Source of the DNA: Myxococcota bacterium | GTDB lineage: Bacteria; Myxococcota_C; UBA6777 | DNA: 15,124 nt | Assembly (NCBI GenBank): GCA_023150835.1 | Contig: JAKLKB010000153.1 | Coordinates: 1-15,124, forward strand | Direction of reading: 5' to 3' | Part shown: piece by piece, positions 1 through 15,124 of the stretch | Layout of the letters: every line of letters begins with the position of its first letter | Numbering within the stretch: position 1 is the stretch's first letter | Program-made: the position numbers and the translations under genes | The notes under the pieces: model-generated | What the model saw: the letters and a program-made list of their open reading frames with translations, nothing else | What the model was told of the DNA's origin: nothing | Database searches by the model: none

Positions 1-44
1 TGTAAACGCCCTGTGATTGGGCAGCCACACCTGTCTGCCCCTAC
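1..44 (+). repeat. 112-bp dispersed repeat, copy A1 (cut by window edge)
   Basis: This stretch matches positions 36-79 of the repeat copy at 13863-13974 almost base for base, up to the CCCCTAC segment, and then diverges. The left 35 bp would lie outside the window. The hairpin arms GGGCAG and CTGCCC are kept, but the loop differs from the other copies. Beyond about position 44 the match decays and the right end of the unit is not clearly present. Confidence 0.75.
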
Positions 45-151
45 TTTTTCACGTACTTCACGGACGGAACTCGTAGAAACTGTTTGCTTTGAAAAAAGCA
101 GCCGTCGAAGCGAACAGTCCGGAGCAGAAACCTCGTTACGTAGGGAAAAAA

Positions 152-249
152 GAGTCGTGTTGTCAGCGAAACGAATCGATTGAGTTGGTCCAAGTGCCCC
201 TGTTGCAGCCCCTACGCTTTTACGATCATATAATGAGTGGATTTCGTAT
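152..249 (+). repeat. 112-bp dispersed repeat, degenerate copy A2
   Basis: The left part (GCGAAACG followed by a TCGA) and the right part (CCCCTAC, then CGATCATATAATGAGTGG, then ATTTCGTAT) line up with the copies at 3869, 7519 and 13863. The central hairpin has lost roughly 14-18 bp, so the GGGCAGCC arm is gone. The right end contains a TATAAT hexamer at 229-234, but no matching -35 hexamer sits at a usual distance. Confidence 0.6.
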
Positions 250-292
250 GCGGTGGCGCTTGTGACAAAAACCCCCGTGTTTGCATCACTTC

Positions 293-314
293 AAGCGACA
301 GCGTCGCTTTTTAT
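293..314 (+). terminator. Probable Rho-independent terminator or aroF attenuator
   Basis: The sequence reads AAGCGAC, a 3-nt loop AGC, GTCGCTT, then TTTAT. This gives a perfect 7-bp stem whose last two pairs run into a T tract (308-312), the classic intrinsic terminator layout on the + strand. It lies about 230 bp before aroF. It may end an upstream + strand transcript outside the window, or act within an aroF leader; the sequence does not decide. Confidence 0.6.
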
Positions 315-440
315 CGCACGAGACGATTGAACTGGTGATGAAAAGAAGGCCGTAACATCCGTGATCTTCAAGCTTCTACGAATCACCTTTTCAATCGACC
401 TTCGCTATCAAAACAACGACGCTCTCTTCGCCAACATGGG

Positions 441-495
441 GTCAAGGGGGCAGAACTCCCTTGCGGAGCGTGGGGTTCCAACCCCACAAAAACAA
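441..495 (+). repeat. Tandem stem-loop element upstream of aroF
   Basis: Two adjacent inverted repeats occur here. The first is CAAGGG (443-448) pairing with CCCTTG (458-463) around a 9-nt loop. The second is the near-perfect palindrome GTGGGGTTCCAACCCCAC (470-487), followed by an A-rich run. The arrangement resembles the G-rich double-hairpin repeats seen between genes in many environmental genomes. There is no T tract on either side to make it an obvious terminator. It ends 47 bp before the aroF ribosome binding site region. Confidence 0.45.
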
Positions 496-542
496 CCCAA
501 ACGCTTCAATCTCATGAGAAAGATTTTTGTGGAGAGTGTGGA

Positions 543-1586
543 ATGATCATTCAGCTAGATCCTTGGATTACAGGGGCGGATCGTCAGGTTTTGGAGGCTG
601 CGCTTGCGGCCATCGATTACAAAGCAACAGAAGTTCGGACACAAGAGCGCTTGTATCTTGTTGCCATCGGGAAGAAGGAATTCGATATCCGCAGCATCGG
701 GCATCTGCAAGGTGTTTGGGATGTGCATCGCGTCTCAGATGCTTACAAACTGGTATCGAAAAAATGGAAAGTTGGGCATTCAACGATCGAGGTAGGCGAT
801 GGGGTAAGCGTTGGAGGCGAAGAGATCGCGCTGATGGCGGGTCCGTGTTCGATCGAAGGAGAAGCGCAGATCGTCGAGGTGTTGACGCACCTGCGGTCGC
901 AAGGGGTGAAAGTGATGCGCGGGGGTGTCTTTAAGCCGCGCACTTCGCCGTATGCGTTTCAAGGGATCGGTTTGGACGGACTCAAGCTGTGGCACCAACA
1001 CGCCCGTGAGTTCGGCATCAAGATCATCTCCGAAGTGATGTCCGTCCAAGATATCCAACCGATGTATGACTTTTTGGATATCTACCAAGTCGGCGCACGA
1101 AACTCGCAAAACTTCGATCTGCTTCGGGAGTTGGGGAAAGTGGACAAGCCTGTGTTGATCAAACGCGGATTGTCAGGAACGCTCGAAGATCTCTTGCAAT
1201 CGGCAGAGTACGTCTTTTCGGGTGGAAACGAGCGCTTGATGCTGTGTGAACGGGGCATCCGCACGTATGAACAAGCCTATCGGAACACGTTGGATATCAA
1301 CGCGGTGGCGCTGTTGAAGGACAAAACGCATCTGCCTGTGATCCTCGATCCTTCGCATGGGATCGGGATTCGGCGCTTTGTGGAGCCCGTTGCGCTTGCG
1401 GGAGTGGCGGCAGGTTGTGATGGTTTGTTGTTTGAAGTCCACGCGATCCCAGAGAAAGCGTGGTCAGACGGTCAACAAACGCTGAACTTTGCAGAATCAC
1501 GGCGATTGATCCACAAAGCCCGCGAGCTGTTTTCTTTTTGTCGCGGCTTGGATCGGGCATTTCCTGTCGACCAAGACCTTGCTTGA
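543..1586 (+). CDS. aroF: 3-deoxy-7-phosphoheptulonate (DAHP) synthase with N-terminal regulatory domain
   Basis: Cytosolic enzyme of 347 residues that condenses phosphoenolpyruvate with erythrose 4-phosphate, the first step of the shikimate pathway. Residues 1 to about 70 look like the small ferredoxin-like regulatory domain of Thermotoga-type enzymes; the TIM barrel follows. Visible signatures are AGPCSIE (99-105), GGVFKPRTSPYAFQG (127-141), GARNSQNF (184-191), LIKRG (205-209), DPSHG (269-273) and the FEVH...SDG end. The presumed metal ligands are C102, H272, E298 and D309. The ATG has GGAG at 531-534, 8 bp upstream. aroB follows after 38 bp, so the two are probably cotranscribed. The N-terminal domain suggests feedback control by an aromatic amino acid, but which one cannot be read from the sequence. 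Confidence 0.95.
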   Translation: MIIQLDPWITGADRQVLEAALAAIDYKATEVRTQERLYLVAIGKKEFDIRSIGHLQGVWDVHRVSDAYKLVSKKWKVGHSTIEVGDGVSVGGEEIALMAGPCSIEGEAQIVEVLTHLRSQGVKVMRGGVFKPRTSPYAFQGIGLDGLKLWHQHAREFGIKIISEVMSVQDIQPMYDFLDIYQVGARNSQNFDLLRELGKVDKPVLIKRGLSGTLEDLLQSAEYVFSGGNERLMLCERGIRTYEQAYRNTLDINAVALLKDKTHLPVILDPSHGIGIRRFVEPVALAGVAAGCDGLLFEVHAIPEKAWSDGQQTLNFAESRRLIHKARELFSFCRGLDRAFPVDQDLA

Positions 1587-1624
1587 AGGCGGAGGCGAGA
1601 GACAAACCTTCTGGAGGTCGGATC

Positions 1625-2758
1625 ATGGGGCAGATACGCAAACGAAGATTGCAGATGTCGGTGTCTGCGGTGGGTTATGATCTGGTGATCGGTGCGGGGA
1701 TCTTGGAGTCGCTGCCGTCGTGGCTGGATTTGCGGAGATTTTCGCAAGTGGCGGTGTTGACGGATACGAACGTTGGCCCGTTGTGGTTGGAGGCGGTGGA
1801 GCGGGGTGCAGGGCGTTCGTTGCCTGTGTGGTCGATGCGTGCGGGCGAAGAACACAAGACCTTGGTGTCGTTGGAGGGGATCTGGTCGTGGATGGCGGAT
1901 ATCGGGATGGATCGCAATTCGCTGTTGTTGAATCTTGGAGGGGGACTGGTGGGTGATGTGGGTGGTTTTGCGGCAAGCTGCTATATGCGGGGGGTGGCGT
2001 TTGCACAATTGCCGACTACGCTATTGGCGCAAGTGGACGCAAGTGTCGGTGGGAAGGTCGGGATCAACTTTCGGGGGTTGAAGAATCTGTTGGGTGCGTT
2101 TCAACAGCCGTGTGCGGTGGGGATGGATATCCGCACGTTTGCGACGTTGCCACGACGGGCTTTTTTGGCGGGTGTTGCGGAGATGTTGAAACATGGACTG
2201 ATCCGCGACCGCGCTTATTTTGAGGAGATCGCTGCGTACGAATTCGGAGCGCTCGGCGCGAAAGAAGGCGAGGCATTGGGGGAATTAGGCGATGTGGCGG
2301 AGCAGACATGGGTGGATTGGATCGATCGTTCGTGTGCGATCAAAGCGGCGATCGTCGAGGCAGACGAACGAGAGAGCGGTGTGCGCAAGCTGTTGAACTT
2401 TGGGCATACGGTGGGACACGCGCTGGAGACGTTGTCGTACACGGCAGATACGCCGTTGTTGCATGGCGAGGCCGTTGGGTTGGGGATGATCGTCGAAGCG
2501 GAGATCGCGAGAATGGCGGGATTTTTGGAGGAGGGGGTGGTGGATACGCTGGTGGCGGTGTTGGAGCGGGTGGGGCTCCCAACGCGGCTGGGATTTTTGT
2601 TGGACGATGGGGCGCTTTGGTCGGCGATGCGGGCCGACAAAAAGAATGTGCGGGGAGCGATGCGATGGACGCTGTTGCAGTCGATGGGCGAGGGTGTGTT
2701 TGATCAACGCGTGGAGGACGCTGTTGTGGAAGCTGCGCTACAACGGATCCGATCGTGA
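1625..2758 (+). CDS. aroB: 3-dehydroquinate synthase
   Basis: Converts DAHP to 3-dehydroquinate with NAD+ and a divalent metal, the second shikimate step. The 377-residue length is normal. The NAD-binding stretch NLGGGLVGDVGGF (103-115) is followed by TTLLAQVDASVGGKVGIN (131-148). By family alignment E186 (AEMLKHG), H261 (NFGHTVGH) and H280 (LHGEAV) are the metal ligands and H265 a catalytic histidine. RADKKN sits near the C-terminus. I chose ATG 1625 because GGAGG lies at 1613-1617, 7 bp upstream. The frame is open further back, into aroF, but that part is unlike AroB. The codons are very G-rich. Downstream, the antisense nuclease-like gene separates aroB from the rest of the pathway genes. 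Confidence 0.96.
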   Translation: MGQIRKRRLQMSVSAVGYDLVIGAGILESLPSWLDLRRFSQVAVLTDTNVGPLWLEAVERGAGRSLPVWSMRAGEEHKTLVSLEGIWSWMADIGMDRNSLLLNLGGGLVGDVGGFAASCYMRGVAFAQLPTTLLAQVDASVGGKVGINFRGLKNLLGAFQQPCAVGMDIRTFATLPRRAFLAGVAEMLKHGLIRDRAYFEEIAAYEFGALGAKEGEALGELGDVAEQTWVDWIDRSCAIKAAIVEADERESGVRKLLNFGHTVGHALETLSYTADTPLLHGEAVGLGMIVEAEIARMAGFLEEGVVDTLVAVLERVGLPTRLGFLLDDGALWSAMRADKKNVRGAMRWTLLQSMGEGVFDQRVEDAVVEAALQRIRS

Positions 2759-2867
2759 TACGGGTGACGTAGCTGATAAAGAGTCCACGGAAATCACGGA
2801 AAGAAGACAGAAAGTGGAGCAGAAAAAGAGTGGGGTGGCGTGGGCCAAAACACGGGCAGTGTGGTGT

Positions 2868-3773
2868 CTATGCTTTTTTCTTGCGGGGGGAAGTGGTTTT
2901 GGGAGGAGCGGGTGGTGGTGAAGGGGGAGGCGCGAGTGCGGCGATCTCGTCGAGGGAAAGGCCGGTGGCGGCGGCGATCAGGGCGTGTGGGAGTTCTTGG
3001 GCGAGTAGATTTTTGGCGATCTCTTGTCGCTCGACTTTGCGGCCTTCTTCGCGGCCTTCTTCGCGGCCTTCTTCGCGGCCTTCTTCGCGGCTGAGTTGTT
3101 TGGTGTGTTCCCAAGCGGCTTCGTCTTTGAGTTTGGTGAATTCTTCGGATGTGAAGGCTTGCTTTTGAACGGAGAGAAAAGCGTGTTGGAGGGTGGGGTG
3201 CTGTTGGTAATGTGCGAGATCAACGGAGTTATCGAGGGAGTCTTGGACAGCTTGAAGCCAGAGGCGGAGGTTGGGGGCGATGTGCTCGTTGAGGAGGTTG
3301 GGGTTGAGGAAGATCAGACGGTGAGGAAAGAGGTTGTGCTCGTGTAGGTATTCGTCGATGGATTGGAAAGAGACGTTGAGTGTACCGAAAAGGCGTTCGG
3401 TGTCTTTGGGCAGGCTGGTGAGCATGACGATGGTGTAGACGGTTTTTCCAAAGCGATAGTCACGGAAGTTGTGGACTTGCTCGATCATGCCGATGAGATG
3501 GTAGTAGAGAAAACGGTCGAAGAAGTCGGATTCGTAAGCGTGCTGGACTTCAACGATGATACGGCGCTGTTTGTCCTCGGCGAATAGGTCGTATTTGAGC
3601 TTTACGCGACCGATCTGCTCGTGGTAGCTGTACTCTTGGATGACTTCATCGACTTCAAACTCGATGTTCAGGACATCACGGACAAAGGCGTTGAAGACAT
3701 CGACCTGACCAAAGGCTTTTTTGAAGGCGACATCGTAGCGCAGGGGAATGACTTCGATGATGTTGGATGCCAT
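2868..3773 (-). CDS. Rpn family / PD-(D/E)XK nuclease-type transposase-like protein
   Basis: A 301-residue protein of the Rpn (recombination-promoting nuclease) / PDDEXK_2 family. The N-terminus (DVAFKKAFG, 14-22) leads into the nuclease core: D62 in KYDLFA and E75-V-Q77 in IIVEVQ fit the D...ExQ version of the PD-(D/E)XK site, followed by RFLYYHLIG and FGKTVYTIVMLTS. A charged region with four exact EEGR repeats (230-245) precedes an IAKNLLAQELPHALIAAATG-type helix and a Pro-rich, Lys-ending tail. Length and layout are typical of the family. Start ATG 3773 has GGAGG 9 bp upstream on the - strand. It lies antisense between aroB and aroA-aroK, as if inserted into the operon. The family is linked to RecA-independent recombination; the role here is unknown. 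Confidence 0.85.
   Translation of the reverse strand: MASNIIEVIPLRYDVAFKKAFGQVDVFNAFVRDVLNIEFEVDEVIQEYSYHEQIGRVKLKYDLFAEDKQRRIIVEVQHAYESDFFDRFLYYHLIGMIEQVHNFRDYRFGKTVYTIVMLTSLPKDTERLFGTLNVSFQSIDEYLHEHNLFPHRLIFLNPNLLNEHIAPNLRLWLQAVQDSLDNSVDLAHYQQHPTLQHAFLSVQKQAFTSEEFTKLKDEAAWEHTKQLSREEGREEGREEGREEGRKVERQEIAKNLLAQELPHALIAAATGLSLDEIAALAPPPSPPPAPPKTTSPRKKKA
3039..3086 (-). repeat. 12-bp tandem repeat inside the Rpn-like gene
   Basis: Four perfect head-to-tail copies of GCGGCCTTCTTC on the + strand, encoding Glu-Glu-Gly-Arg four times on the - strand. Copy-number changes would keep the reading frame and only lengthen or shorten a charged helix. The same low-complexity tail is common in this protein family. 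Confidence 0.9.
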
Positions 3774-3868
3774 GAGCAAAGACCTCCGTCGGTTGGGCGT
3801 TTTTGGGAAGATGAGGTTGCCACAGCAGAAGCAAGCACGCAAGGGTGGTAGCTGTGAGATGGATATCC

Positions 3869-3980
3869 AAGTGGTGCATGATCGCGATGTCGACGCGATC
3901 CGCTGTAATTGCCCTGTTTTTGGGCAGCCACAGGGGGCTGCTCCACCATTTTGCGATTACATGATGGGCGGATTTCGTAT
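3869..3980 (+). repeat. 112-bp dispersed repeat, copy B
   Basis: Aligns without gaps over about 112 bp to the copies at 7519 and 13863. Shared blocks are GTCGACGCGATC near the left, the GGGCAGCC / GGCTGC hairpin arms in the middle and GGGCGGATTT at the right. It lies between the divergent Rpn-like gene and aroA-aroK. Its right end joins AAG to give TATAAG (3978-3983), 33 bp before the aroA-aroK start, which could serve as a -10 element, though no good -35 is visible. Confidence 0.85.
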
Positions 3981-4016
3981 AAGTCCTCTGTGATCAAAAT
4001 AACGAAGGGAAAAAAC

Positions 4017-5969
4017 ATGGTGGAAGCGAATCGAGAGCATGGGCGGTGGTCGTTGTTGCGTGCGAGGGGGCCGGTGTGTGGGGAGTGGCGACTGCGTGGT
4101 TCGAAAAGTTATACGAATCGGGCGTTGGTGATGGCGGCGTTGGCGCAAGGCGAGACGCATTTGTGGAATATTTCGGAGGGGGATGACAGTCGGGCGTTGC
4201 TTGGGGCGTTTACGCAGATGGGGATCGGATGGGAGCGGGTGGGTGATGGGTTGCGTGTGTTGGGGCGCGGTGGTGATCTGCCCCGTTATTCGGGAGTGAT
4301 CGATGTAGGGGCGGCAGGAACGACGATGCGTTTTTTGATCGCGCTGTGTTCGCTGTTGCCAGAGAGCGAAGTGATCTTGCGTGGGAGTGCGCGGATGCAC
4401 CAGCGTCCTGTGGGGGATCTGGTGGGGGCGTTGCGTGCGTTGGGGGCGGATATCGCGTATGTGGGGCGGGAGGGATGTCCACCTGTGCGGATACGCGGGG
4501 GAAACGTTCGTGGTTCGGGGCCAGTGAGGGTGTCGGGAGAGATATCGAGTCAATTTCTGACGGCGATGTTGCAGATCGCGCCTGTGGTGGAGGGGGGATT
4601 GGATATCCGCGTGGAAGGGGCGTTGGTGTCGCGTTCGTATGTGGAGATGACGTTGGCGAGTCTGCGGCATTTTGGTGTGGAAGTGCAGCAGGAAGAGATG
4701 CAGCGCTTTGTGGTCCCCGCACAGCCGATACGTGGCCGCGATCTGAGGATTGAAGGGGATGCTTCGGGGGCGTCCTATCTGTGGGGGCTTGCGGCGTTGA
4801 GTCAGGGTTGTGTGCGTGTAAGTCCCTTGGGGTTGGACTCTTTGCAAGGGGACGCGCAGTTCTCTCGGATATTGGAGCAGATGGGGTGCATCGTTCGTTC
4901 AGGCGAAGGAGAGGCGGGGCCTTGGATCGAAGTCGAAGGGACGCAAAGGCTGTGCGGTGTGAAGGTGGATATGGAGCAGATGCCCGATACTGCGCAAACA
5001 TTGGCGGTGATCGCGGCCTTTGCAGAGGGGCCGACAGAGATGACGGGGCTTCAAACCTTGCGTCACAAAGAGACGGATCGTCTGGCTGCGTTGTGCTGTG
5101 AGCTCGGAAAGATGGGGGTTTTTGCAGAAGCTACCCACGAGGCGTTGCGGATCGTGCCGCCTGTTTCTACCCGAAGAGGCGCGCAGATCGCGACGTATGA
5201 AGATCATCGGATGGCGATGGCGTTTGCGATGGCGGCGACGCGGTTGTCAGGCATGGAGATCCTTGAGGCTCAGGTGGTCAGCAAGTCTTTTCCTGATTAT
5301 TGGGCGTGTTTGCGTTCTTTTGGGATCGCTTCTTTGGTGGATATCCCGTTGCGCGTGATCTTGGTGGGGTTTATGGGGAGTGGAAAAAGCGTGGTAGCGC
5401 GGGTGTTGTCAGAGCGTTTGGGGTACGATTGGATCGAAGCGGATCAAGAAATCTTGGCATCTTCGGGGCGAACGTCGATTGCAGAGATCTTTGCTGTGGA
5501 TGGGGAGCCTCATTTTCGGTTGTTGGAGCGGGCTTTTCTGGCTTCGGTGGAGAAGCGGCAACGGGTGGTGATCTCGACAGGGGGCGGTGCGGTGATGGAG
5601 GATGCGAATGTTCGGGCATTGCGTGCAGGTGGGGGAGTCTTGTGTTATTTGGAGACACCGTTTGAAGTGATCGCGGAACGCTTGCGTAATATCGCGGATC
5701 GTCCGTTGTTTCGGGATGGAACGCAAGCCGAAGCCTTGTATCGGCTGCGCGCACCGCGTTATGTGCAAGTCGCCGACCTCACGATCGCAACGGAAAGGCG
5801 GGATGTAGAGGGCGTTGTCGAGGCGTTGTTGGAGGCGCTTGGGCGGTGGGGTGAAGAGGCAGAGGCGGCGGCGGGAGTGAGTGGAACAGCGGCGGTGGAT
5901 GTGAGCGGAGTAGAGGGCGTAGGATTTGCGACCGCAGGAGCAGAGGCGGAAGGAGCAGGGGACAGATGA
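4017..5969 (+). CDS. aroA-aroK: Fused EPSP synthase - shikimate kinase (AroA-AroK)
   Basis: A 650-residue two-domain protein. Residues 1 to about 438 are 5-enolpyruvylshikimate-3-phosphate synthase: GSKSYTNRALVMAALA (28-43), GAAGTTMRF (98-106), SSQFLTAMLQIAP (177-189), LRHKETDR (348-355) and YEDHRMAMAFA (394-404). Residues from about 443 to 610 are shikimate kinase: Walker A GFMGSGKS (451-458), EADQEI (474-479, with Glu at the usual first Asp), FRLLE (500-504), STGGGAV (520-526), DRPLF (561-565) and RAPRYVQVADLTI (578-590). The domains therefore supply steps 5 and 6 of the pathway in one chain with almost no linker. An Ala/Gly/Glu-rich tail (about 612-650) follows. ATG 4017 is preferred because GAAGGGA precedes it at normal spacing; the longer frame starts inside the repeat. 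It overlaps aroE by 4 bp (ATGA). Confidence 0.93.
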   Translation: MVEANREHGRWSLLRARGPVCGEWRLRGSKSYTNRALVMAALAQGETHLWNISEGDDSRALLGAFTQMGIGWERVGDGLRVLGRGGDLPRYSGVIDVGAAGTTMRFLIALCSLLPESEVILRGSARMHQRPVGDLVGALRALGADIAYVGREGCPPVRIRGGNVRGSGPVRVSGEISSQFLTAMLQIAPVVEGGLDIRVEGALVSRSYVEMTLASLRHFGVEVQQEEMQRFVVPAQPIRGRDLRIEGDASGASYLWGLAALSQGCVRVSPLGLDSLQGDAQFSRILEQMGCIVRSGEGEAGPWIEVEGTQRLCGVKVDMEQMPDTAQTLAVIAAFAEGPTEMTGLQTLRHKETDRLAALCCELGKMGVFAEATHEALRIVPPVSTRRGAQIATYEDHRMAMAFAMAATRLSGMEILEAQVVSKSFPDYWACLRSFGIASLVDIPLRVILVGFMGSGKSVVARVLSERLGYDWIEADQEILASSGRTSIAEIFAVDGEPHFRLLERAFLASVEKRQRVVISTGGGAVMEDANVRALRAGGGVLCYLETPFEVIAERLRNIADRPLFRDGTQAEALYRLRAPRYVQVADLTIATERRDVEGVVEALLEALGRWGEEAEAAAGVSGTAAVDVSGVEGVGFATAGAEAEGAGDR

Positions 5970-6802
5970 TCGATGCGAAAACGCAGATCTGTATGATCTT
6001 GGGAGATCCTGTTGCGCATAGTTTGTCGCCAAAGATGCACAATGCGGCTTATCAAGCGTTGGGGATCGCGGAGCGTTTTGTGTATGTTGCGGCGCATGTG
6101 GGTTCAGAAGAACTGGGGCAGGCGGTGGCAGGGGCGCGTGCGATGAAGTTTCGAGGGATCACGTGTACGATCCCGCACAAGACGGCGATCTTGCGATGGT
6201 TGGACGAAGTGGATCCGATCGCACAGCAGATCGGCGCGGTGAATACGGTGGTTTGTGAGCAGGGTTTGTGGGTGGGGTACAATACCGATTGGCAGGGGAT
6301 CATCGGGCCGCTCAAGCAGCAGCGATCGCTTGTGGGGGCGCGAGTTGCGGTGATCGGTGCGGGGGGGACGGCGCGAGCAGCGGGATTTGGATTGCGTGAA
6401 GAAGGGGCGCGGGTGGTGTTTTTGAATCGCACCGTCGAACGCGCTAGGGCGTTGGCCGATGCGCTCGGTGGTGAGGCTTATGCGCTCGAACACAGCGAAG
6501 TGATCGCGGCGTGTGATATCGTGATCCAAACGACTTCGGTGGGGATGTCGCCCGAGGTGGAGCGTTCACCGCTGTCGGCTTCGGTATTTCGCTCGTCGCA
6601 GCTGGTGATGGATGCGATCTATACGCCGATGCAGACGCGGCTTTTGCGCGATGCCCAAGAAAAGGGCGCGTCTGTGATCTCGGGCATCGAGATGTTTTTG
6701 CAACAAGGAGCAGCGCAGTTCGCCCTTTATACGGGTCTTTCTGCTCCGATCGAAGTGATGCGCGCTGTGGTTGTGGAGGCTTTGGGAAAACAGGATGTTT
6801 GA
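5966..6802 (+). CDS. aroE: Shikimate dehydrogenase (NADP+)
   Basis: Reduces 3-dehydroshikimate to shikimate with NADPH, the fourth pathway step; 278 residues, the normal length. The substrate-binding SLSPKMHNAAY (19-29) is followed by TIPHKTAI with the catalytic lysine K72, GAVNTV (90-95) and GYNTDWQG with the catalytic aspartate D108. The nucleotide-binding loop is GAGGTARA (131-138), followed by NRTVERA (154-160), whose Arg suits NADP. QGAAQFALYTG (247-257) closes the active site. The start is translationally coupled: its ATG overlaps the aroA-aroK stop as ATGA, with AGGAG about 10 bp before. The 3' end overlaps the aroD start by 8 bp, so all three genes are tightly linked. Confidence 0.95.
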   Translation: MIDAKTQICMILGDPVAHSLSPKMHNAAYQALGIAERFVYVAAHVGSEELGQAVAGARAMKFRGITCTIPHKTAILRWLDEVDPIAQQIGAVNTVVCEQGLWVGYNTDWQGIIGPLKQQRSLVGARVAVIGAGGTARAAGFGLREEGARVVFLNRTVERARALADALGGEAYALEHSEVIAACDIVIQTTSVGMSPEVERSPLSASVFRSSQLVMDAIYTPMQTRLLRDAQEKGASVISGIEMFLQQGAAQFALYTGLSAPIEVMRAVVVEALGKQDV

Positions 6803-7520
6803 GAGAGAGCAAGAAAGCCCGAAGGGACGAGAGATCGCTTACTGTTTGTCGATTGCATCGGGGACATGGTTGGACGCATCGCGGGCGATGGAGCAGTGCT
6901 TTTCGGTGTATCGGTATGTGGAGTTGTGGCTGGATCTTGTTGAGGGGGTGGAGATCGAGGAAGTCAGGGCGCTTTGTCGGCGTTGGCCAGATCGGATCGT
7001 GCTGTTGTTTCGGCGTCCACAGCTTGCGGCGATCCAGATGCCTCAGACGCAGCGGGTTGGTTGGTTGGTTGCATTGGCTGCGGAGCCTGTGTGGTTTGAT
7101 CTGGATACCCCTACACAGGCCGAAGATCTGCGCGATTGGTTTGCACTGCCCCAACGCCCCAAGCTGATCTTGTCCCATCACGACTATACCACCACGCCTT
7201 CCGAAGAGAGGCTTGCTGCGCTTTTGGCGGAGATGAAAGCGTGTGAGCCGACAGTCATCAAGATCGCGACCTATTGTCAGCAGCCCGAAGATGCTTTGCG
7301 ATTGTTGCGATGGCAGGTGGCTTTGCGACGAGAAGGCTTGCGTGTGATCGTCTTGGGGATGGGAGAGCATGGCGTGATCACGCGGATATTTGGGGCGCTA
7401 TGGGGCAATGAGATGAGTTTCGCCCCCCCTACCCCAAAACAAGCGTCTGCTCCCGGGCAATTGACGCGGGAACAGATGGAGGCGGTATTTGCGCTGCTGC
7501 GGGCGCAAGACGAGATCTGA
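6795..7520 (+). CDS. aroD: Type I 3-dehydroquinate dehydratase
   Basis: Dehydrates 3-dehydroquinate to 3-dehydroshikimate through a Schiff base, the third pathway step. The 241-residue length matches the family. Visible are SHHDYTTTP with the general acid/base histidine H129, VIKIATY with the Schiff-base lysine K156, GMGEHGVITRIFGALWGN with R197, and SAPGQL (218-223) with the substrate-loop Ser and Gln. By-eye alignment to E. coli AroD gives E43 for E46 and R73 for R82, but Trp for R48 and Leu for E86, so the sequence is divergent. ATG 6795 is 8 bp inside the end of aroE; a TTG at 6771 is an alternative, 8 residues longer. Its stop codon overlaps the left edge of repeat copy C. Confidence 0.87.
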   Translation: MFEREQESPKGREIAYCLSIASGTWLDASRAMEQCFSVYRYVELWLDLVEGVEIEEVRALCRRWPDRIVLLFRRPQLAAIQMPQTQRVGWLVALAAEPVWFDLDTPTQAEDLRDWFALPQRPKLILSHHDYTTTPSEERLAALLAEMKACEPTVIKIATYCQQPEDALRLLRWQVALRREGLRVIVLGMGEHGVITRIFGALWGNEMSFAPPTPKQASAPGQLTREQMEAVFALLRAQDEI

Positions 7521-7630
7521 GAGAAGTGTACGCGAAACGTCGACACGATCGGCTGTGGCAGCCCTGTTGTTGGGCAGCCACAGGGGGCTGCCCCTACGTG
7601 TTGTGATCGTATCATGGGCGGATTTTGTGA
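7519..7630 (+). repeat. 112-bp dispersed repeat, copy C
   Basis: Gap-free match over about 112 bp to copies B and D, starting with GAGAGAAGTG (shared exactly with D) and ending with GGGCGGATTTTGTG. The central stem GGGCAGCC (7572-7579) pairs with GGCTGCCC (7586-7593) around ACAGGG. It sits at the 3' end of aroD, with its first two bases inside the stop codon, between the convergent aroD and fmdB-type genes. Confidence 0.9.
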
Positions 7631-7664
7631 TGCAGCACGAGAAAGATCGGGTCGCGGGAAACAA

Positions 7665-7694
7665 GTTGTGATCGTATCATGGGCGGATTTTGTG
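7665..7694 (+). repeat. 30-bp partial duplicate of the right end of copy C
   Basis: An exact 30-bp direct repeat of 7600-7629, beginning GTTGTGATCG and ending GGATTTTGTG, displaced by 65 bp. Only the right tail of the 112-bp repeat is present; the hairpin part is missing. The 35 bp between the two tails match nothing else that I can see. Confidence 0.95.
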
Positions 7695-7728
7695 TCTCGT
7701 GGGGTTGTTTTGTGGGGGAGAGATCGTT

Positions 7729-8073
7729 TTAGGCCGCAGAAGGAGAGGCGGAAGGTGCGGGAGATGGGGAAGATGGGGCGGGAGATGGAGCGGAGGAAGG
7801 TGGTGTTGAAGAGGTGGAGGAATCAGAAGACGTAGAAGGAGTGGACTCGGAAGAAGAAGCGGCGGTGGTGTCTTTGTTTGGAGCGGAGCCTTTGCTGTAG
7901 CCGTCTTTGTACCAGCCGTCACCTTTGAGGATGAAAGAGGTGCGGGAGAGCATTTTTTCCATGGTGGAGGAGCCGCATTTTTCGCAAGCATCGGGGGCTT
8001 TGGCGAGGGAAGCGCTTTGCATCAATTCGACAATGTGACCACAGGCGGAACAACCATATTCGTAGAGTGGCAT
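7729..8073 (-). CDS. FmdB-family zinc-ribbon protein with Ser/Pro-rich tail
   Basis: A 114-residue protein starting MPLYEYGCSACGH, the hallmark of the FmdB putative regulatory protein family. C8/C11 and C30/C33 form a presumed zinc ribbon, and FILKGDGWYKDGYSK (47-61) is the conserved end of the domain. Residues from about 68 to 114 are Ser/Thr/Pro/Ala only, a low-complexity tail of uncertain meaning. The family takes its name from a formamidase regulator, but the function of most members is unknown. Start ATG 8073 has AAGG upstream on the - strand. It is convergent with aroD and divergent from the cardiolipin synthase. It is probably transcribed alone. Confidence 0.88.
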   Translation of the reverse strand: MPLYEYGCSACGHIVELMQSASLAKAPDACEKCGSSTMEKMLSRTSFILKGDGWYKDGYSKGSAPNKDTTAASSSESTPSTSSDSSTSSTPPSSAPSPAPSSPSPAPSASPSAA

Positions 8074-8096
8074 GATGGAGATCCTTTCGCTGGTTT

Positions 8097-8110
8097 GGGG
8101 GCGAACCCCC
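8097..8110 (-). promoter_or_regulatory. Stable hairpin in the fmdB-type leader
   Basis: Read on the - strand this is GGGGG-TTCG-CCCCC, a perfect 5-bp GC stem with a TTCG tetraloop, 23 bp before the start codon and just upstream of the ribosome binding site. It could affect mRNA stability or translation initiation. There is no T tract, so it is not a terminator. Confidence 0.4.
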
Positions 8111-8128
8111 TTAGGGAAATGCGCAGAA

Positions 8129-8157
8129 GATATAATCCTTGGGGGTGTGCTTGACAA
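8129..8157 (-). promoter_or_regulatory. Possible sigma70-type promoter for the fmdB-type gene
   Basis: On the - strand TTGTCA (5 of 6 to consensus) is followed after 17 bp by TATATC (4 of 6). Transcription would start near 8122, about 50 bp before the start codon, and include the hairpin at 8097-8110. The assignment rests on hexamer match and spacing only. Confidence 0.35.
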
Positions 8158-8255
8158 ACGGTATCGGCACAAGACAGCTTTCACCTCCCATGCGCGCCGA
8201 GACGAAGGGCGAGATGGGAAACGATGATGTGTCCGTGTGGGTAGAGGAAGTGCAG

Positions 8256-9779
8256 ATGTTGTGGTTGATCTTGTTGGTGATCTTTGTGCTGCATGGGGTG
8301 GTGTTGAGCTTTTTCGTGTTGTTGGAGCATCGGCATCCGACGTCGACGCTGGCGTGGATCTTGGCGTTGATCTTTGTGCCGTTTTTTGGGGTGTTGGCGT
8401 ATTACTTGTTTGGTCGGATGCGCTATTCTAGGCATCGTCGCAAGCGGGTGCGGCGTTTGGGGGAGATGGGTTCGCAGATGGAAACCTTGGCGCATCCGAT
8501 GGTGGGTTTGGGGGGGGTGGAGTTGCCTTGGTGGGAGGCGGATACAGCGGAGCTGTTGCAGATGGAAGAGTCAGGATTGCGGGGGATGTTGGGTGTTGCG
8601 GGGGGGCTGCCGCAAGATCCGCGATTTGGGAGTTTGATGGCGTTGGCGCAGCGGGTTTCGGACGCGCAGATATCATACGACAACAAGATCACGTTGTTGC
8701 AGGATGGTCAGGCGACATTTTCGGCGATGGAGCAGTCGCTGTTGGGGGCGCGGGTGCATATCCACGTCTGTTATTACATCATTCGTCCCGATGAGACGGG
8801 GAGATGGTTGCGAGACTTGTTGGTGAAAAAAGCCAAAGAAGGGGTCGAGGTGCGTGTGCTCTACGATGCGATCGGTTCGTATGCGTTGGGAGAAGACTTT
8901 TGGTCATCGCTACGAGCGGTCGGGGCGAAGGTTTCGGCGTTTTCGCCGATTCGGTTTCAAGCGCGGATGGGCGGGTCGAGTATGAACTTCCGCAACCACC
9001 GAAAGATCGTGGTGGTGGATGGGGTGGTGGGTTTTACGGGCGGCTTGAATATTGGGGATGAATACAAAGGCTCTTGGGGGGGAGACACACATTGGCGGGA
9101 TACGCACTTGATGTTGCAGGGGCCGGCAGTGCGGGATCTACAGTTGGTGTTTGGGGAGGATTGGTATTACACGACCCAAGAAGGTCTGGCCGAGGAGCGG
9201 TATTTTCCAGCGAAGATCGCTTCGGTGGGAGAGGCGCGTGTGCAGATTATTCCATCGGGGCCGGATGAGCCGTGGGATAGTCTGCATCTGATCTTTTTTG
9301 TGGCGATCGCGAATGCACAGGAGCGAGTGTGGATCACGACACCGTACTTTGTGCCGAACGAAGGGATCTTGACGGCATTAAAAACCTCGGCGTTGCGGGG
9401 TGTGGATGTGCGTTTGCTGTTGCCAGAACACAGCGACGAAAAGCTGGTATGGTTTGCGGGGCGCTCGTATTATCGGGATCTTTTGCGTGCGGGGGTGCGG
9501 ATCTATGAGTACAAAAAGGGCGTGTTGCACGCGAAGTCGATGTGCATCGATGGTGTTTTTGGGACGGTGGGATCGGCCAATATGGATATCCGCAGTTTTC
9601 AGTTGAACTTTGAATTGAATGCGTTGATGTACAGCACCGATCTTGCGCAGCAGATGGAAGCGACTTTTCTTGAAGATCTCCAAGACGCCCAAGAAGTCGA
9701 GTTGATCGAGTTTTTGCAACGGCCTTTGTCGCAACGTTTGATGGAGGCAGGAGCGCGATTGTTGTCGCCATTGTTGTGA
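8256..9779 (+). CDS. cls: Cardiolipin synthase (phospholipase D superfamily)
   Basis: Membrane enzyme that makes cardiolipin from phosphatidylglycerol. From ATG 8256 it has 507 residues, the usual bacterial Cls length. Two N-terminal membrane segments (about 2-22 and 31-52) flank LLEHRHPTSTLAWILAL, the conserved Cls/PLDNc start. Two HKD motifs follow: HRKIVVVD (248-255) in NFRNHRKIVVVDG...GGLNIGDEY, and HAKSMCID (425-432) in the segment ending GSANMDIRS. I chose 8256 because AGAGG lies 8 bp upstream and the membrane segment then starts at once. ATG 8214 (14 residues longer, weaker AAGG) and a TTG at 8139 are possible. It is divergent from the fmdB-type gene and convergent with the cyclase gene. 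No terminator is visible after it. Confidence 0.93.
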   Translation: MLWLILLVIFVLHGVVLSFFVLLEHRHPTSTLAWILALIFVPFFGVLAYYLFGRMRYSRHRRKRVRRLGEMGSQMETLAHPMVGLGGVELPWWEADTAELLQMEESGLRGMLGVAGGLPQDPRFGSLMALAQRVSDAQISYDNKITLLQDGQATFSAMEQSLLGARVHIHVCYYIIRPDETGRWLRDLLVKKAKEGVEVRVLYDAIGSYALGEDFWSSLRAVGAKVSAFSPIRFQARMGGSSMNFRNHRKIVVVDGVVGFTGGLNIGDEYKGSWGGDTHWRDTHLMLQGPAVRDLQLVFGEDWYYTTQEGLAEERYFPAKIASVGEARVQIIPSGPDEPWDSLHLIFFVAIANAQERVWITTPYFVPNEGILTALKTSALRGVDVRLLLPEHSDEKLVWFAGRSYYRDLLRAGVRIYEYKKGVLHAKSMCIDGVFGTVGSANMDIRSFQLNFELNALMYSTDLAQQMEATFLEDLQDAQEVELIEFLQRPLSQRLMEAGARLLSPLL

Positions 9780-9834
9780 AGGTGTGCGGTGTGTGTCGAC
9801 TGTGGGGACGGTGGTGCGGGGAGAGATCGTGGGT

Positions 9835-12201
9835 TTAGGTGCGGAGGTTGTGGGGATCGTCAAGAGCGTTTTCGTTGTGGGGGTCGTGTTCATCGTGTTC
9901 GTGGTGTTTGGCTTCAGGGGAAGGGGTATCGAGGGCGGGTGGTGCGAAGTGTTGCCGTTCTTTGGAGTCGTACCAAGTCCAGCGGGGATCGTCGGGTGAA
10001 GGGCTTTCTTGGGGAGGGAGAGAGCCCCATCCCCATCCAGCGAGGACGGGGGTGATGGAGGGTAGCTCGTCTTGGGAGGGCGGAGGAGTTTCGAGAGGTT
10101 TGGTGGGGAGGTAGAGTTGGACGCGATCGCGCCCGTTGTGTTTGGCTTTGTAGAGGGCTTGGTCGGCGGCTTGGAAGAGCTGACCGAGATCTTGAGCATG
10201 TTGTGGAAAGGTGGAAACGCCGATGGATACGGTGATATGGAAGACTTCGGGGTCGTGGCCATCGGAGCAAATGTTGAGTTCGGCGATCTGTGCGCGCAAT
10301 CGGTCGGCGAGGCGTAGAGCGCCGTGTGCGTCGGTTTCTTCGAGGAGGATAGCGAATTCTTCGCCGCCGTATCGGGCAGGGATATCGATTTCGCGGACGG
10401 TGGATTGGAGGACTTGGGCGACATGGTGGAGGACGCGGTCGCCGGTGGGGTGGCCGTAGGTGTCGTTGATGCGTTTGAAGTGGTCGATATCGAGCATGAG
10501 GAAGGAGAGAGGGCGTTTGAAGCGGCGAGCGGCTTCAAACTGTGTGTGTGCGCGTTCCATGAGGGTACGGTGGTTGAAGAGTCCGGTCAGTCCGTCACGA
10601 GAGGCGAGGTATTCCATGCGTGCGAAGTTTTGGAGATGAGAGAACAGAGGGGCGACGTGGTTGGCGAGAGCGCCGAGATGCTTTTCGGTTTCTTCGGAGG
10701 CGAAGGCTTGGGGATCGCGGGCTCCGAGTGCGATGACGCCGATGGATTGGTCATGAAGGACAAGAGGGAGCAGATAAAGAGAGCCGATTTCTGGGAGATG
10801 ATCGGGGTCTTCTTGGGCGAGGAAAGGGCCATGAGATCGGAGGTGTCCACGTTCGGGGAGAGGGCATTTGTGTTTAAGTGCGAGGGCGAGGAGGGAAGGG
10901 CCGAGAGGAAGGGTTTGATCGAGGAGTTGGGTGACAGGACCAGAAGTAGCGAGGATCGCGTGGTGACGTTGATCGGCTTCGATGCGGGAGACAAAGCCCC
11001 AATCGAACGAGGCAAAGCAAGAAGCGGCTTCGAGGGTGAGGGTAGCGAGAGAGCGTTCGGTGGTGGCGCGGTTAAGGCGCTGTCCGACTTCGTGAAGGGT
11101 GTGGAGGTATTGGTTGGCGCGGTCGGAACGGCGGTGAGAGCGTTCGCTTTGAAGGATGCGGGAAAAGAGTATGGCGGCGGCTTGGAGCATACTTTCTTCG
11201 CGGGGCGAAAAGGGGACAGGGTTGATGCGATCAGCGCAGATGGCGCCACGGATCTGTTCGCCTTGTCGGATGGGAACAGCGAGCATAGCGTGAACGACGG
11301 TGTGACGGGTGTAATAGGGGAGGTGAAGGCTGTTGTCGTTCTTGCGGAAGATGCGCAGAGTGTTTTGATGTCTGAAGACGTTGGCGAGCATACCTTGGTG
11401 GATGGAGAAGGGACCATCGTCGATGTGGGGTGCGTTGGTTTCGATGTCAGCGAGGACATAGTTTTGTCCGCTGCTATCGAGCCAAACGAGGGCGCATCCG
11501 TGTGCATCGAGTCCTTCGCGTAGGGTGGAGAGTATGTGTGTGCGTTCTTGTCCGAAGGCTTCGATGGATATCTCCGACATCGTGAGGGGGAGAGGTTCTT
11601 CATTGTGTACGGGCGGGGTGGTGGGCCGTTGTTCGCGGACGCGGCGGAGGTTGCTGCGATGGCGTTGCACGCTCCACAACAATCCATGCAAGCACAGGTG
11701 ATGCGATATGCCAAAGAGACCGAGATACACGAGGTGCAAAGCACCGCGTCCAACGTCGGAGGCAAGGGGAGGTCTGCTCGCGAGCATCGCGGCGATCTCG
11801 AGGAGCATGGCGTAACCAAACCACACACCACCTTGGGAAGACGTGCCAAAACTGGCAAGGAAAGCAATACTCAAGTAAAACAGCGGATAGAAAGGAGAAT
11901 AGAGTCCTCCCGTCAAGCGCAACAAGATCATCACGCCGCCAAGCACCGCAAAGCCGAGTCCTTGCCAAGCTTCAAAGGACGGTTCTTCGCTGCGTTCGAG
12001 CCAGAAGCGGACGACGCCACAGTAGAGTTCCCACGCGAGCCAGCACACAAAGATCCCCATGACAGGGAGAACGAGTTCGATGCGCGGCGTGGTTTGATCA
12101 AGGGTTCCCGATAAGACAAGCAAAAGCAGCCCTGCTGCGGCGAGCAGGGTGAGCGTGCGTTGATAAGGCTGAGGACGAAGCGTCGTGGCGTAAGAACGCA
12201 T
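9835..12201 (-). CDS. Membrane-anchored GAF-GAF-GGDEF diguanylate cyclase
   Basis: A 788-residue signalling enzyme predicted to make cyclic di-GMP. The first 170 or so residues contain five to six hydrophobic segments (about 17-33, 42-60, 80-96, 104-118, 124-141, 152-168). Two GAF-type sensor regions follow (about 212-352 and 372-525), then a GGDEF domain (about 533-697) with DGLTGLFNHR, LDIDHFKRINDTYGH and RYGGEEFAILL. The GGEEF site (612-616) is intact, so it should be active, and REID (603-606) forms a product-inhibition I-site at the canonical spacing of five residues. A Pro-rich C-terminal extension ends in a His/Asp/Glu cluster (HHEHDEHDPHNEN, 766-778). ATG 12201 has GGAGAG upstream. 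It follows the ftsB-like gene by 104 bp on the same strand and may share its transcript. The sensed ligand is unknown. Confidence 0.92.
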   Translation of the reverse strand: MRSYATTLRPQPYQRTLTLLAAAGLLLLVLSGTLDQTTPRIELVLPVMGIFVCWLAWELYCGVVRFWLERSEEPSFEAWQGLGFAVLGGVMILLRLTGGLYSPFYPLFYLSIAFLASFGTSSQGGVWFGYAMLLEIAAMLASRPPLASDVGRGALHLVYLGLFGISHHLCLHGLLWSVQRHRSNLRRVREQRPTTPPVHNEEPLPLTMSEISIEAFGQERTHILSTLREGLDAHGCALVWLDSSGQNYVLADIETNAPHIDDGPFSIHQGMLANVFRHQNTLRIFRKNDNSLHLPYYTRHTVVHAMLAVPIRQGEQIRGAICADRINPVPFSPREESMLQAAAILFSRILQSERSHRRSDRANQYLHTLHEVGQRLNRATTERSLATLTLEAASCFASFDWGFVSRIEADQRHHAILATSGPVTQLLDQTLPLGPSLLALALKHKCPLPERGHLRSHGPFLAQEDPDHLPEIGSLYLLPLVLHDQSIGVIALGARDPQAFASEETEKHLGALANHVAPLFSHLQNFARMEYLASRDGLTGLFNHRTLMERAHTQFEAARRFKRPLSFLMLDIDHFKRINDTYGHPTGDRVLHHVAQVLQSTVREIDIPARYGGEEFAILLEETDAHGALRLADRLRAQIAELNICSDGHDPEVFHITVSIGVSTFPQHAQDLGQLFQAADQALYKAKHNGRDRVQLYLPTKPLETPPPSQDELPSITPVLAGWGWGSLPPQESPSPDDPRWTWYDSKERQHFAPPALDTPSPEAKHHEHDEHDPHNENALDDPHNLRT

Positions 12202-12305
12202 CCTCTCTCCGTGTCTGTCGCTTCACGGGGTCGGCACGTGAAGGCTGAAGGTCAAAGATGAGAAGGCTTCAAAGGGAGCAAGAAAGCCTGATCGGCAAGC
12301 GAGGA

Positions 12306-12590
12306 TCACTTGGGGCAGATCACGACGATCTCGTTGGGTTTGGTTAAAAAGAGGTGATCGCGTGCGGCTTGTTCGGCCGCACGTTGGTCGTAACGCAGCG
12401 CTGTGATCTTGCGTCGAAGGACGTCGTTTTCTCGGCGTGCGAAGTGGTTTTGCTGGTGTTGTTGGTTGATCTGTGCGCGCAGTTGTTGGTACGAACGCTG
12501 GGGGCCTGTGGGATGAGTGACCCACCATCCGTACGCTGCGGTGATGGCCATGCAAGAGAACAGAAACAGGATGCGGACGCCAACGTTCAT
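12306..12590 (-). CDS. ftsB: FtsB/DivIC-like septum formation initiator
   Basis: A small bitopic membrane protein of 94 residues: one N-terminal membrane segment (about 5-25), a Gln/Arg-rich predicted coiled coil (about 32-68), and the ending AARDHLFLTKPNEIVVICPK, which matches the conserved FtsB end. FtsB works with FtsL and FtsQ in the division complex to activate septal wall synthesis. ATG 12590 is chosen because GGAG precedes it at 7 bp; an ATG at 12608 would add 6 residues without a good ribosome binding site. It is divergent from the lipoprotein gene and lies upstream of the diguanylate cyclase on the same strand. Small coiled-coil proteins are easy to misassign, but the C-terminal motif supports the call. 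Confidence 0.82.
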   Translation of the reverse strand: MNVGVRILFLFSCMAITAAYGWWVTHPTGPQRSYQQLRAQINQQHQQNHFARRENDVLRRKITALRYDQRAAEQAARDHLFLTKPNEIVVICPK

Positions 12591-12856
12591 GGGGGGACTC
12601 CGTTGCATCGGATATGGATCATCGCGGTGGGAAGGCAGCCTTGACGGCTCGGTGACACATTTTCCACAAGATACAAGGCGTACGGGATGGCGTCAAGAAA
12701 TCCTCTCGTTTTCTTTGGGCATCGGATCATCTGGACAGATCACGCCTTCGTTTGAGGACGGTGTAGAAAACGAGAAAAGGCGATGGTGTGGTGGATAGAA
12801 AGCCTTGAGGCGTGTCAAGTTTGTCGGAGTTTACGGTAGGCAAAGGAGAAAAGAGG

Positions 12857-13825
12857 ATGGTGTGGTGGAGAGGACTGGCGTTGTGGTGCGTGGGTTTGGT
12901 GCTGTGGGGTTGTCAGCGAGCCCATTCGGGAGAAAAGCGGACGGATTGTGCGAAGTGTTCGGTCGATGCAGAAGGAGTGGTGCGCTGGCCAGCGCAAGCA
13001 CGATCAGGCGGCTCGTCAAGATTCTGGAAACACTGGGGGGACGGACGGGCGGAGTTGTCGAGTTATCGGGCGCAAGTCGAGCGATACGGGGTTTTGAGAG
13101 ATGCAGAAGTGGTAAAGATCTTTGTGACGGAGCCGATGGATCGGCGAACATGGATCAAAGACGATGGCGCTCCTCGTGCGCAACAAGTCCAAGTCCTCAA
13201 GTTGAATCAGATGATCAAGTTCCAAACAGGCATCTACCCGTATTCTGTGATGACCAGTACTTTTTCACCCGCAGGGCGTTGGCGGTCAGAAGCTTTTGCA
13301 CCCGCGAAGATCACGCTTACCGCTCAAGAATGGTGCGGTCATGTGTTTGAGGGGCTCTGGGCAGGGCCTGATCAGATGATGACGCAGGTGCGTTCTTATT
13401 TTTCAAGCGAGGGTGAAAAGACAGCGATCCAAAAGATCGACGCCAAGACGTTGTATGAGGATGCTTTGTGGATCCAGTTGCGTGAGTGGGAGGGGCCGTT
13501 TGCGCAGGGCAAGTCGTGGCGCGGGCCCGTCGTCCCGTCGCTTTGGCGTGTACGCAAAAAGCACATCGCAACAGCCCCGATACAAGGGGAGATCCAACGT
13601 GAAGAAGCGACACGCGAGGGGGCGGCTGTTCGGCGTTTTACGCTGCGTTATGCGGGTTATTGGAAGCGGATCGATATCGAAGCGGCATGGCCACACCGAG
13701 TTCTCGGATGGTCGGCCTCGGATGGAGAAAAAGCCACCTTACAAGGAAGCAAGAGGCTGGCTTATTGGATGCTCAATGGTCCGAAGGATACGGGATATCG
13801 CAAACAGATCGGTCTCAAAGAGTAG
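12857..13825 (+). CDS. Conserved lipoprotein of unknown function (often labelled septum formation inhibitor Maf)
   Basis: A 322-residue protein with a lipoprotein signal: MVWWRGLALWCVGLVLWGC, with the modified cysteine at C19 (Trp at -2 is unusual). The mature part carries FWKHWGDGRAELSSY (56-70), KIFVTE (87-92), VLKLN with FQTGIYPYSVMTSTF (122-136), QEWCGHVF (157-164) and SYF (180-182). I recognise this pattern from Bacteroidetes lipoproteins that databases often call septum formation inhibitor Maf, although they do not resemble the Maf nucleotide pyrophosphatase. No enzymatic role is evident. C31 and C34 (CAKC) after the signal could bind metal or form a disulfide. ATG 12857 has AGGAG 8 bp upstream; the frame extends 15 codons further back. 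It is divergent from ftsB. Confidence 0.8.
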   Translation: MVWWRGLALWCVGLVLWGCQRAHSGEKRTDCAKCSVDAEGVVRWPAQARSGGSSRFWKHWGDGRAELSSYRAQVERYGVLRDAEVVKIFVTEPMDRRTWIKDDGAPRAQQVQVLKLNQMIKFQTGIYPYSVMTSTFSPAGRWRSEAFAPAKITLTAQEWCGHVFEGLWAGPDQMMTQVRSYFSSEGEKTAIQKIDAKTLYEDALWIQLREWEGPFAQGKSWRGPVVPSLWRVRKKHIATAPIQGEIQREEATREGAAVRRFTLRYAGYWKRIDIEAAWPHRVLGWSASDGEKATLQGSKRLAYWMLNGPKDTGYRKQIGLKE

Positions 13826-13862
13826 AGGGTCGTTGCTATCGATTGGATGTTGTCCGATATCC

Positions 13863-13974
13863 GAGAGAAGTGCATACAAAGGGTCGATGCGATCTGTTGT
13901 AAACGCCCTGTGGTTGGGCAGCCACAGGGGGCTGCCCCTACATTTTGCGATCACACAACAGGCGGATTTTGTAT
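13863..13974 (+). repeat. 112-bp dispersed repeat, copy D
   Basis: Best-preserved copy for structure. CCCTGTGG (13906-13913) can pair with CCACAGGG (13922-13929), while GGGCAGCC (13916-13923) can pair with GGCTGCCC (13930-13937). The two stems overlap and exclude each other. The copy sits between convergent genes and ends within a base of the stop codon of the cysteine-rich gene (13974-13976, - strand). Confidence 0.9.
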
Positions 13975-15124
13975 CAGCGTTTGCAGATGACGGCGGCACA
14001 GGATTGACGGGCTTGACGGATAAGACGGAAGTAGGCTGTGCCTTTTTTGCAACGTGCGCGGACTTGGTGGGCGGGGCAGACGAGGGGGACACATTGCCAA
14101 CGCAAGCAAGCACGAGGACCCAAGAAACGCTGAACAGGGACGGCGATGGCCTGTCTGGGGCAGTTGGTTCGTGTGTTCATCGGGGGGCATCCTGCGTGGG
14201 CTTGGAGGACCGTTTCTTGGGGCTGAACACATCGGTACATCGGGCAACCGACGCCACGAAGGATATCTGCGGTTAGGCGCAAGACGCGACCTGTTGGACA
14301 ACCGACAGGGCGAGGTTGGGGACAACGCGGATCAGCAGCGTGTTTGGGTGTGGGACGGAAGGTGTGCTGCGGTCGGAAAGTGGGCTGTGTCCGATGTGGT
14401 GGTCGGAAGGTGGGTTGTGTCCGAAGTGTGGGACGCAGCGTGGGATGTGGCCGGTGTGGTGGGCGAAAAGTGGGATGTGGCCGGTGTGGTGGGCGAAAAG
14501 TGGGATGTGGCCGGTGTGTCGGAGTGGGTGGAAGGGTTGCGACAGGGGCAGGGCAGATCCATCGGTAGCAGGTTTGTCGGTGGTGGATGTAGGCTTGTTT
14601 GAGGGGAGCGCCAAAAGAGCAACGCAAGGGCCTGAGGGGAGGGCATGGTGGAGTGGCACAACGCAGGCGAGTGCAGACTTTTCCAAGGAAGGTAAAGGGG
14701 GTGGGTCGGGGGCGTTGTCCTGCGGTGCATTGTGGGGGCGGATAGGTGGGGCATTGGATAGGGACACATCGGAAGCGCTGGCAGGAAAGGCCGAAGTATC
14801 GGTAGGGTTCGGCTTTGGGCATTTGATTTGGGCGACAAGACGGGGTGACGGGGGGGCATGTGGTGATCGGTGTGCAACGGGTTCGTCTACAGCGAAGTCC
14901 TTGGTGAGCAAAGGCTTCGATGCGGGGTTGTGTTCCGGGGCGGCAGCGCTGGGGTCGTTCGGCAGGGCAGCGAGCGGGGATGCAGGTGGTTTTTTCGCAA
15001 CGCAAGGAGGCAAAATTGTAGGGGGTGCGTTGAAGGAGAAGGCCTGAGCCGCAATAGGTGGGGCCGCTGGGTGGGCATTGGACGCGTTGGCAGATCCAAC
15101 GTTGGCAGGAGATGCCTTGGAAGG
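13974..15124 (-). CDS. Cysteine-rich repeat protein, partial (5' end outside window)
   Basis: The frame is open from its stop at 13974-13976 to the window end (about 383 residues), so the true start is beyond 15124. At least five consecutive units of 35-37 residues share the pattern C-x4-C-x4-C-P-x6-C, for example CEKTTCIPARC and CQRFRCVPIQC, often preceded by an aromatic residue and Gly. A Pro/Thr/His/Arg linker with repeats of HRPHPTFRPP follows, then further cysteine units (CPMYRC, CLRWQCVPLVC, CAAVIC) to the end. The regular cysteine spacing across non-identical DNA argues for a real gene. The composition suggests a disulfide-rich secreted or surface protein, but the signal peptide region is not visible and I do not recognise the family. 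A TTG at 15003-15005 could be read as a start, but the repeat pattern continues above it. Confidence 0.8.
   Translation of the reverse strand, partial: FQGISCQRWICQRVQCPPSGPTYCGSGLLLQRTPYNFASLRCEKTTCIPARCPAERPQRCRPGTQPRIEAFAHQGLRCRRTRCTPITTCPPVTPSCRPNQMPKAEPYRYFGLSCQRFRCVPIQCPTYPPPQCTAGQRPRPTPFTFLGKVCTRLRCATPPCPPLRPLRCSFGAPLKQAYIHHRQTCYRWICPAPVATLPPTPTHRPHPTFRPPHRPHPTFRPPHRPHPTLRPTLRTQPTFRPPHRTQPTFRPQHTFRPTPKHAADPRCPQPRPVGCPTGRVLRLTADILRGVGCPMYRCVQPQETVLQAHAGCPPMNTRTNCPRQAIAVPVQRFLGPRACLRWQCVPLVCPAHQVRARCKKGTAYFRLIRQARQSCAAVICKR
14440..14518 (-). repeat. 30-bp tandem repeat (minisatellite) in the cysteine-rich gene
   Basis: About 2.6 perfect copies of a 30-bp unit starting GTGGGATGTGGCCGGTGTGG on the + strand (14440-14469, 14470-14499, partial 14500-14518). 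Each encodes a ten-residue block of the HRPHPTFRPP linker on the - strand. Degenerate copies continue to about 14340. The perfect identity implies recent expansion, and copy-number change would keep the frame. Confidence 0.92.

Follow-up and report, generated by a model that had tools for sequence, protein, structure and literature searches.

What protein does the cysteine-rich reading frame at one end of this myxococcotal DNA belong to, how much of that protein is present, and what might it do? We addressed these questions for a stretch of 15,124 nucleotides (the window), which is the entire contig C96 of a 239-contig, 7.56-Mb assembly (G000).

A four-cysteine repeat gene, its continuation, and its orthologs

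The frame runs on the minus strand from 15122 to 13974 and encodes 382 residues, with no stop before the window edge and a stop at 13974. Cysteine makes up ∼10% of the repeat body, and its spacings there are nearly invariant (7-17-4-4, corresponding to CP-x6-C-x17-C-x4-C-x4), defining a unit of 36 residues. Eight full four-Cys units were observed in the ORF, compared with a mean of 0.01 and a maximum of 1 in 2,000 composition-preserving shuffles. A first, sequence-only reading had described a Cys-rich repeat with near-fixed spacing and a Pro/Thr/His linker followed by more units up to the C terminus, and both descriptions were borne out, three further units being present after the linker (Table 1). 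Inspection of the Cys spacings revealed no CxC or CxxC motif in the main array, and a Cys unit closes the protein, with no hydrophobic segment at the C terminus.

The same reading had taken the protein to be larger than the window. We located the remainder at the start of contig C8 of the same assembly, where a 528-codon open frame composed of the same 36-residue units runs off the contig. Exactly 13 bases, read in one and the same frame, are shared between the end of C96 and the beginning of C8. Furthermore, in the sister MAG KLAP109 (Myxococcota; G001), one unbroken ORF of 887 residues (L036:8945-11608) spans both pieces and is 90% identical to the window part. Because this ORF is uninterrupted, we rejected the idea of two separate repeat genes on C8 and C96. 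By this comparison, the C8/C96 junction is an assembly break, and the window contains the C-terminal ∼380 of ∼880 residues, or 40%, of a protein of ∼21 units.

Antisense ORFs overlapping the repeat were considered as the gene and rejected: they are ∼56 to 64% identical between the sisters, compared with 90 to 91% for the minus-strand frame, and their lower conservation marks the minus-strand frame as the gene. Between G000 and G001, dN/dS was 0.12 (0.118) in the window part, with third codon positions holding 90 of the 131 differences, and 0.15 in the C8 part, whereas most other frames exceeded 1. Among the five other frames of the window part, four lay at 1.6 to 3.1, and the antisense frame with the coinciding wobble base gave 0.17.

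Table 1. Positions of the repeat gene and its parts in the window
Feature	Position	Strand	Basis or remark
Cys-rich repeat gene, C-terminal ∼380 codons with stop	13974..15124	-	5′ end beyond the contig; 90% identical to part of L036:8945-11608
13-bp exact overlap, ATGCCTTGGAAGG, with bases 1 to 13 of contig C8	15112..15124		Shared reading frame; junction to the upstream gene part
Unit 13, C-terminal part, FQGISCQRWICQRVQ	15078..15124	-	Cys spacing
Unit 14	14970..15077	-	Cys spacing; predicted β-hairpin (AF2 three-unit model)
Unit 15	14859..14969	-	Cys spacing; predicted β-hairpin in both AF2 models
Unit 16	14754..14858	-	Cys spacing; predicted β-hairpin in both AF2 models
Unit 17	14646..14753	-	Cys spacing; predicted β-hairpin (AF2, full window ORF)
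Unit 18, final unit of the main array, ending on its fourth Cys	14541..14645	-	Cys spacing
Low-complexity Pro/Thr/His/Arg linker with HRPHPTFRPP repeats	14325..14540	-	Predicted disordered, pLDDT ∼30; DNA contains a 30-bp tandem repeat (5.2 copies) at 14361-14518
Unit 19, opening the C-terminal module	14217..14324	-	Cys spacing
Unit 20	14079..14189	-	Cys spacing; AF2 hairpin E325-334/E337-346, pLDDT < 50
Unit 21, whose Cys-Lys-Arg end is the C terminus of the protein	13977..14078	-	Cys spacing

Orthologs are present in four genomes (G000, G001, G003, and G004), with frames of 887 to 1,053 residues and 21 to 24 units; the G003 ortholog has 1,053 residues and 24 units, and the G004 ortholog has 1,032 residues and 23 units. 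A profile search with the unit, as the sequence-only reading had proposed, thus found homologs with the Cys pattern: a three-unit profile matched four of the five genomes searched from the same phylum and none of 381 others, and plasmids contained no match. In the fifth genome, G002 (930 contigs), the array was not found, and the linked phosphatase gene (see below) and a neighbor gene were likewise not found as an orthologous locus; true absence and a missing contig cannot be told apart there.

In all four genomes with the array, a PP2C phosphatase gene on the same strand immediately precedes the array gene, and the genomes have further neighbors in common. The phosphatase was identified with Pfam in the sister and assigned by similarity in the other genomes. 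In G000, it is located on C8 (L008 1615-2862, minus strand), with orthologs on L031, L032, and L033; in the protein, a transmembrane segment is predicted, after which come a Pro-rich stretch and a tail very rich in Arg and Lys, which in G003 comprises tens of residues of almost pure Arg.

Outside the cysteines, identity among the units of one array is only ∼26%. Units of the same index in different genomes are 33 to 43% identical outside the cysteines, compared with 23 to 26% when the order is permuted, and in every comparison 0 of 20,000 permutations scored as high as observed. Since same-index units resemble each other more than permuted ones do, the array has not been remade by recent tandem duplication, and each position has been kept. 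Unit order is thus conserved, and the dN/dS values place the gene under purifying selection. Every array opens on the first cysteine of a unit (C1) and closes on the fourth (C4). Unit 10 lacks C2 and C4 and retains C1 and C3 in all four genomes (spacing 4,4,22,4,7). The body of all four orthologs is strongly basic, with a pI of 9.5 to 10.5 and a net charge of +78 to +187.

We also found short relatives with signal peptides, containing 3 units (G000:C41), 5 units (G003:C116), and 8 units (G004:C65). The unit profile matched them with E values of 2e-23 to 2e-8, and hhalign gave 97.8% for C65. Like the array protein, these paralogs combine a signal peptide with tandem CP-x6-C ... Y-x-Y-x-G-x2-C-x-R units, but they have 3 to 8 units only and no linkers, and C65 has two extra cysteines per unit. 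The C65 paralog (L034 5307-6425, minus strand; eight units of six cysteines each) showed a sub-threshold Pfam match to Toxin_7, a spider knottin family (23.5 bits, below 27), a resemblance that is likely convergent.

Predicted fold, disulfide pairing, and export

The family had gone unrecognized in the sequence-only reading, and our searches agree: neither the window protein nor 18 three-unit segments, as single sequences and as a unit profile, matched Pfam, NCBIfam, or PDB, and phmmer of the ORF against PDB returned nothing. Ribosomal L18, the sole PDB match of the unit profile (E 0.04), was judged a chance hit.

With three window units and five relative segments as input (6 sequences), AlphaFold2 (AF2) predicted a two-stranded β-hairpin in each unit, with strands at 13-22 and 25-34 (mean pLDDT, 90.9; pTM, 0.50). 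A model of the full window ORF from two sequences had a pLDDT of 46 overall; units 15 to 17 were again predicted as hairpins and the linker as disordered. Because AF2 used only 6 sequences and reached a pTM of 0.50, the arrangement between units is not fixed by the model, and a linear rod is assumed. Foldseek and VIA fold searches yielded no significant match (Foldseek E values of at least 2.6; no VIA match at Z ≥ 2), which does not prove a new fold. Argos (3c9a), Spatzle (4lxr), and VWF C4 (6fwn) resemble the predicted unit in being small disulfide-rich β-hairpin modules, but their fold matches were not significant (Foldseek E ≥ 2.6).

In the AF2 model, C3 (27) and C4 (32) both lie on the second strand at an odd residue separation and would thus point to opposite faces; bonds from C1 and C2 could then staple the Pro-rich loop to the hairpin on both sides. 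The joint loss of C2 and C4 from unit 10 suggests that bonds form within the unit, most likely C1-C3 and C2-C4, and arrays that start on C1 and end on C4 fit such pairing.

The lineage has ample genes for the production of disulfide-rich proteins. DsbA-like domains number 12 to 23 per genome across all five genomes of the phylum, and the proteins with five or seven such domains have an intact CPFC/CPYC motif in each. In G000, we noted a 1,426-codon frame with seven Thioredoxin_4 domains and seven CPFC motifs (C128; L077 1216-5493, minus strand), a lipoprotein with an LVGC lipobox and five DsbA-like domains (C40; L078 957-4208, minus strand), a longer frame ending in two DsbA-like domains (C113; L080 845-2659, minus strand), and a VKOR-DsbA-DsbA fusion (C83; L079 3-2306, plus strand). 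Multi-DsbA proteins also occur in G002, where the array was not found, so the link between DsbA and the array is general and not specific.

Export is predicted from the N termini of three orthologs, which are signal-peptide-like: MKWILFSCVVLFSTATSRC (G001), MRPWAFSILALFVALQSGLVGC (G004), and MRFTLYLFSSMVLPFLATTC (G003). The lipobox ([LVI][ASTVI][GAS]C) is canonical in G004 (LVGC) and non-canonical in G001 (TSRC) and G003 (ATTC). Lipidation of the array protein is thus only weakly suggested, because one of the three signal peptides has a canonical lipobox. In the MAG of the window, an ATG and a hydrophobic stretch are present on C8 (L008 ∼1380-1500) but out of frame with the repeats, since the 5′ segment lacks 91 nt relative to KLAP109. 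Misassembly, a programmed shift, or recent loss could each account for this out-of-frame start; the low dN/dS speaks for a gene that had been under selection, at least until recently. A gene start bearing a signal peptide, which the sequence-only reading had sought upstream, is therefore present in relatives but out of frame in the window's own MAG. Its suggestion of an extracellular, disulfide-rich structure is favored indirectly, by the signal-peptide-like N termini of three orthologs and of the paralogs, the even and conserved cysteines, the hairpin model, and the oxidative-folding genes.

Candidate roles of the array protein

We propose, with a probability of about 0.6, that the array protein is an exported, cationic rod or string of beads made of disulfide-stapled hairpins, specific to this lineage, which functions as an adhesin or as a scaffold of the envelope or matrix and is probably anchored in the envelope. 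In such a protein, 21 to 24 tandem four-Cys units would each consist of a Pro-rich N-terminal loop (C1 and C2) followed by a β-hairpin with C3 and C4 on the second strand, and two disulfides per unit would staple the loop to both hairpin faces, making each unit a rigid cationic bead on a string. The signal peptide would direct passage across the inner membrane, the N terminus would probably be anchored in the envelope as a lipoprotein via a Pro-rich or low-complexity stalk, and a second flexible linker would display the small C-terminal Cys module. A charge of ∼+80 to +190 and Tyr/Arg-rich hairpins would most likely allow binding of polyanions (LPS, exopolysaccharide, or DNA) or of a partner. 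It is from this charge and architecture that we infer a scaffold or adhesin as the most likely role.

We rate the array as a new repeat family within a known kind, that of exported Cys-rich repeat proteins, with an unusual length and regularity; regular long disulfide-rich repeat arrays are better known in animals than in bacteria. More tentatively, it may represent a new family of disulfide-stapled β-hairpins confined to one lineage, in which each positionally conserved unit has its own partner or task within a large, cationic scaffold of the envelope, whose maturation would fall to the unusual multi-domain DsbA oxidases of the lineage. If the fold is confirmed, a repeat family absent from current domain libraries would be gained. 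The four-Cys hairpin unit and the tandem DsbA-domain proteins together would make it possible to study, in bacteria, the oxidation of many-disulfide proteins and the function of surface rods.

In kind, the array protein comes closest to the Cys-rich stalk region of myxobacterial TraA. Like the array protein, which is predicted to be exported, TraA is an exported protein with Cys-rich tandem repeats (TIGR04201, Myxo_Cys_RPT); these were proposed to form a rigid cell-surface stalk presenting a PA14 domain (PMC3325183). The TIGR04201 model has 22 positions and three invariant cysteines, whereas the array protein has a 36-residue four-Cys unit. NCBIfam scans detected no TIGR04201 match at E ≤ 1 in the window protein and 18 three-unit segments and no MYXO-CTERM tag (TIGR03901) in the C-terminal 382 residues, and the full-length 887-residue ortholog contains neither PA14 nor any other Pfam domain. 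We thus rejected a TraA-type protein on all three features; a stalk-like role is possible despite their absence. The Cys units would then act as a rigid spacer presenting the small terminal module in a TraA-like cell-surface recognition system. The array protein likewise combines an extended array with a flexible linker and a separate C-terminal module, and TIGR04201 repeats are frequent in these genomes, where many other proteins matched, so the lineage uses proteins of this sort. Still, we regard a recognition stalk as rather unlikely, given the lack of any recognizable ligand domain and of TIGR04201 and MYXO-CTERM matches, and since a passive spacer would not need the conservation of unit order and of individual units that we observed.

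The Arg/Tyr-rich hairpins, the high net charge (+78 to +187), and the secreted short forms of 3 to 8 units also bring to mind a multivalent cationic antimicrobial or predation factor, with protegrin-type disulfide hairpins acting on neighboring membranes. We consider this improbable, as the units are joined within a single large protein, the likeness to hairpin peptides does not extend beyond composition, and no immunity gene or secretion apparatus was recognized adjoining the array gene. Least probable, despite the ∼10% Cys of the body, is a metal- or redox-active protein (a metallothionein-like store or a thiol buffer) in place of a disulfide structure, since the main array lacks CxC and CxxC, its cysteines are even and conserved per unit, the relatives have signal peptides, the confident hairpin model puts two cysteines on one strand, and the six-Cys paralog gains its cysteines as a pair.

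Other features of the window

A shikimate pathway gene cluster occupies positions 543-7520 on the plus strand. The Pfam check covered only the dehydroquinase at 6771-7520; the ORF at 3909-5969 reads, from its translation, as an EPSP synthase-shikimate kinase fusion. On the minus strand, 2868-3842 encodes a PDDEXK_2 transposase-family protein, which has a short tandem repeat of REEG close to the C terminus. Finally, a dispersed, REP-like palindromic intergenic repeat, GGTTGGGCAGCCACAGGGGGCTGCCCCTAC, is found in the window at 7568-7597 and 13912-13941, with 0 to 1 mismatches where none would be expected by chance, and also at L008 4421-4435.
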